Made by a program: the position numbers and the translations under genes. This document shows positions 1-64,000 of a stretch of DNA of 64,000 bases, piece after piece (positions within the stretch are counted from its first letter, which is position 1; each line of letters opens with the position of its first letter). The stretch is from Jiangella gansuensis DSM 44835. Lineage in GTDB: Bacteria > Actinomycetota > Actinomycetes > Jiangellales > Jiangellaceae. Below the pieces are notes generated by a model. It was given only the letters and a program-made list of their open reading frames with translations, had not been told where the DNA came from and did no database searches. The stretch is from assembly GCF_000515395.1 (NCBI RefSeq), contig NZ_KI911782.1, positions 1,403,090 through 1,467,089 on the forward strand, written 5' to 3'.

Positions 1-239
1 CGTCCATCGAGGCGCTGCGCGACCACGGCCTGGACGGCATCGAGGTCGACCACCAGGACCACAATCCCGCCGCCCGCCGGGCGCTGCGGGGGCTGGCGGG
101 TGAACTCGGCCTTGTCATCACCGGCTCCAGCGACTACCACGGCACCGGTAAGGCCGACCACGAGCTGGGCGTGAACACCACGGCGCCGCAGGAGTGGGAG
201 CGGCTGCGGTCACTGGCCAAGGACGCCCGGGGAGGCTGA
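1..239 (+). CDS. PHP-domain metal-dependent phosphoesterase, C-terminal fragment
   Basis: The window opens inside this gene; the reading frame starts at base 3 and ends with TGA at 237-239, giving 78 visible residues. The visible part has GLDGIEVDHQDHN and SSDYHG, which look like the last metal-binding strands of PHP-domain phosphoesterases (the Asp-x-His pair is a metal ligand in that family). PHP proteins hydrolyse phosphoesters, often nucleotides; the substrate cannot be read here. The stop overlaps the marC start by one base (TGATG), so the two genes are probably translationally coupled. Only the C-terminus is visible, so subfamily is open. Confidence 0.75.
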   Translation, partial: SIEALRDHGLDGIEVDHQDHNPAARRALRGLAGELGLVITGSSDYHGTGKADHELGVNTTAPQEWERLRSLAKDARGG

Positions 240-841
240 TGAACTGGCAGCTGTTCGGCGAGGTGGTCGTGACGCTCTTCGTGATCATGGACCCGCCGGG
301 CACCGTCCCGGTCTTCCTCGCGCTCACCGGCAACCGCCGGCCGGCCGAGCGCAAGCGGGCGGCATGGCAGGCCGTGGCCGTCGCGGCCGGCGTCATCACG
401 GTGTTCGCGATCTTCGGCCGCACCATCCTCGATTACATGCACATCAGCCTGCCGGCGTTGCAGGCCGCCGGTGGCTTGCTGTTGCTGCTGGTAGCGCTGG
501 AGTTGCTGACGGGGAAGGCCGATCAACCGGAGTCCACCACCGGCAACGTCGCGATGGTTCCGCTGGGCACGCCGCTGCTGGCGGGGCCGGGTGCGATCGT
601 CGCCACCATGGTGTTCGTGCAGGGATCCGACGGCGGGCTGGACTTCCTGGCGCTGGCGTTGGGCATCGTGGTGGTGCTGTTGTGCCTCTGGGCGTCGATG
701 CGGTTCAGCGTGTTGCTGCTGCGGGTGCTCAAGGAGTCCGGGATCCTGCTGGTCACCCGGATCGCCGGGTTGTTGCTGTCGGCCATCGCGGTCCAACTGG
801 TCGCCGACGCCGTCCGGGCGTTCATCGAGGGCGCCGGCTGA
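239..841 (+). CDS. MarC family integral membrane protein
   Basis: A 200-residue polytopic membrane protein with about six hydrophobic segments. The N-terminus has the family-typical DPPGTVPVFLAL segment and the middle has PLGTPLLAGPGAI, both typical of MarC/UPF0056 proteins. The physiological role of the family is not settled; early links to multiple antibiotic resistance were not upheld. The start at 239 is chosen because it overlaps the upstream PHP gene's stop in TGATG and begins directly at the first membrane segment; an in-frame start at 194 would lie inside that gene. Length matches the family. Confidence 0.9.
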   Translation: MNWQLFGEVVVTLFVIMDPPGTVPVFLALTGNRRPAERKRAAWQAVAVAAGVITVFAIFGRTILDYMHISLPALQAAGGLLLLLVALELLTGKADQPESTTGNVAMVPLGTPLLAGPGAIVATMVFVQGSDGGLDFLALALGIVVVLLCLWASMRFSVLLLRVLKESGILLVTRIAGLLLSAIAVQLVADAVRAFIEGAG

Positions 842-853
842 GCCGTCCTCCTT

Positions 854-900
854 GATCATGTTCCCTGGCGGTCGCTACGGAGCCGCTAGGGAACATGATC
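854..900. repeat. Perfect inverted repeat with GATCATG ends
   Basis: Arms GATCATGTTCCCT at 854-866 and its exact reverse complement at 888-900 are separated by 21 bases that contain a further short GCGG/CCGC pairing. It begins 12 bases after the marC stop and ends about 60 bases before the next co-directional gene. It may terminate marC transcription, but there is no T-run, and its GATC-containing ends resemble the other intergenic palindromes of this window. Confidence 0.8.
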
Positions 901-960
901 TTGGTCGTGGCCGGACGCGCCCGGCCGTCGATGTCGGTGGCGTGGGGGAGAATGAGGCGG

Positions 961-1794
961 GTGAGCCAGCCCATCCTCGACGGCATGCCCCGGCGGCTGT
1001 ACGGCGCCACCCCGACCCGGTTGAACACCTGGCTCGACTGCCCGCGCCGCTACCGCTTCGCCTACCTCGAGCGGCCGCAGCCGCCCAAGGGGCCGCCGTG
1101 GGCGCACAACACCCTCGGCGCGGTGGTGCACAACGCGCTGGCCGGCTGGTGGCGGCTGCCGCTGGACGCGCGCACTCCCGAACGGGCCGGCTCGTTGGTC
1201 GACGAGTACTGGCTGTCGGAGGGCTTCCGCGACGCCGACCAGGCCGGGCAGTGGCGGAAGCGGGCCCGCGAGATGGTGGTCGGCTATGTCGCGGCCCTCG
1301 ACCCGGCCGAGGAGCCCCGCGGCGTCGAGCGCACGGTCGCGCTGATCCACGGCGGCACGTCGCTCACCGGCCGCATCGACCGGGTCGACCAACGTGGCGA
1401 GGAACTCGTGGTCGTCGACTACAAGACCGGGCGGCATGTGCTGACCACCGACGACGCCCGCTCGTCGTTGGCACTGGCGGTCTACGCCGCGGCGGCCAGC
1501 CGCACGCTGCGCACGCCCTGCCGCCGGGTCGAGCTGCACCACCTGCCCAGCGGCACCGTCGCGGTCTGGGAACACGACGAGCGGACTCTGCGCCGGCACC
1601 TCGACCGGGCCGACGGCATCGCCGCCGAGTGCGCACAGGCCGATACCGAGTACAAGGCCGGCCGCACCGGCGACGAGCTGTTCCCGCCCCGGCCGTCATC
1701 GCTGTGCGGATGGTGCGACTTCGCCCAGCACTGCCCGGAGGGCCGGGCAGCCGTCCCGGCGCGGGCCTCCTGGGCCGGGCTCGAGCCGACATGA
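961..1794 (+). CDS. RecB-like PD-(D/E)XK nuclease with Fe-S cluster cysteines
   Basis: A 277-residue single-domain nuclease of the Cas4/RecB-like PD-(D/E)XK superfamily. Seen: a first cysteine in CPRRYRFAYLE near the N-terminus; the catalytic stretch GRIDRVD then VVVDYKTGR (Asp and Lys of the nuclease motif); a downstream helix in the QxxxY region; and the C-terminal CGWCDFAQHC. The 1+3 cysteine layout matches Fe-S cluster nucleases such as AddB and Cas4. No cas genes or helicase domain adjoin it, so a stand-alone repair role is inferred. GTG 961 is favoured because GGGGGAG sits 10 bases upstream; ATG 952 is in frame but too close to that site. Confidence 0.85.
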   Translation: MSQPILDGMPRRLYGATPTRLNTWLDCPRRYRFAYLERPQPPKGPPWAHNTLGAVVHNALAGWWRLPLDARTPERAGSLVDEYWLSEGFRDADQAGQWRKRAREMVVGYVAALDPAEEPRGVERTVALIHGGTSLTGRIDRVDQRGEELVVVDYKTGRHVLTTDDARSSLALAVYAAAASRTLRTPCRRVELHHLPSGTVAVWEHDERTLRRHLDRADGIAAECAQADTEYKAGRTGDELFPPRPSSLCGWCDFAQHCPEGRAAVPARASWAGLEPT

Positions 1795-1855
1795 GGTGAT
1801 TTGTCGCCTAGCGCACGTTTACCGCGGCCCGTTCCGGCACATGATCACCCCGGAG

Positions 1856-1882
1856 GCCGCCCCGGACATCGTTCGGGGCGGC
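1856..1882 (+). terminator. GC-rich hairpin after the nuclease gene
   Basis: GCCGCCCCG at 1856-1864 pairs exactly with CGGGGCGGC at 1874-1882 across a 9-base loop. It lies about 60 bases after the nuclease stop and 40 bases before the next start. There is no U-tract, so terminator function is inferred from position and stem strength only. Confidence 0.4.
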
Positions 1883-1923
1883 TAGGGTGAAGGTCGAGTT
1901 CGTACTGACGTGAAGGAGCGCGG

Positions 1924-2670
1924 ATGTCCGGACGCTACGGCGTCTCGTCCCGAGCGGGTCACCGGCATGCCGCCCGGCGGTCGCGCCGCCTGCGCGGCCT
2001 GCGCGTGACGGCGTTCAGCGGTTCGACGCTGCTCGTCGCGGGCCTGTTCGGGCTGGCCGGCACGGCCACCGCCCCAGAGGCACCGGTCGAGACCGGTGCC
2101 CTGCCCCTGGCCGACCGGGTCGGCGACGACGTCTCGCGTGGTGACCGCGACACGGTCCCGGCCAAGCTGATGCGCTCCGCCTTCGTGAAGGTGACCACTC
2201 GCCCGGCGCCGACCGAGGAGCCGGCACCCGACCCGAACGCCAAGCCCGCCGCCACCGCGCCGCTCCCGGCCGGCAGCGGCAGCGGGCACCGGGTGGTCTT
2301 CGACATCACCGGCCAGCAGGTCTGGCTGGTAGACGAGTCCGACACCGTCGTGCGCACGTACATGGTGTCCGGCAGCCGCTTCGACCAACTGCCCACCGGC
2401 ACCTTCGAGGTCTTCTCCGCCTCACGTAACACCGTGAGCTGGCACGGCACCGAGACCATGGAGTACATGGTCCGCTTCTTCCGGGGCGAGAACTCCAACA
2501 TCGGCTTCCACGACATCCCGGTCGACACCGCCTCGGGCAACGAGGTGCAGACACTGTCCCAGCTGGGCACGCCACTGTCCGACGGCTGCATCCGGCAGGA
2601 TCTCGAGGACGCCGTCGCGCTCTGGGAGCACGCTCCGGTCGGCACCCCGATCGTCGTCGTCCGCACCTGA
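1924..2670 (+). CDS. L,D-transpeptidase (YkuD domain), exported
   Basis: A 248-residue exported peptidoglycan cross-linking enzyme. The N-terminus is Arg-rich, followed by a hydrophobic segment (about residues 25-48) ending in AGTATA, consistent with a signal peptide or anchor. A linker rich in Pro, Ala and Glu follows, then the YkuD domain from about residue 120, with the family histidine in GFHDIP and the catalytic cysteine in SDGCIR. The family makes 3-3 cross-links between meso-DAP residues in the cell wall. The start at 1924 follows GGAG-like bases (GAAGGAGCG). The gene stands alone, converging on the LuxR gene 32 bases away. Confidence 0.92.
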   Translation: MSGRYGVSSRAGHRHAARRSRRLRGLRVTAFSGSTLLVAGLFGLAGTATAPEAPVETGALPLADRVGDDVSRGDRDTVPAKLMRSAFVKVTTRPAPTEEPAPDPNAKPAATAPLPAGSGSGHRVVFDITGQQVWLVDESDTVVRTYMVSGSRFDQLPTGTFEVFSASRNTVSWHGTETMEYMVRFFRGENSNIGFHDIPVDTASGNEVQTLSQLGTPLSDGCIRQDLEDAVALWEHAPVGTPIVVVRT

Positions 2671-2702
2671 TCCACGCCAGAAGTGGGTCCGGCGGGCCCG
2701 GC

Positions 2703-5276
2703 TCAGCGGCCGCTCAGGGCGGCCGGGAGCTCGGCCCGGCTGGTGATGCCGAGCTTGGCGTAGATGCGGGCCAGGTGGCTCTCGACGGTGCGGGTGGAGA
2801 TGCTGAGCCGGCGGCCGATGTCGCGCGACGAGATGCCCGCGGCGGCCAGCGGCGCGATCTCCTGTTCCCGCCGGGTCAGCGCCACCGCCTGCTGCCGCGG
2901 CGGGTTCGTCCAGACGCCGTGGCCGGCCAGGGTCACCTCGGTCGCGGCCATCATCTCGGTGTCTCCGGCGGCGACGGCGCGCGCGTAGCCGACCATCGCG
3001 TCGGCCCGCCACATGCCGTCGCAGCGCTTGGCGACCACGGCCATCCGTTCGGCGACGTCGTCGAGGGTCAGGTCGCCGGCCGTCGGCAGGCCGTCGGCGA
3101 TGCCCAGCAGTGCGATGTAGAGCGAGTCCAGCTCGGCCGGGGCGAGGTCCGCGCCGGCGGCGGCATCGGCGGCGTCGAGGGCGTGCACGACGGCGTCCGC
3201 CTCGCGCCGGGCGAGCCCCACCCACAGCAGGGTCCGGCGGCGGCGTCCGTGGATGGTGGCGTCCTGGTGCACGGGCTCGCGCAGGGATTCCTCGCGCAGC
3301 CGGCAGGCCTCCTCGGTGTCGCCGACCCACACCGACGCCTCCGCGGCCAGCGCGAGCGTCGCCGGCAGCATGCCGCGAGGATCACGGTCGCGCAGTGAGG
3401 CGATGGCGGCACGCAGGTGCCCGATCGCTTCGGACCAGCGGCCGCGCGCCATCGCGATCTGGCCGTCGACCAGCCCGGGAATGGTGCGGTGCTGCGGCAG
3501 CGGGCCGATGCCCAGGTCCGACTCGTCGGCGTGCATGCGCTCGGCACCGTCGACGTCGCCGGCGAACAACCGGATGACGACGCAGGCCGCGCGCAGGGAG
3601 GTCAGGAAGGCGGTGGCCTCGGAGAGCGACTCGCGGGCCGCGGCCAGGTAGCGCTCGCCGAGCCGCAGCGACTCGCTGATCCGACCGGATCGTGCCAGCG
3701 CCAGCTGCACGGGTGGCACCAGCTGGATGCGGGCCAGCAGGGGCAACGAGGCGTCGGCGAGGAACGCCACTGCCTCGTCCAGCACGCCGCCGCTGTGGCC
3801 GGCCGTCATGAGCAGCGTCAGGCGGTGTCCCCGCAGCACGGCAGCGGACTCCGACGCGTCCTCGACCTCGGGCAGCACCTCCTCGAGCAGCCGGACGGCG
3901 GCGTCGGGATCGGCTCGGCCGTGGAAGAGGACGTCGGCTCCGGTGACCGCGGCATGTACCACCAGGGTGGTGCTCACGGCGTGCGGTGGCAGTGTGTGGA
4001 GCTGGTCGAGGTCGGCCTGAGCGCGTTCGGCCGAGCCGAGCACCCGATGGGCACGGGCCCGTTGCGCCAGCGCGCCGGCGACCACGACGAGATCGGGGTC
4101 GGCCAGCAGCGCCAGGTCCGCGAACCGGCGAGCGTCGGCGGGCTGCTGCAGCTGGTTGGCGTGCGCGGCGGCCGCCACGAGGAGCTCCGCGTCAGGCACC
4201 GACCCGGCTTCGAGAGCCCACGAGACCCACCGCAGCAGGTCCGGCAGCGACGCGTCGTGGGGTTCCGGGAGGTGCCGCACCACCCGCTCGCGCAGCACTC
4301 GGCGCCGCCCGGGCGGGACCAGGCTGCGGATGGCCTCGCCGTACACCGGGTGGGACAGCTGCGCGGTCGGCGGGTTCGCGTCCACGTCGACGACCAGCAT
4401 GCCGGCCTGGACGAGGGCGTCCACGGCGGCCGTGTCGGCCAGCTCGAACAGCAGCGGCAACGGTAGCGACTCGGCGAGCGAGACGATCTCCAGCACCTCG
4501 CGCTCGCCCGCGGACCGCCGGCTCAGCTCCGACGTGACCAGACCGATCAGCCGGCCCGGCACCACCGGCCCGGACCACGTCCACACCCCGTGGTCCTGCC
4601 GCAGCTCGTCGCGGCTGATGGCGGTGCGCACCAGCTCGCGCAGGTAGAGCGGGTTGCCGCGGCAGGCCTCCCACATCCGCCGCTCGGTGTCCCTGCCGGC
4701 GACGCCGCCGAGCGCGGTGCGCAGCAGCTCGCTCGTCGTCGCGCGGTCGAGCGGTTCTACGTCGATCCAGCGCAGGTAGCCGTCCTTCCACAGTGCGAGG
4801 AGGTCGTCGGGCAGGCCCGGATTCGGCCGGCTGGTCACCAGCAGCCGGGCCTCCCGCGACGTCGCCAGCATCCGCAGCACGCCGGCGCTGGCACCGTCGA
4901 GCAGGTGGCCGTCTTCCACCCGCAGCACCACCGGCCGGCCCGCCGAGTCGCGCCGCAACCGCTCGGCGGCCGCGCGGAACACCGAGATGGGGCTCGCGCC
5001 GTCGTGCGCGGGGACATCGGCCAGCAACGGCGCCAACGCGGCGAGCATCACCGGCTGGGCCCGGCTCGGCGAGGTGACCGTGACGACATGTGCGGCCACG
5101 GTGACCGCCTGTTCCAGCTTCGCGGCCAGGGCCGACTTGCCGACGCCGCTCTCGCCGACCAGCAGCACACCGTGCGGCGCGCGGGAATCGGTCGCGGTCA
5201 GGACCTCGAGCGCGGACGCGTACTCCTCCGCACGTCCGACGAGGGGCCACGGTCCCGGCATGTGAGTGGCGTGCAT
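2703..5276 (-). CDS. Large LuxR-family ATPase transcriptional regulator (LAL type)
   Basis: An 857-residue regulator of the LAL/STAND architecture. An N-terminal AAA-type ATPase has Walker A GESGVGKSA (about residues 41-49) and VVLRVEDGHLLD as a Walker B candidate. A long helical, tetratricopeptide-like middle follows. A C-terminal LuxR helix-turn-helix starts at LTRREQEIAPLAAAG and ends at the TVESHLARIYAKLG recognition helix. Such proteins bind ATP and an inducer and activate neighbouring genes; the inducer is unknown. The frame stays open upstream to 5528, but homologous sequence begins near PLVGR, so ATG 5276 (or ATG 5261) is preferred. No clear ribosome site supports either. Confidence 0.88.
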   Translation of the reverse strand: MHATHMPGPWPLVGRAEEYASALEVLTATDSRAPHGVLLVGESGVGKSALAAKLEQAVTVAAHVVTVTSPSRAQPVMLAALAPLLADVPAHDGASPISVFRAAAERLRRDSAGRPVVLRVEDGHLLDGASAGVLRMLATSREARLLVTSRPNPGLPDDLLALWKDGYLRWIDVEPLDRATTSELLRTALGGVAGRDTERRMWEACRGNPLYLRELVRTAISRDELRQDHGVWTWSGPVVPGRLIGLVTSELSRRSAGEREVLEIVSLAESLPLPLLFELADTAAVDALVQAGMLVVDVDANPPTAQLSHPVYGEAIRSLVPPGRRRVLRERVVRHLPEPHDASLPDLLRWVSWALEAGSVPDAELLVAAAAHANQLQQPADARRFADLALLADPDLVVVAGALAQRARAHRVLGSAERAQADLDQLHTLPPHAVSTTLVVHAAVTGADVLFHGRADPDAAVRLLEEVLPEVEDASESAAVLRGHRLTLLMTAGHSGGVLDEAVAFLADASLPLLARIQLVPPVQLALARSGRISESLRLGERYLAAARESLSEATAFLTSLRAACVVIRLFAGDVDGAERMHADESDLGIGPLPQHRTIPGLVDGQIAMARGRWSEAIGHLRAAIASLRDRDPRGMLPATLALAAEASVWVGDTEEACRLREESLREPVHQDATIHGRRRRTLLWVGLARREADAVVHALDAADAAAGADLAPAELDSLYIALLGIADGLPTAGDLTLDDVAERMAVVAKRCDGMWRADAMVGYARAVAAGDTEMMAATEVTLAGHGVWTNPPRQQAVALTRREQEIAPLAAAGISSRDIGRRLSISTRTVESHLARIYAKLGITSRAELPAALSGR

Positions 5277-5335
5277 GCACGGAAACGGTAGAGGCAGATG
5301 ACCATGATCACCGACATTCCCGGCGAACAAATTTG

Positions 5336-5376
5336 CGTAGCGACTACGGATGCCGTCGGTGGCTACCGATCCGTAG
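5336..5376. promoter_or_regulatory. CGTAG-type inverted repeats upstream of the LuxR gene
   Basis: CGTAG CGA CTACG at 5337-5349 abuts CTACGGAT (5344-5351), which is repeated inverted as ATCCGTAG at 5369-5376. The cluster lies 60-100 bases upstream of the LuxR-type regulator start, a plausible place for an operator, possibly autoregulatory. The rest of the 379-base gap (5277-5655) shows nothing else except the helicase terminator hairpin. Confidence 0.35.
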
Positions 5377-5593
5377 CGTGATGCACAGCTTGTGGGGCCG
5401 GTTCGCCGGCCCCGACAGGCCGGGAAGACGGCGGGCTGGTGCTTACGTCCGGACTCCCGAGCCCGGCATCGGCGACGTGGGGGGCGCCTGCTTTGCCGCC
5501 CGGGCTTCCTCCCGGTGACCGACGGCACCCTCCACCCCGAGGTACACCACCCCTTCGTCGAAGGTCACCGGGAGGACACACCTCTCTCGCCCG

Positions 5594-5646
5594 ACGAGAA
5601 TCGGCGTTCGACCCCGGTAGCACCGGAGTCGAACGCCGATTCTCGT
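5594..5646 (-). terminator. Long hairpin terminator of the DEAD-box helicase gene
   Basis: An 18-base arm at 5594-5611 (ACGAGAATCGGCG...) is matched exactly by 5629-5646. The 17-base loop itself pairs further (CCGGT/ACCGG around AGC), so the stem is nearly 24 pairs with one mismatch. It begins 10 bases downstream of the helicase stop on the minus strand. No long U-tract is present; position and stem strength support termination. Confidence 0.75.
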
Positions 5647-5655
5647 GCGTGATGG

Positions 5656-7167
<1,512 letters not shown>

Positions 7168-7404
7168 TCGTCGCTGGGACCCCGAGGTTTGAGCCGATCG
7201 GCGCTTCGTGCGCCACTAGGCCGCGCGCCGGCGATTCGTGCCAGCGGGCCAGCAGCGTCTGTGGAGCGCACGGACGTCCGGTTCGTCCCCAGGGGGCGCC
7301 CGTTTTCGCCCGGACGCCATCTATACCACCAGCCAGTGTAACGGCAAGTCGGTTCCATCCGCTGTTCACCGTCATCCGGGACGCGCCGGGGACCGTTATC
7401 GTTG

Positions 7405-8097
7405 ATGCTCGTGAGCTCCTCCGGCGCCTTCGACGACCCCGTCTACCGCGACGGCATCGTCGACCTGCTGGGCGTGCTCGGGCTCGGTGAGCTGACCGGA
7501 TTCGAGCGGATGGCCGCCGACGCCGGGCTGGCTCCCACCCTGGCCGACAAGGCCGCGCTGGCCGGCATGGCCGTCACCGAGTTCCATCACTTCGAACTGA
7601 TCCGCGACCGGCTGGACGAGCTGGGCGCCTCCGTCGACGAGGCGATGGCGCCGTTCCGCGACGCCTACGAGCAGTTCCACGCCAACACCGCGCCGTCGGA
7701 CTGGCTGGAAGGGCTGGTCAAGGCGTACGTCGGCGACGGCATCGCGGCCGACTTCTACCGCGAGGTGGCCGAGCGGGTCGACCCTGCCACCCGCGGGCTG
7801 GTCCGCGAGGTCCTGGCCGAAGCCGGGCACGGCGACTTCGCCATCGAGCGGGTCCGCGACGCCATCGCGGCCGACCCGAAGGTGGCCGGCCGCCTGGCGC
7901 TGTGGGCGCGGCGGCTGGTGGGCGAGGCCCTGGCGCAGGCGCAGCGGGTGGCGGTGGACCGCGACGCGCTGCTGTCGGTGATCGTCGGGGGCGACGACGG
8001 CCGGGCGGGCATGGACCTCGCCGAGATGGGGCAACTGTTCGCCCGCATCACGAAGAAGCACTCCGACCGGATGACGAAGCTCGGGCTGTCCGCCTGA
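7405..8097 (+). CDS. Ferritin-like MiaE_2 family protein
   Basis: A 230-residue all-helical protein of the ferritin-like fold, resembling the actinobacterial MiaE_2 family (tRNA-(ms2io6A)-hydroxylase-like). Possible di-iron ligands lie in VTEFHHFELI, DGIAADFYREV and EAGHGDFAIE. The true MiaE hydroxylates a modified tRNA adenosine; whether this branch does so is unknown. It is divergent from the DEAD-box helicase, as I recall for the M. tuberculosis Rv3210c/Rv3211 pair. Starts ATG 7405 and GTG 7411 are equally close; no strong ribosome site decides. Confidence 0.8.
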   Translation: MLVSSSGAFDDPVYRDGIVDLLGVLGLGELTGFERMAADAGLAPTLADKAALAGMAVTEFHHFELIRDRLDELGASVDEAMAPFRDAYEQFHANTAPSDWLEGLVKAYVGDGIAADFYREVAERVDPATRGLVREVLAEAGHGDFAIERVRDAIAADPKVAGRLALWARRLVGEALAQAQRVAVDRDALLSVIVGGDDGRAGMDLAEMGQLFARITKKHSDRMTKLGLSA

Positions 8098-8118
8098 CGC
8101 CGCCCCGTCGACGCGGGT

Positions 8119-8182
8119 GGAAATGATCACGTCCGGCATGGGTGCGCCCGCTCCACCAGGAATGCATGCATGGTGTGGCGAT
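8119..8182. repeat. Family-1 palindromic repeat, copy A (right arm decayed)
   Basis: The left half GGAAATGATCACGT...CATGGGTG (8119-8145) and CCCGCTCCACCAGGAATGC match copies at 11.77, 23.83, 32.44 and 37.46 kb. The right half survives only as ATGGTGTGGCG. It lies between the convergent MiaE-like and DUF3107 genes, so it may form a terminator, but the family recurs in other gene configurations. Confidence 0.75.
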
Positions 8183-8267
8183 AGAACGCCTAGCGTGAGC
8201 GCGTCGCGCGGGGGCGACGAAGGGCCGGGCCGCCCACGGCGACCCGGCCCCTCCGGACGTCACTGGC

Positions 8268-8501
8268 TCAGACGGTGCCGAAACCCACCCGCCGCTCGAC
8301 CGGCTCACCGATCTCGACGTAGGTGAGGTGCTCGGTGCGCACCAGCAACCGTCGGCCGCGTTCGTCGGCGAGGTCGAGCAGCCCGTTCGCGTCGGCGAGC
8401 GCCGCGCGGACCGTGTTCTCGATCTCCTCGGGCGACTGCGCGCTCTCCAGCACCAGCTCCCGTGTGGCGTTGTGCACGCCGATCTTGACCTCCACGGCCA
8501 C
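8268..8501 (-). CDS. DUF3107 family protein
   Basis: A 77-residue protein closely matching the DUF3107 pattern: VEVKIGVHNATRELVLES at the start, a central TVRAALADANGLLDLADERG helix and a C-terminal VEIGEPVERRVGF strand. Function is unknown. Actinobacteria keep this gene next to a TetR regulator, as here (99 bases downstream of it). The GTG start at 8501 follows a GGGGAGAGAG ribosome site. Length is the family's usual size. Confidence 0.9.
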   Translation of the reverse strand: MAVEVKIGVHNATRELVLESAQSPEEIENTVRAALADANGLLDLADERGRRLLVRTEHLTYVEIGEPVERRVGFGTV

Positions 8502-8600
8502 CCTCTCTCTCCCCTCGCGTACGCACCGGTTCTCGGTGTGGTGAACCTCAGGCTAGTCGAGCCGATTCCGCGGCCGGGCGGGTGTGCGCCGCGAGCGTAA

Positions 8601-9239
8601 TCACGCGGTCGTGGATGCTCCGTCGATCTTCGGGAAACCGCGGATGCCGCGCCAGCCGAGGGTGGCGACGAGCTCGGCCGCGGCCTGCCGCGGAATGGTG
8701 CCCGCCGACGACAGCCAGTACCGCGCGGTCACCTGCGCGATGCCGACGAGGCCCACCGCGAGCAGGGTGGACTCCTCCGGGGGCAGCCCCGTGTCCTCGG
8801 CGATGATGTTGCTGACCTCCTGCGCGCACAGCTCGGTCAGGTGCTCGAGGCGTTCGCGCACGGCCGGCTCGTTGGGCAGGTCGGACTCGAACAGCAGCCG
8901 GTAGCCGCCGGAGTCGTTGTCGACGAACTCGAAGTAGGCGTTGACGGTGGCGATGACGCGCTGCTTGTTGTCGTCGGTCGAGGCCAGCGCCCGGTGCAGC
9001 CGCTCGAGCAGTTCGTTCTTGCTGGCGTCGAGCAGTGCGATGTACAGCTCGAGCTTGCCGGGGAAGTGCTGGTACAGCACCGGCTTGCTGACGCCCGCGC
9101 GCACGGCGATGTCGTCCATGGCCGCCGCGTGGTAGCCCTGGGTGACGAAGACCTCGCGGGCGGCGCCCAGCAGCTGGATCCGGCGCTGGTCACGGGGCAT
9201 GCGGACGCCGCGCGACGGCACGGCGGGCATGGTGGACAC
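8601..9239 (-). CDS. TetR family transcriptional regulator
   Basis: A 212-residue repressor-type protein. The helix-turn-helix is near the N-terminus (residues about 20-65): AAREVFVTQGYHAAAMDDIAVR, then AGVSKPVLYQHFPGKLELY. The C-terminal ligand-binding domain is typical in length. It precedes the DUF3107 gene on the same strand, a pairing I recall from M. tuberculosis (Rv3208/Rv3208A). Target genes and ligand are not readable. The start MSTMPAVPSRGVRMPRDQRR could also be the internal Met at residue 14. Confidence 0.92.
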   Translation of the reverse strand: MSTMPAVPSRGVRMPRDQRRIQLLGAAREVFVTQGYHAAAMDDIAVRAGVSKPVLYQHFPGKLELYIALLDASKNELLERLHRALASTDDNKQRVIATVNAYFEFVDNDSGGYRLLFESDLPNEPAVRERLEHLTELCAQEVSNIIAEDTGLPPEESTLLAVGLVGIAQVTARYWLSSAGTIPRQAAAELVATLGWRGIRGFPKIDGASTTA

Positions 9240-9296
9240 AGCTCTCCTCGGTGTGGGGCGACTGCGCAGATCGTATCCTTCCCGGCACCCGGGGGC

Positions 9297-9479
9297 TCAG
9301 CGGTAGTCGTCCTCGTCGTACTCGACGGCCTGCTGCTGCTCGTGCGCATCGGCCGGGTCGACGCCGTCGGGGACGGCGGGATCAGCCGGCTCGTCGGCGT
9401 CGCCGACGACGGCGCGTTCCTGCTCCGTCAGGTCGCCTTCCGCGGCGAGAGGGTTCTCGTCCCGTCTGCGTTCGACCAC
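9297..9479 (-). CDS. Small acidic protein, unrecognised
   Basis: A 60-residue, strongly acidic product (VERRRDENPLAAEGDLTEQE at the start, YDEDDYR at the end) with no cysteine or hydrophobic segment. A real gene is supported by GGAGGT placed five bases before the GTG start and by its fit between a TetR gene and a divergent hydrolase gene. I do not recognise a family. Confidence 0.6.
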   Translation of the reverse strand: MVERRRDENPLAAEGDLTEQERAVVGDADEPADPAVPDGVDPADAHEQQQAVEYDEDDYR

Positions 9480-9567
9480 CGTGCACCTCCGGCTCGCCGT
9501 GGGCTCGTCTGTCCCGACCGTACCCGTTCAGGATCGTCACAGCCCTTCGTGTGCCAACATCGAGAGG

Positions 9568-10563
9568 GTGGAACGGATCGAGGGCTGGCCGGGCGAGCTG
9601 ATCACGCTCGCGACCGGTCGCCGTGTCTTCGTCAGGCATGCGGCGCCGTCGTCGGGCACCGCCACCACCCGCATCGTCTACATCCACGGCCTGGGCGGGT
9701 CCGCCACCAACTGGACTGCGCTCATGCGCGAGCTGCGTGACGATGCCGAACAGTGGGCGCCGGACCTGCCGGGTTTCGGCGAGTCCCCGCGTGGTGGCCG
9801 GCACACCGTCGACGAGTACGTCGCCGACGTCATCGCCTTCCTCGAGCGCTTCGACGAGCCGGTGCACCTGGTTGCGAACTCGCTCGGCGGAATGATCTGC
9901 GTGTACGCGGCCGCCCGCCGCCCCGACCTGGCCCGCACACTCACCCTGGTGTCGCCGGCGATGCCGCAGTACCGGCTGCCATGGGCGGCCCGTGCGACGG
10001 CGTTCCTCGCGCTTCCGTGGCTGGGCGAGCGCATCCTGACCCGCGTCAACGGGGTACCACAGGACAAGCAGGCCGAGCAGTTGGCCTCCGTCATGTTCGC
10101 CGACTGGTCGGCCATACCGGTGGCCGAGTTGGAGTTCGCGGCCGAACAGCGCTTCCGTTGGACGAGCCAGCCGCATTCGCAGACGGTGCTGCTCGCGGCG
10201 CTGCGCTCCATCGTGGTCCAGTACCTGCGACCGCGACGGCGCTCGGCGTGGCGGGCGGCCGGGCACCTCCTGCGTCCCACACTGGTGATCATGGGCAGCA
10301 AGGACAGTCTGGTGGGTCCGTGGGCGCGGGCCCGCTGGCGGCGCACCGTGCGGCGCGCCCGGCTGGTGTTCATGCCGAACACCGGGCACGTCGCGATGAT
10401 GGAGCACCCGCGCGCCGTGGCGGACCTGATGCGCGACTTCTTCCGCGACGCCACCGGCGTGTCCATCATGCGGACGAATCTGTCCAGTAGGCGAACGGTG
10501 GGTCCGGGAATGACGACGGACGTGGCACCGTTGGCGAAGGAGAGAACGAACGCCACGAACTGA
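9568..10563 (+). CDS. Alpha/beta-fold hydrolase
   Basis: A 331-residue alpha/beta hydrolase. Seen: YIHGLGGSATNW (oxyanion HG region), DLPGFGES, nucleophile serine in VANSLGGM, acid in MGSKDSLVGP and histidine in MPNTGHVAMMEHP. The substrate is unknown; the set resembles lipase/esterase or haloperoxidase-like members. It ends 11 bases before the moeZ start and is probably cotranscribed with it. GTG 9568 begins just before the first strand; the open frame extends to 9481, but that would overlap the divergent small gene's start region. The last 35 residues are a polar extension. Confidence 0.87.
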   Translation: MERIEGWPGELITLATGRRVFVRHAAPSSGTATTRIVYIHGLGGSATNWTALMRELRDDAEQWAPDLPGFGESPRGGRHTVDEYVADVIAFLERFDEPVHLVANSLGGMICVYAAARRPDLARTLTLVSPAMPQYRLPWAARATAFLALPWLGERILTRVNGVPQDKQAEQLASVMFADWSAIPVAELEFAAEQRFRWTSQPHSQTVLLAALRSIVVQYLRPRRRSAWRAAGHLLRPTLVIMGSKDSLVGPWARARWRRTVRRARLVFMPNTGHVAMMEHPRAVADLMRDFFRDATGVSIMRTNLSSRRTVGPGMTTDVAPLAKERTNATN

Positions 10564-10574
10564 CGGAGCCGATC

Positions 10575-11747
10575 GTGTCCCTGCCCCCACTGGTGGAGCC
10601 CGCCGCGGAGCTCACTGTCGACGAGGTACGCCGCTACTCGCGGCACCTGATCATCCCGGACGTCGGGATGGCGGGCCAGAAGCGGCTCAAGAACGCCAAG
10701 GTGCTCGTGGTGGGCGCCGGCGGCCTCGGCTCCCCGGCGCTGCTCTATCTGGCCGCGGCCGGTGTCGGAACGCTGGGCATCGTCGACTTCGACGAGGTCG
10801 ACGAGTCCAACCTGCAGCGCCAGATCATCCACGGCCAGTCCGACGTCGGCCGGTCCAAGGCGCAGTCGGCGCGGGACTCCGTCAAGGAGGTCAACCCGTA
10901 CGTCGATGTCGTGCTGCACGAGACCCGGCTCGACAACGACAACGTCCTGGACATCTTCGCCGGGTACGACCTCATCCTCGACGGCACCGACAACTTCGCC
11001 ACCCGCTACCTGGTGAACGACGCCGCCGTGCTGCTGGGCAAGCCGTACGTGTGGGGCTCCATCTACCGGTTCGAGGGCCAGGTCAGCGTCTTCTGGAACG
11101 AGCACGGCCCCAACTACCGCGACCTCTACCCCGAGCCCCCGCCGCCGGGCATGGTGCCGTCGTGCGCCGAGGGCGGCGTGCTGGGTGTGTTGTGCTCGTC
11201 GATCGGCTCCATCATGGTCACCGAGGCGATCAAGCTGATCACCGGCGTGGGCGACACGCTGGTGGGCCGGCTGATGATCTACGACGCGCTCGAGATGACC
11301 TACAACACCGTCAAGGTGCGCAAGGACCCGACCGCGGAGCCCATCACCGAGCTCATCGACTACGAGGCGTTCTGCGGAACCCTCAGCGACGAGGCCGCCG
11401 AAGCCGCCGCCGACGCCACCATCTCGGTGGTGAAGCTGAAGAGCTGGATGGACGAGCGCGACCGCGGCGAGCGTGACTTCTACCTGGTCGACGTGCGTGA
11501 GCCCAACGAGTGGGAGATCAACCGCATCCCGAGTGCGGTGCTCATCCCCAAGAACGAGTTCCTGACCGGCGAGGCGCTGGAGAAGCTGCCGCAGGACAAG
11601 CAGATCGTGCTGCACTGCAAGTCCGGGATGCGCTCGGCCGAGGCGCTCGCCGTCGTCAAGGGCGCGGGTATGGCCGACGCCGTGCACGTCGGCGGCGGGG
11701 TAGCGGCCTGGGTCAACCAGATCGACCCCTCGCAGCCGTCGTACTGA
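10575..11747 (+). CDS. moeZ: MoeZ: adenylyltransferase/sulfurtransferase (MoeB + rhodanese)
   Basis: A 390-residue two-domain protein. The E1-like MoeB domain (residues about 15-270) has VVGAGGLGSPAL for ATP binding, the family arginine in DESNLQRQIIHG, and DGTDNFATRY. The C-terminal rhodanese domain (about 290-385) has the persulfide cysteine in HCKSGMRS. MoeZ adenylates and thiolates the C-terminus of sulfur-carrier proteins such as MoaD and CysO. The CxxC zinc pairs of E. coli MoeB are not obvious here. The GTG start has CGGAG six bases upstream. A moaE gene lies at 40.1 kb, consistent with molybdopterin synthesis. Confidence 0.95.
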   Translation: MSLPPLVEPAAELTVDEVRRYSRHLIIPDVGMAGQKRLKNAKVLVVGAGGLGSPALLYLAAAGVGTLGIVDFDEVDESNLQRQIIHGQSDVGRSKAQSARDSVKEVNPYVDVVLHETRLDNDNVLDIFAGYDLILDGTDNFATRYLVNDAAVLLGKPYVWGSIYRFEGQVSVFWNEHGPNYRDLYPEPPPPGMVPSCAEGGVLGVLCSSIGSIMVTEAIKLITGVGDTLVGRLMIYDALEMTYNTVKVRKDPTAEPITELIDYEAFCGTLSDEAAEAAADATISVVKLKSWMDERDRGERDFYLVDVREPNEWEINRIPSAVLIPKNEFLTGEALEKLPQDKQIVLHCKSGMRSAEALAVVKGAGMADAVHVGGGVAAWVNQIDPSQPSY

Positions 11748-11771
11748 GGTTCTCAGCTCATCCGCCGCGGT

Positions 11772-11867
11772 CCGGAAATGATCACGTGGCCTATGGGTGC
11801 TCCCGCTTCACGCGGCAAGCATGCCTGGTGAAGCGGGTACACCCATAGGCCACGTGATCATTTCCGG
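11772..11867. repeat. Family-1 palindromic repeat, copy B (complete 96-base palindrome)
   Basis: The best copy of the family. Outer arms of 27 bases (11772-11798, CCGGAAATGATCACGTGG...; 11841-11867) are exact reverse complements. Inner arms CCCGCTTCAC (11802-11811) and GTGAAGCGGG (11828-11837) also match exactly, and GGCA/TGCC pair in the loop. It sits between convergent moeZ and the flippase-like gene, 24 and 5 bases from their stops, where it would work as a bidirectional terminator. Confidence 0.95.
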
Positions 11868-11872
11868 CCGGG

Positions 11873-14275
11873 TCAGAGAAGGTCGCGCTTCTGCATCTGG
11901 GTCCACATGATCCAGCCGGGCAGCACCGGCAGCCAGAACGACACCAGTCGGAAGACCAGCACGGCCGTCACCGCGGTCGTCGCCCCGACGCCGAGGGTGC
12001 TGACGCCCGCGGTCAGCGCCGCCTCCACGGCACCCAGGCCACCCGGCGTGGGGACCGCCATCCCCAGCGTGTTGCCGACCAGCTGTACGACCGCCATCGC
12101 GGCCAGGTTCGCGGCGCCGCCGACGGCCAGCAGGCAGGTGTAAAAGCACATGATCAGACTGGCCGACTGCAGCAGGATGCCGCCGAGCGCCACCAGCAGC
12201 TTGCGCGGATTGCTCAGCACGTCCAGCAGCCGCGGCAGGCCGCGCTCGGCGAAGTCGCTCCACAGCGCCCGCAGCCGCATCCGGACCGGTGGCAGCAGCG
12301 CCAGGATGGCCGCCGCCGCCAGCACCACGAGCACGATGATCAGCGTGTTCACCGACGGGTCGATGTCGGGGGCCGCGGACGAACCGGTGACCACGCCGAG
12401 GATGCCGATGGTGGGGAACGTGATGGCGACGTTGCCGACCTGGTTGGCGGCGACGCTCGCGGCGGCCAGCGGCGCGGCGACCCCGGCCTTGGTCAGCACC
12501 CGGATGTTGACGGCGACGATGCCGACGGTGGACGGCGCGACCAGGCGCAGGAAGCCCAGCGACACCTGCGCGCCCATGATCCGCCAGAAGCCGACCTTCT
12601 CGGGCACAAAGCCCATCAGGGCGAACGTCGCGCCGACGAAGCTCGTGAACATGAGCACGACCGCGACGAACAGCCAGCGCCAGTCGATCTGCGACCACAG
12701 TTGGCTGAACGACACGTCGGACAGCTGGGTGCCGACGAGGTAGACGGCGAACACCGCGCCCACGCCGGTGAGCAACGACAGCGGCCGCAGCCGCCGCAGG
12801 CGCACCGGCTGGTCGGGTTCGCCGCCGGTGCCGCTGACCAGCCCGTCGCGCAACTTGGAGAGGATGTCGCGGCGGCCCTTGAGGTCGCGCCGGGTCGAGC
12901 GGGCCAGCGCCACCGGCTGCAGCAGCGGGATGGCGCCGGCGACGACGTCGCGGCCGAGCACTCCGATGGCGGTGTCGATGGTGCGCTCCACGCCCACCAC
13001 CAGGGCACAGCCGACCAGGGCTTGGGCCAGGTCGGCCCGGACGGCGAGGTCGGGCGCGGCCACCTCGCCGCCGGAGGGGTCCAGCAGCCACACCTTGCCG
13101 GCGTCGGAGACCAGGATGGTGCGGCCGGAGATGCGGCGGTGCGCGACCTGGTTGCGACGCAACCGGCTCAGCTGCCGCCACAGGTCCTCGAGCATGGCGT
13201 CGGTGACCTCGTCGGCGGTCATGTTCGCCAGCACGCGGCCGGGCACGTGGTCGTAGACGATGGCCGCGGCGTCGCCGCCGATGCGCAGCACGTTGCGCAG
13301 TTTGGGGGTCCGGGCTCCGGCCCGCGAGACGGCCAGCGACTGCAGGGTGATCTGGTTCACCGCGCTGCGCATGGTCACCATCTGCCGGGGCAGCACCTCT
13401 TCGCGGGTGCGGATCTGGTTCGCCGCCCGGGCGACCGCGCCGGCGCCGTCGTCGTCGCGGTCGAGCACCAGCACACCGAGCGGGCCCTGCGAGCTCTCGG
13501 CGATGTAGCGGCGGTACTTGTCGACCGGGTCGGCTCGCATCGACGACACGTCGTAGCCGTTGGCGCGCAGGACGGCAGCCACCTTGTGCCCGTTCGGCGC
13601 CAGCGACGGCTGCCCGCTGACCAGCCGGACCAGCAGCCCGACCGCCCAGCCGATGCCCAGCGACAGCAGCATGCCCCCGACGGTCACGTCGCCGCGGAAC
13701 AGCCAGACCGCGAAGCTGCCGGCGACGGCGAACGCGGTGATCTGCCGGATCCGCTTGAGCGCCAGGCGGGACACGACGGTGACGATGGCCACCAGCAGCG
13801 TCGGCATGGCCGGCACGGCGGTGCCGTCGAGACCGGCCACGGTCGGGACGAAGGTGTCGTGCAGCCGCTGCGGCGCGGGTCCGGCCAGCCAGGTGGAGAC
13901 CAGCGCCGCGGCGAGCGACGCCAGCGCGCCGGCCACCAGCAGCTCGACGGTGGTGCGCATGCGGCCGCGCACCATCAGGATGAACACCAGCGCCGGCGGC
14001 AGGATCAGGCTGGCCAGCTGCGACGCGAGCGCGACGACGTCCACCGGCCCGCGCGGCACGTTCCGGTTGAAGCTGGCAAGGTCGGCGGTGAGCCCGGTGA
14101 GCGTCCGTTCGGCGACGACGGCGAGCGCGGCCAGCGCCGTCATGGCGGTCAGCACGAACAGCAGCCGCAGGCCGTCGATCGGGCGCCGGGTACGCCTGGG
14201 CAGCGGTGGCTCGTCGACCACGATCTTCCCGGTCGACCTACCCCGCGTCGGCCTCGCCTCGGTCGTCTCGGTCAT
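11873..14275 (-). CDS. Flippase-like membrane protein with central pseudokinase-like domain (paralogue 1)
   Basis: An 800-residue protein. Order: a short charged cytoplasmic start, about six membrane segments (residues 35-235), a soluble domain (about 240-500) and about eight further membrane segments (510-795) of the LPG_synthase_TM/UPF0104 flippase-like family. The soluble part resembles an aminoglycoside/lipopolysaccharide kinase: AAIVYDHVPGRVLA, then VAHRRISGRTILV where a kinase would have HxDxxxxN, and VWLLDPSGG at the DFG position. The catalytic Asp and Asn of the loop are replaced, so it is probably not an active kinase. Likely role is envelope lipid or glycan handling. It follows its paralogue in the same direction with a 74-base gap. 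Confidence 0.85.
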   Translation of the reverse strand: MTETTEARPTRGRSTGKIVVDEPPLPRRTRRPIDGLRLLFVLTAMTALAALAVVAERTLTGLTADLASFNRNVPRGPVDVVALASQLASLILPPALVFILMVRGRMRTTVELLVAGALASLAAALVSTWLAGPAPQRLHDTFVPTVAGLDGTAVPAMPTLLVAIVTVVSRLALKRIRQITAFAVAGSFAVWLFRGDVTVGGMLLSLGIGWAVGLLVRLVSGQPSLAPNGHKVAAVLRANGYDVSSMRADPVDKYRRYIAESSQGPLGVLVLDRDDDGAGAVARAANQIRTREEVLPRQMVTMRSAVNQITLQSLAVSRAGARTPKLRNVLRIGGDAAAIVYDHVPGRVLANMTADEVTDAMLEDLWRQLSRLRRNQVAHRRISGRTILVSDAGKVWLLDPSGGEVAAPDLAVRADLAQALVGCALVVGVERTIDTAIGVLGRDVVAGAIPLLQPVALARSTRRDLKGRRDILSKLRDGLVSGTGGEPDQPVRLRRLRPLSLLTGVGAVFAVYLVGTQLSDVSFSQLWSQIDWRWLFVAVVLMFTSFVGATFALMGFVPEKVGFWRIMGAQVSLGFLRLVAPSTVGIVAVNIRVLTKAGVAAPLAAASVAANQVGNVAITFPTIGILGVVTGSSAAPDIDPSVNTLIIVLVVLAAAAILALLPPVRMRLRALWSDFAERGLPRLLDVLSNPRKLLVALGGILLQSASLIMCFYTCLLAVGGAANLAAMAVVQLVGNTLGMAVPTPGGLGAVEAALTAGVSTLGVGATTAVTAVLVFRLVSFWLPVLPGWIMWTQMQKRDLL

Positions 14276-14349
14276 CGCTCACCGATCGTCGCACGACGAG
14301 GCTCGTCACGGTGCCGCGACCCGCGACGCACGCCTGCCGGCGACCGGGA

Positions 14350-16740
14350 TCACAGGAGGTCGCGCTTGCGCATCTGGGTCCACAGCACCCATCCGGGCAG
14401 GATCGGCAGCCAGAACGACACCAACCGGAAGACCAGCACCGCGGTCACCGCCGCGGACGTCGTGACTCCCAGGGTGCTGACGCCCGCGGTCAGCGCCGCC
14501 TCGACGGCGCCCAGGCCACCCGGGGTCGGCACCGCGGTGCCGAGGGTGTTGCCGACCACCTGGACCACGCCCAGCGCGGTGATGCTCACGTGCTCGCCGA
14601 CCGCCCGCAGGCACGCGTAGAAGCACAGGATCAGGCTGACGGACTGGCCGAGGATGCCGGCGACGGCCATGGCCAGCTTCCGCGGGTTCGTGAACACGTC
14701 GAGCAGCCGGGGCAGGCCACGCTCGGCGAAGTCGCGCCACAGGTCGCTGAGCCGGGACCGCACCGGCGGTATGAGCGCCACGACCGACGCTGCCAGCAGC
14801 AGCCCGATCACCAGCATCAGCGTGCCCGCCGACGGCAGCCCGGGCACTGCTGTGTAGCCGGAGATGACGGCCAGCACCGCCAGCAGCGGGAACGTCACCG
14901 CCACCTGGGCGACCTGGTTGGCCGCCACACTCGCCGCGGCCAGCGGCCCGGCGACCCCGGACTTCGTCAGCAACCGGATGTTCATGGCGACGTTGCTGAC
15001 GGTGGTCGGCGCCAGCAGGCGCAGGAAGCTGATGCACACTTGGGCGCCGACGACGCGCCAGTACGGCACCCGTTCGGGGACGAAGCCCAGCATGCCCAGG
15101 GCCATGGCCAGGAAGTTCAGGAGCATGAACGCGACGGCGACGATGATCCAGCGCCAGTCGGTGCGCTCCCACAGCTCGCCGAACGACACGTCGGACAGTT
15201 GGGTTCCGACCAGGTAGACGGCCACGACCGTGCCCACGCCGGTGAGCAGGGACAGCGGCCGGACCCGCTGCAACCGCGCCGGCTCGGGCGACTCACCGGT
15301 GCGCTCGACCAGGCGGTCGCGCAGTTCGATCAGCACCTCGCGGTGCCCCTTGACGTGTTCCCGGGTGCCCGGGGTCAGCGCCAGCGGCTGCAGCAGCGGG
15401 ACGGCGGAGCGGACCACGTCCGGGCCGAGCACGTCGAGGGCGGTGTCGACGGCACGGTCGGCGCCGACGACGATGCTCGCGGCGGTGAGCGCCTGGGCGA
15501 GGTCGGCCCGGATGGCGACGTCGGCGGCGGCCACCTCCCCGCCCGAGGGCGAGTGCAGCCACACAGCGCCGTCGTCGTCCACCATGATCGTGCGGACGGA
15601 CAGCCGCCGGTGCGCGACGTGGTTCCGGCGCAGTTGGCCCAGCTGCCGCCACAGGTCGCTCAGCATCTCGTCGCTGACGTCGTCGGCCTTCATGTCGGCC
15701 AGCGGCCGGCCGGGGACGTGGTCGTAGACGACGGCGGCGGAGTCACCGTCGACGCGCAGCACGGTGCGCAGCGACGGGGTGCGGGCCCCGGCCCGGCTGA
15801 CCGCCAGCGACTGCAGCGTGATGCGGTCGAGCGCGTCGCGCATGGTGACCGTGTGCCGCGGCAGTACCTCTTCACGCGTGCGCAGACGGTCGACGAAACG
15901 GGCGAAGGTGCCGGCCCCTTCGTGGTTGCGGTCGAGGACCAGGACGCTGAGCTTGCCGTCCGGCGTCTCCGCCGTGAGATGACGGTCCTCGCCGGCCGGG
16001 TCGGCGCGAAGAGCGCTGACCCGGAAGCCGTTGGCCTCCAGTGTCTGGGCGATCTTCTGGCCGCTGGGCGCCAGCGACGGCTGCCCACCGACGATGCGGA
16101 CGAGCAGCCCGGCCGCCAGCCCGATGCCGACCGCGATGAGGATGCCGCCGACCGTCGCCTCGCCACGCAGCAACTGCACGGCGAAACCGCCGGCGATGGC
16201 GAAGATGGCCACCTGCCGGAAGCGCTTCACGTCCAGCGGCTGCACCACGGTCACGACGGCGACCAGAAGCGCCGGGTAGGCGGCGACGGCCGCGGGGTCG
16301 CCGCCGTCCCCCGTCGGTACCAGGGTGTCGTGAAGCCGCCGCGGCAGCTGGCCGCTGGTCAGCCACTCCGATGCCAGCGCGGCGGAGACCGCGGCCAGCA
16401 CGCCCGCCACCAGCAGCTCGACCGTGGTGCGGACCCGGCCGCGGATCATGAGGACGGCGACCAGTACCGGCGGAATCACCACGCTGGCGAGGTCGGCGGT
16501 GAAGTCGACGATGCCGACCACGCTGCCCGGCACCCGGGAGTTCAGGTCGGCCAGGTCGGCGGTGATGGCCGTCATCGTCCGTTCGGCGATGATGGACATG
16601 GCCACCAGGCCCGTCATCGCCGCCGTCACCACCAGCAGCGAGAACACGTCGGCCGGCCGGCGGGTACGCGGAGGCAGCGGCGGCTCGTCCACAACGATCT
16701 CGCCGGCCGGCGGCTCGGGTGGGTCCACGTGCTCGGTCAT
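14350..16740 (-). CDS. Flippase-like membrane protein with central pseudokinase-like domain (paralogue 2)
   Basis: A 796-residue tandem paralogue of the downstream gene, aligned over its whole length (shared KIVVDEPPLP/EIVVDEPPLP near the start, VGTQLSDVSF in the middle, WTQMRKRDLL at the end). The pseudokinase centre is more degraded: VAHRRLSVRTIMVDDDGAVW is followed by HSPSGG, so the DFG-equivalent Asp is also lost. The C-terminal eight-segment flippase-like domain looks intact. ATG 16740 gives the N-terminus matching the paralogue; the open frame extends beyond it over the divergent ATL promoter. The pair may form a heteromer or act on related substrates. Confidence 0.85.
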   Translation of the reverse strand: MTEHVDPPEPPAGEIVVDEPPLPPRTRRPADVFSLLVVTAAMTGLVAMSIIAERTMTAITADLADLNSRVPGSVVGIVDFTADLASVVIPPVLVAVLMIRGRVRTTVELLVAGVLAAVSAALASEWLTSGQLPRRLHDTLVPTGDGGDPAAVAAYPALLVAVVTVVQPLDVKRFRQVAIFAIAGGFAVQLLRGEATVGGILIAVGIGLAAGLLVRIVGGQPSLAPSGQKIAQTLEANGFRVSALRADPAGEDRHLTAETPDGKLSVLVLDRNHEGAGTFARFVDRLRTREEVLPRHTVTMRDALDRITLQSLAVSRAGARTPSLRTVLRVDGDSAAVVYDHVPGRPLADMKADDVSDEMLSDLWRQLGQLRRNHVAHRRLSVRTIMVDDDGAVWLHSPSGGEVAAADVAIRADLAQALTAASIVVGADRAVDTALDVLGPDVVRSAVPLLQPLALTPGTREHVKGHREVLIELRDRLVERTGESPEPARLQRVRPLSLLTGVGTVVAVYLVGTQLSDVSFGELWERTDWRWIIVAVAFMLLNFLAMALGMLGFVPERVPYWRVVGAQVCISFLRLLAPTTVSNVAMNIRLLTKSGVAGPLAAASVAANQVAQVAVTFPLLAVLAVISGYTAVPGLPSAGTLMLVIGLLLAASVVALIPPVRSRLSDLWRDFAERGLPRLLDVFTNPRKLAMAVAGILGQSVSLILCFYACLRAVGEHVSITALGVVQVVGNTLGTAVPTPGGLGAVEAALTAGVSTLGVTTSAAVTAVLVFRLVSFWLPILPGWVLWTQMRKRDLL

Positions 16741-16843
16741 CGGAGCAGCATCGTCGCACGTGCCACCCTGGCCAGGTGGCCCGGACATGCCGACCCGGGC
16801 AACGTGGCGCGGGACACTCTGGCGGCTGGGGCACGATGTCCGG

Positions 16844-17170
16844 ATGGACGACGAGTACACCGAAGCGGTGCTCAGCCTCGTCGAGCGGATCCCGTCGGGC
16901 CGGGCGATGTCGTACGGCGCGATCGCTGACGTGGTCGGCGAGGCCCTGGGCCGGGGCGGGCCGCGCCAGGTCGGCACGGTCATGTCCACCGTCGGCGGCA
17001 CGGTGGCGTGGTGGCGCGTGGTGACGGCGGCCGGCCGGCCACCGCGCGGGCACGAGGTCCGGGCGCTACGCGAGTTCGCCGCCGAGGGCACCCCGCTGAC
17101 CGCCGACGGCGCCCGTGTCGACCTGCGCCGAGCGGCCTGGCACCCGGGTTTCGACCGCCCGCCCCGTTGA
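16844..17170 (+). CDS. Alkyltransferase-like (ATL) DNA-lesion binding protein
   Basis: A 108-residue protein of the MGMT DNA-binding domain fold: MSYGAIADVVG, GGPRQVGTVMST, then VAWWRVVTAAGRPP. In alkylguanine-DNA alkyltransferases this last segment carries the alkyl-accepting cysteine (PCHRV); here a tryptophan takes that place, as in ATL proteins, which bind O6-alkylguanine and hand it to nucleotide excision repair. Residue count fits stand-alone ATLs. It lies upstream of the AdnA gene. Its stop codon is inside the perfect palindrome at 17166-17236. Confidence 0.88.
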   Translation: MDDEYTEAVLSLVERIPSGRAMSYGAIADVVGEALGRGGPRQVGTVMSTVGGTVAWWRVVTAAGRPPRGHEVRALREFAAEGTPLTADGARVDLRRAAWHPGFDRPPR

Positions 17171-17236
17171 TCTTGGAGTAATCGCGGAATGGGGGGCGAA
17201 TTGTCCGGTTGATTCCGCGATTACTCCAAGATCAAC
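17166..17236. repeat. Perfect 25-base-arm palindrome overlapping the ATL stop codon
   Basis: GTTGATCTTGGAGTAATCGC... (17166-17190) is matched exactly by 17212-17236; the loop is 21 bases. The TGA of the ATL gene (17168-17170) is part of the left arm. It could be the ATL terminator. The arms share the TTGATC start of the other GATC palindromes but are otherwise a different sequence. Confidence 0.9.
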
Positions 17237-17343
17237 CCGGGGGCAGGAGGCGGGGCGGTGCGGGACCGCGACCCTGTCGGTGGAGCGTGGTGGGATGGGA
17301 CCCGTCGCCCAGTACGTCGTCGTCCGAAGGGAGCAGCACACCG

Positions 17344-20300
17344 GTGAGGCGCCCCGTCGATCGCTCAGCCGTGCGGCTGGTCCACACTGCTCGGCCCGCG
17401 TCCCAGCCGGTCCGTCTCGACGACTCGCAGCGGCGCGCGGTCGAGCACCGCGGTGGTCCGCTGCTGGTGCTGGCCGGCCCGGGTACCGGCAAGACGACCA
17501 CTCTGGTCGAGGCGGTGGCGCACCGCATCGAGCACGACGGCCTCGACCCGCAGCAGGTGCTGGTCCTGACGTTCAGCCGGCGGGCCGCGGCCGAGCTGCG
17601 CGAACGCATCGCCCGGCGGCTGGGCCGCACCATCCGCGAGCCGCTGGCGCGCACCTTCCACTCCTATGCGTTCGGGCTGCTGCGACGGGAAGCGGTCGAG
17701 CGCGGCGAGCCGACACCGCGCCTGCTGGGCGGGGCCGAGCAGGACGTCCTCATCCGTGAACTGCTGCGCGGCGACGTCGAGGAGCTCGGCGCCGGCTACT
17801 GGCCCGACCGGCTCCGTCCGGCGCTGCTGACGCGGGGCTTCGCGGCGGAGCTACGCGACTTCCTGATGCGGGCGGTCGAGCGCGGCATCGGCGTCGACGA
17901 CCTCGCCGCCCTGGGCCGCGCTCACGGCCGCGACGACTGGACGGCCGCCGCGCGGTTCTTCCAGCAGTACGGCGGTGTCACCGCGTTCCGCGATCCGCCC
18001 ACGTACGACCAAGCCGAGCTGGTCCGGGCCGCCGCCGGGCTGCTGCGCGACGAACCGGCGCTCCTGGCCCGCGAACGGCAGGCCCGGGCGTTCGTCGTCG
18101 TCGACGAGTACCAGGACTCCGATCCGGCGCAGGAGGAGCTGTTGCGGCTGCTGTCCGGCGGCGGCCGCGAGCTGCTCGTCGTCGGCGACCCCGACCAGTC
18201 CATCTACGGGTTCCGGGGCGCGGAGCCCGAGGGCATCCGGCGCTTCACCGACCGCTTCCTCACCGCGGACGGCTCGCCGGGGACGGTGCTGGCGCTGACG
18301 GTGTCCAGGCGTTCCGGGCCGGGGCTGCTCACCGCGTCGCGGCGGGTGGCAGTTCGGTTGGGCGGTCCGCGGGCGCACCGCGACCTGCGCTCGGCCGCAC
18401 CGGGCGCCGAGCCGGAGGCCGGTGACGCCCGCGCCGACCGGGCGACGGTGCATCTGCTGCCCAGCGCCAGCCAGGAGGCAGCGTTCATCGCCGGCCGGCT
18501 GCGCGCGGCGCACCTGCTCGACGACGTGCCGTGGGAGTCCATGGCAGTGTTGGTGCGCGGCGCCGGCGCCATCCCGGTGCTGCGCCGCGCCCTGGCCGGT
18601 GCGGGGGTGCCGGTCAGTGTCCGGCTCGACGACGTGCCGCTGGTCGACCAACCACCGGTCCGAGCGCTGCTGACGGTGCTCGAGCTGGCCACCGGCCTGC
18701 GCGAGCTCGACGTCGAGACAGCTCTCGAGCTCGTCACCGGTCCGCTCGGCGGGGCCGACGCGCTGGCCGTCCGGCGGCTGCGGCAGGAGCTGCGCGCACA
18801 CGAGCTCACCTCCGGCGGCGGAAGGGCCTCTGGCGAGTTGCTGGTCGAGGCCATCACGGACCCGTCCGTGCTGGAGTTCCTCGACGACCGCGCGGTCGAG
18901 CCGGCGGCCCGGGTGTCCGGTCTCATCGCGGCCGCGCGCACCGCCGCCGAGGCCGAGGACGCCACCGCCGAGAACGTCCTGTGGGCGGTGTGGAGCCGGT
19001 CCGGGCTGGAGACGCGCTGGTCGCGGGCGGCGCTGAGCGGCGGACGGTCCGCTCCGGCCGCCGATGCCGACCTCGACGCCGTCGTCGCCCTGTTCGACGC
19101 CGTCGCCCGCTACGTCGACCGGATGCCCGGCGCCCGCCCGGAAGGGTTCGTCGAGCACCTGCGCGACCAGCAGCTCCCAGCCGACACCTACCGGCCCACG
19201 ACGTCCGCGTCGGCCACCGTCAGCATCCTCACCGCGCACGCCTCCAAGGGCTTGGAGTGGGACGTCGTCGCCGTCGCCGGAGTGCAGGAGGGTGTCTGGC
19301 CAGACCTGCGCGAACGGGGCAGCCTGCTGGGCACCGAGTCGCTGGTCGACGTCGTCGCCCAGCGCGACGGCTCCGCCATCACCCGGGCCAGTGCCCGGCT
19401 CGCCGAGGAGCGGCGGCTGTTCTACGTGGCGGTCACCCGCGCGCGGACACGCCTCTACATCACGGCCGTCTCCGACGAGGAGTCCCAGCCGTCCCGCTTT
19501 CTCGACGACGTCGACCCGCTCCCGGCCGGTGCCGAACCCGAGCGCGAGGTGCAGCGTCCCGGCCGCGGGCTCAACCTCCCCGCCGTCGTCGCCGAGCTGC
19601 GTGGCGTCGTCTGCGACCCCACCCAGCCCGAACAGCGCCGCCGTGGCGCCGCACACCAGCTGGCCCGGCTGGCCGCGGCCGGGGTGCCACAAGCCGGCCC
19701 GGACGACTGGTACGGCATGCGCGAGCTGTCCGTGCCCGAACCGCTGGGGCAGCCGGACCAGCCGGTGCGGGTCTCCCCGTCGAAGGTCGAGGAGTTCAAC
19801 CGCTGTGAGCTGCGCTGGCTGCTCAAGGCCTGCGGTGCCACCGACTCCGACCTGCGTCGCGCCGGCGTCGGTTCGCTGGTGCACGACCTGGCCGAGCGGG
19901 CCGCCACCGAGGGGTGGTCCGACGACAAACTGCTCACCGAGCTGGACAACTCCTGGCCATCCATCGACGCCGGCGAGGGCTGGGTGGCCGCACGCGAGTA
20001 CACCCGGGTCCGTGACATGGTGCAGCGGCTGGGGCGCTGGCTGCGGGCCAACCCGCGCACCCTGGTCGGCGCCGAGCTCGGCTTCGACGTGCGCATCGGG
20101 TCCGCCCGGTTGGTCGGGCGGGTCGACCGGCTCGACGCCGACACCGACGGCCGGCTCGTCGTCGTCGACTACAAGACCGGCGTCAGCGCGCCCAGCACTG
20201 CCGAGGTTGCCGAGCACGCCCAGCTGGCCACCTACCAGCTCGCGGTCGAACACGGCGCCTTCGACGACACCACCGGCGGCGAGCGGCGCAGCGGGGGAGC

Positions 20301-20526
20301 CGGCCTGGTCCAGCTCGGCAAGCCGTCCCGGGGCGAGGCCCGCGAGCAGGTGCAGCCACCGCTCGGCGAGGCCGAGCAGCCGGGCTGGGCGCACGACATG
20401 CTCGAACGCACCGCCGAGGGCATGCGGCAGCCGACGTTCCGGGCCGAGAAGGGCGGCTGGTGTGGCTTCTGCCCGGCCCGGCCGTCCTGCCCGGTGTGGC
20501 CCGAGGGCGAGCAGGTGGTCCCATGA
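17344..20526 (+). CDS. adnA: AdnA-like helicase-nuclease subunit
   Basis: A 1060-residue UvrD-family motor fused to a RecB-like nuclease. Motor motifs: Q-motif region RLDDSQRRAVEH, Walker A GPGTGKTT (about residues 45-52), VVVDEYQDSD (motif II), GDPDQSIYGFRGAE (motif III), TAHASKGLEWDVV and VAVTRARTRLYI. The C-terminal nuclease has RVDRLDAD and VVVDYKTG (Asp about 941), with Fe-S cysteines at about 821 (CELRW) and 1040, 1043, 1049 (CGFCPARPSC). AdnAB resects double-strand breaks in actinobacteria. The GTG start has GAAGGGAG about 10 bases upstream. The stop overlaps adnB in ATGA. Confidence 0.92.
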   Translation: MRRPVDRSAVRLVHTARPASQPVRLDDSQRRAVEHRGGPLLVLAGPGTGKTTTLVEAVAHRIEHDGLDPQQVLVLTFSRRAAAELRERIARRLGRTIREPLARTFHSYAFGLLRREAVERGEPTPRLLGGAEQDVLIRELLRGDVEELGAGYWPDRLRPALLTRGFAAELRDFLMRAVERGIGVDDLAALGRAHGRDDWTAAARFFQQYGGVTAFRDPPTYDQAELVRAAAGLLRDEPALLARERQARAFVVVDEYQDSDPAQEELLRLLSGGGRELLVVGDPDQSIYGFRGAEPEGIRRFTDRFLTADGSPGTVLALTVSRRSGPGLLTASRRVAVRLGGPRAHRDLRSAAPGAEPEAGDARADRATVHLLPSASQEAAFIAGRLRAAHLLDDVPWESMAVLVRGAGAIPVLRRALAGAGVPVSVRLDDVPLVDQPPVRALLTVLELATGLRELDVETALELVTGPLGGADALAVRRLRQELRAHELTSGGGRASGELLVEAITDPSVLEFLDDRAVEPAARVSGLIAAARTAAEAEDATAENVLWAVWSRSGLETRWSRAALSGGRSAPAADADLDAVVALFDAVARYVDRMPGARPEGFVEHLRDQQLPADTYRPTTSASATVSILTAHASKGLEWDVVAVAGVQEGVWPDLRERGSLLGTESLVDVVAQRDGSAITRASARLAEERRLFYVAVTRARTRLYITAVSDEESQPSRFLDDVDPLPAGAEPEREVQRPGRGLNLPAVVAELRGVVCDPTQPEQRRRGAAHQLARLAAAGVPQAGPDDWYGMRELSVPEPLGQPDQPVRVSPSKVEEFNRCELRWLLKACGATDSDLRRAGVGSLVHDLAERAATEGWSDDKLLTELDNSWPSIDAGEGWVAAREYTRVRDMVQRLGRWLRANPRTLVGAELGFDVRIGSARLVGRVDRLDADTDGRLVVVDYKTGVSAPSTAEVAEHAQLATYQLAVEHGAFDDTTGGERRSGGAGLVQLGKPSRGEAREQVQPPLGEAEQPGWAHDMLERTAEGMRQPTFRAEKGGWCGFCPARPSCPVWPEGEQVVP

Positions 20527-23500
20527 ATTCCCCGGTCGTCACGCCGCAGGAGCTGGCCCGGCGGCTCGGTCAGCCGGATCCGACCCCGGAGCAGGCCGCA
20601 GCCATCGCCGCCCCGCTGGAGCCGGGCGTCGTGGTCGCCGGGGCAGGTTCCGGCAAGACCGAGACGATGGCCTCCCGGGTGCTGTGGCTGGTGGCGGCCG
20701 GGCTGGTGCGTCCGGAGCAGGTGCTCGGCCTCACGTTCACCCGCAAGGCCGCCCGCGAACTGGCCGCGCGCATCCGGCGGCGGTTGTCGCAGCTGGCCGC
20801 GCGGGGTCTGGTCGCCGCCGACGTCCTCGACGGCGAACCGACGGTGCTCACCTACGACGCGTACGCCGGGCGCATCGTCGCCGAGCACGCGTTGCGGTTG
20901 GGCCGCGAACCCGGCGCCCGGCTCATCACCGAGGCCGTGGCCTGGCAGTACGCCCAGCGGGTGGTGTCGTCGTACGACGGCGACATGGAGGCCGTCGGGT
21001 ACGCGCCGTCCACCGTCGTGCAGAAGGTGCTGGACCTGCACGGCGAGTTGGCCGGCCACCTCGTGACCCCGGAGCGGGTGCGCGAGTTCACCGCCGGCCT
21101 GCGCGCCCGGGTCGAGTCGTTGCCGAAGGCCAAGGCGCAGCGCACCAAGGACCACATGTACGCCGACGTCGCGAAGGGCCTGGCGGTCCAGGACGCCCGG
21201 GTGGCGCTGCTGCCCGTCGTCGAGGAGTTCCGGGCCCGCAAACGCGACGACGAAGTCCTCGACTTCGCCGACCAGGCCGAGCTGGCCGCCACCCTCGCCG
21301 CAGGTTTCCCGGAAGTCGGCGAGGCCGAACGGGCGAGCTACCGGGTGGTGCTGCTCGACGAGTACCAGGACACCAGCCACGCCCAGCTGGTGCTGCTGCG
21401 CTCGCTGTTCGGCGGTGGGCATCCGGTGACGGCGGTCGGCGACCCGTGTCAGTCCATCTACGGCTGGCGGGGCGCGAGCGCCGGCACGCTGACGTCGTTC
21501 CGCCGCGAGTTCCGGCCCGGGGGCGACGACGCCGCGCCGGCCCGGCTCGACTCGCTCACCACCAGTTTCCGCAACGGTGCCGAGGTCCTCCAGGTGGCGA
21601 ACCGGCTGTCGCAGCCCCTGCGCGCCGAAGGTCTCGACGTCCCGGAGCTCACCGCCTTCCCGGGGCTGCCGCCCAGCACCGTCGTCGCGTCGCTGCACCT
21701 GACCGCCGACGACGAAGCCGCCGACGTCGCCCGCCGGGCGCGCGCCTTCTGGGATGCCTCCGGCGAGGGCCGGACGGTCGCCGTGCTGGTCCGCACCCGC
21801 AGCCAGATCCCGCGCCTGGAGGCGGCGCTGCGTGCGGTGGACCTCCCGGTCGAGGTTGTCGGCGTCGGCGGGCTGCTCGCCACGGCCGAGGTCGGTGACG
21901 TCGTCGCCACGCTGCGGGTGGTCAACGATCCCTCTCGCGGCGACGCGCTGATGCGCCTGCTGACCGGATCTCGGTGGCGCATCGGGCCGCGAGACCTCGA
22001 CGCACTGGCGCGGTGGGCCCGTCGGCTCGGGCGACCGGGGGATCAACCGCCAGGCGGGGGCTCGGCAGGTGTCCCGGACCGGAGAGCGCCGCAGAGCGCC
22101 GGCCCGGACGGTGCTGCGGGCGCGAGTGGCGCGGGCGCGAGTGGCGCCGGCCCGGCCGGCCCGGACCTCGTCGTCCTGGACGAGGTCGACGAACTGAGCA
22201 TCGTCGACGCGCTCGACGCGCTCCCGCAGGGCGGCGACTGGTTCTCCCCGGAGGGCGACCGCCGGTTGCGGGCGCTGTCCGCGGAGTTGCGGGAGCTGCG
22301 CACGCGGACCGGTCAGGCACTGACCGAGCTGGTCCACGACGTACAGCGCACTCTCGGGCTCGACGTCGAACTGGCCGCCCGGCGCGGCCCGGGCGGACGG
22401 GCCAACCTCGAGCGCTTTCTCGACGTCGCCGCGGAGTTCGAGGCCAACGGGCAGTCGCACGGCTTGTCGGGCTTCCTGGCGTACCTGGACGCCGCCGAGA
22501 CCGCCGAACGCGGTCTGGCCCCGGGTGAGGTCGAGGTGTCCGGCGACCGCGTCCAGGTGCTGACGGTGCACGGCGCCAAGGGCTTGGAGTGGGACGCGGT
22601 GTTCGTGACGGGCCTGGTCGACAAGGTCTTCCCGTCCGGTGGTGAGCGGCAGCGGGCGTGGCTGGGGGACCCCGGCGAGTTGCCGTACGCGCTGCGCGGC
22701 GATGCCGGCGCGCTGCCGCCGCTCGATCTGGACGGGGCCGCGGACCAGGTGGGTGCCCGCGATGCCGTCGACCGCTTCTACGGGGACGCGGCGGCGGCCG
22801 CCCGGCTCGAGGAACGCCGGCTGGCCTATGTCGCGGTCACCCGGGCCCGCTCGCTGCTCGTGTGCAGCGGCTACCGCTGGGACGACGCCACCCGGCCGCG
22901 GGAACTCTCGCCGTTCCTGCACGAGATCCGCGCCGCCTGCGAGGCCGGCGCGGGAGAGGTCGGCGTGTGGGTCGATGCTCCGGACGATGACGACGTCAAC
23001 CCGCTCACGCAGGACGTGCCGGAACTGCGCTGGCCCTTCGATCCGCTCGGCGAACGCCGCACCCTGCTGGAGGCCGGCGCCGCGTTGGTCCGTGAGGCAC
23101 AGGCTGCCGTCGACGGCGTGCTGTTCGACCCCGAGGAGCCGGTCACCGAGTGGGACGCCGAGATCGACCGGCTGCTCGCCGAGCGCGAGCGGTACGGCTC
23201 GTACCGGCCGGTGGAGGTGCCGCTTCCCGCGCATCTGTCGGTGTCGCAGCTGGTGGCGCTGCGTGAGAACCCGGACGAGCTGGCGCGGTCGCTGCGCAGG
23301 CCGGTGCCGCGGGCGCCCGCTCCGCTGGCTCGCCGGGGCACTCTGTTCCACACGTGGCTGGAGTCGCGATGGGGGGCGCCCCGGCTGGTGGACGTCGACG
23401 AGCTGCCCGGCTCCGCCGACGACGGCGGGGCGCCGGACCGTGAGCTGGCGGCGCTGCAGGAGGCGTTCCTCGCGTCCGACTGGGCCGCTCGCACACCGGT

Positions 23501-23840
23501 CGAGGTGGAGGCGCCGTTCGAGCTGCTCGTGGCGGGGGTCCTGCTGCGCGGCCGGGTTGATGCGGTGTTCACCACGGACGGCGGCGGCATCGAGGTCGTG
23601 GACTGGAAGACCGGCCGGCCGGCGGTCGGGGAGGCCGACGCCGCGGCGCGGACCGTGCAGCTCGCCGCATACCGGCTGGCGTTCGCGCGCCTGTACGACC
23701 TGCCGTTGGAGCGGGTCGGTGCGGCGTTCCACCACGTGCGCGACAACCTCACCGTGCGGCCCGCGGACCTCCTCGACGAGGCCGATCTGCACAACGTCAT
23801 CTCCGCGTTGCCGGCCTCGACCGACTCTCCCCGGAAATGA
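20523..23840 (+). CDS. adnB: AdnB-like helicase-nuclease subunit
   Basis: A 1105-residue partner of AdnA, starting in an ATGA overlap with it. Motor: Walker A GAGSGKTE, LTFTRKAARELAARI, LLDEYQDTSHAQ, GDPCQSIYGWRGA, LTVHGAKGLEWDAVF and VAVTRARSLLVC. The C-terminal nuclease carries VDWKTGRP (Asp near 1027) and the following QLAAYRLAF helix; the four Fe-S cysteines of AdnA are not present, as in known AdnB. A low-complexity Gly/Ala/Ser insert (GASGAGASGAGPAGPD) sits in the middle. In mycobacteria AdnB is the main motor of the heterodimer. The stop codon lies inside the family-1 repeat at 23831. Confidence 0.92.
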   Translation: MNSPVVTPQELARRLGQPDPTPEQAAAIAAPLEPGVVVAGAGSGKTETMASRVLWLVAAGLVRPEQVLGLTFTRKAARELAARIRRRLSQLAARGLVAADVLDGEPTVLTYDAYAGRIVAEHALRLGREPGARLITEAVAWQYAQRVVSSYDGDMEAVGYAPSTVVQKVLDLHGELAGHLVTPERVREFTAGLRARVESLPKAKAQRTKDHMYADVAKGLAVQDARVALLPVVEEFRARKRDDEVLDFADQAELAATLAAGFPEVGEAERASYRVVLLDEYQDTSHAQLVLLRSLFGGGHPVTAVGDPCQSIYGWRGASAGTLTSFRREFRPGGDDAAPARLDSLTTSFRNGAEVLQVANRLSQPLRAEGLDVPELTAFPGLPPSTVVASLHLTADDEAADVARRARAFWDASGEGRTVAVLVRTRSQIPRLEAALRAVDLPVEVVGVGGLLATAEVGDVVATLRVVNDPSRGDALMRLLTGSRWRIGPRDLDALARWARRLGRPGDQPPGGGSAGVPDRRAPQSAGPDGAAGASGAGASGAGPAGPDLVVLDEVDELSIVDALDALPQGGDWFSPEGDRRLRALSAELRELRTRTGQALTELVHDVQRTLGLDVELAARRGPGGRANLERFLDVAAEFEANGQSHGLSGFLAYLDAAETAERGLAPGEVEVSGDRVQVLTVHGAKGLEWDAVFVTGLVDKVFPSGGERQRAWLGDPGELPYALRGDAGALPPLDLDGAADQVGARDAVDRFYGDAAAAARLEERRLAYVAVTRARSLLVCSGYRWDDATRPRELSPFLHEIRAACEAGAGEVGVWVDAPDDDDVNPLTQDVPELRWPFDPLGERRTLLEAGAALVREAQAAVDGVLFDPEEPVTEWDAEIDRLLAERERYGSYRPVEVPLPAHLSVSQLVALRENPDELARSLRRPVPRAPAPLARRGTLFHTWLESRWGAPRLVDVDELPGSADDGGAPDRELAALQEAFLASDWAARTPVEVEAPFELLVAGVLLRGRVDAVFTTDGGGIEVVDWKTGRPAVGEADAAARTVQLAAYRLAFARLYDLPLERVGAAFHHVRDNLTVRPADLLDEADLHNVISALPASTDSPRK

Positions 23841-23878
23841 TCACGTCCACCATGGGTCTTCCCGCTCTACCAGGCAGG
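23831..23878. repeat. Family-1 palindromic repeat, copy C (left half)
   Basis: CCGGAAATGATCACGTCC, then CATGGGT, then CCCGCTCTACCAGGCA follow the family consensus; the right half is missing. The adnB stop (TGA 23838-23840) is formed by the repeat itself, so adnB's last codons are repeat-derived. Confidence 0.8.
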
Positions 23879-23880
23879 GG

Positions 23881-23934
23881 CATGATCATCAACGGTTGGC
23901 GGCGTGATAACGCACCTAGCGGTCGATGATCATG
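23881..23934. repeat. CATGATCATC palindrome (family-2-like, divergent interior)
   Basis: CATGATCATC at 23881-23890 is repeated inverted as GATGATCATG at 23925-23934. The outer arms equal those of the family-2 repeats at 28.7 and 41.7 kb, but the interior differs. Together with the adjoining family-1 half and a GGTGGAGCGGGAG fragment at 23951, it fills much of the 296-base gap before the double-Nudix gene. Confidence 0.7.
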
Positions 23935-24136
23935 GCGGGACACGTCTGTGGGTGGAGCGGGAGAGCGCTCATGAGGAGGGCCGCTGGAGGCTGGCCGCGA
24001 TCGCTCGGGGCAGGGTAGTTGACGGAGGTGCGAATAGTACCTGGTCGATGACGGTTTGGCAGTGAAAATGACTCGTTGTCTCGGTCCCGGAGATGCCACT
24101 TGATCGTTGTGGCGCAGCGCGGGACACTCCTGTCTC

Positions 24137-25066
24137 GTGACCCCCGCGCTCCAGCCCCTACGCCGCATCGCCGCGTATGCCGTCTGCCTGGACCAGGCAG
24201 GGCGTGTGCTGCTCATCCGCGAGTCGATGCGATCCGGCACCCCGGGCGTGTGGACGCTGCCGGGCGGCAGTGTCCTGCACGGTGAGCACCCGCGGGACGC
24301 CGTGGTGCGCGAGGCGGCCGCCGAGTCCGGCCTCCTGCTCCGGGCCGTCGCGCCCATCGACGTCGTGGCGGACACGCGGGCCCGGCCGCACCGCCAGATC
24401 ACCCTGCACACCGATCGCATCCTGTTCGAGGCCGAGGTCATCAGCGGCGAGCCGGAGCCGTTGTCGCCAATGGTCGACGAGGTCGGCTGGGTGAGCCTCG
24501 AGGAGGCCGCCACGCTGCAGTTGCGGCCGTTCGCGTCGCAGGTGCTCAAGCTGCCGTTGTCCACGGTGGACCTGCCGCCGGAGGAGATGCCGGAGCTGCC
24601 GGGTTTCCACATCCAGCAAGCGCCCGACGGCCGGCACACCGTGCAGCGCTTCGCCGCCTATGGGCTGGTACGTGACCCGCGCGGCCGGATCCTGCTGACC
24701 CAGGTGGCCGCCGGCTACCCGGACGCCGGGTGCTGGCATCTGCCCGGCGGCGGCACGGACTTCGGCGAGCAGCCGGCCCAGGCACTGCTGCGTGAGCTGC
24801 ACGAGGAGACCGGCCAGTTGGGCCGGGTGCGGCGGCTGCTGGGCGTGGCCAGCCACCGTGAGCCGGAGCAGGTGGGCCCGGAGGGCTTCGCCATCGACTG
24901 GCACGGCGTACGGCCCTACTACGAGGTGGTGGTGGACGAGCCGGCCGAGGTGAGACTGGCCGACGTGGGCGGCTCGACGGTGGGGTCGCGGTGGTTCGAC
25001 CCCGCGGACGTGCGCACGTTGCCGCTGACGGCGGTGACCAGCGAGGCGCTGCGCGCGATCGCGTGA
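24137..25066 (+). CDS. Tandem two-domain Nudix hydrolase
   Basis: A 309-residue protein with two Nudix domains. Domain 1 (about 8-140) has GGSVLHGEHPRDAVVREAAAE, in which the second Glu of the REUXEE catalytic core is altered (REAAAESG). Domain 2 (about 165-305) has a canonical box, GEQPAQALLRELHEETG, preceded by CWHLPGGG. Domain 2 is therefore the probable catalytic unit; domain 1 may be structural. Nudix enzymes cleave nucleoside diphosphate-linked compounds; the substrate is unknown. GTG 24137 places the first strand eight residues in. Confidence 0.85.
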   Translation: MTPALQPLRRIAAYAVCLDQAGRVLLIRESMRSGTPGVWTLPGGSVLHGEHPRDAVVREAAAESGLLLRAVAPIDVVADTRARPHRQITLHTDRILFEAEVISGEPEPLSPMVDEVGWVSLEEAATLQLRPFASQVLKLPLSTVDLPPEEMPELPGFHIQQAPDGRHTVQRFAAYGLVRDPRGRILLTQVAAGYPDAGCWHLPGGGTDFGEQPAQALLRELHEETGQLGRVRRLLGVASHREPEQVGPEGFAIDWHGVRPYYEVVVDEPAEVRLADVGGSTVGSRWFDPADVRTLPLTAVTSEALRAIA

Positions 25067-25189
25067 CGGGTGCCGTCGTGGGGCGGGCTCGGCGACCTGT
25101 AGCCGTGCTCGGCGCCGCATCGGGGCCCGGCGCGGCGGTTCCGGCCCGCAGAGACCGGCCCCGGACCGAGGCCATCGTCGCGACCTCCG

Positions 25190-25711
25190 CTACGACGAGG
25201 CGCAGTGGCCCTGGCCGCAGGACATGGCGTCGTGCAGCCAGGTCCGCAGCTGGGCCTCGGTGAGCTCCGGCGCCCGGGCCAGCGCCACTGCCTCGACCGT
25301 GGCGCGGGTGGACGGCGCGAGCCGGCGGGTGTGGGTGGCGATGATGCGAGCCTTCTCGGCCGTGATGCGCCCTTCGTCGAGCGCGGTCACCGTGGCCGGC
25401 AGGCTTTGCACCAGTTCGACGGCGAGGCCGACCAGCTCTTCCGCCTCGTCCGTCTCGAGTGACAGGGCCGCGGCGACGGTGGCGGCCGTGGCCGGACCAC
25501 CGGGTGGATCGGCCCGGCGGGCCAGCTCGGCGACGACCCGGGCGCGCAGGGCGTCGAGGTGGGCCACCTGCCGCTGCGCCGCCCGGACCGCGTCGACGAG
25601 TTCGCGCCGGGGTAGCGCGCCCAGGTCGAGGGTCTCGATGACGGCGTTGAGGACCGTGCCGGGCGGTAGCGCGCGCCAGGCCGCACCGGGTTGATCTGCG
25701 GGGGCGATCAT
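25190..25711 (-). pseudogene. Truncated DUF222 (13E12-type) protein lacking its HNH domain
   Basis: The 173-residue product matches the N-terminal DUF222 helical region of 13E12-repeat proteins: RRELVDAVRAAQRQVAHLDA, AAALSLETDEAEELVGLAVE and ITAEKARIIATHTRRL. Full-length relatives run to about 400-500 residues with a C-terminal HNH nuclease. Here the frame ends after TWLHDAMSCGQGHCASS and no HNH motif follows in the 120 bases downstream. This points to a deletion remnant, although a short functional derivative is possible. The start is uncertain (ATG 25711 or GTG 25732). Confidence 0.6.
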
Positions 25712-25763
25712 GCCGGCGAGGCTATCGCACACCTGTTCGAACCGCCAGCGGTGATCTCACTCT

Positions 25764-26744
25764 TCAAGAAGCTCTGCGGAGAACGGCCACGACCGGCCGG
25801 TGATCGCTGCCGCCGACGGGGTCGAGCACCGAGAACCCCGTCACGTCCCAGGTGCGCCCGTCGGCGAGCACGTGGTCGATGGGCGCCCCCGCCCAGGCCG
25901 GCCAGCCGGCCGGCCAGGTTCCGACGGAGCCGGCGCCGCGCTGCGTGGCCGCGTCGACGCACGGCCCCAGGGACCGCAGGACCGGGTGGTCGAGTGTCGC
26001 GTTGAAGTCCCCGGCGGCGATGGCCCCGTCCAGGTCCCGGCACCGGCGCACTGCCTCGGAGGTGTCCGCGCGCCAGGCGTCCATGGTCTGGCGCGTCGGC
26101 GGGTACGCATGGACGGCGGTGATCGGCGGTGCCCCGGGCGTCGGCGAGCGGACCGTGAACGTGCCGAGCCCGCTGCCGGGGTCCGGTTGCGGTGTCCCGT
26201 ACTGGCCGACGGAGCCCGCAACAAGCAGCCCGGTGGCGGAGGTGACGCCGGCGTCGACCTGGTGGTGGAACACCTGGAAGCCCCCGCCGGCCAGTGCCGC
26301 CACCTTGTGCGTCGTCGCCTGTGAGGTCTCGGTCAGCACCACGATGTCCGCGCCGGTGGACGTCACCAGGGCCGCGAGGTCGGCGGCCGCGACACCGTCG
26401 TGCAGGGTGTTGAAAGCCAGCACCCGCATGCCGCCACCCGTCTCTTCGGCGTCCGGCCCGCCCAGGCCGCGCCACAGGACCACGCCGGCCGAGAACGCCG
26501 TCGCCAGCCCCGCCACGACGGCGACGGTGACGACGTACGGCCGGGCCCGCGCGACGACGACGGCCGCCACCACCAGCACGAGCAGCAGCGCTCCGCCGAC
26601 GGCGACGCCCAACCCGCGCATCGCCACCACCTGGGCAGGGCCGAAGCGACCGGCCAGGCCGAGCGCCTGCGGCCACACCACGACCACTGCGACCAGCGCT
26701 GAAAGCAGCGCGGTCAGCGTCAGCCACGCCGGGCGGCGGCTCAC
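25764..26744 (-). CDS. Membrane-anchored endonuclease/exonuclease/phosphatase family protein
   Basis: A 326-residue protein with three hydrophobic N-terminal segments (residues about 7-28, 43-64 and 70-92) and a C-terminal EEP domain. Catalytic motifs: LAFNTLHDG, VVLTETSQ (metal-binding Glu), HAYPPT, AAGDFNATLDH and GSDHRPVV (catalytic Asp-His). The catalytic domain follows an odd number of membrane segments, so is probably outside the cell, acting as a nuclease or phosphodiesterase. The GTG start overlaps the deoD stop in GTGA, so it is translated from the deoD mRNA. Confidence 0.85.
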   Translation of the reverse strand: MSRRPAWLTLTALLSALVAVVVVWPQALGLAGRFGPAQVVAMRGLGVAVGGALLLVLVVAAVVVARARPYVVTVAVVAGLATAFSAGVVLWRGLGGPDAEETGGGMRVLAFNTLHDGVAAADLAALVTSTGADIVVLTETSQATTHKVAALAGGGFQVFHHQVDAGVTSATGLLVAGSVGQYGTPQPDPGSGLGTFTVRSPTPGAPPITAVHAYPPTRQTMDAWRADTSEAVRRCRDLDGAIAAGDFNATLDHPVLRSLGPCVDAATQRGAGSVGTWPAGWPAWAGAPIDHVLADGRTWDVTGFSVLDPVGGSDHRPVVAVLRRAS

Positions 26745-27445
26745 GCCGTGACGGCGTCCAGGGCCAGCTCCACCATGTCGGCGAAGGTGCGCTCCCGCTC
26801 GTCCGCGGACGTCTCCTCGCCGGTGACCAGGTTGTCGCTGACCGTGCATACGGCGACGGCGCGGGCGTCGAACTTCGCGGCCAGCGTGTAGAGCGCCGCT
26901 GCCTCCATCTCGACGGCCAGCACGCCGTACTCCGTCAGGCGGTCCCGCAGCTCGGGACGGGCGTGGTAGAAGGAATCGGTGCTGAACAGCTGCCCGACGT
27001 GGTAGCGGGCGCCGGCCGCCTCGGCCCGCTCCACGTACGCGCGCACCAGCGAGAAGTCGGCCGTCGGGGCGTAGTGGAAGCCCTCGAACCGCAGCGCGTT
27101 CATGGACGAGTCGGTCGCCGCGGAGATTCCGACGACGAGGTCGCGGATGGCCACCCGGTCGAGCAGCCCGCCGCACGAGCCCACCCGCACGAGCGTGCGG
27201 GCGCCGTACTCGGCAAGCAGCTCGTGGACGTAGATGGACATCGACGGTTGGCCCATCCCGGTGCCCTGGACCGACACCCGCTGGCCCTTGTACGTCCCGG
27301 TGAAGCCCAGCATGTTGCGGACCTTGCTGTAGCAGGTGACGTCGTCGAGGTAGGTGGTCGCGATCCACTCGGCGCGGAGTGGGTCGCCCGGCAACAGGAC
27401 GGTCTCGGCGATCTCGCCCTGAGCGGCAGAAATGTGGGTGCTCAC
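26741..27445 (-). CDS. deoD: Purine-nucleoside phosphorylase, DeoD type
   Basis: A 234-residue hexameric-type (PNP/UDP phosphorylase family) enzyme that splits purine nucleosides with phosphate into base and ribose-1-phosphate for salvage. Motifs: VLLPGDPLRAEWIA (phosphate loop), GTGMGQPSMSIY, VRVGSCGGL, VEMEAAALY (ribose-binding Glu pair) and VSDNLVTGEETS (catalytic Asp). The GTG start at 27445 gives the family N-terminus STHISAAQGEIAETVL. It is divergent from nudC, whose start is 36 bases away, leaving a very tight shared promoter region. Confidence 0.93.
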   Translation of the reverse strand: MSTHISAAQGEIAETVLLPGDPLRAEWIATTYLDDVTCYSKVRNMLGFTGTYKGQRVSVQGTGMGQPSMSIYVHELLAEYGARTLVRVGSCGGLLDRVAIRDLVVGISAATDSSMNALRFEGFHYAPTADFSLVRAYVERAEAAGARYHVGQLFSTDSFYHARPELRDRLTEYGVLAVEMEAAALYTLAAKFDARAVAVCTVSDNLVTGEETSADERERTFADMVELALDAVTA

Positions 27446-27480
27446 GAGGGGCAACGGTATCCGGCGTAGGGTCGTGGGTC

Positions 27481-28374
27481 GTGCACGAGGCCTACGTGTT
27501 GCCCGGACCGCTCGCCCTCGCCCGATCGACCGTCGACCGCGCCGCCGACCGGCGTACCGACCCCGCATGGGTCGCAGCGGCATGGGCCGACCCCGCGTCG
27601 CGGGTGCTGCAGGTGGGGGACGGGGCGGTCGCCGTCGACGGTGCCGGCCTGCGGTTCGTGTCGCCGGCCGATGCCCCCGACGGTGAGCGGTTCCTCCTCG
27701 GTGTCGAGGACGGCGTCACCTACTTCGCCGTGCACGTCGAGCGGAAACCCGACGACGGCGCCACGCTGCGGGAGGTGGGCACGGTTCTCGGCGACCGCGA
27801 CGCCGGCCTGGCGGTGCACGCCATCGCGCTGGCGAACTGGCACGCCACCCACCGGCACTGCCCGCGCTGCGGTGCGCCGACCGACCCCGACGCCGGCGGC
27901 CATGTGCGGGTCTGCCGGGCCGACGGCTCGCAGCACTTCCCACGCACCGACCCCGCGGTGATCGTCCTCGTGGTCGACGACGCGGAGCGGTGCCTGCTGG
28001 GCCGGTCGCCGGCCTGGCCGGGCCGGCGCTTCTCGACCCTGGCCGGATTCGTCGAGCCGGGGGAGACGCCTGAGCACGCCGTCGTCCGGGAGCTGTACGA
28101 GGAGGTCGGGGTGCGGGTGACGTCGTGCCGGTACGCCGGCGCGCAACCCTGGCCGTTCCCGTCCAGCCTGATGCTGGGGTACTACGGCACGGCCGACGGC
28201 GAGGAGCCCACCCCGGACGGCGACGAGATCGTCGAAGCGCGCTGGTTCAGCCGGGACGAGCTGGCGCGAGCGACAAGTGCCGGCGAGGTCATCCCACCCA
28301 GCGGCGTGTCGATCGCCCGCCGACTGGTCGAGGGATGGTTCGGTGGCCCGTTGCCGGTGGCCGGCCGCGAGTGA
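27481..28374 (+). CDS. nudC: NAD(H)/NAD-RNA pyrophosphatase NudC
   Basis: A 297-residue NudC-type Nudix hydrolase. A zinc-ribbon-like segment has CPRCGAPTDPD then VCRADGSQHFPRTDP, so three cysteines are visible and the fourth ligand of the usual CxxC/CxxC pair is replaced. The Nudix box is GFVEPGETPEHAVVRELYEE, and the family signature QPWPFPSSLM follows. NudC cleaves NADH and removes NAD caps from RNA. The GTG start at 27481 is assigned by homology of the VHEAYVLPG start and by the divergent deoD. It ends 18 bases before the convergent mrx1 stop. Confidence 0.92.
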   Translation: MHEAYVLPGPLALARSTVDRAADRRTDPAWVAAAWADPASRVLQVGDGAVAVDGAGLRFVSPADAPDGERFLLGVEDGVTYFAVHVERKPDDGATLREVGTVLGDRDAGLAVHAIALANWHATHRHCPRCGAPTDPDAGGHVRVCRADGSQHFPRTDPAVIVLVVDDAERCLLGRSPAWPGRRFSTLAGFVEPGETPEHAVVRELYEEVGVRVTSCRYAGAQPWPFPSSLMLGYYGTADGEEPTPDGDEIVEARWFSRDELARATSAGEVIPPSGVSIARRLVEGWFGGPLPVAGRE

Positions 28375-28392
28375 CCGTGGCTGATCGAGGCG

Positions 28393-28635
28393 TCAGGCGG
28401 CGGCCAGCTTGGCCTTCACTTCGGCCGGGCTGGGGTTCGTGAGGGAGCTGCCGTCGGCGAACACCAGCGTGGGCACGACGGCGTTGCCGCCGTTGAGGCT
28501 CATGACGAGGTCGGCCGAGGCCGGGTCGGCTTCGATGTCGACCACGTCGAACGTGATGCCCTCGCGGTTCAGGGCGCTCTTGAGCCGATGGCAGTAGCCG
28601 CACCAGGCAGTGCTGTACATGGTGAACCCCGACAT
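28393..28635 (-). CDS. mrx1: Mycoredoxin (glutaredoxin-like, mycothiol-dependent)
   Basis: An 80-residue glutaredoxin-fold protein with active site WCGYC (Cys12, Cys15) near the N-terminus, the cis-proline region AVVPTLVFADG, and a C-terminal helix. Mycoredoxin-1 reduces mixed disulfides with mycothiol, so mycothiol use by this organism is implied. The ATG has AGGAG eight bases upstream. It is divergent from uvrD2, the neighbour I recall in M. tuberculosis (Rv3198A/Rv3198c). A GATC palindrome lies in the shared upstream region. Confidence 0.93.
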   Translation of the reverse strand: MSGFTMYSTAWCGYCHRLKSALNREGITFDVVDIEADPASADLVMSLNGGNAVVPTLVFADGSSLTNPSPAEVKAKLAAA

Positions 28636-28702
28636 CGACTCTCCTGATCCTCGGTTCGCGTTCATGTCATCCGGTACAACCCGGACGGCGGGCCACGTCT
28701 TC

Positions 28703-28760
28703 CCCATGATCATCAGGACTTGACCCGGCCATCACCGGGTCAACCCTTGATGATCATGGG
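28703..28760. repeat. Family-2 palindromic repeat between mrx1 and uvrD2
   Basis: CCCATGATCATCA at 28703 mirrors TGATGATCATGGG ending at 28760; inside, TTGACCCGG pairs with CCGGGTCAA around CCATCA. It lies in a divergent promoter region, 53 bases before uvrD2, so it is not a terminator for either flanking gene. Confidence 0.9.
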
Positions 28761-28812
28761 GGCGAGGGCGGCGCGCTGGCATCCTGTCGGTGCCGGCTGC
28801 GAGGATGGTCCG

Positions 28813-30906
28813 ATGCGCGCACCCGACGTCCTCGCCGGTCTCGACCCAGAGCAGCGAGCGGTCGCCACCGCGCTGAGCGGCCCGGTCTGCGTCATCGCCG
28901 GTGCGGGCACCGGGAAGACCCGCGCCATCACACACCGCATCGCGCACGGCGTGCTGACCGGCGCGTTCGATCCTCGCCGCACGCTCGCCGTCACGTTCAC
29001 CACCCGTGCCGCGGGTGAGATGCGCGGCCGGCTGCGCACGCTCGGCGTGGACGGCGTCCAGGCGCGCACGTTCCATTCCGCGGCGCTGCGGCAGGCACGG
29101 TACTTCTGGCCGCAGATCACCGGCGCCGAGCTGCCCGAGATCTCCCAGAGCAAGCTGCCGCTGGTGGGCTCCGCCGCGGCGCGTTGCCGGGTGCCCACCG
29201 ACCGGACCATCCTGCGCGACCTCGCGTCCGAGATCGAGTGGGCCAAGGTGAGCAACGTCAGGGCCGAGTCGTACATCGAGGCCGCCCGGGTGGCGCACCG
29301 CGAGGTCGGCGGTATCGACCCCGAGAACGTCGCCAAGGTCTACGCCGCGTACGAGGACCTCAAGACCGACCGCAACGTCCTCGACATGGAAGACATCCTG
29401 CTCGCGGCGGTCGGGCTGCTCGCCGGGCAGCCGGGGGTGGCCGAGGCCATCCGGGCGCAGTACCACCATTTCGTCGTCGACGAGTACCAGGACGTCTCGC
29501 CGGTCCAGCAGCGGCTGCTGGAGCTGTGGCTCGGCGACCGTGACGACGTGTGCGTCGTCGGCGACCCGGCGCAGACCATCTACTCCTTCGCCGGCGCCCA
29601 GCCCGACTACCTCGTCGACTTCCCGAAACGGCACACCGACGCCACGGTCGTGCGGCTGTTCCGCGACTACCGTTCCACGCCCCAGGTCGTCGACGTCGCC
29701 AACGCGGTTCTGCGCGGCGGCAGCACCGCGCGTGCCGGCGTCGTCCTCGAGGCACAGCGCCCGCCCGGCCCCAAGCCGTCGTACGTCGAGCACGCCGACG
29801 AGCTCGCCGAGGCGGCCTGGGTGGCCGACCAGATCGCGAAGCTGGTCGCCAACGGCACCCAGCAACGCGAGATCGCGGTGCTGTTCCGGGTGAACGCCCA
29901 GTCCGAGGCGTACGAACAGGCGCTCGCCGACGCCGGCATCGCCTACGTCGTGCGAGGCGCCGAACGGTTCTTCGACCGGCCCGAGGTCCGCCAGGCGGCC
30001 ATGCTGTTGCGTGCGGCCGCCCGGTCGGCCGACAGCGCGCCGGACGCACCGGATGCCGCGGCGGCGACGGCGGCCGTGCTCAGTTCGGCGGGCTGGTCGC
30101 ACTCGCCACCGGCCGGCGGCGGCGCGGTCCGGGAGCGCTGGGAGTCGCTGGCTGCCGTCGTCTCGCTCGCCGGCGACGTGGTGGCCGGCCGGCCCGATGC
30201 CACGCTTGCCGACGTCGTCACCGAGCTCGAGGCCCGGGCGACCGCGCAGCATGCCCCCGTCGCCGACGGCGTCACGCTCGCGTCGCTGCACTCGGCGAAG
30301 GGTCTGGAGTGGGACGCGGTGTTCGTCGTCGGCTGCCACGAAGGCACCTTGCCGCTCAGCTACGCCGAGACCCCCGCGCAGATCGAGGAGGAACGCCGGC
30401 TGCTCTACGTCGGCGTCACCCGGGCTCGTGAGCACCTGTCCATCTCGTGGTCGCTGGCGCGGCAGCCGGGAGGCCGTGGCAACCGCCGGCCGAGCCGGTT
30501 TCTGGACGGGGTCCGTCCAGGCGGCATGGCTCGCGCCGACCGCCGCGGCGAGCGCGGCGCCCAGGCCGGTGGACGGGGCCGGCGCACGAGCGCACCAGCT
30601 CGGTGCCGGGTGTGCGGCGCGACCCTGGTCGAGGCGGTCGACCGGAAGCTCGGCCGGTGCGGAAGCTGCCCGTCGTCCATGGACGAGGCGCTGTTCGAGC
30701 GGTTGCGCACCTGGCGGTTGGAGCGGGCGCAGGAGCAGAAGGTCCCTGCGTATGTCGTGTTCACCGATGCCACGCTGACCGCCATCGCCGAAGCGCGGCC
30801 CGGGGACACCACCGCACTGGCCGCCATCCCCGGCGTCGGCAGCACCAAGCTCGAACGCTACGGTGAGGACGTGCTCGATCTGTGTCGCGATGTTGAGGGT
30901 GAATGA
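28813..30906 (+). CDS. uvrD2: UvrD2-type DNA helicase with tetracysteine and HRDC domains
   Basis: A 697-residue SF1 helicase. Motifs: Q motif LDPEQRAVA, Walker A GAGTGKTR (30-37), VVDEYQDVSP, GDPAQTIYSFAGA, SLHSAKGLEWDAV and VGVTRAREHLSIS. After the motor come cysteines CRVCG and CGSC (about residues 598-620) and an HRDC domain (about 625-697, ending near AIPGVGSTKLERYGEDVL). This architecture is that of mycobacterial UvrD2, an essential 3'-5' helicase in M. tuberculosis whose tetracysteine links the HRDC to the motor. The start follows a weak GAGGATGG site. It ends four bases before the A-rich whiB7 promoter. Confidence 0.94.
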   Translation: MRAPDVLAGLDPEQRAVATALSGPVCVIAGAGTGKTRAITHRIAHGVLTGAFDPRRTLAVTFTTRAAGEMRGRLRTLGVDGVQARTFHSAALRQARYFWPQITGAELPEISQSKLPLVGSAAARCRVPTDRTILRDLASEIEWAKVSNVRAESYIEAARVAHREVGGIDPENVAKVYAAYEDLKTDRNVLDMEDILLAAVGLLAGQPGVAEAIRAQYHHFVVDEYQDVSPVQQRLLELWLGDRDDVCVVGDPAQTIYSFAGAQPDYLVDFPKRHTDATVVRLFRDYRSTPQVVDVANAVLRGGSTARAGVVLEAQRPPGPKPSYVEHADELAEAAWVADQIAKLVANGTQQREIAVLFRVNAQSEAYEQALADAGIAYVVRGAERFFDRPEVRQAAMLLRAAARSADSAPDAPDAAAATAAVLSSAGWSHSPPAGGGAVRERWESLAAVVSLAGDVVAGRPDATLADVVTELEARATAQHAPVADGVTLASLHSAKGLEWDAVFVVGCHEGTLPLSYAETPAQIEEERRLLYVGVTRAREHLSISWSLARQPGGRGNRRPSRFLDGVRPGGMARADRRGERGAQAGGRGRRTSAPARCRVCGATLVEAVDRKLGRCGSCPSSMDEALFERLRTWRLERAQEQKVPAYVVFTDATLTAIAEARPGDTTALAAIPGVGSTKLERYGEDVLDLCRDVEGE

Positions 30907-30909
30907 CCT

Positions 30910-30949
30910 AAAAAATAGGTTGCCCCTTACATTGAGGCAGGTTTACGAT
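30910..30949 (+). promoter_or_regulatory. whiB7 autoregulated promoter
   Basis: An A-rich block AAAAAATA (30910-30917) lies immediately before TTGCCC (30920-30925) as -35, followed by an 18-base spacer and TACGAT (30944-30949) as -10. WhiB7-dependent promoters are known to have an AT-rich element just upstream of the -35 box, bound by the WhiB7 AT-hook with the vegetative sigma factor. In this GC-rich genome an A-run here is conspicuous. Transcription would start near 30956, giving a leader of about 400 bases. Confidence 0.8.
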
Positions 30950-31029
30950 GACCGAGCACCAGGCAACGCCTTGTGCCCACGAGCCGGATGGCCCGGCCCG
31001 GGATTGACACCGGAAGGAGGGACGCACTG

Positions 31030-31251
31030 ATGAAGAACACAACTCTCAACCCGTCCATGTGCGGCGTCGGCTACGCGTCCGCGCGCTCCTTCCGTGATGT
31101 CTCCGTCACCGCTGGGGTGCGCCGTGTCGCGCCCGTCGTTGCTCCGACGACGGGTGAAGTGCGTCCGCAGGCAGTCGATGCCCAGCAGGCTCACTTCGTC
31201 GATGGGGTCAAGCGCGGCGTGCGTGTCCGCTCCTGGAGTCCACCGGTCTAG
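31030..31251 (+). CDS. Upstream ORF in the whiB7 leader
   Basis: A 73-codon ORF inside the whiB7 leader (MKNTTLNPSMCGVGYASA at the start, SWSPPV at the end). GGAAGGAGG lies about nine bases before the ATG, so it should be translated. Its final codons (31225-31236) are complementary to the 5' arm of the downstream terminator. Leader ORFs with this regulatory role are known for whiB7 in mycobacteria; this one is longer than a typical leader peptide, so a functional product cannot be excluded. Confidence 0.65.
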   Translation: MKNTTLNPSMCGVGYASARSFRDVSVTAGVRRVAPVVAPTTGEVRPQAVDAQQAHFVDGVKRGVRVRSWSPPV

Positions 31252-31286
31252 TCATCACCACGACCGGCGCCTTCCAGGCCGCGGAC
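31225..31286 (+). promoter_or_regulatory. Candidate antiterminator of the whiB7 leader
   Basis: GTCCGC-t-CCTGG (31225-31236) can pair with CCAGG-cc-GCGGAC (31274-31286): eleven pairs with one small internal loop. This uses the same bases as the terminator's 5' arm (31276-31285), so the two structures exclude each other. A ribosome reaching the end of the upstream ORF would block this pairing and favour termination; a ribosome stalled earlier would free it and favour read-through into whiB7. Confidence 0.6.
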
Positions 31287-31318
31287 CCCCACACCCGGGA
31301 TCCGCGGCCTTTTTGTTT
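31276..31318 (+). terminator. Intrinsic terminator (attenuator) before whiB7
   Basis: AGGCCGCGGA (31276-31285) pairs with TCCGCGGCCT (31301-31310) across a 15-base loop and is followed by TTTTT G TTT (31310-31318). This is the only hairpin with a strong U-tract in the window. It lies between the upstream ORF and whiB7, the place for transcription attenuation. Confidence 0.88.
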
Positions 31319-31355
31319 GCCCGAAACGAGACCAGGAAGGGAGGTGACCGATCTC

Positions 31356-31631
31356 ATGATGCTGACCAGCGTTCTCGACCAGCTCGACACCGCCGAGGAG
31401 TCCATCCCCTGTCGGAAGGACCCGGAGCTGTGGTTCGCCGAATCGCCGGCTGACGTCGAACATGCCAAGGAGCTCTGCCGCGAGTGCCCGGTGCGGGCTC
31501 AGTGCCTGGCCGGCGCCATGGACCGTGGTGAGCCCTGGGGGGTGTGGGGCGGAGAGCTGTTCGTGTCCGGCACCGTCGTGGCGCGCAAGCGTCCCCGCGG
31601 CCGGCCCCGCAAGTCCGAACTGGTGGCCTGA
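31356..31631 (+). CDS. whiB7: WhiB7 redox/antibiotic-response transcription factor
   Basis: A 91-residue Fe-S WhiB protein. Cluster cysteines are 19, 41, 44 and 50 (IPCRKDPELWF, CRECPVRAQC), followed by EPWGVWGGE (sigma-contacting turn) and the C-terminal AT-hook KRPRGRPRKSE, which defines WhiB7. WhiB7 binds the housekeeping sigma factor and activates intrinsic antibiotic-resistance genes, including itself; the promoter at 30910 and the attenuator at 31276 fit that. GGGAGGTG lies about 11 bases before ATG 31356; GTG 31344 is an in-frame alternative but overlaps that site. The ABC1 kinase and ThiF-like genes nearby are conserved neighbours. Confidence 0.94.
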   Translation: MMLTSVLDQLDTAEESIPCRKDPELWFAESPADVEHAKELCRECPVRAQCLAGAMDRGEPWGVWGGELFVSGTVVARKRPRGRPRKSELVA

Positions 31632-31836
31632 CCGCACGACCTGCAGCAGCACGAATGGCGAGACACACCGCCCGAACAGCACGGCGCAAGACGAACGGCG
31701 CGAGCCGAGGACCGATGACCCCGATGGACGGACCGAGATGACGACCACCGATGCGATCACCAACGAAGTGACCACTGCCGCCGCGACGGCGGACCTGTCC
31801 CGAACGACTTACGCACCAGACTTCAGGAGCATTCAG

Positions 31837-32022
31837 ATGCATCTCATGAACGAAGCCCTCGCGCGTGCGCACTGTACCGAGCAGCTCGAGCAGGCCATGC
31901 GCGAGCAACGAGTACGACGCATCATGGCGGTGCGCCGGATGGACCGGCGAGCCGCTCGCGCCGCTCAGCGAGCGCGCCGACTGGCGTCGGCCGCCGTCGT
32001 GCTGCGCACCCGCGCGTACTGA
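31837..32022 (+). CDS. Small basic helical protein downstream of whiB7
   Basis: A 61-residue, Arg-rich, helical product (MHLMNEALARAHCTEQLEQA at the start, ending VLRTRAY). AGGAG seven bases before ATG 31837 favours this start; the frame remains open to ATG 31738, giving a 94-residue alternative. Its composition resembles short basic helical proteins scattered through actinobacterial genomes, but I cannot name a family. It may be a read-through passenger of the whiB7 transcript. Confidence 0.55.
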   Translation: MHLMNEALARAHCTEQLEQAMREQRVRRIMAVRRMDRRAARAAQRARRLASAAVVLRTRAY

Positions 32023-32244
32023 TCGAGCCGGTGATGTCGGGCCTCCCGCGAGGTCGCCGTGATCACCCGCACGACACGTCCGGCGACCCCGCGCCGCCCG
32101 GTGTCGACCTCCTGGCCCACGGGCCCGGGGCGACACGGGGACGGCGCGGGGTCGTCTTCACGACGGAGCCGTCGAACGGGCGTAGCGTGGAATCTGAGCA
32201 GGCGGCGGGAACGCCGACCACGCGACGACGGGGGGTGAGGGCAC

Positions 32245-32409
32245 GTGACCGAGACGGTGACGTGCGCGCATTGCGGGCTGGTGGCCGACGAGCCACCGGT
32301 GACCTGGTCCAGCAGCATCGAACGCGGTGTCCTGGTGTACTACTGCGACACCTGCTCGCGCGACAACCTGCGCGCGATCGAAGCGAGGCTGGACCCGGCC
32401 TGGTGGTGA
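32245..32409 (+). CDS. Small zinc-ribbon protein
   Basis: A 54-residue product with two CxxC pairs, TCAHCGLVAD and YCDTCSRDN, forming a treble-clef or zinc-ribbon knuckle; it ends RLDPAWW. The GTG start follows GGGGGTGAGGG. The TWSSSIERGVLVYYC middle looks like a conserved actinobacterial small protein of unknown function. It was identified from the sequence by its cysteine pairs. Confidence 0.65.
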   Translation: MTETVTCAHCGLVADEPPVTWSSSIERGVLVYYCDTCSRDNLRAIEARLDPAWW

Positions 32410-32435
32410 CCCCGCACCGGGCACCACGCTCCGCT

Positions 32436-32518
32436 CCGGAAATGATCACGTTGTCCATGGGTGTTCCCCCGTCACCAGGAATGCTTGCCTGGTGACGCGA
32501 ACACATCCCTGGTGATGC
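32436..32518. repeat. Family-1 palindromic repeat, copy D
   Basis: CCGGAAATGATCACG then CATGGGTGTTCCC lead into CGTCACCAG/CTGGTGACG, an exact nine-base stem around GAATGCTTGC. The right half continues as ACACATCCCTGGTGATG, so the outer arm has drifted. It begins 27 bases after the zinc-ribbon stop. Confidence 0.85.
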
Positions 32519-32540
32519 CGGGCTGTCAGCCGGACGGGGA

Positions 32541-32704
32541 CGATCAGGTGACTTATCGCGCCGGATCATCGTGTCGAGGTCGCCTGATCGTTTCGTGTCC
32601 ACATGCTGGAGGCGATCAGATGCACGCTCCGCGGCGACCCCGCGTGCTGTCGTCACCTGATCGTCGCCGCAGGCCCGATCAGGTGACACATCGACGATCA
32701 GGTG
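32541..32704. repeat. Six-copy CGATCAGGTG cluster
   Basis: CGATCAGGTG or close variants occur at 32541 (+), 32581 (-, CGCCTGATCG), 32613 (+, CGATCAGATG), 32654 (-, CACCTGATCG), 32676 (+) and 32695 (+). GACGATCAGGTGAC near 32538 and GTCACCTGATCGTC near 32652 are exact reverse complements. The cluster sits in a 536-base gap between the zinc-ribbon gene and the ABC1-kinase stop; apart from repeat copy D and a TGGTGGAGCGGGAG fragment at 32911, the gap holds nothing else I can recognise. Confidence 0.75.
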
Positions 32705-32945
32705 GACACCCAGGCGGCACTCCCGCCACCCGGCGGCGCACGCCGCGAGGCTCCGGGACCATACCGTGTCGCTGCGTGGTGCCGGGTCGTGGGCGACGCC
32801 GCCGCGCCGGACACGCTCATCCGAACCGCCAGTCGCCATCGCCGGGCGGCGCCCATGTCTTCGCCCGCGGTGGCGGCTGACGTCCGCGTCCAGCCCGCCG
32901 ATCGCGTGACTGGTGGAGCGGGAGAACGCCTGGGGTGGCCGTCGG

Positions 32946-34265
32946 TCAATCGGCGAAGCCGGGCAGCCAGCGCTCCAGCTCGGCCCGGAACGGCGCCTCG
33001 CAGTCCAGCTGGGACAGCACCCCGATGCCGCCGATCCACACCCGGTGGATCAGCAGGTACGACGGCGGCAGGTTCAGCTTGAGCCCGATGGAGTACCCGG
33101 GCCGGCGGGGGTCGTTGATACGGGCGAACTGCTCACGCATCCACGGCCGGCTGAAATGGAACGTGTCGGTGGTGGCCGGCTCCAGGAACGGCGCCAGGTA
33201 GTCGTAGAGCGCGTCGGCCTCGATGTCGATGTGCGGCTTGATGAAGCCTTCGTCGCGCAGCCCGTCCAGCATCTCGTCGGCGGCACCGTCGAGAGCGCGC
33301 CGCATCAGTTGGCCGACTGACGGCGGCAGCCCTTCCGGCAACCGGGCCACCGCGCCGTAGTCGAGGACCCCGAGCCGGCCGTCGGGAGTGATGCGGTAGT
33401 TGCCCGGGTGCGGGTCGGCATGAAGGAGCCCGGCCCGCGCCGGGCCGGAGAAGAGGAACCGAACGTACAGCAGCCCGGCGTGGTCGCGTTCCTCCTGGGT
33501 GCCGTCGGCGATGATCTGCGACAGCGGCCGACCGTCGAGCCATTCCGAGATCAGCACGTGTTCGGTGCCCTCGATGAGCTGGGGCACCGCGAACTCCGGG
33601 TCGTCGGCGTAGGCCAGCGCGAACCCGTCCTGTGCGTCGGCCTCCATGCGGTAGTCGAGCTCCTCGACCATGCGGTCGTGCAGCTCCTCCACCAGGGCCT
33701 TCGCATCCATCCCCGGTACCAGCGCGCCGATCGAGCGGCCCAGCCGGGCGACCTGGCGTAGGTCGGACCGCAGCGCGTCGCCCGCGCCTGGGTACTGGAT
33801 CTTGACCGCGACCTCACGGCCGTCGTGCCACACCGCCTTGTGCACCTGGCCGATCGACGCGGCCGCGGCCGGGGCGTCGTCGAAGGAACGGAACTGCTCG
33901 CGCCAGTCGGCGCCGAGATCGGCGGCGAGCACCCCGTGCACGGTGGCCGCTTTCATCGGCGGCGCGGCTTCCTGCAGTTTCGTGAGGGTGGCCCGGAATG
34001 GCGCCGCCAGTTCCTCGGGGATGCCCGCCTCGATGACCGAAAGCGTCTGCCCGAACTTCATGGCGCCGCCCTTGAGCTCGCCGAGCACGCGGAAGATGTG
34101 CTCGGCGGTGCGCTGCTGCACGTCGGCCGTCACGTCCTGCGCGGACGTGCCGCTCAGCCGCCGGCCCAGGCCCATGGTGGCGCGGCCCGCCAGCCCGATG
34201 GGCAGGGTGGCGAGCTTGAAGGCCCGGTTGACCGAGTTGCGAGGCGGATCGCTCACAGTACCCAT
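32946..34265 (-). CDS. ABC1/UbiB-family atypical kinase (AarF-like)
   Basis: A 439-residue UbiB-family protein. Seen: the family KxGQ motif in MKFGQTLS, the Ala-rich loop AAAASIGQVHKA that replaces the glycine-rich loop, VAVKIQYPG (nucleotide-binding Lys), LLHADPHPGNYR (catalytic loop) and GVLDYG (DFG equivalent). The family is ATP-binding and linked to isoprenoid-lipid metabolism; substrates here are unknown. It is the conserved neighbour of whiB7 (Rv3197 as I recall). ATG 34265 overlaps the end of the ThiF-like gene by 13 bases, so the pair is probably cotranslated; an internal GTG at 34256 is the alternative start. Confidence 0.9.
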   Translation of the reverse strand: MGTVSDPPRNSVNRAFKLATLPIGLAGRATMGLGRRLSGTSAQDVTADVQQRTAEHIFRVLGELKGGAMKFGQTLSVIEAGIPEELAAPFRATLTKLQEAAPPMKAATVHGVLAADLGADWREQFRSFDDAPAAAASIGQVHKAVWHDGREVAVKIQYPGAGDALRSDLRQVARLGRSIGALVPGMDAKALVEELHDRMVEELDYRMEADAQDGFALAYADDPEFAVPQLIEGTEHVLISEWLDGRPLSQIIADGTQEERDHAGLLYVRFLFSGPARAGLLHADPHPGNYRITPDGRLGVLDYGAVARLPEGLPPSVGQLMRRALDGAADEMLDGLRDEGFIKPHIDIEADALYDYLAPFLEPATTDTFHFSRPWMREQFARINDPRRPGYSIGLKLNLPPSYLLIHRVWIGGIGVLSQLDCEAPFRAELERWLPGFAD

Positions 34266-35317
34266 TGTGCAACCCCGGCGGCCGCATCGCCCCACCCGCA
34301 CCCGCAACTGGGGTGCCGGGCCCAGCTCCGCCGTCGTGGCAACCCGGACGGCAGGCTCATCTCGATGGTGCCGTCGACGGCGGACGCGGCGAAACCGTCG
34401 AGGTGTGCCAGCACCTGTGTGGCCGCGAGGCCGGCGACCGCGGCAGCCAGCGCGGTGTCGCAGGCTGGACGCGACGGAGGCCGGCGCATCGCCTGGTCGA
34501 GCAGCAGGGGCCAGTGCGGGTCGCGGTCGGTGCGATGCAGATCGTGACAGCGCAGGCACGACGACCGGCCCGGGATCACGAGCGGACCGATCACACCGGT
34601 CAGCTCCATGACCTGGACCATCAGGTGTGGAACGCCGAGCCGGAGCAGGCCGGCGGCGTCGTCGCGGCCGGTGCCTTCGGTGGGTGCGAGCACGGCGAAC
34701 CGCGGGCCGGCACCGTCGTCGTCAGTGCTGTGGCCTGCAGGCGGGGCTGCGGTGATGTCGTCGGCCAGCAGTCGGCCGGCGGCCCGCTGGCGCGGCAGAC
34801 CGACGTCGGCAACCCCGTAGCCGCCGGGTGTGACGTCGGCGGAGCGCACCACGCCCGGGTCGGCGACCACCACGTCGCCGACCCCGGCCGCCGCCAGCAG
34901 CCGGGCGACCTGGATGCCCACGCGACCGGCGCCATGGACGTCGACCCGCTGCCGGGCGCGGGCGTCGAGCACGGCCGTACCGCCGTCGGCATCGTGCTGC
35001 TGCAGACCGGCGCTCGAGCGGTCCGGGGCGCGACGGTCGTCGCCGGGGCTGCCGGTGAGATGGTCGGCGTCGACGGCGGCTCCGGCGGAGAACAGCACCT
35101 CGACCAGCCGATCGACGCTGGCGGGAGCGGCACCGACTTCGGTGCCGAGCTGGTGCAGCGCGGCCAGGTCGAGCGCACCGGTCATACCGCGCAGGACGGC
35201 GCGCTCGGGCTCGCGGAGGCCACCCAGCACCACCGCCAGCCCGGGCGTGACGCCCACCTGCAGGGTGGACTCGTCACGCCAGGTGTGGCTCAACGCGGGA
35301 TGCAGCAGGGGACGCAC
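34253..35317 (-). CDS. ThiF/E1-like adenylyltransferase-fold protein
   Basis: A 354-residue protein. The N-terminal third is a helical, leader-binding-like region; the C-terminal part is a Rossmann E1-like domain with VHGAGRVGIQVARLLAAAG and VVVADPGVV. Zinc-type cysteines are present in SCLRCHDLHRTD and the C-terminal SCGCGW. The E1 arginine finger and catalytic cysteine of MoeB/ThiF are not evident, so enzymatic activity is unsure; related proteins partner in peptide modification. It overlaps the ABC1 kinase start. I recall Rv3196 at this position in M. tuberculosis. The GTG start at 35317 has no strong ribosome site. Confidence 0.75.
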   Translation of the reverse strand: MRPLLHPALSHTWRDESTLQVGVTPGLAVVLGGLREPERAVLRGMTGALDLAALHQLGTEVGAAPASVDRLVEVLFSAGAAVDADHLTGSPGDDRRAPDRSSAGLQQHDADGGTAVLDARARQRVDVHGAGRVGIQVARLLAAAGVGDVVVADPGVVRSADVTPGGYGVADVGLPRQRAAGRLLADDITAAPPAGHSTDDDGAGPRFAVLAPTEGTGRDDAAGLLRLGVPHLMVQVMELTGVIGPLVIPGRSSCLRCHDLHRTDRDPHWPLLLDQAMRRPPSRPACDTALAAAVAGLAATQVLAHLDGFAASAVDGTIEMSLPSGLPRRRSWARHPSCGCGWGDAAAGVAQWVL

Positions 35318-35407
35318 CCCGGCATCCTGCCTCGATTCGCGCCGCGGTGCGTTCGGCTGTCCACAGGCGGGGCGCAGGCCGTCCGGACCGCGCCCCGCGT
35401 GGTCGCG

Positions 35408-35563
35408 TCAGGCCTTGCCGAGGATGCGGTTGAGGTTGGTCGAACAGACCGGGCAGGTGGCTTTCGCCATCCGGGTGCCCTTGTCGTTGACGACGACGTC
35501 GCCGGTGGCCTCGCGCTTCTCCTTGCACTTCACGCAGTAGAACTCGCCGGTGTAGGTGTCCAT
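35408..35563 (-). CDS. DUF5679 small zinc-ribbon protein
   Basis: A 51-residue protein with YCVKCKEKRE and ATCPVCSTNLNRILG, two CxxC pairs forming a zinc ribbon, as in DUF5679 proteins common in Actinobacteria and Chloroflexi. Function is unknown. AAGGAG sits nine bases before the ATG. It lies 90 bases upstream of the ThiF-like gene on the same strand. Confidence 0.85.
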   Translation of the reverse strand: MDTYTGEFYCVKCKEKREATGDVVVNDKGTRMAKATCPVCSTNLNRILGKA

Positions 35564-35870
35564 CGGGTTGATCTCCTTCCCCCGTACTGATCGGTAGCGA
35601 GTCAGGGTACGGGACGGCGCGGCATTCTGGACCGACCTCGCGGAACTCCGCCCGTGCTGGATGCGCGCGCGGCGGGGCCCCAGTTCCGCTGACGTGGCGT
35701 GCGTCTTCCCCGTAGGCACGCCGGCGTCATCGTTTTCCGAGACCCCGCCGGACGTTCAGGCGGTCCGAGCGATGTGTGGTGTGCAGGGATCCGAACCGCC
35801 GGACATGTCACTGAACCTACGGCGATCGGGCGGTGACGGCAACGAGAACGCGCAGAGACTGTCCCAAGCC

Positions 35871-36095
35871 TGTGGATAAGTCTGTGGACGACCTGTGCAG
35901 TAGTCCGGCACAGCTTGTGGACCGCCGGTGCGCAGGCTGTTGACGACCCGCGCCGGATCAGAGATGCACCTCCTTGACCTGCGGTGACGTCGTCCACCGG
36001 GTGTGCACGAAGAAAAGTCGCAGACACGCCGAGGTCAGCCCCGGCCGAGCCGGACATTCACGCCTGAGGTCGGCATTCGCGACCAGTTATCCACA
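35871..36095. other. Opposed perfect DnaA boxes in an intergenic region
   Basis: TGTGGATAA (35871-35879) and TTATCCACA (36087-36095) are perfect DnaA boxes in opposite orientation. Near-matches TGTGGACGA (35884) and TGTGGACCG (35917) follow the first. They lie in the 575-base gap 35564-36138 between the DUF5679 and YgjP-like genes. The rest of the gap shows no gene or strong hairpin. No dnaA, dnaN or gidB is near, so this is not oriC; a DnaA-titrating or DnaA-regulated site is possible. Confidence 0.5.
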
Positions 36096-36138
36096 TTGCT
36101 TCCACGTGGTTGACGGGGTTGGGAGCTACGGTTCATGC

Positions 36139-36729
36139 ATGGAGGCATCTGACGTCGAGATTCGGCGTTCGCTGCGGCGTCGCCGCACGGTGACGGCGTT
36201 CCGCGAGAACGGCCGCGTCGTCGTGTGTCTGCCATCTCGGCTCAGCAAGGCCGAGGAACGTCGCTGGGTTCAGGTCATGCTCGACCGGCTGGCAGCGCAG
36301 GAACGCCGCCGCCGGCCCAGCGACGACGAGCTCCTCAGCCGGGCACGGGAGCTGTCCCGCCGCTACCTGGACGGTCGCGCCACGCCATCCAGTGTCCGGT
36401 GGAGTTCGGCGCAGCGGGCGCGCTGGGGGTCCTGTACACCCAGCGACGGCTCCATCCGGCTGTCCGACCGGCTACGCGGCCTGCCGACCTGGGTCACCGA
36501 CTACGTGCTCGTTCACGAGCTGGCGCATCTGCTGGTCAGCGACCACGGCCCGGCCTTCTGGGACCTCGTGGGGCGGTACCCGCGCACCGAGCGGGCGCGC
36601 GGCTTCCTCGACGGGTACAGCCACGCCGCCGGTCGGCCCAGCGACTCAGACGGCGACACCGACGACGAATCCGACGTCGATTCCGTCGCGGACGACCTCG
36701 TCACCGGCGAAACCGGCGCGGCCGACTGA
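36139..36729 (+). CDS. YgjP/DUF45-like zinc metallopeptidase
   Basis: A 196-residue protein of the YgjP-like (M48-related, WLM clan) family. Zinc motif VLVHELAHLL is followed by SDHGPAFWDLV, supplying the third His; RWGSC earlier is the family's conserved turn. The N-terminus (RRRTVTAFRENGRVVVCLP) matches the usual beta-rich start, and the C-terminus is an acidic tail. The family is implicated in DNA-protein crosslink or restriction contexts, but the role here is unknown. The start at ATG 36139 is the first Met before the domain. It converges on a Nudix gene. Confidence 0.88.
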   Translation: MEASDVEIRRSLRRRRTVTAFRENGRVVVCLPSRLSKAEERRWVQVMLDRLAAQERRRRPSDDELLSRARELSRRYLDGRATPSSVRWSSAQRARWGSCTPSDGSIRLSDRLRGLPTWVTDYVLVHELAHLLVSDHGPAFWDLVGRYPRTERARGFLDGYSHAAGRPSDSDGDTDDESDVDSVADDLVTGETGAAD

Positions 36730-36732
36730 CAT

Positions 36733-37320
36733 TCACAGAGCCGCCCGGGCGGCCGCGATCAGCTCCACCACGCCGTCGCCCAGGGGAGACGGCAGGTCGT
36801 CGTAGCCGAACCAACCGAGGTCGTGCGATTCCTCGCTGAGCGCCGGCACGGCGTCCGCCTCGGCCAGCGCCACGAACTGCACGTCGAGGTGGTCCTCCAC
36901 CACGCCCGGCCGGCACGGCGCGGGATGCCGGTCCAGCTTGATCGGTTGACCCGCGGCGCCCAGCCTCAGCCCGTCGATGCCGCTCTCTTCGGTCGCCTCG
37001 CGCAGCGCGGTGCCGGCCAGTGATCCGTCGCCGGGCTCGCAATGCCCACCGGCCTGCAGCCACAACCCGGCCTTGGCGTGCAGCAGCAACAGCACCCGCG
37101 CCCGCTCCGGGTCGACGATCAGCGCACTGCCGGTGAGATGCGCCGGCACACACGTGCGCCACACCGCGTCGGGGGAAGCTGCGAGGACGTCGAGATACTG
37201 CTGCCGCAGCCGTTCCTGGGGCGGCGACGGCGGCGTCCAGGACGAGAGGGTCGCGACGGCGGCGGCGTGCTCGCCCGCGACGGAACTGGGCGCGCCCGAC
37301 GGCCGGGACGGGGCCGTCAC
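36733..37320 (-). CDS. Nudix hydrolase
   Basis: A 195-residue Nudix protein. The box reads GHCEPGDGSLAGTALREATE then ESG; the first Glu of the canonical GX5E is replaced by Asp, while the REATEESG metal-binding core is intact. Upstream, HLTGSALIV and LLLHAKAGLWLQ form the first strands. Substrate unknown. GTG 37320 is chosen because GGGAG lies nine bases upstream; GTG 37347 is the longer alternative. The gene converges with the YgjP-like gene three bases away. Confidence 0.85.
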   Translation of the reverse strand: MTAPSRPSGAPSSVAGEHAAAVATLSSWTPPSPPQERLRQQYLDVLAASPDAVWRTCVPAHLTGSALIVDPERARVLLLLHAKAGLWLQAGGHCEPGDGSLAGTALREATEESGIDGLRLGAAGQPIKLDRHPAPCRPGVVEDHLDVQFVALAEADAVPALSEESHDLGWFGYDDLPSPLGDGVVELIAAARAAL

Positions 37321-37460
37321 CAGGCGTTCTCCCGCCTCACCGGTCACGCGATCGTCGGGCCGGGCAAGCCCCGACCACGGCGACCGTCACCTGCATCCCG
37401 CACCGGCGCAGGGAGGAGGCCTCCGGCCTGCGTCCCAGCACCGGTCTCGCCCGTCCCTCC

Positions 37461-37514
37461 GGGGCATACATTCCTGGTGGAGCGGGAGTACCCATGCCGA
37501 ACGTGATCATTTGG
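37461..37514. repeat. Family-1 palindromic repeat, copy E (inverted orientation)
   Basis: ATTCCTGGTGGAGCGGGAG then TACCCATGC and ACGTGATCATTTGG match the right half of the family consensus. It lies 12 bases after the stop of the DUF2342 gene on the minus strand and could terminate it. Confidence 0.8.
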
Positions 37515-37525
37515 AGATCGGCGGA

Positions 37526-38941
37526 TCACGACGGGCTGCCGCCCTGCTCGTCCTCGGGCGGGGCGGGGGTGTCGTCGAGGCCGGACATGTCGAGCTCGTC
37601 GCGGCTGAGGAACGCCTTCGGGTCGGCGATGTCGTCGGCGCTCGGAATGAGGTCGGGATGCGCCCAGACGGCGTCGCGGCCGTCGCCGCCGCGGGCCTCG
37701 CGCACCGCGGCCCAGAACGCCGATGCCTCGCGCAGCCGGCGTGGCCGCAGCTGGAGCCCGACCAGGGTGGCGAACGTCTGCTCGGCCGGGCCGCCGGTGG
37801 CGCGGCGACGGCGGACCGTCTCGCGCAGCGCGCCCGCGGACGGCAACCGGTCGGCGGTGGCCTGTGTGACGACGTCGTCGACCCACCCCTCGACCAGCGC
37901 CAACGCGAGCTCGAGCCGGTCGAGCGCGGCCTGTTGCTGCGGTGTGGTGGGCAGGTCGAACAGGCCGCCCTCCAGCGCCTCCTGCAGGGCTTCGGGGCGT
38001 TCCGGGTCGATCTCGCGCATCTTCGACTCGATGGCGCTGGTGTCGACGCTGACGTGCCGGGCGTACTCCTCGACCAGCGAGACGATGTGCGAGCGCAGCC
38101 ACGGCGCGTGCCCGTAGAGGCGGACGTAGGCGGCCTCGCGCAGCGCCAGGTACAGGGTGACGTCGCGGGCGTCGACGCCCAGACCCTCACCGAAGGCGCG
38201 GACGTTGGCCGGCAGCAGGGCCGGGTGGCCGGCTGCCAGGGGGACGCCGATGTCAGCCGAGCCGCAGACCTCGCCGGCGAGCTTGCCGATGCTCTGACCC
38301 ACCTGGGCGCCCCACATGGACACGCCCACCTGCTGCAGCATGCCGACGAGTGGGCCCGCGGCCTGCGCCATCTCCGGCGGCAGCGAGGAGCTCATGGCCT
38401 CCGACACGCGGCCGGCCAGCGGCTCGACCAGGTCACGCCAGGCTTCCTGGGTGCCCTCGACCCACTCCGCACGGCTCCAGGTGCGAGGGGATCCGCCGGT
38501 GGACGGGAACGTGGTGGCGGAGTCGAGCCAGGTGTCGGCCAGCCGGAAGGCTTCGTCGACCTCGCGCCGGTCGGTGCCGCTGACGGAGCGGTCGCCGGCG
38601 GCGGCGACGACCTCACGCGCGGCCTGGCCGGCGAGGTCCCAGTTCACCGGCCCGCCGGACCACGAGAACATGCGGCCGAGCTGCTGGAAGAGCGCGCCGA
38701 GGTCGGGGCCGCCCGGGCCGCCGGCGCCGGGCGCACCTGCGCCGAACATGCCGAACAGCCCGCTCAACGGGTCGTTGGGGTTGCCGCCACCCGGAACGCC
38801 CGGCCCGGGCCCTCCGGCCCCGGAGCCCCCGGCCCCGGAGCCCCCGGCCCCAGAGCCCCCGGCGTCACGCTTGTCGGGCCGGTTCTGGTCGGGCTCTTCG
38901 GGGTCGTCGGAAGAACGGAAACCGAACGGGACATCACTCAT
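37526..38941 (-). CDS. DUF2342 / zinc-metalloprotease-like protein without HExxH
   Basis: A 471-residue protein of the DUF2342 type annotated as putative zinc-dependent metalloprotease. The N-terminus has GGSGAGGSGAGGSGAGG and GAGAPGAGGPGGPD low-complexity stretches; the conserved body follows from about residue 100 (NWDLAGQAAREVVAA). The predicted metal region reads LYLALREAAYVRLYGHAPWL, which has a Glu but no HExxH, with Tyr where a His would be expected. The C-terminus (HPDLIPSADDIADP) is family-typical. A conserved member of the whiB7 gene block (Rv3195 as I recall). It is divergent from the SDR gene. Confidence 0.82.
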   Translation of the reverse strand: MSDVPFGFRSSDDPEEPDQNRPDKRDAGGSGAGGSGAGGSGAGGPGPGVPGGGNPNDPLSGLFGMFGAGAPGAGGPGGPDLGALFQQLGRMFSWSGGPVNWDLAGQAAREVVAAAGDRSVSGTDRREVDEAFRLADTWLDSATTFPSTGGSPRTWSRAEWVEGTQEAWRDLVEPLAGRVSEAMSSSLPPEMAQAAGPLVGMLQQVGVSMWGAQVGQSIGKLAGEVCGSADIGVPLAAGHPALLPANVRAFGEGLGVDARDVTLYLALREAAYVRLYGHAPWLRSHIVSLVEEYARHVSVDTSAIESKMREIDPERPEALQEALEGGLFDLPTTPQQQAALDRLELALALVEGWVDDVVTQATADRLPSAGALRETVRRRRATGGPAEQTFATLVGLQLRPRRLREASAFWAAVREARGGDGRDAVWAHPDLIPSADDIADPKAFLSRDELDMSGLDDTPAPPEDEQGGSPS

Positions 38942-39016
38942 GGCAGCGCCTCAGGCAGGATGGAAGCGTTCGCGGAGCGCCTCATGCGTTCCACGGTAGT
39001 CGTAGAAAGGGTAGTC

Positions 39017-40120
39017 GTGGGCAGACAGTCGCGGCGGGTTCGCGCTGGGCGCAACGGCGACGGCCTGGTGGTCGCCGTCACGGGCGCGTCGTCCGGCGTG
39101 GGCCGATCGCTGGCGTCGCGGCTGGTCGCCAGCGAGGACGTCGCCGAGGTCATCGGGCTCGACGACGTGCGCGGCGATGTCGACGGGGTCACCTGGCGCG
39201 TGATCGACCTCACCGACCCGGCCATCGTGACGCGGCTGGCGGGCGTCGACGCCGTGGTGCACACGGCCGTCGACATCGGCATCACCGACGATCCGGCGGT
39301 TCGCTCGCACCGCAACGTCCGTGGCGCGCAGACGGTGCTGACGGCGTCCGCGGCGGCGGGGGTGCGACACGTCGTGGTCGTCACCAGCGCGATGGTCTAC
39401 GGCGCCGAGCCGGACAATCCGGTGCCGCTGGACGAGGACGCGCCCCTGCGGGCCGAGCCGGACGGCTCGGTCATCAGCGACCTGCTCGAGATCGAGGACC
39501 TGTGCGCCCGGGCGCCGCGCTCGCACCCGGGTACGGCGGTGACGGTGGCGCGGCCGGCCGCCGTGGTCGGCCCGGGCGTCGACACCGTCCTCACGCGGCA
39601 CTTCGAGGCGCCCCGGCTGCTGGTGGTGCGCGGCAGCGATCCGGCCTGGCAGTTCTGCCACGTCGACGACCTCGCTTCCGCGCTGGAGTTCGTCGTGCTG
39701 CACGGCCTCGCGGGCCCGGTCACGGTCGCCAGCGAAGGTCATCTGGATCAGCAGCGCGTCGAGGATCTGACCGGGCGCAGCCGCATCGAGCTGCCGGCGT
39801 CCTTCGCGTTCGGCACGGCGCAGCGGTTGCACCGGCTGGGCGTCACACCGGCGCCGGCCAGTGAGTTGCACTTCGTGACCCGGCCGTGGGTGGTCTCCGT
39901 CGAGCGGCTGCGTGCTGCCGGCTGGCGGCCCGAGTACGACAACGCCGACGCCCTGCGTGCCCTGATGGACGAGGTCAGCGGCCGGCACGCGCTGGCGTCG
40001 CGGCGCATCGGAAAGCGCGAGACGGCGACGGCGGCCACCATCGGGGCGGCAGGTGCCACCGTCGCCATCCTGGGTACCGCCGTGGTGGTGCGCAAGGCGC
40101 GGCGCAGGAAGCGGGGGTAG
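39017..40120 (+). CDS. NAD-dependent epimerase/SDR with C-terminal membrane anchor
   Basis: A 367-residue extended SDR-like protein. The Rossmann motif VAVTGASSGVGRSL is at residues about 17-30; VDAVVHTAVD and VTSAMVYG follow, the usual serine of the SDR triad being present near the Tyr (YxxxK is not intact). A C-terminal hydrophobic helix (AGATVAILGTAVVV) ends in KARRRKRG, so the protein is probably membrane-tethered. Function unknown. GTG 39017 has GAAAGG about seven bases upstream; ATG 38984 and ATG 38960 are in-frame alternatives. It ends five bases before moaE. Confidence 0.82.
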   Translation: MGRQSRRVRAGRNGDGLVVAVTGASSGVGRSLASRLVASEDVAEVIGLDDVRGDVDGVTWRVIDLTDPAIVTRLAGVDAVVHTAVDIGITDDPAVRSHRNVRGAQTVLTASAAAGVRHVVVVTSAMVYGAEPDNPVPLDEDAPLRAEPDGSVISDLLEIEDLCARAPRSHPGTAVTVARPAAVVGPGVDTVLTRHFEAPRLLVVRGSDPAWQFCHVDDLASALEFVVLHGLAGPVTVASEGHLDQQRVEDLTGRSRIELPASFAFGTAQRLHRLGVTPAPASELHFVTRPWVVSVERLRAAGWRPEYDNADALRALMDEVSGRHALASRRIGKRETATAATIGAAGATVAILGTAVVVRKARRRKRG

Positions 40121-40125
40121 AGGCG

Positions 40126-40548
40126 ATGCAGATCATCCGACTGCTGGACGTGCGGGACGAGCCGCTGTCCGTCGACGAGGTCATGACGGCGGTGTCCGAC
40201 CGCGGTGCCGGCGGTACCTGCGTGTTCGTCGGCACCGTCCGCGAGGAGGACGGCGGGCGCGGCGTCACCAGCCTCGACTACGAGGCGCACCCGACGGTCA
40301 CCGACACGCTACGGGCGGTCGCGGAGAAGGTGACCGCCGACGTGCCGGTGCGGGCGCTGGCGGCGACGCACCGGGTGGGGCACCTCGAGATCGGCGACAT
40401 CGCCGTCGTGGTCGCCGTGGCCGCGGCTCACCGCCAGGAGGCCTTCGAGGCGTGCCGGCGGCTCATCGACGACCTCAAGCGCGAAGTCCCGATCTGGAAG
40501 CACCAGCGTTTCGACGACGGCGGCGAGGAGTGGGTCGGCGCTCCGTGA
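40126..40548 (+). CDS. moaE: Molybdopterin synthase large subunit MoaE
   Basis: A 140-residue MoaE. Seen: GGTCVFVGTVREEDGG, ALAATHRVGHLEIGD and the C-terminal substrate motif LKREVPIWKHQRFDDGGEEW (Lys and Arg that bind the pterin). It works with MoaD to convert precursor Z to molybdopterin; MoaD needs MoeZ (10.6 kb) for sulfur transfer. moaD is not in this window. The ATG start lies five bases after the SDR stop with AGGCG upstream. Confidence 0.93.
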   Translation: MQIIRLLDVRDEPLSVDEVMTAVSDRGAGGTCVFVGTVREEDGGRGVTSLDYEAHPTVTDTLRAVAEKVTADVPVRALAATHRVGHLEIGDIAVVVAVAAAHRQEAFEACRRLIDDLKREVPIWKHQRFDDGGEEWVGAP

Positions 40549-40613
40549 TGCCCTGGCCCGCCGCGTACGCTTACGATGACCCGATCCGTTCACCGTGAGG
40601 ACCGCCGACACCG

Positions 40614-41663
40614 ATGACCCGCCGATCCGCGACGCTGGCCGTCGCCGGTGCCCTGATCGTCGCGCTCGTCGCGGTGGCGTCCATGCTCAACCTGCCCTAC
40701 GTCGTCTATTCGCCCGGCCCGGTCGAGGACACGCTGGGGGAGTGGAACGGCGAGCCGGTCGTGCAGATCGAGGGTGCCGAGACGTACTCCACCGACGGTG
40801 AACTGGACCTGACGACGGTCGGCGTCACCTCGGCCGACGCCGAACTCGACCTGCTGACGGCGCTGCGGGCCTGGGCCGACCCGGACCGCGCCGTCATCCC
40901 GCGCGAGGTCGTCTACCCCGAGGGCACGACGGCCGAGCAGTCGCGGCAGCTCAACGCCGCCATGCTGGCCGACTCGCAGCAGAACGCCAAGGTCGCGGCG
41001 CTACGACAGCTGGACTACGAGGTCACCGAGCGGGTCCTCGTCGACGCCGTCGTCGAGGGCGCTCCCGCCGACGGCGTGCTGGAGCCCGGCGACGTCGTCG
41101 TCTCCGTCGACGGCGTGGACGTGTCGACGCCGCAAGACGTCGTCGACGCCGTCACCGAGCACGAGCCGGGCGAGACGGTCGAGTTCGTCATCGAGCGTGA
41201 CGGCGCGACGCTGGTCCAGCGCATCGAGACCACCGAGGCGGAGGAGGACGGACGGGCTCTGGTCGGCTTCCAGCCGGTGGCCGGATTCGACCTCCCGATC
41301 GAGATCGACATCACCATCGACGAACGTATCGGCGGGCCGAGCGCGGGCATGATCTTCGCCGTCGCCATCTACGACACGCTGACGCCGGAGGCGCTACTCG
41401 CCGGCCAGCACATCGCCGGCACCGGTGAGATCAGCCCGGACGGCGAGGTCGGCCCGATCGGCGGCATCCAGCAGAAGATCGCCGCGGCCAACCACGACGG
41501 CGCCGAGCTGTTCCTCGCTCCGGCGGCCAACTGCGACGAGGCGGTGGGCGGCAACAACGGCGACATGCTGGTGGTGCCGGTCGAGACCCTCGACGATGCC
41601 ATCGCGACCATCGAGTCGTTCACGGACGGCGACACCGGCGACCTGGCGGCCTGCCCGACGTAG
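40614..41663 (+). CDS. Membrane-anchored PDZ and S16 (Lon-type) protease
   Basis: A 349-residue YlbL-like protein. An N-terminal membrane segment (residues 8-27) is followed by a PDZ domain (ADGVLEPGDVVVSVDGVDVS) and a Lon-type S16 peptidase domain with catalytic Ser in GGPSAGM and catalytic Lys in GGIQQKIAAA. It would cut substrates at the outer face of the membrane. I recall Rv3194c as its counterpart beside the UPF0182 gene. The start MTRRSATLAVAGALI is a standard anchor N-terminus. Confidence 0.92.
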   Translation: MTRRSATLAVAGALIVALVAVASMLNLPYVVYSPGPVEDTLGEWNGEPVVQIEGAETYSTDGELDLTTVGVTSADAELDLLTALRAWADPDRAVIPREVVYPEGTTAEQSRQLNAAMLADSQQNAKVAALRQLDYEVTERVLVDAVVEGAPADGVLEPGDVVVSVDGVDVSTPQDVVDAVTEHEPGETVEFVIERDGATLVQRIETTEAEEDGRALVGFQPVAGFDLPIEIDITIDERIGGPSAGMIFAVAIYDTLTPEALLAGQHIAGTGEISPDGEVGPIGGIQQKIAAANHDGAELFLAPAANCDEAVGGNNGDMLVVPVETLDDAIATIESFTDGDTGDLAACPT

Positions 41664-41665
41664 CC

Positions 41666-41717
41666 CATGATCATCAAGACTTGTCACGGCACTGACCGGA
41701 ACAGATCTTGATGATCA
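41666..41717. repeat. Family-2 palindromic repeat between convergent genes
   Basis: CATGATCATCAAG (from 41666) mirrors CTTGATGATCA ending at 41716; the interior is degenerate. It begins three bases after the PDZ-S16 stop and ends 14 bases before the PPA1309 stop, so it can act as a bidirectional terminator. Confidence 0.85.
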
Positions 41718-41730
41718 CCAGCGTAGGACG

Positions 41731-42255
41731 TCAGCGAAACGTCTCGGCCAGTGCGTTGCCCAGCTCGGGCGAGAGTTCCGCGCCGCGGATGAGCTCGTTG
41801 TCCGCCTCGTGGCCACGCACGCGCATGACGGACTCGCGGCGGCCGTCACGCATGACGCCGACGACGACCCGTACGTCCGAGCGGGCCGGGTGCTGCTGTG
41901 CCCACGTGGTGGCCGCGGCGTCGTCCTCGGGCATCTCGTCCTCGGCGCCGGGCGGCAGCACGATGCGCTCCATCACCAGCGCGCACCCGGCGACCGTCTC
42001 CGGCCACGTGATGGTGGCGAGGAGGTCCTCGATGGGCCGGTTGGGAACGTCCTGCTCGATCGGCGTGAGGGTGTCGGGGCCCGGTTCGCCGGTGATGCCG
42101 ATGCGCTCGGCCAGCGCCGGCTCCCGCGCGAGCAGCTCGCCGGTGAGCGCGAGCGCGTACAGCCGGGCCGGTTGGTCCCATCCGCCGTCTCGCACGTGTC
42201 GCTCGATCTCCGCCAGCGCCTGTTGGAGTGCCGAGTGCTGCTCGTCCGCGCTCAT
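41731..42255 (-). CDS. PPA1309 family protein
   Basis: A 174-residue soluble protein. It matches the actinobacterial PPA1309 family of unknown function: ALQQALAEIERHVRDGGWDQ, LYALALTGELLAREP, ITWPETVAGCALVMERIVLP, and a C-terminal PELGNALAETFR. ATG 42255 is the only Met at the family start. It is divergent from the UPF0182 gene, whose start is 167 bases away. No catalytic motif is visible. Confidence 0.87.
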   Translation of the reverse strand: MSADEQHSALQQALAEIERHVRDGGWDQPARLYALALTGELLAREPALAERIGITGEPGPDTLTPIEQDVPNRPIEDLLATITWPETVAGCALVMERIVLPPGAEDEMPEDDAAATTWAQQHPARSDVRVVVGVMRDGRRESVMRVRGHEADNELIRGAELSPELGNALAETFR

Positions 42256-42422
42256 GCCCGCATCGTCGCACGCCCGGCCGCCGCGCGGAAAACCCGCCAT
42301 CCGGTCACCGTCCGGCGTCGGCCCTGGGCACGCGCCGGGTGACGGCCACGGCAAGGTCACGATTCGACCGCGGGTCCACCGCGGGTCGGAACCCGGCGGG
42401 GCAGTGAGATAGTTTTTCAGGG

Positions 42423-45392
42423 GTGAGCCAGGACATGCCCCGACCCGCCAGCCCGTTCCGCGGGCCCAGTAATCCACGACGTTCCCGGGCACTGCTGCCG
42501 ACGTTGGTGGTCCTGGGCGTGCTCGTCGTCGCATACATCCTGGTCGTGACCTTCTGGACCGACCGGCTCTGGTATCAGTCGCTGAACTTCGTCGACGTGT
42601 TCACCACCCAGCTCCTCACCCGGGGCGGGATGTTCGTCGTCTTCGGGCTGCTGATGGCGGCGTCCGTCGTCGTCAACGGCATCGTCGCCTACCGGCTGCG
42701 GCCGCGGTACCGGCCGATGAGCGTGGAACAGCAGAGTCTCGACCGCTACCGCGACGCCATCGACCCGGTCCGGACCTGGGTCCTCGGCGCCGTCGCCGTG
42801 CTGCTGGCCATCATGGCCGGCGCCAGTGCCGCCGGTCAGTGGCAGACGTTCCTGGCGTGGCGCAACGGCGGCGAGTTCGGCCAGGACGACGCCCAGTTCG
42901 GCATCGACATCGGGTTCTTCGCGTTCGACTACCCGTGGTGGCGTTACGTCGTCAGCTACGGCTTCGCCGTGGTGGTGCTCGGCCTGGTGGTCGCCGCTGT
43001 CACCCACTACGTCTACGGCGGTATCCGGCTGCAGACGGCCGGCCAGAAGGTCAGTCCGGCCACGCAGGCCCACCTGTCGGTGCTGATCGGCCTGTTCGTG
43101 CTGCTCAAAGCGGTCGCATACTGGCTGGACCGATACGCCCTGGTCATCGAGGGCGCCCCGGAGGACCGTTTCACCGGGGCGGGCTACACCGACATCAACG
43201 CGGTCATGCCGGCCAAGACCATCCTGGTGTTCGTCGCGGCCATCTGCGCAGTGCTGTTCTTTGTCAACGTCTGGCAGCGCAACTGGATGCTGCCGGGCAT
43301 CGGGCTGGGCCTGCTGGTGCTGTCGGCCGTGCTGCTCGGCGGGCTCTGGCCGTTCCTGGTCCAGCAGTTCCAGGTGCGGCCGAGCGAGGCCAGCCGCGAG
43401 GCGCCGTACATCGAGCGCAACATCGAGGCGACCCGGGACGCCTATGGCATCGACGACGTCCAGACCGAGGAGTACGCCGCCACGACCCAGGTCTCCGCGG
43501 GTCAGCTCGCCGAGGACTCCGCCACCATCCCTGGAATCCGGCTGATGGACCCGAGCGTCATCCCGCCGGCATTCCAGCAGTTGCAGCAGGTGCGTGGCTT
43601 CTACTCCTTCAGCGACCCGCTCGACGTCGACCGATACCTGGTCGAGGACCCTGAGACCGGCCAGCCCACCGAGCGCGACATGGTGGTGGCGGTGCGCGAG
43701 GTCGATTCCGACGGCATCCCGGCCGAGCAGCGCAACTGGATCAACGAGCACACCGTCTACACGCACGGCTTCGGTGTGGTGGCCGCGTTCGGCAACACCC
43801 GGGAGACCGACGGCGCGCCGGCGTTCGCCGAGGAGGACATCCCCACGCAGGGTGTGCTCGGTGAGTACGAGCCGCGCATCTACTTCGGTGAGAACTCGCC
43901 CAGCTACTCCATCGTCGGTGCGCCCGAAGGAACCGACCCGGTGGAGTACGACATCCCGGAGGACCCGGAGACCGGTGAGGAGCGCCGGAACACGTACGAC
44001 GGCAGCGGCGGCGTGCCTCTCGGCTCGTTCTTCAACCGGCTCCTCTACGCCACCCGGTTCCAGGAGGCCAACTTCCTGCTGTCCGACCGCCTCAACGAGG
44101 AATCGCGGCTGCTGTACGACCGCGACCCCCGGGATCGGGTCGAGAAGGTCGCGCCCTGGCTGACGGTCGACGCCAACCCGTTCCCCGCTGTGGTCGACGG
44201 CCGCGTGGTCTGGATCCTCGACGGCTACACGACACTCAACTCGTTCCCGTACGGCGAGCGGGTGTCGCTCAGCGACGCCACCAGCGACTCGCGTACGGTC
44301 CGGCCGGCCCTGGCAGCGCAACCGGACGACTACATCAACTACGTGCGCAACTCCGTGAAGGCCACGGTCGACGCCTACGACGGCACCGTCACGCTGTACG
44401 CCTGGGACGACGAGGACCCGGTTCTGGAGGCGTGGATGGGCGCGTTCCCGGACACCGTTCAGCCGCGCTCGGAGATCCCCGAGCCGCTGATGGACCACCT
44501 GCGTTACCCCGAGGACCTCTTCAAGCTGCAGCGCAACCTGCTGCAGGAGTACCACGTCACCGAGCCGTCGACGTTCTACGGCGGTCAGGACCGCTGGCAG
44601 GTTCCGGCCGACCCGTCGGTCGACGTCGACGTCGATCAGCCGCCGTACTACCAGACCATCCAGATGCCTGGCAGCGAGGACGCCATGTTCTCGTTGACGA
44701 CGACGTACACACCGCGAGGCAGACAGAACCTGGTGGCGTTCATGGCGGTCAACGCCGACGCGCGCAGCGACGAGTACGGGCAGCTGCAGATTCTGCGGCT
44801 ACCCGGCAACACCCAGATCGACGGTCCCAGCCAGGTGGCCAACGACTTCGAGAGCAACGCCACCGTCGCGCAGGAGTTGACGCTGCTGCGCTCCGGCGAT
44901 GCGGTGACACAGCTGGGCAACCTGCTGACGCTGCCGGTCGGTGGTGGCCTGCTGTACGTCCAGCCGGTCTACGTGGTCCGCGCCTCCGGCGAAGCCGCCT
45001 ACCCGCTGCTGCGCCGCGTGTTGGTGCAGTTCGGCGACAACATCGGCTTCGACGACACTCTCCAGGGCTCGCTCGACCAGATCTTCCAGGGTGAGTCCGG
45101 CGCGGACACCGACGAGGAGGGCGGCATCGTCGACGTACCGCCTCCGGGTGGTGAGGAGGAGACCCCGCCGGCGGAGGAGGAGCCAACACCTACCGACGAG
45201 CCGACGACGCCGCCGGCAGACCAGAGTGACCTCGACGCGGCCATCGCCGAGATCGGGCAGGCCTGGCAGGAAGCCCGCCAGGCGCAGGCCGAGGGTCGGT
45301 ACGCCGACCAGGCCGCCGCGCTCGAGCGGATGGAGGCGGCGATCGCGCGCGCCGAGCAACTGTCGGGCGAGGCGGCTACCGAGACGCCGTAA
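42423..45392 (+). CDS. UPF0182 family large membrane protein
   Basis: A 989-residue protein with about seven N-terminal membrane helices (to about residue 310), then a large extracellular region and a low-complexity acidic/Pro tail (PPPGGEEETPPAEEEPTPTD). The family is found in many actinobacteria and cyanobacteria with unknown function; a role in the cell envelope is inferred only from topology. GTG 42423 gives the MSQDMPRPASPFRG start. Length is typical. A strong hairpin follows 20 bases after the stop. Confidence 0.92.
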   Translation: MSQDMPRPASPFRGPSNPRRSRALLPTLVVLGVLVVAYILVVTFWTDRLWYQSLNFVDVFTTQLLTRGGMFVVFGLLMAASVVVNGIVAYRLRPRYRPMSVEQQSLDRYRDAIDPVRTWVLGAVAVLLAIMAGASAAGQWQTFLAWRNGGEFGQDDAQFGIDIGFFAFDYPWWRYVVSYGFAVVVLGLVVAAVTHYVYGGIRLQTAGQKVSPATQAHLSVLIGLFVLLKAVAYWLDRYALVIEGAPEDRFTGAGYTDINAVMPAKTILVFVAAICAVLFFVNVWQRNWMLPGIGLGLLVLSAVLLGGLWPFLVQQFQVRPSEASREAPYIERNIEATRDAYGIDDVQTEEYAATTQVSAGQLAEDSATIPGIRLMDPSVIPPAFQQLQQVRGFYSFSDPLDVDRYLVEDPETGQPTERDMVVAVREVDSDGIPAEQRNWINEHTVYTHGFGVVAAFGNTRETDGAPAFAEEDIPTQGVLGEYEPRIYFGENSPSYSIVGAPEGTDPVEYDIPEDPETGEERRNTYDGSGGVPLGSFFNRLLYATRFQEANFLLSDRLNEESRLLYDRDPRDRVEKVAPWLTVDANPFPAVVDGRVVWILDGYTTLNSFPYGERVSLSDATSDSRTVRPALAAQPDDYINYVRNSVKATVDAYDGTVTLYAWDDEDPVLEAWMGAFPDTVQPRSEIPEPLMDHLRYPEDLFKLQRNLLQEYHVTEPSTFYGGQDRWQVPADPSVDVDVDQPPYYQTIQMPGSEDAMFSLTTTYTPRGRQNLVAFMAVNADARSDEYGQLQILRLPGNTQIDGPSQVANDFESNATVAQELTLLRSGDAVTQLGNLLTLPVGGGLLYVQPVYVVRASGEAAYPLLRRVLVQFGDNIGFDDTLQGSLDQIFQGESGADTDEEGGIVDVPPPGGEEETPPAEEEPTPTDEPTTPPADQSDLDAAIAEIGQAWQEARQAQAEGRYADQAAALERMEAAIARAEQLSGEAATETP

Positions 45393-45411
45393 CCACCCGC
45401 CAGAACGGCCC

Positions 45412-45445
45412 AGAGGCCGCCAGCCACATCCGGCTGGCGGCCTCT
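45412..45445. terminator. Bidirectional hairpin between UPF0182 and GNAT genes
   Basis: AGAGGCCGCCAGCC (45412-45425) pairs exactly with GGCTGGCGGCCTCT (45432-45445) around ACATCC, followed by TG TCG. It lies 20 bases after the UPF0182 stop and nine bases beyond the GNAT stop. Confidence 0.85.
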
Positions 45446-45453
45446 TGTCGCTG

Positions 45454-45948
45454 TTAGAGAGCGAGCCGGTAGGCGATGAGCCGGATGCCGGGCACGGGCT
45501 CGTGATCCCGCTCGGGCAGCCGGACGAAGCCGAGCCGCTCGTAGAGCCGGTGCGCGGTGCGCATCTGCGGCAGCGACGAGAGCACGAGCGCGGCGTCGCC
45601 GTGCTGTCGCCCGAGCTCGATGCATTCCCGCACCAGGGCGAGGCCGACACCGCGGCCACGGGCGGACGGGGCCACCGCGAGCATCCGGAACTCCGCCTCA
45701 CCTGGCCGCGAGATCTCGGTGTAGGGGCTGCCGGGCCGGCAGAACGTGGCGGTGCCGATGACCGTGCCGTCGGGGTCGGCGGCCACGAGCAGTGTCGCCT
45801 TCTCGGCTCTGCTCGCGGCATCGGCCAGTTCGGCGGCGTAGTCGTCGTCGTCCTCCAGGAACCCGTCGGCGTCGTAGGCCTCGACCGTGAGGTGCCCGAC
45901 CGCGGCGAGGTCGGCCGGCTCAGCGGTGCGCACGTTGAAGTCCGTCAT
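45454..45948 (-). CDS. GNAT family N-acetyltransferase
   Basis: A 164-residue acetyltransferase. The acetyl-CoA pyrophosphate-binding segment is VAPSARGRGVGLALV (motif A), preceded by FRMLAVAP; motif B is ALVLSSLPQMRTAHRLYERLGF. Substrate unknown. ATG 45948 is chosen; Met codons at 45957 would add three residues. It is convergent with UPF0182. Confidence 0.9.
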   Translation of the reverse strand: MTDFNVRTAEPADLAAVGHLTVEAYDADGFLEDDDDYAAELADAASRAEKATLLVAADPDGTVIGTATFCRPGSPYTEISRPGEAEFRMLAVAPSARGRGVGLALVRECIELGRQHGDAALVLSSLPQMRTAHRLYERLGFVRLPERDHEPVPGIRLIAYRLAL

Positions 45949-46013
45949 GCCCGTCATTGTGGCGCGGCTCGATTTGGCCCGGACGGCCGCGCCAGGTAAC
46001 CTAGTTCTCGCGA

Positions 46014-46090
46014 CGCGGGGTGGAGCAGCTCGGTAGCTCGCTGGGCTCATAACCCAGAGGTCGCAGGTTCAAATCCTGCCCCCGCTACCA
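46014..46090 (+). tRNA. tRNA-fMet (CAU), initiator, CCA encoded
   Basis: A complete cloverleaf: acceptor CGCGGGG pairs with CCCCGCU (first pair C1:U72 mismatched), D arm GAGC/GCUC, anticodon loop CUCAUAA with the GGG:CCC stem pairs of initiator tRNAs, T arm GCAGG/CCUGC with GTTCAAAT, and an encoded ACCA. The C1 mismatch and GGG:CCC pairs identify it as the initiator. A strong terminator follows. Confidence 0.96.
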
Positions 46091-46094
46091 ACGG

Positions 46095-46122
46095 AAAGCC
46101 CCCTGGCTCGCCAGGGGGCTTT
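46095..46122 (+). terminator. Intrinsic terminator of tRNA-fMet (first copy)
   Basis: AAAGCCCCCTGG (46095-46106) pairs exactly with CCAGGGGGCTTT (46111-46122) across the tetraloop CTCG, followed by CGC. It begins four bases after the tRNA CCA. Confidence 0.88.
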
Positions 46123-46346
46123 CGCATGTCCTGGACACGTTCAGGTCCGGACGAGATGGAGCGGCTGCGAGTCGGCGACGACCACGGACCGATCCCCGTT
46201 GTCGATGCCGTGCGCAAGATTGTGAAAGACCTTCGGTGTCTCGGCTGCCTAGCCTGTGCGCGCGATCCGGAACGCGACCCGCCATGGGGCGGCGGATACG
46301 AGCCGGCGGCGCCGTCGTGGCCGGCTGTCTGAAGGGAGTAGCGCAC

Positions 46347-47273
46347 GTGGATCACGAGTCCGCCACGGCATCGGTGGGAGAGCCGGTGACGTTCCAGAGT
46401 GAGGGCGTTCGCATCGCGGGCCGGTTCTTCCCCGCGGCGTTCGGCACCGGCCGGTCGCCGGCGGTCGCCGTCCTCGGCCCGATGACCTACCAGAAGGAGC
46501 AAGCGCCCGCGTTGTACGCGGCTCGGCTGGCCCAGTTGGGCTTCTCGACGCTGACGTTCGACACCCGATTCCGTGGCGAGAGCGGTGGCGAGCCGCGCTG
46601 CTACGAGAGCCCGACGGCGAAGATCCAGGACCTGCGCGCGGCCCTGCGGTACCTCGCCGAGCGTCCGGACGTCGACGCGGACAGGCTGGCCGTCCTGGGC
46701 ATCTGCATGGGCGCGTCACACGCGCTGCCGGTGGCGGCCGAGGACCCGCTGGTCCGCGCAGTGGCCACCGTCGCCGGGCACTATCGTGACCACGCCTCCG
46801 ACGTCACCTGGCTCGGCAGCGACCAGGCCGTCGCCGAGCGCCTGGCCCGAGGTCAGGAGGCACAGGCGACGTACGTGGCGACCGGCGAGGCCGACGAGGT
46901 GCCCGCCGTCGACGCCGACCGTACCGACGTCGGAATGCCGGGCCGACTGGTGTGGAGCTGGTACCAGCTATGGGCCGACCGCGGGTTGTGGGAGAACCGG
47001 TATGCCGTCATGAGCGACGCCGCTCTGCTCGCGTACGAATCACTCAGCGCCGCCGCGCGGATGACCACGCCGCAACTCATGATCCACAGCGACCAGTGCG
47101 CCGTGCCCGATGCCGCGCGCCGGCACTTCGCCGTCGTGCCGACACCGGACAAGAAGCTTCTCTGGGAGGGCGACACCCGGCACCTGCAGTACTACGACGA
47201 CGCGGCTGTCATCGACCGCACCGTCTGGAGCATCGTCGACTGGTTCGCCCGATACCTGAGGCCCGCTGGGTGA
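46347..47273 (+). CDS. Alpha/beta hydrolase with cysteine nucleophile
   Basis: A 308-residue alpha/beta hydrolase. The nucleophile elbow reads LGICMGASHA, with Cys in place of Ser, as in dienelactone hydrolases; the acid and base candidates are IHSDQCAVPD and EGDTRHLQYYD. The N-terminus (VRIAGRFFPAAFG) is YcjY/acetylxylan esterase-like. GAAGGGAG lies about eight bases before the GTG start. The gene sits between the two initiator tRNAs, next to the M14 peptidase gene. Confidence 0.82.
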   Translation: MDHESATASVGEPVTFQSEGVRIAGRFFPAAFGTGRSPAVAVLGPMTYQKEQAPALYAARLAQLGFSTLTFDTRFRGESGGEPRCYESPTAKIQDLRAALRYLAERPDVDADRLAVLGICMGASHALPVAAEDPLVRAVATVAGHYRDHASDVTWLGSDQAVAERLARGQEAQATYVATGEADEVPAVDADRTDVGMPGRLVWSWYQLWADRGLWENRYAVMSDAALLAYESLSAAARMTTPQLMIHSDQCAVPDAARRHFAVVPTPDKKLLWEGDTRHLQYYDDAAVIDRTVWSIVDWFARYLRPAG

Positions 47274-47370
47274 CGTCTCAGCGAGCCAGAGATAGATCGA
47301 AATGTCCGTACCCTTTTGCGTCGTCGCGGCGATCACCAGAGCGAGAAGTCCATCGACCGAAGGAGTTCGC

Positions 47371-48582
47371 ATGCGACGACGCACGTTCCTCGCTGGGGTG
47401 GCTGGTCTCGGAGCGGGAGCCCTGGTGGCTCCGCCCGCACTCGCCTCCACCGCGTACGCCCGGCCGCAGTCACGGCCGAACGGGCCGTGGATCCAGCCGG
47501 AACAGACCGTCCAGAAGGCGGCCCTGACCGCCAACGTCGATCTGGGCCCGAAACTGGAGAGCATCGCGGCCCGGTCGAAGGGCCGCATGGCCGTGGAGAT
47601 CGCGGGGCGCTCCGCGACCGGCTGGCCCATCCACCTGGTCCGCTTCGGCGAGCCGACGGCAGGGAAGCTGCCGGTGCTCATCCAGACCCAGATCCACGGC
47701 GGCGAGCCGCTGGGCACGGAGGTGGTGTTGCGGCTGATGCAGACGCTCGCCACCAGCTCTCACCCCGCGGTCCGGGAGATCCTCGACCGGCTCACAGTCT
47801 GGTTCATCCCGCGGCTCAACATGGACGGCGCGGACTTCCGCGACGACACCGGGTTCCTGGTCCAGCGCCGGCAGAACACCCAGGCCTGGACACCGCAGGA
47901 GTGGGGGCTGGCCCCGGACACCGAGGCGCCCTGGTACCTGCCGCGCTCGCTGCTACAGCCGGGCCGGGTCTCCGGCTACGACATCAACCGCGACTTCCAC
48001 CCGGACCTGACCTTCCGGCTCGGCCCGGGCGACGAGGCGCTGCTGCCCGGTGCGTCGGCGCTGCCCGGGTTCTTCGTGACACCGGAGGCGCGGACGTCCG
48101 CGGCGGTCTTCCAGCGGTTGCGGCCCGACGTCTTCATCGACCACCACCACCGCGGCAGCAACGTGCAGTCGGAGACGGACAACCAGCTCACGACGCTGCA
48201 GGTGATCGGCCTGGTCACGGAGGGGACCCCGGAGTTCCCGCTGGACCCGGCGGTGCGCGACCTCAGCTTCCGGCTCAACGTACTGGTGTGGGACGCGCTG
48301 CGGACGCGGGGCGAGTCGCCGTACGGCGGCATCACCCGCTATCCGGACGTCGAGCTGCCGGGTACCGCGCTGGGCTCGTACGCGCTCAACGGCGCTGGGA
48401 TCATGCTGTACGAGACGCGCTCGGCGGCGCAGAAGTCGATGGGCATGCTCATCCAGCAGTCGCTGATCGGCATGGGTGTGACGCTCGAGGCGCTCGCCAG
48501 CGGCGAGATCGACGCCGTCGACGGCAGCCGCTACCTCGACATCCCGCCGGCGGGGCCGTCCATCGGCAACCCCCGGTTCTGA
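47371..48582 (+). CDS. Exported M14-family zinc carboxypeptidase
   Basis: A 403-residue protein. RRRTFLAGVAGLGAGALVAPP is a twin-arginine signal, cleaved near ALASTAYA. The M14 zinc ligands are in QIHGGEPLGTE (His and Glu) and DVFIDHHHRG (His); YDINRDFHPD matches the Arg/Asn substrate-binding turn, and LYETRSAAQ supplies the catalytic Glu near the end. Likely substrates are extracellular peptides or cell-wall peptides. AAGGAG is six bases before ATG 47371. It lies 97 bases after the hydrolase gene. Confidence 0.88.
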   Translation: MRRRTFLAGVAGLGAGALVAPPALASTAYARPQSRPNGPWIQPEQTVQKAALTANVDLGPKLESIAARSKGRMAVEIAGRSATGWPIHLVRFGEPTAGKLPVLIQTQIHGGEPLGTEVVLRLMQTLATSSHPAVREILDRLTVWFIPRLNMDGADFRDDTGFLVQRRQNTQAWTPQEWGLAPDTEAPWYLPRSLLQPGRVSGYDINRDFHPDLTFRLGPGDEALLPGASALPGFFVTPEARTSAAVFQRLRPDVFIDHHHRGSNVQSETDNQLTTLQVIGLVTEGTPEFPLDPAVRDLSFRLNVLVWDALRTRGESPYGGITRYPDVELPGTALGSYALNGAGIMLYETRSAAQKSMGMLIQQSLIGMGVTLEALASGEIDAVDGSRYLDIPPAGPSIGNPRF

Positions 48583-48594
48583 CAGCCTGACCCT

Positions 48595-48626
48595 GGGCCG
48601 GTTCGGGTTGGTGCCCGAACCGGCCC
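48595..48626 (+). terminator. Hairpin after the M14 peptidase gene
   Basis: GGGCCGGTTCGGG (48595-48607) pairs exactly with CCCGAACCGGCCC (48614-48626) around TTGGTG, 12 bases after the stop codon. No U-tract. Confidence 0.75.
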
Positions 48627-48750
48627 ACGGCGGTTCGACCCAGCCGGACGAGATGCGCTATCGTTGGCGCGGCGCGAACCACGGCCGGGTCGATGAAATC
48701 GGTTCTGACCAGGGGTTTCGCGATGGCTCTGCACTAGTCGGAGTCGGCGA

Positions 48751-48824
48751 CGCGGGGTGGAGCAGCTCGGTAGCTCGCTGGGCTCATAACCCAGAGGCCG
48801 CAGGTTCAAATCCTGCCCCCGCTA
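48751..48824 (+). tRNA. tRNA-fMet (CAU), initiator, CCA not encoded
   Basis: A near-identical copy of the tRNA at 46014; only the variable-loop base differs (AGGCC versus AGGTC). After the discriminator A at 48824 the DNA reads CGA, so CCA must be added enzymatically. It has its own terminator hairpin at 48829. Confidence 0.96.
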
Positions 48825-48828
48825 CGAA

Positions 48829-48861
48829 TCGGGCCCGGGAATCAGGATTTCCCGGGCCCGA
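48829..48861 (+). terminator. Intrinsic-type terminator of tRNA-fMet (second copy)
   Basis: TCGGGCCCGGGAA (48829-48841) pairs exactly with TTCCCGGGCCCGA (48849-48861) across a seven-base loop, four bases after the tRNA. It differs in sequence from the first copy's terminator. The 190 bases that follow show no gene. Confidence 0.85.
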
Positions 48862-49050
48862 AGAGCTTTCAGGGACCTGATCTCTCCTTCCAGGAACCCC
48901 GTTCCGTTGCGGATGTGGGCATAGCCCCGTGGGCCCGTCGACGATGATCCCGGGTGGACGGCAGTGCCAACGGTTGGCGTCCTCGTCACCCCTGCCGTCG
49001 ACGACAACCCGGCCCGGGGCGTGAGCCGCCGCAGGGGGCTATGAGCCCTC

Positions 49051-50490
49051 TCAGCGGGCGGTACGGAGCGCGGCGCGTGCCAGGGTGGCGGCAGCCGGGC
49101 TCAGGCGGCCGCGATCGTCCGGCGTTGCGCGCCGGTCCCCGACGTTGACGAGGATGTCGAACACGCCGAGGCGGCTCAGCTCACGGCCGTCCAGCGCACG
49201 CCCGTCGCGGTGACGCCACCCTAGTTCCGACAGCGCGGCGGTCACTGGCCCGCGCGGGATGGTGGCGTCCGGTGAGGTGCCCGCATAGGCGAGCAGGAGC
49301 AGCGTGGCGGCGGTCTCGAAGTCGCCGGCCTTGGCGGGGATCAGCCGCTCGGCCAGGTGCCGCCACAGGATCGACGGATCACGCTGGGCCGCGGCTCCCG
49401 CTCGGGTCAACAGCAACGCGCCCTTGTACTTGCGTAGTAGGCCCATGGACTGCAGAGATTCGCGGAACTGCAGCAGTGGCACCGTGTTGATCTCTCGGTT
49501 GTTCTTCCCGATCCAGTCGCGCATCGTGGGCACCACGGCGGACGCGGCTTCGACGTCGGGAGGCTTCAGATACCCGGCTGAGGTCAGCTCGATACCGCCG
49601 TCCACGGCGCGGTCGAGGAACCAGCGGTGCGCCGCGAGCGACGCGACCAGTTCGTCGTGGTCCGGCTCGGTCGGCTGCGAGCCCAGCATCACCATTCGCT
49701 CGGCCAGGTCGTCACCGACAGGCGTGTGCCGAAGCCGGCCGACCAGGTCGACAAGCCGCTGGTCGATGCCGGACTCGAGGATCACGAGGTGCGGGCCCCG
49801 CAGGGCCCGGTTGAGCTGGTCGAGGTCGAAGTGGGCCGGGTCATCGACGACCATCGCGACGCTGGCCAAGTCGGTGCCGCCGCCGGAATCCTCCGGGGGC
49901 GCTGCCCGGCGGCCGTCGATCGCGCTCGCCGCGGGAGCGCCCGGCTCCGCCGGCAGCACCTTCTCGAGCTGGATGGTCACGTCCCAGTTGTCCCCGTAGT
50001 CGTAGAGGTAGTGCAGGACGTCGCCGGGTTCCTGCAGCGTCTCGTCGAGGCGTACGTCGCCGGCGGGGATGCCGCCGTCGTCCTCGTCCTCGCCGTTCTC
50101 GACGTCGTAGGAGCAGAGGAACAGTTGGCTGGTCCGGTCGAACGGGTGCCCGCCGAGGGAGAACCGGTGCAGGTGGGAGTCGGTCCAGTCGAAGGCGACC
50201 TGCAGCACCTGATGCACGACATCCAGCGAAAGGTCCGAGCGGAGATCCAGCCGGCGCCAGATCGGTGGCTCAGCGTGATCGAGGTCGACCCGGATCCGGT
50301 AGGTCGCGACGTCGTCGCGCGGTGGACGGCGTAGTTCCGGACGCGTCCTGTGATGAGCGATCCTGCCGTCGACCAGGGACAGGTCGCCGGTGAGCTGGCG
50401 CAGGTCGGAGAGCTCCATCCCGGAGATGGCGGCCTCGAACTTGCGGTGGAGTTCGGCCTGAGCGTCGTCGTTTCCTGGCACGGCACACAC
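49051..50490 (-). CDS. pRiA4b ORF-3-like domain protein
   Basis: A 479-residue protein. Residues about 70-200 match the pRiA4b ORF-3 fold often found as a passenger in IS1096-type elements: YRIRVDLDHAEPPIWRRLDL, FDWTDSHLHRFSLGG and LHYLYDYGDNWDVTIQLEKV. The C-terminal 250 residues are a helical region without recognised motif (IGKNNREINTVPLLQFRES). No transposase or inverted repeats flank it, so it looks chromosomal. Function is unknown. Candidate starts are GTG 50490 and GTG 50481. Confidence 0.8.
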   Translation of the reverse strand: MCAVPGNDDAQAELHRKFEAAISGMELSDLRQLTGDLSLVDGRIAHHRTRPELRRPPRDDVATYRIRVDLDHAEPPIWRRLDLRSDLSLDVVHQVLQVAFDWTDSHLHRFSLGGHPFDRTSQLFLCSYDVENGEDEDDGGIPAGDVRLDETLQEPGDVLHYLYDYGDNWDVTIQLEKVLPAEPGAPAASAIDGRRAAPPEDSGGGTDLASVAMVVDDPAHFDLDQLNRALRGPHLVILESGIDQRLVDLVGRLRHTPVGDDLAERMVMLGSQPTEPDHDELVASLAAHRWFLDRAVDGGIELTSAGYLKPPDVEAASAVVPTMRDWIGKNNREINTVPLLQFRESLQSMGLLRKYKGALLLTRAGAAAQRDPSILWRHLAERLIPAKAGDFETAATLLLLAYAGTSPDATIPRGPVTAALSELGWRHRDGRALDGRELSRLGVFDILVNVGDRRATPDDRGRLSPAAATLARAALRTAR

Positions 50491-50534
50491 CGTATTCGAT
50501 TCCGGCCGCGGTGGGCGTGCCGTGCGCCAGCGGT

Positions 50535-51983
<1,449 letters not shown>

Positions 51984-52023
51984 CTATCTGGCCCCGCCGC
52001 GATCAGCGTATTCCGGTCGTTCG

Positions 52024-52983
52024 TCACAGTCCGAAGGCGGCCGCGGTCGTCGCCGGCCGGTCGCGATGCTGCCGAGGTGTGATGCCGCGGACGCGCTTGA
52101 ACGCGACGCTGAGGGCGAAGGCGTTGGCGTAGCCGACCCGCCGGGCGATGGCGTCGATGGTCGCGTCGGTGCCGCGCAGCAGGTCGGCGGCGAGGGTGAT
52201 GCGCCAGCCGGTGATGTAGGCCATGGGCGGCTCGCCGACCAGGGTGGTGAACCGGCGGGCGAATGCGGCCCGGGACGCTCCGGCGGCGGCCGCGAGCCCG
52301 GCGACCGTCCAGGGGTGGGCCGGGTCGGCGTGGATCCGCTGGAGCGCCGGTCCGATCAGTGGGTCGCCGTGCGCTCGATACCAGCCGGGCGTGGCGGCGT
52401 CCGGCCGGGCGAACCACGAGCGCAGCGTCGAGATCAGCGAGAGATCGAGTAGCCGGTCCAGAACCGCCCGCTGCCCCGGCTCGTCCGCGGCCACCTCTCG
52501 CTCCAGCAGGTCCAGGACGGGTGCCGGGGCAGCGGCACACGGCACGTGCACGAGCGGCGGCAGCGCACTGAGCAGCCGGGCGCCGACGTCACCGTCGACC
52601 TGGTAGGTGCCGCTGGCGATGATGGCGGAACCGTCCGGTCCGTGCCCGCTGGTGTTCGGGCCCAGGCGCAGCTCCGCGGTGACGTCACGGCCGTCGGTCG
52701 TAGTCAGGCGGTTGCCTGCGTGCACGACGATGTCCGGCGCGGTGCGGGGGTCGTCGCCGACGGTGTAGGGCTGTGGTCCCTTGACGATGGCGACGTCGCC
52801 GGTGCGCAGGAGCAGCGGTTCGGCGTCGTCGGGCACGATCCACGCGTGTCCCCGCAGTGCCGCGGCCAGGGCGAGCGGCGCACCGTCGGCGATCCGCAGT
52901 GCCCACGGCGGCTCCAGGACGACCCGGCAGAAGGCGGCGCTACGCGCGCGGACGCCGTCGAGCAGGTCGGCGAGCGCATCCAC
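52024..52983 (-). CDS. AraC family transcriptional regulator (cupin_6 type)
   Basis: A 319-residue regulator. The N-terminal cupin-like sensor (residues 1-190) has PPWALRIADGAPL and GDVAIVKGPQPY; the C-terminal double helix-turn-helix (about 215-310) has WTVAGLAAAAGASRAAFARR and DAIARRVGYANAFALSVAFK. This type usually represses or activates a divergent gene, here the NmrA-like gene 115 bases away. The GTG start is at 52983. Confidence 0.92.
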   Translation of the reverse strand: MDALADLLDGVRARSAAFCRVVLEPPWALRIADGAPLALAAALRGHAWIVPDDAEPLLLRTGDVAIVKGPQPYTVGDDPRTAPDIVVHAGNRLTTTDGRDVTAELRLGPNTSGHGPDGSAIIASGTYQVDGDVGARLLSALPPLVHVPCAAAPAPVLDLLEREVAADEPGQRAVLDRLLDLSLISTLRSWFARPDAATPGWYRAHGDPLIGPALQRIHADPAHPWTVAGLAAAAGASRAAFARRFTTLVGEPPMAYITGWRITLAADLLRGTDATIDAIARRVGYANAFALSVAFKRVRGITPRQHRDRPATTAAAFGL

Positions 52984-53098
52984 GCCAGGTTAGTGTAGAC
53001 GCCCTGACATGGAACCGAGCCGGACGGATATGGATCGTCTCGATCGCGCAGGCTTCACTGGGGTCATCCGATCAGTGGATCTCAGGAAGGAGAGCCCC

Positions 53099-53980
53099 AT
53101 GTACGCGATCATCGGAGCCACCGGGCACGTCGGCGGCGCGGCCGCCCGTGACCTGCTCGCCACCGGCGCACCCGTCCGGGTCGTGGTCCGCGACGAGGCC
53201 AAAGGCCGGGACTGGATCGCGCACGGCGCCGAGGTGGCCGTCGCGGACCTTGCCGACGCCGATGCGCTGGCCGCCGCGTTCGACGGCTGCCGCGGCATCT
53301 TCGCCATGCTTCCGTTCGGTCCGGCGACGACGGACGAGGAACAGCGCCGCCTCGCCGACACGACCGCCGCCGCCGTCTCGGCCACCAGGGTCTCCGGCGG
53401 CCGGCCCGTCCACGTGGCGGCGCTGTCGTCGGTCGGGGCCGACCTGCCCGCCGGCACCGGGCCGGTGCGCTGGCTGCACCACCTGGAGAACCGGCTCCGC
53501 GACACCGGCGCGACCGTGACGGCGATCCGTTCGCCGCATTTCCAGGAGAAGGTCGAGACGGTGCTGGAAGCCGCCGTCGGCGCTGGGGTGTACCCGGTGT
53601 TCGGCGACAGCGCCGATGTGCCGACCCCCATGGTCGCCACCCGCGACGTCGGTGCCGCAGTCGCGCAGAGCCTCCTCACGCCGCCCGCCGACAGCGAGGT
53701 CGTCGACCTGGACGCCCCGCAGTACACCGAACGGCAGGTCGCGCGGAGGCTCGGTGCGCTGCTCGGTGCCGACCTGCGTGTGGTGACCGTACCGCGGCCG
53801 GGGTGGATCGCCGCGTTGACCGACGCCGGCATGCCAGCGGCGCTGGCGGCCGAACTCGCGGAGCTCTACGACGCCGAGCAGAGCGGACTCCTCCAGCCCC
53901 GAGGCGACCGAACCCGGCGCTGTTCCACGCCGATCGATGACACGTTGCGCGATGTCGTCCGGGCTGCCGTACCCGCCTAA
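53099..53980 (+). CDS. NmrA-like NAD(P)H-binding protein
   Basis: A 293-residue Rossmann protein of the NmrA/atypical SDR type: YAIIGATGHVGGAAARDLLA at the start (GxxGxxG), HVAALSSVGADL and FQEKVETVLEA. Such proteins bind NAD(P)H as redox sensors or reduce quinones and azo compounds. AGGAAGGAG lies seven bases before the ATG. Divergent from the AraC gene, its likely regulator. It overlaps the convergent ABC gene's stop by four bases. Confidence 0.9.
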   Translation: MYAIIGATGHVGGAAARDLLATGAPVRVVVRDEAKGRDWIAHGAEVAVADLADADALAAAFDGCRGIFAMLPFGPATTDEEQRRLADTTAAAVSATRVSGGRPVHVAALSSVGADLPAGTGPVRWLHHLENRLRDTGATVTAIRSPHFQEKVETVLEAAVGAGVYPVFGDSADVPTPMVATRDVGAAVAQSLLTPPADSEVVDLDAPQYTERQVARRLGALLGADLRVVTVPRPGWIAALTDAGMPAALAAELAELYDAEQSGLLQPRGDRTRRCSTPIDDTLRDVVRAAVPA

Positions 53981-55800
53981 GTCACGCGGACGTCGACGAA
54001 GCCGGAACCGGGCTGGTAGTCGGGGGACTGGTGCCGGAAGTACGTGTTGTACACGTCGCAGTAGGCGCCGCCGGAACGCAGCAACGACTCGTGGGTGCCT
54101 TCCTCGACGATGGCGCCCTCGCGCATGACGATGATGCGGTCGACGTGCTCGATGGTGGACAGCCGGTGAGCGATCACGATGGACGTACGGCCGGCCAGGA
54201 CGACGTCGAGGCCTTCGGAGATCTGCGCCTCGGTGAGCGGGTCGACGCTCGCGGTCGCCTCGTCGAGGATGACGATGGCGGGGTCCTGGAGCAGCAATCT
54301 GGCCAGCGCCACCAGCTGGCGTTGGCCCATCGACAGCGCCGAGCCGTGCTCGCCGACCTCGGTGTCCAGGCCGTCGGGTAGCGCGGCGATCCAGTCACCG
54401 TCGGCCACCTGGGCGGCCACGGCCCGGACGGCGTCGTCGGTGGCGTCCGGGCGCGGGTAGCGGATGTTGTCGGCCACCGTGCCGGAGAACAGGAATGGTG
54501 TCTGCGGCACCACGCCGAGCTGATGGCGGTAGCCGGGGAGGTCGACGGTGCGCAGATCGGTGCCGTCGACGAGGATCCGGCCGCCGCCGAACTCGTAGAA
54601 GCGCACCAGTAGCCGCCCGATGGTGGACTTGCCGGCACCGGTGTGCCCGACCAGGGCGATGGTCTCGCCGGCCTCGATGGTGAGATCGAAGTGCTGGAGC
54701 ACGGGGTGGTCGGGGGTGTAGCCGAACGTGACATCGCGGAACTCGACCCGTCCGGCCAGCCGGCCCACCGGCCGCGGATCGCGCTGCACCACCAGTGGCT
54801 CGGCGTCGATGAGCGCGAACACCCGCTCCGACGCCGACAGGCCCTGCTGGAACTGCGACCAGAACGATGCGATCGACGTCAGCGGCAGCCAGAACATGCC
54901 GACACTCTGCAGGAACAGGTACCAGTCGCCGGGGGAGATGGCGCCGTCGAGCACCCGCCGCCCGCCCAGATAGACCAGCAGGACGGTGGCGAACCCGGCC
55001 ACCGCGAACAGCGCCGGGAAGATGGCGCCGAAGACGAAGCCCTGTTTGAGCGTGACCCGGTAGTTCTGCGCGTTGATGGGACGGAACTCGTCGTAGACCG
55101 TCTGTTCCTGGCGGAAGTTCTTCGCCACCGAGATGCCGCCCATGGTCTCCTGCAGCGTGGCGTTGACCCGCGCGAGTGACCGCTGTTGGTGCCGGGTGGT
55201 GTCGCGGGCGATGCGCCGGAACCCCAGTGCCATGGCCACGATGATCGGGACGACGGCCATCACCATCAGCGCCAGCTCGACGTTGCGGGAGAACAGCAGC
55301 ACCGTGACGAGACCGACCATGAGCACCTGACTGACGACGTTCAAGGTCAGGGTCACGACGGTGGAGAAGTCCTCGGTGTCGGAGGTGACCCGGCTGACGA
55401 CCTTGCCGGACGGGTTGTCGTCGTAGAAGGACATGTCACGGGCGAGGACGGCGGCGAAGGCGTCCTCGCGCAGTTCGAGGACGACGTCGCCGACGACCTT
55501 TGCGGTGAACCAGCGCTGGATGAAGTTGAACACCCAGCCGAGGACGCCGGTGACGAGCACCGCGGCGACGAGTCCCACTACGAGCCCGGTGGAGCGGTCG
55601 CGCACCACCCGGTCCAGCCCGACGCTGAGCACCACCGGCAGCGCCGCCTGCATGAGCGAGTGCGCGACGATGCCGAAGGCGATCAGCGCCATGGTGGCCC
55701 GCTTGGGCCGGAAATACCGCACGATGCGGCGCAACAGCTCACGGTCGCCGTAGGTGCGGTCGTACTGCTCGGCGTCGAGGCCGTCCATGATGAACGCCAT
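53977..55800 (-). CDS. ABC exporter subunit (membrane domain + ATPase), LSMGQ type
   Basis: A 607-residue half-transporter. Six N-terminal membrane helices (about 35-320) precede an ATPase with Walker A GHTGAGKST, signature LSMGQRQL (Gly to Met at the second position) and Walker B IVILDEATASVD with an intact catalytic Glu. It starts in a TGATG overlap with the upstream subunit and forms a heterodimer with it. The substrate is unknown (lipid or drug exporter class). Confidence 0.92.
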   Translation of the reverse strand: MAFIMDGLDAEQYDRTYGDRELLRRIVRYFRPKRATMALIAFGIVAHSLMQAALPVVLSVGLDRVVRDRSTGLVVGLVAAVLVTGVLGWVFNFIQRWFTAKVVGDVVLELREDAFAAVLARDMSFYDDNPSGKVVSRVTSDTEDFSTVVTLTLNVVSQVLMVGLVTVLLFSRNVELALMVMAVVPIIVAMALGFRRIARDTTRHQQRSLARVNATLQETMGGISVAKNFRQEQTVYDEFRPINAQNYRVTLKQGFVFGAIFPALFAVAGFATVLLVYLGGRRVLDGAISPGDWYLFLQSVGMFWLPLTSIASFWSQFQQGLSASERVFALIDAEPLVVQRDPRPVGRLAGRVEFRDVTFGYTPDHPVLQHFDLTIEAGETIALVGHTGAGKSTIGRLLVRFYEFGGGRILVDGTDLRTVDLPGYRHQLGVVPQTPFLFSGTVADNIRYPRPDATDDAVRAVAAQVADGDWIAALPDGLDTEVGEHGSALSMGQRQLVALARLLLQDPAIVILDEATASVDPLTEAQISEGLDVVLAGRTSIVIAHRLSTIEHVDRIIVMREGAIVEEGTHESLLRSGGAYCDVYNTYFRHQSPDYQPGSGFVDVRVT

Positions 55801-57647
55801 CAGCCGGTCACCTCCACGTCGTGCGAGCCGGTGTCGGGTCCGGTGGCGGCGTCACGCGGACGGTGTGGCGCGAAGATGCGCCGGTACAGCGCGCACCGGG
55901 CGAGCAGCTCGTCGTGGCTGCCTTCGTCGACCAGCCGGCCGCCCTGCAGGAGCAGCACCTTGTCGGCCCAGCGAATCTGCGACAGCCGGTGGGTGATGAG
56001 CAGGGTGGTGCGTCCCTCGAGGATGCGCTGGATGGCGCGCTGGATCTGATCCTCCGTGGCGCTGTCGATCGCGCTGGTCGAGTCGTCGAGCACCAGGATG
56101 GCGGGGTCGGTCAGCAGTGCCCGGGCGATGGCAAGCCGTTGCCGCTGGCCGCCGGAGAGCGTGACGCCGCGCTCGCCGATGACGGTGTCGTAGCCGTCGT
56201 CGAGCGCGGTGATGAACTCGTGCGCCTGTGCGTCCTTCGCGGCCCGGACGATGTCGTCGCGGTCCACCTGCTGGCCGAGGCTGAACCCGATGTTCTCGGC
56301 CACCGGGCGGGAGAACAGCACGATGTCCTGCTCGATGGTGGAGATCTGCGAGCGCAGGGAGTCGAGGTTCCAGTCGCGCACGTCGGTGCCGTCGACCAGG
56401 ATGCGCCCGTTGCTGACGTCGTAGATGCGGTTGACCAGCTTCGTCAGCGTGGACTTGCCGGCGCCGGTCTCGCCGACGACGGCGACCGTCTGGCCCGGTT
56501 CGATCTGGAACGACAGGTCGCGCAGCACCGGCTGGCCGCCGTAGCCGAAGGTGACGTTCTCGAACCGGATGGCGCCGCGCATGGGCGAGACGTGGCCGTG
56601 CCGGTTGTGGTCGAGCTCGGTTTCCTCACGCATCAGCGTGAGCAGCCGGTTGGCGCTGGCGATGCCGTTCTGCACCAGCGAGAAGGAGAAGATGGAGATG
56701 AACGCGGGGAACCCGAGCAGCCCCATCAGCCCGATGAACGTGATCAGCTGGCCGAGCGTCAGCTCGCCGGCGTCGAGCAGCCACAGCCCGTGCAGGAGGC
56801 CGCCGGCCATCGAGACCGACAGCAGCAATGTCGGCAGGTAGCGCGCCTGGATGAGCCCCTGCTGGACGAATGCGTCGCGGTAGCGGCGGGCGTTACGGGC
56901 GAAGCGCCGCTCTTCCTGATGCTCCTGACCGGTGGCCTTGACCACCTCGATGCCCCGGATGGCCTCGTTCAGCCCGGCGTTGAGGGTGCCGTAGTTCTCC
57001 CGCAACCGCGCCGACACCGGTGACAGCCGGCGCATGAACCACCGGATGGACAGAACGAACGCGACGGCGAACAGCAGCGGCGCTACCAGCAGCCGCGGTT
57101 CGAGGAAGGCGATGAAGACGATGGGCACGATGCCCTGGCTCAGTGAATCGACCAGCAGGTCGATACCCGGGCTGAACATGGTGCCCAGCTGCCGCACGTC
57201 GCCCGCGCCGCGGGCCATGAGGTCGCCCACGCGCTGCCGGTTGTGGAACGTCTGGCTCTTGCCGAGCAGGCTGACGTACAGCTCGTCGCGGGCGTCGCGT
57301 TCCATCCGCTTGGCCAGCACCTCGGTGCACAAGCGAGCGACGAAGTCGAGCACCGACCGACCCACCACGATGACCAGCAACGTGACGGCGACGGTGGTCA
57401 GCGCCCGCGAGCGGTCCGGCGCGTCGCCCAGCACGATGTCGAAGGCCTCGCCCACCTGCCCCGGGATGGCGGAGTTGAGCACCACCATGAGCACGGAGCC
57501 GAGCAGGAAGCCCGCCAGGTGCCACGGGTTGCGCCGCTGGTGGGAGATGATCCAGCGCACCGGGCCGCGCCGGTCGAACTCCCGGCGGCCGGCGACGGTG
57601 AACTCGGTGCGCACTGTCGTCACCGTCGAAGTTCTAGCACTCGCCAC
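55800..57647 (-). CDS. ABC exporter subunit (membrane domain + ATPase), Walker B Asp type
   Basis: A 615-residue half-transporter. Its ATPase has Walker A GETGAGKSTL, a canonical LSGGQRQR signature, but Walker B reads ILVLDDSTSAID, with Asp in place of the catalytic Glu. Heterodimeric exporters pair one degenerate site (this Walker B with the partner's altered signature) with one consensus site, which is exactly what the two genes encode. Starts at GTG/ATG near 57647, MASARTSTVTT. It is the first gene of the pair. Confidence 0.92.
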   Translation of the reverse strand: MASARTSTVTTVRTEFTVAGRREFDRRGPVRWIISHQRRNPWHLAGFLLGSVLMVVLNSAIPGQVGEAFDIVLGDAPDRSRALTTVAVTLLVIVVGRSVLDFVARLCTEVLAKRMERDARDELYVSLLGKSQTFHNRQRVGDLMARGAGDVRQLGTMFSPGIDLLVDSLSQGIVPIVFIAFLEPRLLVAPLLFAVAFVLSIRWFMRRLSPVSARLRENYGTLNAGLNEAIRGIEVVKATGQEHQEERRFARNARRYRDAFVQQGLIQARYLPTLLLSVSMAGGLLHGLWLLDAGELTLGQLITFIGLMGLLGFPAFISIFSFSLVQNGIASANRLLTLMREETELDHNRHGHVSPMRGAIRFENVTFGYGGQPVLRDLSFQIEPGQTVAVVGETGAGKSTLTKLVNRIYDVSNGRILVDGTDVRDWNLDSLRSQISTIEQDIVLFSRPVAENIGFSLGQQVDRDDIVRAAKDAQAHEFITALDDGYDTVIGERGVTLSGGQRQRLAIARALLTDPAILVLDDSTSAIDSATEDQIQRAIQRILEGRTTLLITHRLSQIRWADKVLLLQGGRLVDEGSHDELLARCALYRRIFAPHRPRDAATGPDTGSHDVEVTG

Positions 57648-57838
57648 CGACAGACCACACCTGCTTTATGCGGCGATGCCGGCTTGTGACGGGGGCCGCG
57701 CGCGGCGGGGAAGGGCCGTGCCGGCCGAGACGGCCGGCGGCGCGACCGGACGATGAGGTGACTGCGATGTTCCGGGATGGTCGCGCCGGTCCGGCACGGG
57801 CCATCATGGTGTCGGGCGGTAAACCGGGCCCGCCGGGG

Positions 57839-58117
57839 TCAGCGGCGCGAGAAGCCCCGCTCGCTCTCGGTGAGCCCGCCCCAGATGCCGTAGCGCTCCG
57901 GGAGCGCCGCTGCGGCCTCCCGGCACTGCTGGGCGACAGGGCAGGTGGTGCAGATGTTCTTCGCGATCTGCTCTCGGGCACGCAGCGTGCTGCCACGGCC
58001 CTCGGGATAGAACAGATCGGTGTCCATGCCGCGGCAGGCGGCGTACGCCCGCCACGCGTCCCGCAGTTCGAACCAGTCCTCGGCGTGCGCGTCCATGTGA
58101 TCGGCCAGTGCAGTCAT
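57839..58117 (-). CDS. WhiB family transcriptional regulator
   Basis: A 92-residue WhiB protein. Fe-S ligands are Cys28 (ACRGMDTDLFYPEG), 56, 59 and 65 (ICTTCPVAQQC), then the RYGIWGGLTESER turn that contacts sigma region 4. No AT-hook tail, unlike WhiB7; it resembles the WhiB2/WhiB1-like short class. GGGGGA lies about 11 bases before ATG 58117. Its promoter region is shared with nothing divergent; the sigma-receptor gene ends 286 bases upstream on the same strand. Confidence 0.92.
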   Translation of the reverse strand: MTALADHMDAHAEDWFELRDAWRAYAACRGMDTDLFYPEGRGSTLRAREQIAKNICTTCPVAQQCREAAAALPERYGIWGGLTESERGFSRR

Positions 58118-58290
58118 GCGGCCAGTTCCCCCTTCGCCGTCCCGGTGCTGATCAGTGCCTTTGATCACCAGGACAGAGATGTGACCCCGTCATGACGCGC
58201 TCGCACGGAAATTTCTCGAGAAAGTTCGGGGGCCTCAGCGGGGGTCCGGACGAACCGGGTGAACGGGTCGGTTCCGGCGGCCGATCCGAC

Positions 58291-58364
58291 GGACACCACC
58301 AGGTGTTCTACCTCTCCACCATGCGTACGGTCCTGGTGGAGCGGCAGCGGACCTGGTGGTGTCC
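58291..58364. repeat. Nested palindrome downstream of the sigma-receptor gene
   Basis: GGACACCACCAGGT (58291-58304) matches ACCTGGTGGTGTCC (58351-58364) exactly; inside, CTCCACCA pairs with TGGTGGAG. It lies 38 bases after the sigma-receptor stop and can act as its terminator. TGGTGGAGCGG is shared with family-1 repeats, but the rest differs. The remaining 58118-58402 gap holds nothing else seen. Confidence 0.8.
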
Positions 58365-58402
58365 ACCGCCGAAGCCCTGCGGCCGGCCCCGAGTTCGCTG
58401 CC

Positions 58403-61363
58403 TCAGCGCGCCACGAACCAGAAGTGCTGGTTGGAGCCGCCGTGCAGCGGCCAGAGCAGGAGCCGGCCGTTCGGGCTCACACTGTCGATGTCGAGCCCGT
58501 AGGCGGGGAACACCGCGCTCTCGACCTGTTGCGGTGCCGTGCTGTCCGGGCTGATGCTCCAGCGTTGGTCGGCGCCGCCGTCGCAGGTGCTCAACGCGAC
58601 CGGCTGCTGTTCGCCGACGGCCTGCAGGCACAGATCCGCGGTGCCGGTGCGGCGGCGGATGGTTCCGTCGGTGGTGAGGCCCCAGTCGTCGGCGTGCGCA
58701 CTGCTGCAGGCGCCGGCGCGCGGGCCGTCCGGCCCGACCACGATGCATCGCTCGCCGCCGTGCAGGCCGAGATTCACCTTCAGCTGGCCGGGAACGGCGA
58801 TCGTCAGCGCAGCGGCCTCACTGGTGGCTGTGCCGACCGCGTTGGCGAACACCGCGCGGTAGCTCCGGCCGTCGTGCTCGCGGCCGACGTCGTTCACGGA
58901 CAGCGTGGCCTGGGTGCCGGTGCCGGAGGCGCCGTCCACCGCGGTCCACTGCTGCGTTCCGGGCAGCTGCTGCTCCCAGTGCCAGGTGGCCTCAGGCACA
59001 GCTGCCGTGGTCGTGGCGGTGTAGGTGACGTCCTGGCCCGCCCACGCGGTGGTGTCGGCCGGGTGCGTGATGAGCTCCGGCGCCCACCGGATCGTGACCT
59101 CGGCCGGTTCGGTGGTGACCGAGCCGAGCGGGTTCGTGAACACGGCGCGGTACTGGCGGCCGTCGTGCGTGAGCGTCAGGTCGGTCAGGGTCATCGCGGC
59201 GGCGTTGCCGGAACCGGTGGCACCCGGCACCGCGGTCCACGGGCCGGCGGCGGAGACGGCGGTCTCCCACCGCCAGGTGGACGCGGGGTTGCCGGTGACC
59301 TCGGCGGTCAGCTCCGCGGAGTCGCCGGGTTCGGCCTCGACGTCTGCCGGCTGCGCGGTGACCTCAGGTGCCCACCGCACGCTCAGCGTGGCCGGTTCGG
59401 AGACCGTTTCACCCACCTCGTTGGTGAAGACCGCGCGGTACTGGTTGCCGTTGAGCTCGCGGCCGGCCATGACCTGCAGCGTCGACGTCGTGCCTTCCTG
59501 CCGCGAGGAGGCGATGTCGGGGTTGGGCGCGCGCCAGTCGCTGCCGGGGCGTCGGACCTGCCAGGTGATGGTGGCGACGCCCGGGTTGGCCCTCGCGGTG
59601 GCTTCGAACGTGACGGACCGGCCTTCGTCGGCCGTGGCGCTGCGCGGATGGGCCTCGATCTCCGGGCTGTACCGCACCGTGATGACGGCCGGCTCGGTGG
59701 CGATCGTGCCCAGGGCGTTGGCGGCCCGCAGCCGGTAGGCGCGTCCGTCCATCTCCGACGTCGGGGCGTCGATAACGAGGGTGTCGCTGGTCTCGCCCGC
59801 GATGTCGACCCAGTCCTCCTCGGCCGGAGGCGCGGCGGGCGGGTCAGTGCCGTCCCCCGGGGTCTCTTGGTACACGGCGGGTACGAAGCTCGGCGAGCCC
59901 GACGATGTGCGCAGGAACCAGCGCGACGCGGCGGCCGAGTCCTGCGCCGGTGCGGGCTCGGCGAACTGCCATTGCAGCTGTGGCGGCGGGTTGCCGGACA
60001 CCGCGGCGGTGAGCACGACTGGTTCACCGGCGACGACCACCGGGTTCGGCGGCGGCTGCACGTCGATGCTGGGAGCCTGCTCCGCCTCCGGTGGGTCGCT
60101 CGGCGACGGCGTTGGGCTCGGCTCCTCGGTCGGCTCGTCGGACGGCTCCGCGGACGGTTCGTCGGAGGGTTCCGAGGACGGCGACTCCGAAGGCTGCGAC
60201 GGCTCGACGTCGGGCACGTCCACCGGTGGTGCGGGATCGTCGGCGGGCGGCTCGTCGTCCAGCGGCGGCTCGTCCTCCGCCTGCGCCGGAGGCGAGTCCG
60301 GTTCGGTGTCGGGTGGAGCGGCCGGCGGTTGTTCCTGGGTGTCCGGAGGCGGGGGCGGCGGGTCGGCGTCGTTGCTGCCCGGCTGCTCCGGCTCGGCGGA
60401 CGCCGACGGCACGGCGGCCGGCTCGTCGTCCGGGCCGTCGTCGGCGACCGCGAGGTATGCGGCGACGGCGATGGCCGCGGCGGCAGCCGCTGCCGCCCCG
60501 CCGACGGCGAGCTGCCGGGCCTGCTTGCCCCACCGGGCAGGGGAGAGGAAGGCGAGGACTCCGCCGCCGGCCGCGCCCGCCCCGGCCAGGGCGGCCGCTC
60601 CGACTCCGGACGCCGGGAGCAGCAGCGCCGGCCAGAGCACGCCGCGCATGTCGGAGACCAGCAGGAGCAGTTCGTCGCGGCGCTCGCGGCAGTGCGTGCA
60701 CGTGGCGAGGTGGGCACTCATCTCGCGGGTGTCGTGTGCGGACAGAGTGCCCCGCACATAGGAGGCGATCTTGGGTGCGTACGGCCGGCAGTCGGGCTGC
60801 ACCTCGGCCGACAGGTTCACCGCGAGGTACGCCTGGCGCAGGCCCTCGCGGGCGCGGTAGGCGAGCGCGGCCACGGCGTTGGCCGATCCGCCCAGTGTGG
60901 GTGCGAGCGACGCCGGCGACCGGCCCTCGATCTCGGTGTGCCACAGCACCTGCTGCCACCGCTCGGGCAGCGTCTCGAACGCGTGCCGGACAAGCTGCCG
61001 GTCGGTGGAGCGCGCCATGGGGTCGTCGGCGTGCGGGAGCACGTCGAGGATGGACGGGTCGGACACCTGGCCGGAGCGCTGTGAGGTGCGGTGCCGGTCG
61101 ATGGCCAGCCGGCGCACGACCGTCTTGAGGTACGGGGCGAACTCGAGGTCCGGGCCGCCGCCCTCGGTCAACCGGGTCAGGACCCGGGTGAAGGCCTCGG
61201 CGACGACGTCTTGAGCCTCGTCGCTGTTGTCGGTGACGATGCGGGCGACCTTGGAGGCGTCGTCGACGTGACGCCGGTAGAGCTCGTCGTAAGCGGCCAT
61301 GTCGCCCGCGCGCGTGCGCGCGATGAGCTGTTCATCGCTGGCGGCATCTGCTGGAGTGGTCAC
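58403..61363 (-). CDS. Sigma-70 (ECF) factor fused to zf-HC2, membrane segment, four Ig-like repeats and a ricin-type lectin domain
   Basis: A 986-residue single reading frame. Sigma region 2 covers about 10-90 (NSDEAQDVVAEAFTRVLTRL), region 4 about 120-180 (LPERWQQVLW, GGSANAVAALAYRAREGLR). A zinc finger of the anti-sigma type follows (HLATCTHC, 218-225). Hydrophobic stretches occur at 241-274 and 285-306, separated by a Lys/Arg loop. A Pro/Ser/Glu-rich linker (310-430) leads to four Ig-like repeats (about 431-563, 566-663, 664-758, 759-855) with RAVFTN-type strands, then a ricin-B-like domain (860-986; DQRWSI, SNQHFW). Sigma/zf-HC2 fusions are known in actinobacteria; the Ig array plus lectin would let an outer sugar signal control the attached sigma factor. 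It starts 31 bases after the degenerate-GGDEF gene. Confidence 0.9.
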   Translation of the reverse strand: MTTPADAASDEQLIARTRAGDMAAYDELYRRHVDDASKVARIVTDNSDEAQDVVAEAFTRVLTRLTEGGGPDLEFAPYLKTVVRRLAIDRHRTSQRSGQVSDPSILDVLPHADDPMARSTDRQLVRHAFETLPERWQQVLWHTEIEGRSPASLAPTLGGSANAVAALAYRAREGLRQAYLAVNLSAEVQPDCRPYAPKIASYVRGTLSAHDTREMSAHLATCTHCRERRDELLLLVSDMRGVLWPALLLPASGVGAAALAGAGAAGGGVLAFLSPARWGKQARQLAVGGAAAAAAAAIAVAAYLAVADDGPDDEPAAVPSASAEPEQPGSNDADPPPPPPDTQEQPPAAPPDTEPDSPPAQAEDEPPLDDEPPADDPAPPVDVPDVEPSQPSESPSSEPSDEPSAEPSDEPTEEPSPTPSPSDPPEAEQAPSIDVQPPPNPVVVAGEPVVLTAAVSGNPPPQLQWQFAEPAPAQDSAAASRWFLRTSSGSPSFVPAVYQETPGDGTDPPAAPPAEEDWVDIAGETSDTLVIDAPTSEMDGRAYRLRAANALGTIATEPAVITVRYSPEIEAHPRSATADEGRSVTFEATARANPGVATITWQVRRPGSDWRAPNPDIASSRQEGTTSTLQVMAGRELNGNQYRAVFTNEVGETVSEPATLSVRWAPEVTAQPADVEAEPGDSAELTAEVTGNPASTWRWETAVSAAGPWTAVPGATGSGNAAAMTLTDLTLTHDGRQYRAVFTNPLGSVTTEPAEVTIRWAPELITHPADTTAWAGQDVTYTATTTAAVPEATWHWEQQLPGTQQWTAVDGASGTGTQATLSVNDVGREHDGRSYRAVFANAVGTATSEAAALTIAVPGQLKVNLGLHGGERCIVVGPDGPRAGACSSAHADDWGLTTDGTIRRRTGTADLCLQAVGEQQPVALSTCDGGADQRWSISPDSTAPQQVESAVFPAYGLDIDSVSPNGRLLLWPLHGGSNQHFWFVAR

Positions 61364-61394
61364 CTGGTCTCGCTATCCGTCCCATTCAGGCGGC

Positions 61395-62273
61395 TCAGTC
61401 CAGGGAACCTGTCCCTGAGTGGCGGAAACTGGGCGGCCTGACGGCATGATCGACATTAGCCCCCCCATGTAGCCGTGTCACGAGTTCCGGCAATCGTGCT
61501 CGGGTGTCCGGGACAGCGAAGACGTCGACCATCACATGTGCAGTGCTCAGTTCACCGTTTTCGACCGCCTTCGTCAAGGAGATCCGTTCCACTCGCGCCC
61601 GTGCGTCGTCGGGCACCAGCGCCATCGCCATTGTCGTGCCGACCTGGCTCAGCGTGGCCTCCGGCCGGACCCTCGACCGTAGTGCCGATGCGGCCTGCAG
61701 GATGCGGGCGATGCGCATCCACGGGCCGGCCGCGGCATCCCACCGGACCACGATGAGAACCAGTGCCATCGGTTCCGTGGCCGACAGCCGGTCCAGCTCC
61801 TGCACCCGGCCGTAGAGATAGCCAGCGGTGTGCAGGCCAGACAGCGGGTCGACTCCCGGCGACCCGCGCTCGGCGGCGACGGCGTCCACCCACGCGTCGA
61901 CCAGCCGGTGCCGGGCAGTGGCACGCGGTAGCGGCGCCCCGCCGGTGTCCTCCAGCACGTCCCAGAGCTCGTCCAGCTCGGCCAGCAGGCAGGTGAGGTC
62001 CGTACTCGCTGCGGCACGCTCCCAGGCGAACACCGTCAGCGAGTGCGACACCTCCTCCGGCTCCGGCCGCTCGGCGCCCAGAGCCTCCAGCACGGCCTCG
62101 ACGCCCGGTGGAGGCAGCGCCCCGGACGGCGCGCCCGCCCCGCCCGCCTGGCTCGCGGGGCCATCGGCCCCACCCGGGCCGGCGGTCCTGGCCGTGGCCC
62201 GGCCCGGCTGTTCCAGCCATGCGGTCAGCAGCGTCGGTTCCGGCACGCCACCGCCATGGTCACACCCCGTCAT
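61395..62273 (-). CDS. Protein with degenerate GGDEF-like domain
   Basis: A 292-residue protein. An acidic N-terminal region with a Gly/Ala/Pro-rich stretch precedes a domain that follows GGDEF-family landmarks: DPLSGLHTAGYLYGRV (142-157, cf. the DPLTGL start) and MALVLIVVRWD. At the active-site hairpin, where GGDEF would stand, it reads SQVGTTMAMALVPDD (about 209-223), so cyclic-di-GMP synthesis is not expected. The gene is immediately upstream of, and co-directional with, the sigma-receptor gene (31-base gap), suggesting a shared operon. ATG 62273 has GGGGGA nine bases upstream; ATG 62282 and GTG 62300 are alternatives. Confidence 0.65.
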   Translation of the reverse strand: MTGCDHGGGVPEPTLLTAWLEQPGRATARTAGPGGADGPASQAGGAGAPSGALPPPGVEAVLEALGAERPEPEEVSHSLTVFAWERAAASTDLTCLLAELDELWDVLEDTGGAPLPRATARHRLVDAWVDAVAAERGSPGVDPLSGLHTAGYLYGRVQELDRLSATEPMALVLIVVRWDAAAGPWMRIARILQAASALRSRVRPEATLSQVGTTMAMALVPDDARARVERISLTKAVENGELSTAHVMVDVFAVPDTRARLPELVTRLHGGANVDHAVRPPSFRHSGTGSLD

Positions 62274-62385
62274 ATCCGGCATTCCCCCGCCTTCGCGCAC
62301 GCTTCGGAATCGTCCCTTGCTTTATCACGACGGGACAGCGGCGGCATCATGACGCGGGCGTGGCGACGAAATCTCGGCGGGTTTT

Positions 62386-62443
62386 CCCTTGATCATCAAG
62401 AGTCGGCCCGGCCAGCACCGGGTCAACCCTTGATGATCAAGGG
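62386..62443. repeat. Family-2 palindromic repeat in a divergent promoter region
   Basis: CCCTTGATCATCAAG (62386-62400) mirrors CTTGATGATCAAGGG ending at 62443, with GGCCCGGCCAGCACCGGGTC between. It lies 22 bases upstream of the AI-2E family gene start and 113 bases from the divergent GGDEF-like gene start. Its interior matches the copy at 28703. Confidence 0.9.
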
Positions 62444-62464
62444 GGTTGTGCCAGGCTGGCCCTT

Positions 62465-63838
62465 GTGCCTGACCGCCTGAAGCGCCTCACCCGCTGGTGG
62501 AACGACGTCCGCGAGCGGCTGGCGCGAGCCGCGGCCGAGCGGGAGGCGCAGGCAGAACCCGGACCCGACACCGCACCGGAGGCGATGTCGGGTGCGCCCG
62601 TCGCGTCCGTCGACGTCGGTGCGGCCATCGCCCCCGGCGAGTCCGTCGAGACGACCGGGTCCGCCGGCGTGTCCGCCGCACCGGGTGCACCCGCCGACCC
62701 AGCGGCCTCGGCCGATCGGCTGGGTTCGGCGGCAGGTGCCGGGCACAGCCCTCTCGACACCCCGCACCCGGTGCCACGCGCGGTGCGCGACGCGGCGGAC
62801 TGGAGCTGGCGGCTGATCGTCATCGCCGCGGCTGTCGGCGGCACCGGCTGGCTCGCCTGGGAGCTCCGGCTGGTCATCTTCCCGCTGGTGGCCGCCCTAC
62901 TCATGGCCGCAGGACTGCATCCGCTGGTGCGCCGGCTGCGCCGGGCCGGGTGGCGCAACGGGCCCGCGGCGGCCACCGTCTTCGTCGGCTTCCTGATCGT
63001 CGTCGTCGGCTCGTTGACGCTGGTGGGCAACGCCGTCGGTGGCCAGTTCGGCGACGTCGTGGACCAGGCCGAGGAGGGTCTGCAGGAGATCCGCGGCTGG
63101 CTGGCCGGTCCGCCGTTCGGGGTCGACGAAGCCCAGCTGGACCGGTGGATCGACCGCGCGCTGTCGTACGTCCAGAGCGACGACTCCGTCGCCGAGCAGG
63201 CCACCACGGCTGCGACGGTGGCCATCGAGATCTTCGTCGGGATCGTGCTGTCGCTGTTCGCGCTGATCTTCTTCCTCTACGACGGCGACCGAATCTGGGC
63301 CTGGCTGGTGCGGCTGTTCCCCGCCCGGTCGCGGGCACGGGCGGCCGCGGCCGGCGACGTCGCCTGGCGGACCCTGGCGCAGTACATCCGCGGCATCGTC
63401 CTGGTGGCGCTGTTCGACGCCGTCGCCGTCACCGTCCTGCTGTTCATCCTGCAGGTGCCGTTGGCGTTGCCGCTCGGCGTGCTGATCTTCTTCGGCGCGT
63501 TCGTGCCGCTCATCGGCGCGTTCGTGACGGGGGCGGTCGCGGTGCTGGTGGCGCTGGTGACCCAGGGATTGCTGACGGCCATCGTCGTGCTGGCCGGGCT
63601 GGTCGTCGTCCAGCAGATCGAGAGCAACGTGTTCCAGCCGTTCATCCTCGGCCGGATGGTGCGCATCCACCCCTTGGCGGTGGCCGTCGCCGTCGCCATC
63701 GGGACGCTTGCCGGCTCGATCATCGGCGCGATCATCGCGGTGCCGATCGTCGCCGTGGTGAACACCGTGGGCGGCTACCTGGCGACGTCGCGACAGCGGC
63801 CCGACGAGGCCGCCTCGGCGGAGCGTCCGGACCTGTGA
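62465..63838 (+). CDS. AI-2E family transporter (PF01594-like)
   Basis: A 457-residue membrane protein. A polar Ala/Pro/Glu-rich N-terminal extension (residues 1-110) precedes about eight membrane helices. Typical family stretches are WLAWELRLVIFPLVAALLMA, RTLAQYIRGIVLVALFDAV and QQIESNVFQPFILGRMVRIH. The family was named for autoinducer-2 export, but many members are Na+/H+ antiporter-like or uncharacterised; substrate unknown. GTG 62465 follows a GGGGG-containing palindrome arm. Confidence 0.88.
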   Translation: MPDRLKRLTRWWNDVRERLARAAAEREAQAEPGPDTAPEAMSGAPVASVDVGAAIAPGESVETTGSAGVSAAPGAPADPAASADRLGSAAGAGHSPLDTPHPVPRAVRDAADWSWRLIVIAAAVGGTGWLAWELRLVIFPLVAALLMAAGLHPLVRRLRRAGWRNGPAAATVFVGFLIVVVGSLTLVGNAVGGQFGDVVDQAEEGLQEIRGWLAGPPFGVDEAQLDRWIDRALSYVQSDDSVAEQATTAATVAIEIFVGIVLSLFALIFFLYDGDRIWAWLVRLFPARSRARAAAAGDVAWRTLAQYIRGIVLVALFDAVAVTVLLFILQVPLALPLGVLIFFGAFVPLIGAFVTGAVAVLVALVTQGLLTAIVVLAGLVVVQQIESNVFQPFILGRMVRIHPLAVAVAVAIGTLAGSIIGAIIAVPIVAVVNTVGGYLATSRQRPDEAASAERPDL

Positions 63839-63913
63839 TCAAGTCGGGATCGATCCAACAGAGGATCGGCGAGGCAGATCGCGCGGTGGTTGCCGGCGAG
63901 CTGGACGCCGCGC

Positions 63914-64000
63914 TCAGCGACCGCAGCGGTCCACGCGCTCCCAGGGCCACTCGGCGGCGAGCCAGGCATCGACTGCGTCAGCCAGCGGGGTGTCGAGGCC
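63914..64000 (-). CDS. C-terminal end of an unidentified gene (partial)
   Basis: The minus strand is open from the window edge to a TGA at 63914-63916, giving 28 residues: GLDTPLADAVDAWLAAEWPW, then ERVDRCGR. The aromatic, amphipathic end looks like a genuine protein C-terminus, and it would be convergent with the AI-2E family gene. Too little is visible to name it. Confidence 0.4.
   Translation of the reverse strand, partial: GLDTPLADAVDAWLAAEWPWERVDRCGR

What the first reader, a model, noticed from the sequence alone, without database searches (positions are those of the whole stretch)
58403..61363. One-polypeptide sigma factor, anti-sigma finger and Ig/lectin ectodomain
Seen: an uninterrupted 986-residue frame with ECF sigma regions 2 and 4, a HLATCTHC zinc finger, hydrophobic stretches at 241-274 and 285-306, a Pro/Ser/Glu-rich linker, four Ig-like repeats of about 96-133 residues, and a ricin-type domain. 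Established: sigma/zf-HC2 fusions with membrane segments exist in actinobacteria. Inference: this molecule is a membrane-tethered sigma factor whose outer domain binds a glycan. The Lys/Arg-rich loop between the hydrophobic stretches (275-284) suggests only the second one spans the membrane, which would put the Ig and lectin parts outside. How RNA polymerase would reach a tethered sigma (proteolysis or in-place activation) is open, and the Ig array plus lectin is the unusual part.
Basis: partly seen in the sequence, partly recalled or inferred. Interest (0 to 1): 0.85.

Follow-up and report, generated by a model that had tools for sequence, protein, structure and literature searches.

The report
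Membrane-tethered sigma factor with GGDEF-like partner
A soil actinobacterium carries a gene switch, its likely brake, a membrane anchor and a lectin-like outer arm in one protein; the design is a known kind, but it comes with an unannotated companion gene and a shared start signal that recur beside its relatives in many actinobacteria.

Summary
In detail: minus-strand 58403-61363 encodes one 986-aa protein: ECF sigma regions 2 and 4, anti-sigma zinc finger, one membrane helix (284-308), acidic Pro-rich stalk, four Ig domains and a ricin-type trefoil. Fused orthologues in 16 of 17 fetched Jiangellaceae loci exclude a frameshift. Sigma factors fused to anti-sigma, membrane segment and carbohydrate-binding module are already described (ECF52, SCO4117), so the Ig-ricin arm is a new sensor on a known plan. 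Less expected, and outside the given coordinates: the gene just upstream (61395-62300) is a degenerate GGDEF protein that no Pfam or NCBIfam model matches. Homologues adjoin the fused sigma in 17 of 17 Jiangellaceae loci, 24 of 42 other fused loci and 75 of 80 named best-match loci. A promoter-like element, GCGTCA[TC]-N16-CGT, faces that partner in 17 of 18 Jiangellaceae and 19 of 24 other regions (about 0.04 expected each). Best reading: a self-inhibited, tethered, autoregulated sigma freed by a wall or environmental glycan, with the pseudo-GGDEF protein as partner. Ligand, release and partner role are inferred.

The parts
58403..61363 (-). fused sigma / anti-sigma / TM / ectodomain gene, 986 aa
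   Evidence: single frame; fused orthologues in 16 of 17 Jiangellaceae loci
61076..61336 (-). sigma region 2 (residues 10-96)
   Evidence: Pfam Sigma70_r2, AF2 helices, phmmer match to solved ECF sigma factors
60809..61021 (-). sigma region 4 (residues 115-185)
   Evidence: NCBIfam sigma70-ECF 24-178; Pfam r4_2 below cut-off; AF2 helices
60620..60802 (-). anti-sigma domain with zf-HC2 (residues 188-248); ligands C192, H218, C222, C225
   Evidence: Pfam; invariant columns of the 50-row alignment A5; AF2 helices 196-248
60515..60619 (-). Gly/Ala linker (residues 249-283), read as not spanning the membrane
   Evidence: variable length in orthologues, pLDDT under 50 from residue 252
60440..60514 (-). 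membrane helix (residues 284-308)
   Evidence: hydropathy peak in 17 of 17 proteins
60086..60439 (-). acidic Pro/Ser/Glu-rich stalk (residues 309-426)
   Evidence: 0 K/R and 35 D/E in 307-425; pLDDT under 50 to residue 422
58784..60085 (-). four Ig domains: about 427-561 (with disordered insert 475-505), 562-665, 666-762, 763-860
   Evidence: Pfam, AF2, Foldseek/VIA matches to I-set arrays
58406..58765 (-). ricin-type beta-trefoil (residues 867-986); C873, C886, C912, C927
   Evidence: Pfam, AF2 strands, Cys positions
61395..62300 (-). upstream partner gene, degenerate GGDEF protein (301 aa as called; the true start may be 62282 or 62273)
62330..62355 (-). ECF-type promoter element GCGTCAT-N16-CGT in front of the partner-sigma operon

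Best explanation
This is a one-polypeptide, self-inhibited, membrane-tethered ECF sigma factor. Its cytoplasmic sigma2-sigma4 module is held by the adjoining zinc-finger anti-sigma domain. A Gly/Ala linker leads to one membrane helix (N inside, C outside). Outside, a Pro-rich stalk and four Ig domains carry a ricin-type trefoil into or beyond the cell wall. A glycan or wall signal at the arm is relayed inward, most likely by regulated proteolysis near the membrane, and frees the sigma module. The sigma then transcribes its own operon (partner plus sigma) from GCGTCAT-N16-CGTC. The pseudo-GGDEF partner, made from the same operon, acts in the cytoplasm as a non-catalytic partner of the sigma or anti-sigma domain. 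Shown by computation: domain order, topology signs, conservation, gene order, partner fold and adjacency, promoter motif. Inferred: self-inhibition, co-transcription, proteolysis, glycan ligand, recognition of the motif by this sigma, and the partner's role.
Against: No experiment on this protein. The partner is not universal: 18 of 42 non-Jiangellaceae fused loci lack it, among them the SCO4117-like L043 and the two loci that cluster with it (L097, L116). Of those 18 partner-less loci the strict motif faces the sigma in 3 (all of one family, f36), faces away in 1, and is absent on both strands in 15. In 35 of 75 named partner loci the strict motif is missing, and the relaxed motif also faces the sigma in 13 of 75. 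No protease or cleavage site was sought. No sugar-binding residues were tested in the trefoil. The AF2 model of the whole protein has pTM 0.43, so the placing of domains against each other, the anti-sigma on the sigma included, is not shown. Motif hits elsewhere did not define a regulon. The profile was built from 22 of the 27 genomes it then found, one search scored at most 65 candidates per genome, and the 80 named loci are the best matches to a partner-bearing sigma; all this favours the partner-bearing clade. The 18 Jiangellaceae regions are close relatives, not independent.
Confidence: 0.64

Rival explanations
1. Tethered sigma activated in place: ligand binding shifts the anti-sigma domain and RNA polymerase is recruited to the membrane without cleavage.
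For: The flexible Gly/Ala linker (about 35 to about 115 residues) could let the sigma reach polymerase and DNA while tethered.
Against: The described fused membrane sigma factors point to proteolysis (IutY shown, SCO4117 proposed; passages).
Confidence: 0.2
2. The outer arm is a constitutive adhesin or wall anchor, and the zinc finger senses a cytoplasmic cue (redox, zinc, or the pseudo-GGDEF partner); the arm only fixes position.
For: Zinc ligands are invariant columns in 50 rows while the arm varies in Ig number (two in P0012 and P0013, four here) and in kind between families; the partner lacks any hydrophobic anchor in its model and is presumably cytoplasmic (inference).
Against: Carbohydrate-binding or adhesion-type arms recur in separate lineages (NPCBM in L043, ricin in L046/L047, Ig-ricin here, Big_9/cadherin-like in L229), which suggests sensing. 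PMC7406223 (passages) argues that the zinc motif is often structural.
Confidence: 0.25
3. The pseudo-GGDEF gene is only a target or a genomic neighbour and plays no part in sigma control.
For: In ECF41 the neighbouring gene carrying the promoter is the only detected target (PMC3426412, abstract and passages). Partner-less fused sigmas exist (18 of 42).
Against: One strong copy per genome, each beside the fused sigma, across several families and in two gene orders; a mere target would be expected to move away more often.
Confidence: 0.35
4. Frameshift or assembly artefact joining two genes.
For: None found.
Against: Fused frames of 881-1015 aa in 16 of 17 ortholog loci and in deposited proteins such as P0002-P0006 and P0008-P0013.
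Confidence: 0.01

Closest known systems
ECF52 sigma factors (SCO4117, Streptomyces coelicolor; PMC5826349, abstract and passages seen)
   Same: sigma, zf-HC2, membrane region, Pro-rich extension and carbohydrate-binding module in one protein, in Actinobacteria; autoregulation reported
   Different: binding module there is smart00776 (that this is NPCBM is recalled), here Ig array plus ricin trefoil; the SCO4117-like locus L043 (NPCBM, TetR gene upstream) and its tree neighbours L097 and L116 lack the partner and the promoter element; the window clade does not join the L043 clade specifically
ECF53 and ECF48 (PMC8999054, passages seen)
   Same: C-terminal fusion with zinc finger and one to two membrane helices, expected to be controlled by proteolysis
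   Different: no sequence of either group was fetched, so relation not tested
ECF41 (PMC3426412, abstract start and passages seen)
   Same: C-terminal regulatory extension; promoter TGTCACA-n16-CGTC in front of a conserved neighbour gene
   Different: not a membrane anti-sigma fusion (recalled); neighbours are carboxymuconolactone decarboxylases, oxidoreductases or epimerases, not GGDEF proteins
IutY (ECF243), Pseudomonas putida (PMC8999054, passage)
   Same: sigma and membrane anti-sigma in one chain
   Different: iron-siderophore signalling; released by Prc and RseP
SigI/RsgI of Clostridium thermocellum (recalled; RsgI named only in a reference title in PMC10766802)
   Same: sugar-binding ectodomain relays to a sigma factor
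   Different: sigma and anti-sigma are separate proteins
GGDEF domains such as SiaD, LapD, PleD
   Same: fold of the partner's residues about 147-285
   Different: 0 of 30 partner sequences and 0 of 77 homologues hold GG[DE]EF; 0 of 30 hold FKxxN

Membership tests
ECF sigma factor (sigma-70 superfamily) | sigma regions 2 and 4 | tested here: met
   TIGR02937 66.1 bits over 42.9 cut-off; Pfam r2 over, r4_2 under its cut-off; AF2 helices
ECF sigma factor (sigma-70 superfamily) | residues that contact RNA polymerase | tested here: inconclusive
   alignment to solved SigE spans regions 2 and 4 and region 2 columns such as D52 and F58 are invariant or nearly so; contacts not examined one by one
Class I zinc-binding anti-sigma domain | Hx3Cx2C motif plus upstream ligand | tested here: met
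   C192, H218, C222, C225 invariant in the 50-row alignment; zf-HC2 over cut-off
ECF52 | order sigma, zinc finger, TM, Pro-rich region, carbohydrate-binding module | tested here: met
   order met, the ricin-type trefoil being counted as carbohydrate-binding by homology only
ECF52 | sigma sequence clusters with SCO4117 | tested here: inconclusive
   54-row tree: window clade (11 rows, 100/100) and the clade of SCO4117-like L043 (5 rows, 100/98) are separate inside a 22-row group of support 91/88 that is unresolved; SCO4117 itself and the group's model were not available
ECF53 / ECF48 | clustering with reference members | not tested
   no reference sequence fetched
GGDEF superfamily (partner) | GGDEF fold | tested here: met
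Active diguanylate cyclase (partner) | GG[DE]EF signature | tested here: not met
   0 of 30 and 0 of 77
Ricin-type lectin | beta-trefoil profile and fold | tested here: met
   Ricin_B_lectin 36.8 bits over 29; AF2 strands; no fold search of the trefoil alone
Ricin-type lectin | sugar-binding residues | not tested
   not examined

The most novel reading that the evidence does not exclude
Fused membrane sigma factors of several actinomycete families form an undescribed module with a pseudo-GGDEF protein as dedicated cytoplasmic regulator, the pair sharing a GCGTCAT-N16-CGTC promoter, so that an outer-surface sensor and an intracellular (possibly nucleotide-linked) input meet on one tethered sigma. 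The Jiangellaceae version reads wall or environmental glycans through an Ig-ricin arm.
Probability: 0.4. Interest if true: 0.75.

Novelty: new variant of a known kind. Interest (0 to 1): 0.58.

Why it matters
How a sigma factor works while tethered to the membrane, and what sugar-binding arms on such proteins sense, is open even for SCO4117, which its authors call the first ECF52 member characterised. Here the comparison gives three things a bench group can use at once: a predicted promoter to build a reporter on, an unannotated partner gene to delete, and a single-helix topology that says where to look for cleavage. If the partner binds the sigma or anti-sigma domain, it would join GGDEF-type proteins to sigma control in a widespread group of actinomycetes.

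Tried and rejected
Frameshift artefact: rejected by 16 of 17 fused ortholog frames. Two membrane helices: rejected by the variable Gly/Ala linker, absence of the first peak in L035, L037, L039 and L040, and charge distribution. Active diguanylate cyclase: rejected by the missing signature.

Regulon search: CGTCAT-N16-CGTC has 15 places in the own genome (the pattern read backwards 0); GCGTCAT-N16-CGTC has 11, 8, 5, 1 and 3 places in G005, G001, G010, G008 and G018. By blastn of the flanks only the operon site recurs in the own genome and all five. One further site, between convergent genes, is shared by G000 and G005 (L119/L159) and is unexplained; L138/L158 match over about 2 kb and may be coding. 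No regulon is claimed.

Trees: in the quick 77-row tree one unfused sigma (L098, very long branch) fell inside the fused group and the four unfused rows were not one clade. It was rebuilt with 54 rows, without the longest branches (L044, L045, L084, L098, L101, L107, L111, P0032) and some near-copies; the outgroup is then only L099 and L100, close relatives, so the 100/100 split of fused from unfused says little. Partner presence needs 5 changes on that tree, 11.5 on shuffled labels (0 of 500 as low).

Partner in family libraries: no match over a cut-off; the weak ones were single and scattered (E 0.022 or worse). Fold search of the whole 986-aa model listed only Ig matches in its first 50 rows, so the sigma and trefoil parts were not tested by fold.

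Literature: search listings only. Searches (GGDEF, ECF sigma factor, Actinobacteria, zinc finger; 3 of 4 terms; ECF, genomic context, GGDEF, anti-sigma factor, sigma factor family; 4 of 5) listed 10 and 14 papers, none of which by title and start of abstract describes this partner; others (ECF, sigma factor, lectin, fused, anti-sigma, immunoglobulin; sigma factor, ricin, Jiangella) listed none on a sigma-Ig-lectin fusion. GGDEF occurs 0 times in the main text of PMC8999054. The ECF reclassification paper (10.1093/nar/gkaa1229) is not held; Huang 2015, Pinto and Mascher 2016 and Pinto 2019 were not seen, so the partner may be noted there.

Rows dropped: L038 sigma (run of N) from the full-length comparisons; L039 and L042 partners, whose starts my script misplaced (tblastn finds both genes), from A3, A4 and A6; G011's orthologue runs off its contig and was not fetched in full; 14 of 164 proteins had no usable sigma module. 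In one search the automatic gap for L106 and L112 came from spurious small domains; one search shows the main partner domains next to the sigma. Of the 80 named loci at least L165 and L234 have contig lengths equal to genomes already used for the partner profile.
Full report
WHAT IS THERE. Minus-strand 58403-61363 is one open frame of 986 residues with a GTG start. Pfam places Sigma70_r2 at 28-96, Sigma70_r4_2 at 123-173 (below its cut-off), zf-HC2 at 192-226, four Ig stretches and Ricin_B_lectin at 885-981. The ECF superfamily model is over its cut-off. The sigma part matches solved ECF sigma factors by sequence, best 9m9d SigE, E 4.7e-9; the arm matches I-set arrays such as Robo1 (E 5e-16) and, for the lectin, a type II ribosome-inactivating protein chain, 1ce7 (E 4.4e-5). 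AlphaFold (mean pLDDT 79.2, pTM 0.43) folds sigma2, sigma4 and the anti-sigma helices up to residue 248, leaves 99-116, 252-422 and 475-505 under pLDDT 50, and folds four Ig domains and the trefoil; with that pTM the placing of the domains against each other is not reliable. The protein has seven cysteines: three zinc ligands (192, 222, 225) and four in the trefoil.

NOT AN ARTEFACT. In 40 genomes searched with residues 1-310, the window's own and 18 relatives carry close orthologues (E 2.1e-131 or lower). Of 17 loci fetched in full, 16 have fused frames of 881-1015 aa and one (L038) is broken at a run of N. Among the 120 database proteins listed (of 320 with E up to 0.001), 12 (P0001-P0006 and P0008-P0013, the window's own included) carry sigma, Ig and lectin domains in their precomputed Pfam lists; those with names are from Jiangella, Haloactinopolyspora and Phytoactinopolyspora. 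The genomes themselves are unnamed; that they are Jiangellaceae is inferred from these names and from equal contig lengths. Orthologues keep 78-95% identity to the window in residues 1-235 but 34-64% in 426-986 (16 orthologues). The window protein has four Ig domains where L026 seems to have three: Ig4 aligns best to the place in L026 that answers to Ig3 (41.9% identity) and is 44.8% identical to Ig3 within the protein.

TOPOLOGY. The first hydrophobic stretch begins inside the last confident helix (239-248) and runs into a Gly/Ala linker that grows from about 35 to about 100-115 residues in L037 and L039-L042. Its hydropathy peak is missing in L035, L037, L039 and L040, while the second peak is present in 17 of 17 proteins. 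Residues 307-425 hold no Lys or Arg and 35 Asp or Glu. I read this as one helix (284-308), N-terminus inside, arm outside; no dedicated topology program was available. That the 239-248 helix is the anti-sigma helix 4 that binds sigma2 (PMC7406223, passages) is inference.

THE KNOWN CLASS. SCO4117 of S. coelicolor is described as sigma, zinc finger, membrane region, Pro-rich extension and carbohydrate-binding module, and a form truncated to the sigma domain activates its own gene (PMC5826349, abstract and passages). ECF48, ECF52 and ECF53 are expected to be released by proteolysis (PMC8999054, passages). I found an SCO4117-like locus, L043: sigma, zf-HC2 (17.5 bits, under cut-off), NPCBM (95.6 bits), with a TetR-family gene just upstream, as the paper reports atrA upstream of SCO4117 (that AtrA is a TetR protein is recalled). 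Of 13 Streptomyces plasmid records with a match, the two examined for this (L046, L047) carry a ricin-type arm. So the window protein belongs to a described kind with a lineage-specific arm. In a 54-row tree the window clade is 100/100 and its relation to the L043 clade is not resolved. ECF52 membership by sequence is therefore inconclusive.

THE PROMOTER. Aligned upstream regions show a two-block element of ECF type, GCGTCAT, 16 bases, CGT(C), at 62355-62330 on the minus strand in the window. The form GCGTCA[TC]-N16-CGT faces the partner in 17 of 18 Jiangellaceae regions (window and 17 loci) and 19 of 24 divergent regions, with about 0.04 expected in each set from first-order resampling of the same regions. 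It faces the sigma in 1 of the same 24, in 3 of 18 partner-less fused loci (all three of family f36, which has 4 of the 18), and in 0 of 4 unfused ECF genes; on the other strand of the 18 partner-less loci it occurs in 1. In the 75 named partner loci the strict form faces the partner in 40 (0.2 expected) and the sigma in 3; a relaxed form faces the partner in 61 (2.0 expected) and the sigma in 13; in the 5 named partner-less loci neither form occurs on either strand. Because in Jiangellaceae the partner and then the sigma follow this element, it is most simply an autoregulated promoter. ECF41 offers the closest precedent, TGTCACA-n16-CGTC in front of its neighbour gene (PMC3426412). That this sigma reads the motif is inferred, and no wider regulon could be defined.

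HOW IT PROBABLY WORKS. Shown: composition, topology signs, conservation, gene order, partner fold and adjacency, motif. Inferred: the anti-sigma domain holds the sigma; a wall or environmental glycan acts on the trefoil; a protease or a shift frees the sigma; it switches on its own operon; the pseudo-GGDEF protein tunes the sigma or its inhibitor. Arms differ by family (NPCBM, ricin, Ig plus ricin, Big_9/cadherin-like, DUF11) while the cytoplasmic part is kept, which fits exchangeable sensors on one core but does not prove sensing. Several arms scanned had no Pfam match at all (for example L083, L198).

LIMITS. The samples favour the partner-bearing clade. Papers that list genomic contexts of ECF groups could not be read, so I cannot say the partner is unreported, only that the listings did not show it and that it is absent from the passages seen.

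Noticed in passing
window 62386-62443: Inverted repeat with CCCTTGATSATCAAG palindromes between the promoter element and the divergent AI-2E-type transporter gene; absent at this place in the 9 other Jiangella-type loci aligned. The 15-mer pattern has 14 matches in 9 places of the own genome: a dispersed palindromic element or terminator.
   Followed up: partly
window 57839-58168 (-): A WhiB-family gene lies downstream of the fused sigma on the same strand in 17 of 17 Jiangellaceae loci.
   Followed up: no
L046, L047 (Streptomyces plasmids): Plasmid-borne sigma fused to a ricin-type lectin with a zinc-finger-like motif that Pfam does not score.
   Followed up: partly
L119 / L159: CGTCAT-N16-CGTC site shared by G000 and its near relative G005 between convergent genes, with no conserved reading frame seen behind it; possibly a small RNA.
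   Followed up: partly
P0032: 608-aa relative with a weak zf-HC2 match and Ig domains whose sigma part does not match Sigma70_r2 at E 0.01: perhaps a degenerate sigma.
   Followed up: no
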